In this document: positions 1-7,153 of the stretch, piece by piece
How the letters are laid out: every line of letters starts with the position of its first letter
How positions within the stretch are numbered: the first letter of the stretch is position 1
DNA from: Candidatus Desantisbacteria bacterium CG1_02_49_89
GTDB lineage: Bacteria > Desantisbacteria > UBA1551
Reading direction: 5' to 3'
DNA length: 7,153 bases
NCBI GenBank assembly: GCA_001871075.1
Contig: MNUP01000125.1
Location: 1 to 7,153, forward strand
The notes under the pieces: model-generated
Databases searched by the model: none
What the model was told of the DNA's origin: nothing
What the model saw: only the letters and a program-made list of their open reading frames with translations
Made by a program: the position numbers and the translations under genes

Positions 1-728
1 AGACCAGCCACATAGACAGCATGACAGACCCCCTCCTGGACGTGGACATAAACTGCAGGGGCAACATAATCTTCCTTGAAGCATGCCGCAGGCTAAATCC
101 GTCAGTAAAAATAATTTATGCCGGAACAAGGGGCCAGTACGGGAGGGTGAAATACGTTCCCGTTGACGAAGAGCATCCCCTGAACCCGACCGACGTTTAC
201 GGCGTCAACAAGACCGCGGGCGAAAAATACCATTTCCTTTACGCCAATTCGTACGGGCTGAAGGTCTGCAGCCTGCGCGTTAACAACTCATACGGCCCCA
301 GGCACCAGATGAAGCACGGCAAATACGGCATCCTGAACTGGTTCATAAGGCTGGCTATGGAGGGCGGCATCATCAAGGTCTTCGGCGACGGCACCCAGCT
401 GAGGGATTTCAACTACGTGGACGATGTCACGTCGGCTTTCATCGCGGCAGGGGCATCGGAAAGGTCCGAAGGGAAGATCTACAACCTTGGCAGCGGCGTG
501 CCTGTCAGGTTCATAGAGCTGGTGGAGAAGATCCTTAAAACCGTTGGCTCCGGCAGGATGGAAAAGGTTCCCTGGCCCAAGGAAAGAAAAGACATAGAGG
601 CCGGGGATTACGTCGCAAGCTATGAAAAAATAGAAAAGGAGCTGGGGTGGAAGCCCGCGACAGGCCTGGACGAAGGCCTGCGCAGAACAGTGGAATACTA
701 CAGAAAATACAGGGATAAATACTGGTAA
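1..728 (+). CDS. NAD-dependent epimerase/dehydratase (extended SDR), 5'-truncated by window edge
   Basis: This is the C-terminal part of an extended short-chain dehydrogenase acting on a nucleotide sugar in the cytoplasm. The frame is open from the first complete codon (position 3), and residues before the Met at 21 (TSHIDS) already fit the family, so that Met is internal and the Rossmann GxxGxxG part lies upstream of the window. Counting from that Met, visible motifs are GTRGQYG (34-41, catalytic Thr36), the YxxxK pair Tyr60/Lys64, RVNNSYGPR (86-94), GDGTQLRDFNYVDDV (122-136, the substrate/phosphate-binding stretch) and a late GDY...ELGWKP segment. The overall pattern is closest to UDP-glucose 4-epimerase and CDP-paratose epimerase-like proteins, but the substrate cannot be read from sequence. 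The gene ends in TAA within a hairpin. No family-breaking change is visible in the part present. The SDR family call is very secure; the exact reaction is uncertain. Confidence 0.93.
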   Translation, partial: TSHIDSMTDPLLDVDINCRGNIIFLEACRRLNPSVKIIYAGTRGQYGRVKYVPVDEEHPLNPTDVYGVNKTAGEKYHFLYANSYGLKVCSLRVNNSYGPRHQMKHGKYGILNWFIRLAMEGGIIKVFGDGTQLRDFNYVDDVTSAFIAAGASERSEGKIYNLGSGVPVRFIELVEKILKTVGSGRMEKVPWPKERKDIEAGDYVASYEKIEKELGWKPATGLDEGLRRTVEYYRKYRDKYW

Positions 729-744
729 GGCAAAATGCCTTACC
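724..744 (+). other. Perfect 9-bp stem-loop spanning the epimerase stop codon
   Basis: GGTAAGGCA (724-732) is the exact reverse complement of TGCCTTACC (736-744), separated by the 3-base loop AAA. The stop codon TAA (726-728) lies in the 5' arm. An ATG at 735-737 straddles the loop and 3' arm, which argues against it being a real start. No T-run follows, so it is not a standard rho-independent terminator. It could protect the 3' end of the upstream mRNA or act as an attenuating structure; the role is inferred, the structure is seen directly. Confidence 0.7.
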
Positions 745-745
745 T

Positions 746-780
746 GATTACACAGATCAGGGTGCAGATTACACAGATTA
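746..780 (+). repeat. GATTACACAGAT direct repeat (two copies, 21-bp period)
   Basis: GATTACACAGAT occurs at 746-757 and again exactly at 767-778, with a diverged linker between. The end of the second copy, ACACAGATTA (771-780), is identical to the two tandem copies at 1627-1646 in the next spacer. The block is open in the reading frame of the downstream glycosyltransferase and would translate as ITQIRVQITQIKT, a repetitive string unlike any glycosyltransferase N-terminus, so I treat it as intergenic repeat DNA. Function unknown. Confidence 0.75.
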
Positions 781-806
781 AAACTAAAGAAGTTCAAGAT
801 GCCAAA

Positions 807-1511
807 ATGAAACCTGAATTTTCATTGGTTATCCCTTTTTATAACGAGGAGGAAAACGCGGAAAGGGTATGCCTTGAGATCGTTAACGAATTCGACAGCC
901 GCGAGCTGGACTACGAGCTTATCGCGGTCAATAACGGCTGCGCGGACAGGACCCCGGGCATCCTGCGCAGGCTTTCGGAAAAGCATTCCCGGATTAAAGT
1001 GGTGGACGTCGAAAAGAACCAGGGCTACGGTTTCGGCGTGATACAGGGTTTTCAGCACGCGCGGGGCGGTTACGTGGGTTACTCTACTGGGGACGGGCAG
1101 ATCTCCGCTTCGGATGTCTTCGGGGTTTTCAGCAGGATGAAGGAACAGGGCCTTGATTACGCCCAGGGTAAAAGGGTGCGCAAAGACACCTTCCTGCGCA
1201 GGCTCAACACAAAGGTCTTCAACTTCGTGTTCCACGCGTGTTTCCCGGCAAATGTCTATGACATAGGAAGCAATCCGAAAATAATGAAAAGGGGCATCTT
1301 CGAAAGGATCTCGCCGGTTTCCAAGGACTGGTTCATAGACGGCGAGATAATCCTGAAATCCTATCTTTTAAAAGGCAGGATGGACGAATTCCCGGTGGCT
1401 TTCAGGAAAAGGGAGAAGGGCAGGTCCCACATAAAACTTTCTTCCGTTTTTGAAATGCTGAAAAATATAGCCAGGTGGAAACTTAGAACTCTTTTCACAA
1501 AAGTAGTCTAA
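807..1511 (+). CDS. Family 2 glycosyltransferase, DPM1-like (polyprenyl-phosphate sugar synthase type)
   Basis: A 234-residue cytoplasmic GT-A fold glycosyltransferase, probably moving a sugar from a nucleotide donor to polyprenyl phosphate. The N-terminus FSLVIPFYNEEENAERV (5-21) is the classic GT2 opening. The nucleotide-binding loop reads VNNGCADRT (41-49) where most relatives have VDDGSxDxT, and the metal-site region reads STGDGQ (93-98) instead of DADLQ. NQGYGFGVIQGFQHARG (71-87), YDIGSNPKIMKR (151-162) and DWFIDGEIILKS (174-185) follow the DPM1-like layout. No C-terminal membrane helices are present, as in single-domain DPM1 enzymes. I chose ATG 807: an in-frame ATG at 735 would add 24 residues encoded by repeat DNA and starts inside a hairpin. 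No strong Shine-Dalgarno is visible before 807; only AAAGAAG about 14 bases upstream. The gene is followed by a 245-bp non-coding spacer, so it may be transcribed separately from the downstream genes. Acceptor and donor are unknown. Confidence 0.9.
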   Translation: MKPEFSLVIPFYNEEENAERVCLEIVNEFDSRELDYELIAVNNGCADRTPGILRRLSEKHSRIKVVDVEKNQGYGFGVIQGFQHARGGYVGYSTGDGQISASDVFGVFSRMKEQGLDYAQGKRVRKDTFLRRLNTKVFNFVFHACFPANVYDIGSNPKIMKRGIFERISPVSKDWFIDGEIILKSYLLKGRMDEFPVAFRKREKGRSHIKLSSVFEMLKNIARWKLRTLFTKVV

Positions 1512-1516
1512 GAAAC

Positions 1517-1540
1517 AGGTCAAGGCTCAAAGGTCAAAAC
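1517..1540 (+). repeat. AGGTCAA heptamer repeat block
   Basis: Three successive 7-bp units, AGGTCAA (1517-1523), GGCTCAA (1524-1530) and AGGTCAA (1531-1537), then AAC. The 13-mer CAAAGGTCAAAAC at 1528-1540 recurs exactly at 1574-1586 on the far side of the double hairpin. It is seen directly; function unknown. Confidence 0.7.
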
Positions 1541-1541
1541 T

Positions 1542-1574
1542 CCCGCCTCAACGGCGGGTCGCCGAAGTGGCGAC
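1542..1574 (+). repeat. Back-to-back pair of GC-rich hairpins flanked by 13-bp direct repeats
   Basis: Hairpin 1 has arms CCCGCC (1542-1547) and GGCGGG (1553-1558) with a 5-base loop. Hairpin 2 has arms GTCGCC (1558-1563) and GGCGAC (1569-1574) with the 5-base loop GAAGT. The two share base 1558. Direct copies of CAAAGGTCAAAAC lie immediately outside (1528-1540 and 1574-1586, the latter overlapping the last base of hairpin 2). No T-run follows on the + strand, so this is not a typical terminator for the glycosyltransferase upstream. The arrangement resembles a small palindromic intergenic element of the REP/MITE kind, but that identification is inference. Confidence 0.65.
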
Positions 1575-1602
1575 AAAGGTCAAAACGAAAACTTAAGATT
1601 TC

Positions 1603-1618
1603 CACGAAAGCACGAAAT
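1603..1618 (+). repeat. CACGAAA octamer repeat (two units)
   Basis: CACGAAAG (1603-1610) is followed directly by CACGAAAT (1611-1618), an 8-bp period. It is preceded by an imperfect palindrome centred on CTTAAG (1587-1602: GAAA and TTTC arms, with one A/A mismatch). Only two units, so weak alone; it counts as part of the mosaic. Confidence 0.5.
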
Positions 1619-1626
1619 AAAATTAG

Positions 1627-1656
1627 ACACAGATTAACACAGATTATCGCAGTTTA
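1627..1656 (+). repeat. ACACAGATTA decamer tandem repeat
   Basis: ACACAGATTA occurs twice in perfect tandem (1627-1636, 1637-1646), followed by a degenerate third unit TCGCAGTTTA (1647-1656). The same 10-mer is at 771-780 upstream of the DPM1-like gene, so copies in the same orientation bracket that gene. Function unknown. Confidence 0.7.
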
Positions 1657-1699
1657 AACTTTGTAAACTATATAAACTCTGTAAACTTTGTAAACTGTT
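1655..1699 (+). repeat. TAAACT nonamer tandem repeat (five units)
   Basis: TAAACT recurs at exact 9-bp steps starting at 1655, 1664, 1673, 1682 and 1691. The unit tails vary: TTG, ATA, CTG, TTG and GTT. A sixth partial unit, TAAAC, begins at 1701 with the spacing slipped to 10. The array begins within a perfect 10-bp palindrome AGTTTAAACT (1651-1660). This is the clearest periodic array in the window. It could be a protein-binding array or slippage-generated DNA; the sequence does not decide which. Confidence 0.8.
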
Positions 1700-1707
1700 T
1701 TAAACCC

Positions 1708-1735
1708 ATGACTCATGACAAATGACTAATGACTG
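1708..1735 (+). repeat. ATGAC heptamer tandem repeat (four units)
   Basis: ATGAC recurs at exact 7-bp steps at 1708, 1715, 1722 and 1729, giving units ATGACTC, ATGACAA, ATGACTA and ATGACTG. The first two units contain the palindrome CATGA-C-TCATG (1707-1717). The array ends 21 bases before the TTG start of the next gene, so it lies in or near that gene's 5' untranslated region or promoter. Confidence 0.75.
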
Positions 1736-1747
1736 TTTTTCAAGAGC

Positions 1748-1751
1748 GAGG
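1748..1751 (+). promoter_or_regulatory. Ribosome binding site supporting a TTG start
   Basis: GAGG lies five bases before the TTG at 1757. There is no in-frame ATG between the upstream in-frame TGA (1730-1732) and the conserved GT2 N-terminus, so this site decides the start of the ALG5-like gene. Confidence 0.55.
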
Positions 1752-1756
1752 TTATT

Positions 1757-2479
1757 TTGGGTTCTGTTAATCTTTCAGTGATAATCCCGGTTTACAACGA
1801 AAGCGACAGGATTTTGCCGGCTCTGGATAAAGTGGTCCCCTACCTGTCAGGAAAAGGGATCACCTGGGAGGTTATCATCGTAGATGACGGCAGCACGGAT
1901 AACACCGCGCAGCTTGTCGAAAAATACGCGGCAGGCAGCAGCGGAGTGAAACTGCTTGCGAACAGCCGCAACCGCGGCAAGGGCTGCGTCGTGCGCCAGG
2001 GCGTGCTCGCGTCAAGCGGCGAAAGGGTGCTGTTCACGGACGTGGACCTGTCCGCGCCGATAGAGGAAGCGGAAAAGCTTCTGTCCTGCCTTGATGAAGG
2101 CTATGACGTGGCGATCGGGTCCAGGGCCCTGAAAGAGTCGAACGCCAGCACAACATTTCTGAGGAAGTTCATAGGGCTGACGTTCAATTTCATAGTGCGC
2201 AAAATGCTCCTTCCCGGTATAGTGGACACGCAGTGCGGCTTCAAATGCTTTAAGGGTGACGTTGCAAGGGATCTTTTCAGCAGGCAGAAAACAGAAGGTT
2301 TCGGTTTTGACGTGGAAATACTGTGCCTCGCGGACATGGGCGGTTACAGGATGAAGCAGGTCCCCATAAACTGGTTTCAGTCGCCCTCAAGCAGGGTCAA
2401 TATATTCAGGGATTCCATACGCATGTTTTTTGAGATCCTGGAGATCCGTGGAAGGCTTAAAGATAGGAGGAAAGCATGA
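1757..2479 (+). CDS. Family 2 glycosyltransferase, ALG5-like (polyprenyl-phosphate glucosyltransferase type)
   Basis: A 240-residue GT-A glycosyltransferase close in pattern to dolichyl-phosphate beta-glucosyltransferase (ALG5), which moves a sugar from a nucleotide donor to a polyprenyl phosphate at the cytoplasmic membrane face. Motifs in order: LSVIIPVYNES (6-16), VDDGSTDNT (42-50), NRGKGCVVRQG (72-82), LFTDVDLSAPIEE (92-104, with the DxD metal site D95/D97), IGSRA (120-124), DTQCGFKCFKG (157-167) and GFGFDVEIL (181-189). The VPINW and SRVNIFRDSIRMFFEILEIR segments (202-231) are typical of the family C-terminus. It lacks the N-terminal membrane anchor of eukaryotic ALG5, as bacterial members often do. 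The TTG start follows a GAGG site by five bases. The stop overlaps the next start (ATGA), so translation is probably coupled to the SDR. It likely supplies lipid-linked sugar for the GT39-type enzyme further down. Glucose as the sugar is inferred only from family resemblance. Confidence 0.92.
   Translation: MGSVNLSVIIPVYNESDRILPALDKVVPYLSGKGITWEVIIVDDGSTDNTAQLVEKYAAGSSGVKLLANSRNRGKGCVVRQGVLASSGERVLFTDVDLSAPIEEAEKLLSCLDEGYDVAIGSRALKESNASTTFLRKFIGLTFNFIVRKMLLPGIVDTQCGFKCFKGDVARDLFSRQKTEGFGFDVEILCLADMGGYRMKQVPINWFQSPSSRVNIFRDSIRMFFEILEIRGRLKDRRKA
2465..2470 (+). promoter_or_regulatory. Strong Shine-Dalgarno AGGAGG for the SDR gene
   Basis: A perfect AGGAGG lies five bases before ATG 2476, inside the 3' end of the ALG5-like gene. 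Together with the ATGA overlap it fixes the start and suggests coupled, efficient translation. Confidence 0.8.
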
Positions 2480-3480
2480 AAGCTCGCGTTTCAAAGAATT
2501 TTTGGAGGGATAAGAACGTTCTTGTTACCGGAAGCCTCGGGTTCCTCAGTTCCTGGCTCATAATCGATCTCCTGGAAAGAGGGGCAGGCGTGACCGGGCT
2601 TAACGACGACTACAACCCCCGTTCTCTCCTGCGCCTGAAAGGGCTTGAAAAGAAAATATGCTTTATACAGGGTTCAATAACCGATTACCCGGCCGTTGAA
2701 AGGATCTTCACCCAGTATGACATTCAGGTCTGCTTCCACCTTGCCGCGCAGACCATAGAGGGCGCGTGCCGCCGTTCGCCCCTTACGGCGTTCGACACGA
2801 ACATCAAAGGCACCTGGAACATGCTTGAGGCCGCAAGGAACAGTCGCCAGAATCTGGAGTCGATCGTCATCGCGTCAAGCGACAAGGCATACGGCGAACA
2901 GAAAGAGCTTCCTTACCGCGAGGACCAGGAACTGCTGGGTCGTTTTCCCTACGACGCCTCCAAGGTGTGCGACGAAGTGATCGCGCAGTCTTATTCCCGC
3001 ACGTTCGGCCTGCCTGTGGGCATAACGCGGTGCGCGAATATTTACGGGGGCGGAGATTTCCACTGGTCCAGGATAGTGCCGGGAACGATCAGGTCCGTCC
3101 TGCGCAATGAAAACCCGGTCATACGGAGCGACGGCACCCCTGTCAGGGATTATTTGTACGCCGAGGACGCAGCGGACGCCTACATTACGCTTGCGGAAGC
3201 AGTGGCAGGCGGCAAGGCGAAAGGGGAGTCGTTCAATTTTTCCGCTGAGCACCACAAGAGCGTGCTGGAGATCGTTAAGATGATAATCGCGGTCTCGGGA
3301 AAGAAGAACATAAGACCGGATGTTCAGGGTAAGGGCAAGCCGTACCAGGAGATCGACCGCCAGATCCTTTCCGCGGCAAAGGCCGGTAAGGTCCTGGGCT
3401 GGAAGGCCGGGTATTCGCTTGAAGAAGGGCTGAAAAAAACCTTTGATTGGTACGTGAAATACGCAGCGGAGTACCTGTGA
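2476..3480 (+). CDS. Extended SDR, CDP-glucose 4,6-dehydratase-like NAD-dependent sugar dehydratase/epimerase
   Basis: A 334-residue cytoplasmic enzyme with the layout of RfbG-type CDP-glucose 4,6-dehydratases, which make 4-keto-6-deoxy sugar nucleotides using tightly bound NAD. It opens with NFWRDKNVLVTG (8-19), like the FWxGKxVLVTG start of that family. The Rossmann glycine motif reads TGSLGFLSSWL (18-28): the third glycine is replaced by Ser25. Other motifs are FHLAAQ (87-92), the active-site stretch ASSDKAYG (133-140, with Asp136-Lys137 matching the dehydratase S/T-D-K/E pattern), the YxxxK pair Tyr159/Lys163, RCANIYGGGDFHWSRIVPG (185-203) and RDYLYAEDAADAY (224-236). Length is slightly below that usual for RfbG (about 355). 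It overlaps the previous gene by four bases and the next by four, so it sits in a coupled operon. Dehydratase versus epimerase, and CDP versus another carrier, cannot be settled here; SDR membership is certain. Confidence 0.9.
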   Translation: MKARVSKNFWRDKNVLVTGSLGFLSSWLIIDLLERGAGVTGLNDDYNPRSLLRLKGLEKKICFIQGSITDYPAVERIFTQYDIQVCFHLAAQTIEGACRRSPLTAFDTNIKGTWNMLEAARNSRQNLESIVIASSDKAYGEQKELPYREDQELLGRFPYDASKVCDEVIAQSYSRTFGLPVGITRCANIYGGGDFHWSRIVPGTIRSVLRNENPVIRSDGTPVRDYLYAEDAADAYITLAEAVAGGKAKGESFNFSAEHHKSVLEIVKMIIAVSGKKNIRPDVQGKGKPYQEIDRQILSAAKAGKVLGWKAGYSLEEGLKKTFDWYVKYAAEYL

Positions 3481-4874
3481 AAATAATGCTTGTTTTCCCT
3501 CCCATACTCGGCGAAGAAAGATACGGCAAGCTGGCAGGAGCCGGCTCGTACCTGCCGCCACTTGGGCTGCTTTACCTTGCGGCCGTTGTCCGAGATAAGC
3601 ACGAAGTGAAAATAATCGACGGGGGAGTGCTGGATATCACCGTTGATGACGTGGTCGAAGAGGTCAGGCGCTGGAAACCCGGTATGGTGGGCGTTACGGC
3701 GTTTACACCCACCGTTTACCGCGCGTCCGCGATATGCAAGGCTGTAAAGGAATTTGACAAAGGCATAATCACCGTGATGGGAGGCCCGCATCCGTCCGCG
3801 CTTCCCGAAGAATCCATGAAGGACGCCAGCGTTGACGTTGTTGTGGTCGGCGAAGGCGAAAGGATCCTGAAAGAGCTGGTCGAAGCCCTTGAAAAGGGCG
3901 GCGATCTTTCGGCTGTCAGGGGAATATTATACAGGAAGGACGGCAAAGTGGTCTCAAACCCTTTGCAGGAAAGGATCCCGCAGCTTGACGAACTGCCTTT
4001 TCCGGCAAGGGACATGGTGGACATGGGGGTTTACAGGCCCTCGGTGCTGCACTACAAGAATTTTCCGGCGTTCTCAGTGATGTGCGGCAGGGGCTGCCCG
4101 CACAGGTGCACGTTCTGTTCGTGCGCGAAGGTGTTCCGCGGAAGGGTCACTATGAGGAGCCCGGAGAACGTGATCGGGGAAATAAAATTCCTCATCGATA
4201 AATACGGCGCCAGGGAGATAATGGTCTGGGACGACACATTCGGCATTTTCAAGGACTGGACCGTGAAATTCTGCGATATGATCAAGCCGCTCAATGTCAC
4301 CTGGTCCGCGTGGATGAGGGCTGACCTTGCAGACCCGGATATCCTCAAAAAGATGGCCGGAAGCGGGTGCTGGCATATTTCATACGGGGTTGAGTCAGGC
4401 AACCAGAAGGTGCTGGACACGATAAAGAAGGGATTCACGGTTGAGCAGGTCAGGAAGGCGTTCAAATGGACCCACGAAGCGGGCATGGAAGCGCGCGGCA
4501 CGTTCATCCTGGGCCTGCCCAACGAAACCTGGGACACGATGATGGACACCATCAATATAGCCATAGAAATAAAAGCGGACTACGCCCAGTTCCAGCTCCT
4601 GACCCCTTACCCGGGCACCGAGTTGTGGGACACGATAAACCAGTACGGGGAATTCACCACCAACGACCTTTCCAAATACACCATATGGTTCCCGGTATTC
4701 GTGCCCAAAGGGCTTACGAAGGAAAGGCTTGAGCAGGCGCACAAGCTTGCATACAGGAAATTCTATTTCCGCGCCGGCTACATCTGGCAGAATCTTTCGA
4801 AAATAAGGTCCTGGGACGACATAAAGCGCGATTTCATAGGGCTGAGCGCGCTTTTTAAATTCAACAGGGACTGA
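3477..4874 (+). CDS. B12-binding-domain radical SAM protein
   Basis: A 465-residue enzyme with an N-terminal cobalamin-binding-like domain and a radical SAM core. I chose GTG 3477: it gives the usual MKIMLVFPP opening, lies five bases after GGAG (3468-3471) and overlaps the previous stop as GTGA. An in-frame TTG at 3447 would add ten residues buried in the SDR gene. The B12-like domain spans about 1-140, with LPPLGLLYLAAV (26-37), GGPHPSALPEE (102-112) and VVVGEGE (122-128). The [4Fe-4S] site is CxxxCxxC, C207/C211/C214, with extra cysteines C203 and C216 close by. WDDTFG (251-256), ISYGVESGNQ (301-310) and LGLPNETWDT (345-354) are the later core motifs. B12 radical SAM enzymes typically methylate unreactive carbon or phosphorus, or remodel rings; the family does not tell the substrate. 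Placement between a sugar SDR and FkbM suggests sugar or lipid-carrier modification, as inference only. Confidence 0.94.
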   Translation: MKIMLVFPPILGEERYGKLAGAGSYLPPLGLLYLAAVVRDKHEVKIIDGGVLDITVDDVVEEVRRWKPGMVGVTAFTPTVYRASAICKAVKEFDKGIITVMGGPHPSALPEESMKDASVDVVVVGEGERILKELVEALEKGGDLSAVRGILYRKDGKVVSNPLQERIPQLDELPFPARDMVDMGVYRPSVLHYKNFPAFSVMCGRGCPHRCTFCSCAKVFRGRVTMRSPENVIGEIKFLIDKYGAREIMVWDDTFGIFKDWTVKFCDMIKPLNVTWSAWMRADLADPDILKKMAGSGCWHISYGVESGNQKVLDTIKKGFTVEQVRKAFKWTHEAGMEARGTFILGLPNETWDTMMDTINIAIEIKADYAQFQLLTPYPGTELWDTINQYGEFTTNDLSKYTIWFPVFVPKGLTKERLEQAHKLAYRKFYFRAGYIWQNLSKIRSWDDIKRDFIGLSALFKFNRD

Positions 4875-4886
4875 GGGAAATAAAAA

Positions 4887-5798
4887 ATGGCAGGTTCGCC
4901 GCTGGGCAGGATCTTCAAGCTGCTTTCCGGGTACGGGGACTCAAAAAGCACGGGTTTCCGCCCCCTGAAAGCCATGCAGAAGCGTTTCTACCAGTGGGCG
5001 CTGATGCATCCCGTGTTCTCATTCAAGGCCTTCCACCTCTTTATTTCGCCTTTTATAAAAGAAACGGCAATGGTCCAGGGCCACAGGATGCACCTTGACA
5101 AAGGTGACAGCCTCGGCCTTTCAGTGTTCGGGGTTTTCGAGCCCTTCATGACAAAGATCATCGCCGGAGAGATAAAGGAAGGGGACACGGTTGTGGACGT
5201 GGGCGCGAGCATCGGCTATTACACGCTGACGTTTGCCAGGCTTGTCGGCGAAAAAGGAAAGGTTTACGCTTTTGAGCCCGCTCCGGACATATTCGCGCTC
5301 CTGGAGAAGAACGTTAAGGAGAACGGTTATAAAAACGTTATCCTGAACAATAAGGCGGTGTCGGACAAGACCGGTAAAGCCAGGCTGTACCTGTGCGATT
5401 ACAACAACATGGCGCATACGTTGAGCAGGACCAGGGAAGGCGCGGGATCAGTGGAGGTCGAAACAGTAAGGCTGGATGATTATTTCAGGGACCGCGGCGG
5501 AAAGATCGATTTTGTGAAGATCGACGTCGAAGGCGCTGAGTGCGCCGCCGTGAGGGGAATGGAACAGGTCCTGCGCGCCAGCCGGTCAATAAAACTGGCA
5601 ACGGAATACCATCCCAAATGGCTTACTTCTTTCGGCTCAAGCGGAAAAGAATACCTGGAGCTGATCTCAAGCCTGGGGTTCGGCATCAGCGACATAAACG
5701 AAGAAACGGAGCAGGTTGAGCCTTCGGATGCGGATAAAATACTGAAAAAATATTCTCCAGAGAAAAGGACATGGACCAATCTGTTGTGCGTGAAATAA
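4887..5798 (+). CDS. FkbM family SAM-dependent methyltransferase
   Basis: A 303-residue class I methyltransferase of the FkbM family, which typically O-methylates sugar or polyketide hydroxyls. The first roughly 95 residues form a variable, partly hydrophobic region (WALMHPVFSFKAFHLFISPF, 37-56) that may contact membrane or substrate. The SAM-binding motif I is VVDVGASIGYYTLTFA (102-117), followed by the ribose-binding acidic loop YAFEPAP (127-133), NNKAVSD (154-160) and the FkbM hallmark FVKIDVEGAE (209-218). The C-terminal LATEYHPKW (237-245) is also family-like. ATG 4887 is preceded by AGGG (4874-4877) nine bases upstream, overlapping the previous stop; the intergenic gap is 12 bases, so it is co-transcribed with the radical SAM gene. 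It probably adds a methyl cap to a sugar of the glycan made here. The methyl acceptor is not identifiable. Confidence 0.94.
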   Translation: MAGSPLGRIFKLLSGYGDSKSTGFRPLKAMQKRFYQWALMHPVFSFKAFHLFISPFIKETAMVQGHRMHLDKGDSLGLSVFGVFEPFMTKIIAGEIKEGDTVVDVGASIGYYTLTFARLVGEKGKVYAFEPAPDIFALLEKNVKENGYKNVILNNKAVSDKTGKARLYLCDYNNMAHTLSRTREGAGSVEVETVRLDDYFRDRGGKIDFVKIDVEGAECAAVRGMEQVLRASRSIKLATEYHPKWLTSFGSSGKEYLELISSLGFGISDINEETEQVEPSDADKILKKYSPEKRTWTNLLCVK

Positions 5799-5817
5799 AC
5801 ATAAGGCAGGACCGGGC

Positions 5818-7153
5818 ATGAAACAAAATCAAATGATATTCCTGATCGTCGCCCTTTCGCTCCTGCTTGGCCTGCCGGGGATCCGGTGGGGGCTTCCGAG
5901 CGCTGAAAGGAACGGCCTGTATTTTTCCTCTGAATCCGGGATCAGGAGATCCCTTGAGGGTGTGGACAGCGAAGCGGTCACGGTTTCGATGTCCGAAAAA
6001 AAAGAAGGTCTTTCGGGTTCGGCTTTCGCGCCGATCAAAAGCTACCATCCGGACGAATCCAATTTCATAAAGGCTGTCAGCAACATGAAGCCGAAGAAGC
6101 TCGATTTCAACCCGCACTACCTTTATTACGGCACGCTGTATGTTTATTCTTTTGCCGCCGCGCTCGCCGCGGGCGCTGTGTTCAGGGTCATAAAGCCCAC
6201 AACCGACATACTTTTTTATTTCCTGAATCCCGGCGAGATCGCGAAGTTCTATGTCGCCGGCAGGCTCGTTTCCGTTTTATTCGCCGCGCTCCTGGTTTTT
6301 ATCGTATACCGCGCCTCAAGGAAGCTGTACGGCGAGAACGCGGGGCTTATTGCCGCGCTTTTCACCGCGCTTTCCCCGGCCCTCGTGGTGAATTCGCATT
6401 TCCTTTCGGTGGACGTCACGATGTCCTTTTTTGTCTGTCTTACGATGCTTTTCGCCGCGAAGATATTCGATTCCCGGGACGTGAAATGGTACGTCCTGGC
6501 CGGAGTATGCGCGGGGCTGGCGGCGCAGTCCAAATACAATGCCGCCGCGGTCATACTGGCGGTGCCTGCTGCCGGACTGCTGGGCACATACAGGAAAAAG
6601 ACGGATATTCTTTTATGCTGGTTTGAAAAAAAGGCGCTTCTGAGCTACGCGTGCGCGCTGGCTGTTTTTTTCCTGTTCCTGTCGCCGTTCATTTTCACCG
6701 CTGCCCCGGAATTCACGCACAAATTCTTGGCCGCGATGTTCAGGACGGGGCCGAAGCTGGGGAACGCTGCCAGCAATTTCCTGTTTTTCATAAAAGCCGT
6801 ATATCACGGAATGGGCCTTCCGCTTTCCCTGCTTGCCGCCGCGGGGATAATCATGGCTGTTATAAAAAGGGAAAAAGCCGATATATTCCTTATTTTCTGG
6901 ATAGCCCTCAACACGCTGATACTGATAACAATGTCCCCTGTTGGCGACAGGCACATGAGGTACCTGCTCATAATACTGCCGTCGCTTGCGATCCTTGCCG
7001 CCAGGTTTATGGCGGTTGTATTCGCCATCCGCCCGGCAGGCAGGGTACTCCTGCTTCTTGCCTGCGTTCCGACCCTGCTTTTCAGCGCGGGTTATGACAG
7101 GGTTTTTATGCAGGAAAACACCCGGACCTCGGCCGGGAAATGGATCGCGCAGA
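5818..7153 (+). CDS. GT39/GT-C membrane glycosyltransferase (PMT/ArnT-like), 3'-truncated by window edge
   Basis: The first 445 residues of a polytopic membrane glycosyltransferase of the GT-C superfamily, which uses polyprenyl-phosphate-linked sugars on the outer face of the cytoplasmic membrane. TM1 is about residues 5-22. A long first extracytoplasmic loop (about 23-100) carries YHPDE (76-80), whose acidic pair matches the catalytic acidic motif of this family. YVAGRLVSVLF (145-155) and NSHFLSVDVTMSFF (192-205) are family-typical, and roughly ten further hydrophobic segments follow, at about 101-123, 150-165, 175-192, 197-213, 224-258, 274-294, 335-350, 355-372, 381-402 and 408-424. GDRHMRYLLIILP (377-389) is the conserved RY...P region. 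The frame is open to the window end and TSAGKWIAQ looks like the beginning of the C-terminal soluble part. ATG 5818 has AGGA (5808-5811) six bases upstream and lies 19 bases after the FkbM stop. The partner donor is probably made by the ALG5-like and/or DPM1-like enzymes of this locus. Acceptor unknown. Confidence 0.92.
   Translation, partial: MKQNQMIFLIVALSLLLGLPGIRWGLPSAERNGLYFSSESGIRRSLEGVDSEAVTVSMSEKKEGLSGSAFAPIKSYHPDESNFIKAVSNMKPKKLDFNPHYLYYGTLYVYSFAAALAAGAVFRVIKPTTDILFYFLNPGEIAKFYVAGRLVSVLFAALLVFIVYRASRKLYGENAGLIAALFTALSPALVVNSHFLSVDVTMSFFVCLTMLFAAKIFDSRDVKWYVLAGVCAGLAAQSKYNAAAVILAVPAAGLLGTYRKKTDILLCWFEKKALLSYACALAVFFLFLSPFIFTAAPEFTHKFLAAMFRTGPKLGNAASNFLFFIKAVYHGMGLPLSLLAAAGIIMAVIKREKADIFLIFWIALNTLILITMSPVGDRHMRYLLIILPSLAILAARFMAVVFAIRPAGRVLLLLACVPTLLFSAGYDRVFMQENTRTSAGKWIAQ

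Follow-up and report, generated by a model that had tools for sequence, protein, structure and literature searches.

The nearest descriptions of what is reported here, among open-licence papers, are those of the Geobacter metallireducens elements and of the TAACTGA repeats, and earlier reports may exist. The accessible part of the Geobacter report describes multicopy elements, each made of 3-5 hepta- or octanucleotides in tandem, located in genes and in spacers and in some cases arranged as opposite-strand pairs, lists the consensus words GGGACCG, GTTGCTYN, TCTCCGTS and MTYCTGA, and interprets the elements as regulator sites or RNA elements (PMC2700814). The TAACTGA direct repeats of Beggiatoaceae are tandem heptamers that are abundant in spacers and patchily distributed across phyla; in the main species most of them share one orientation and lie immediately before a start codon, and up to 43 copies are found in some (PMC4679880). 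For the REP/REPIN elements of RAYTs, the occurrence of REPs within other palindromes and within genes has been reported (PMC3733652). A survey of prokaryotic satellites found transposed satellite families to be rare (PMC6749651).

The window, that is the whole stretch of DNA analysed here (7,153 nucleotides), makes up the entire contig C9 of a genome of 2.48 Mb in 150 contigs, whose phylum is represented in the genome set by the host and one other genome. The spacer at 1512-1756, between two codirectional glycosyltransferase family 2 genes, is best read as nested mobile-repeat debris akin to the STRR sequences of cyanobacteria, REPs and the Geobacter tandem-heptamer elements, and a clean member of none. 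Its features and its neighbours are as follows.

735..1511, + strand: glycosyltransferase family 2 gene before the spacer, which probably starts at 807
1517..1542, + strand: left part of the AAAGGTC/AAAACTC 7-bp array (Tandem Repeats Finder 1517-1538, period 7)
1543..1574, + strand: 32-bp double-hairpin element CCGCCTCAACGGCGGGTCGCCGAAGTGGCGAC (own-genome copies; fold)
1575..1584, + strand: AAAGGTCAAA, right part of the 7-bp array, which continues beyond the hairpin in the same phase as on the left
1603..1617, + strand: CACGAAA pair, period 8 (101 own-genome matches)
1618..1627, + strand: linker TAAAATTAGA, recurring in the composite at L002, L003, L006 and L007
1628..1655, + strand: CACAGATT module, period 10, with TTAGA before it (Tandem Repeats Finder 1622-1657)
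1655..1705, + strand: TAAACTnnn array, period 9, five units (Tandem Repeats Finder)
1708..1734, + strand: ATGACnn array, period 7, four units (Tandem Repeats Finder; 58 own-genome matches to the three-unit pattern)
1757..2479, + strand: downstream glycosyltransferase family 2 gene

A first-pass annotation of this DNA had described several different short-period arrays and a double hairpin within these 245 bp, and they are indeed present, both in the sequence and by Tandem Repeats Finder. At least three non-overlapping arrays occurred in 0 of 2000 dinucleotide shuffles of the 245 bp, and the summed array score of the spacer was 135, the best of 2000 such shuffles reaching 84. The five 9-bp steps of TAAACTnnn and the four 7-bp steps of ATGAC are as claimed, and the AGGTCAA-type 7-bp array resumes on the far side of the double hairpin, its flanks (1517-1542 and 1575-1584) giving 0.62 at lag 7 and 0.76 at lag 14 when rejoined without the hairpin. 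The CACGAAA unit is present as a pair only, and the 10-bp CACAGATT array has two good units followed by a degenerate third. An Rfam search gave no match, and the CACAGATT-TAAACT part has no stable fold (z 0.09). The locus of the spacer was not found in any relative compared. A degenerate CACAGATTA array lies at 746-780, in the spacer upstream of the first glycosyltransferase gene; the listed start of that ORF at 735 runs through it, so that the ATG at 807 is probably the true start.

A 501-bp piece around the spacer has 47 matches in its own genome, itself included, and parts of the spacer recur at dozens of own-genome loci, some in the same order. Sampled contigs totalling 545 kb were surveyed, the first 20 of them picked for hits and the next 20 not, and where it mattered densities were taken from the latter. 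The 307 sampled spacers of at least 60 bp (76.5 kb) contain 270 arrays, compared with 5-10 in shuffles, and 172 of them (56%) hold at least one. In the 545-kb sample, intergenic DNA has 37.7 arrays per 10 kb and ORFs have 2.6, the gene calls being crude ones based on long ORFs. The 20 contigs not picked for hits carry 127 arrays in 195 kb, which extrapolates to about 1,600 genome-wide. Period 7 is the commonest class in the sampled contigs, and periods 8, 9 and 10 are also common. For periods 7-10 and 14 the density per 10 kb is 4.6 in the own genome, 1.6 in a genome of the same order, 0.33 in one unrelated genome and 7.4 in another (G332), indicating that the phenomenon is genome-wide, stronger than in the one relative and not unique to the host. 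The odd spacer is one of hundreds of its kind in the host genome. The idea that the spacer collects repeats is borne out by the own-genome searches and by the sampled spacers, arrays being clearly abundant elsewhere in the host genome, and the likeness in kind to cyanobacterial STRR sequences, also proposed in the first-pass annotation, is supported, with units that recur genome-wide. Longer arrays of the GATTACRGTGATTATT type, 21-24 bp, were encountered at L012 17756-17836, L023 5936-6018 and other places.

Like STRR sequences, the host arrays include tandem heptanucleotide arrays dispersed in spacers; however, the host is not a cyanobacterium, its phylum having 2 genomes in the set, far fewer than Cyanobacteria would, and by description the present arrays differ in having several periods, a near-fixed unit number, and stacking and nesting with a hairpin. 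They share with the Geobacter elements a small fixed number of tandem 7-8-bp units both in and between genes, whereas the words differ, as judged by comparing descriptions with the accessible part of that report, and the same part describes neither a nested hairpin nor a cross-phylum word, both of which occur here (PMC2700814). With the TAACTGA repeats they have in common short tandem heptamers, abundance in spacers and a patchy distribution across phyla, but TAACTGA is a single word.

Arrays are also found in frame in the genes for CarB, LeuRS, ThiL and ProRS, where the alignment to solved homologues is poor or gapped and the exact boundaries are fuzzy. In the carB gene on C129 (L004), the double hairpin interrupts an AAAGGTC array in frame; this piece is nearly identical to the window copy, 57 of the first 60 bases being identical. 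The neighbouring carB, 54% identical in protein, has an array of this kind in the same loop, but without interruption, the two genes being paralogues rather than alleles. Such in-gene arrays are comparable to those reported for REPs and for Rickettsia elements (PMC3733652). The Rickettsia palindromic elements, likened here by description, are likewise small repeats inside protein genes, whereas the in-gene inserts of the host are tandem arrays with or without the hairpin. Where conserved genes of such genomes carry in-frame inserts, these may be mobile-repeat debris. In the two neighbouring diverged carB genes (L028 14888-18182 and L004, G000:C129), the arrays in the shared loop have different second words.

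How such arrays arose may be judged from their unit numbers, their order and their distribution. Their short, imperfect tandem units with periods of 7-10 bp would suit local serial replication slippage, proposed in the first-pass annotation, by which each array was built in place and the shared words merely reflect sequence bias. Free slippage, however, should produce a tail of long arrays, and the order of arrays should not be constant. In the own genome, CACRGATT has 2-3 units and never 4 in 72 arrays, CACGAAA has 2 units in 35 of 35, AATTATG and the 8-bp GTATCAA word have 3-4 units each, and TAAACT has 4-5 units at most of its 38 loci; this near-fixed, capped number argues against slippage. 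Order is kept as well, since the composite CACGAAATAAAATTAGACACAGATT...TAAACT retains it at several own-genome loci, and one of the most frequent neighbour pairs consists of CACRGATT with TAAACT after it on the same strand (7 cases). Array words moreover recur at up to about 110 own-genome places with almost no matches to reversed patterns. Slippage is thus very improbable and already largely refuted. A fixed unit number with a period near or below one helical turn would also suit arrays that act as platforms for one or more regulators binding DNA or RNA; precedents for such platforms have been proposed, as far as the accessible parts of the reports go, among the Geobacter and Beggiatoaceae repeats (PMC2700814, PMC4679880), and arrays are commonest in codirectional spacers, a fraction of 0.66 of which hold arrays as against 0.31-0.39 of the others. 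By this analogy a regulatory role is conceivable but unlikely, as the words are many and different, occur in both orientations, balanced over the two strands of the own genome, and lie inside coding genes as well. The promoter binding platform envisaged in the first-pass annotation is unsupported, in view of the strand balance of the words and the presence of arrays in conserved coding genes, and because no plus-strand promoter-like site was found in the spacer at 1512-1756. The spacer looks like layered mobile-element debris and not like a promoter switch, and any effect of the repeats on neighbouring genes is probably incidental.

The double hairpin at 1543-1574 folds as two adjacent stems (z = -3.5). 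It has 50 own-genome copies, 26 forward and 24 reverse, as against none for the reversed control, a count from which diverged copies are missing because the stems were fixed in the search pattern; none were found in 115 other genomes. TC stands directly 5' of the hairpin in 45 of the 50 copies. When the hairpin is removed, the flanks are periodic at lag 7/8 (identity at least 0.55) at 22 of the 50 sites, compared with 14% of intergenic [GC]TC^A positions used as a control (p = 2e-5). The left and right flanks of one and the same site also agree across the junction better than flanks paired by shuffling; about half of the sites show no clear 7/8-bp periodicity. The words of the arrays that host the hairpin differ and include AAAGGTC, AAGTATC, CAGTGTC, ACTTTTC and others. 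The frequent adjacency to arrays, nearly always at the one phase marked by TC, could mean that hairpin and arrays form a single element, with arrays grown around the hairpin; this is improbable, because the same words are widespread without the hairpin, including at the paralogous carB site. Elements of the IS200/IS605 type insert on the 3' side of a short target, which is not duplicated. The TC flank and the partly restored periodicity agree with this behaviour as far as sequence can tell, and the simplest reading is that the hairpin would have inserted 3' of TC without target duplication, as such elements do. Around some of its copies (L313, L327, L333, L334) lie TAATCACNGTAATC flanks similar to the GATTACRGTGATTATT-type arrays.

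It thus seems rather probable that the spacer consists of layers of debris from small dispersed repeat modules, and that the hairpin was later inserted into it 3' of TC. The dispersed modules would probably be mobile and non-autonomous, each tandem array corresponding to a module of about 15-50 bp in which the number of 7-10-bp units hardly varies. Copying may have involved single modules, composites whose order stays the same (CACGAAA - linker - CACAGATT - TAAACT), or inverted pairs able to form a hairpin. The 32-bp double hairpin, similar to a REP dimer, would then have entered an array directly 3' of the TC of a unit and without target duplication, in the manner of IS200/IS605 (Y1 tyrosine transposase) type elements. 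Placement by insertion is favoured over rearrangement in this reading; a Y1-type or similar enzyme may have moved the hairpin, whose arms would be its recognition sites.

The double hairpin resembles REPs, which are palindromes of 20-40 bp with many, often dimeric copies, in its length of 32 bp, its two hairpins and its copy number. It differs from them in that the element has no GTAG or CGTC end, its 5' flank being TC, in that no RAYT gene was found beside it in nine Y1 stretches, and in that its sites lie 3' of TC, in many cases within tandem arrays. Another repeat of the host, GTCATTGCGAG, has 55 copies in the 545-kb sample (L009-L048), often as inverted pairs, and resembles CGTC-tagged REPs. 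The own genome has 10 Y1_Tnp matches. Hairpin repeats of other kinds flank some of these genes, but the double hairpin was next to no Y1 gene in the nine stretches examined. Two stretches, L224 (G000:C23:300-5700) and L225 (G000:C111:6000-9500), contain Y1 transposase genes with tandem 25-60-bp hairpin repeats alongside (TCAGACCTGAAGGTCTGAGTTACG; CCCCAACAAGTTGGGG) and are probable RAYT/REP units. Y1_Tnp is present in 20 of 25 CACRGATT-rich genomes and in 28 of 50 genomes free of the word. As a required mover of CACRGATT it was rejected, since the three genomes richest in the word have none, and the arrays at least must therefore need another mover.

CACRGATT is common to Bacteria and Archaea. 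A search for its pair CACRGATTNACACRGATT that tolerated one mismatch gave hits in 51 of 386 genomes from many families (reversed control 2), and named genomes contain the exact three-unit form in at least 114 stretches; many of these genomes are metagenome-assembled, so that some taxon assignments may be wrong. The matches listed include the isolates Bacteroides xylanisolvens XB1A, Flavobacterium glaciei and Neolewinella agarilytica as well as Methanosarcinales/ANME archaea. Among these listed matches, exactly three units are found at 117 of 125 places, the bases upstream favour TTA[AG][CA], and an inverted partner lies within 300 bp at 53 places, at none of which (0/53) do identical 4-mer flanks point to a target-site duplication. 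The CACAGATT module of the window has the same TTAGA/TTAAC boundary and the same three-unit size as in other bacteria and archaea. It is possible, as a tentative proposal, that CACRGATT forms one arm of a hitherto undescribed family of hairpin elements. The arm would always have three units (TTA[AG][CA]-CACRGATT-NA-CACRGATT-NA-CACRGATT), in many cases accompanied by an inverted partner, and the family would be spread over many bacterial phyla and methanogenic/ANME archaea, the other arrays of the window being lineage-specific modules of the same design and landing pads for the TC-targeted 32-bp hairpin element. If the account given here is correct, a common design would tie together the short-tandem-repeat reports from Geobacter, Beggiatoaceae and cyanobacteria, a minimal element of 32 bp would be seen to follow a clear target rule, and a repeat word shared across domains would be available whose spread is testable.

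Wide sharing of the other two words tested is unsupported: CACGAAA was found in 3 of 192 genomes, the own genome included, and ATGAC in 9 of 192, with reversed controls at similar frequency in both cases. The composite of the window, searched as a 24-mer, has no match in GTDB genomes other than its own. CACRGATT, CACGAAA and ATGAC, the three words tested, are all present in one unrelated genome, G087. Two further genomes match the reversed controls themselves: G344 has 64 matches to TTAGRCACANTTAGRCAC, apparently an independent word family, and G047 has 80 matches to CAGTANNCAGTANNCAGTA, another heptamer array family.
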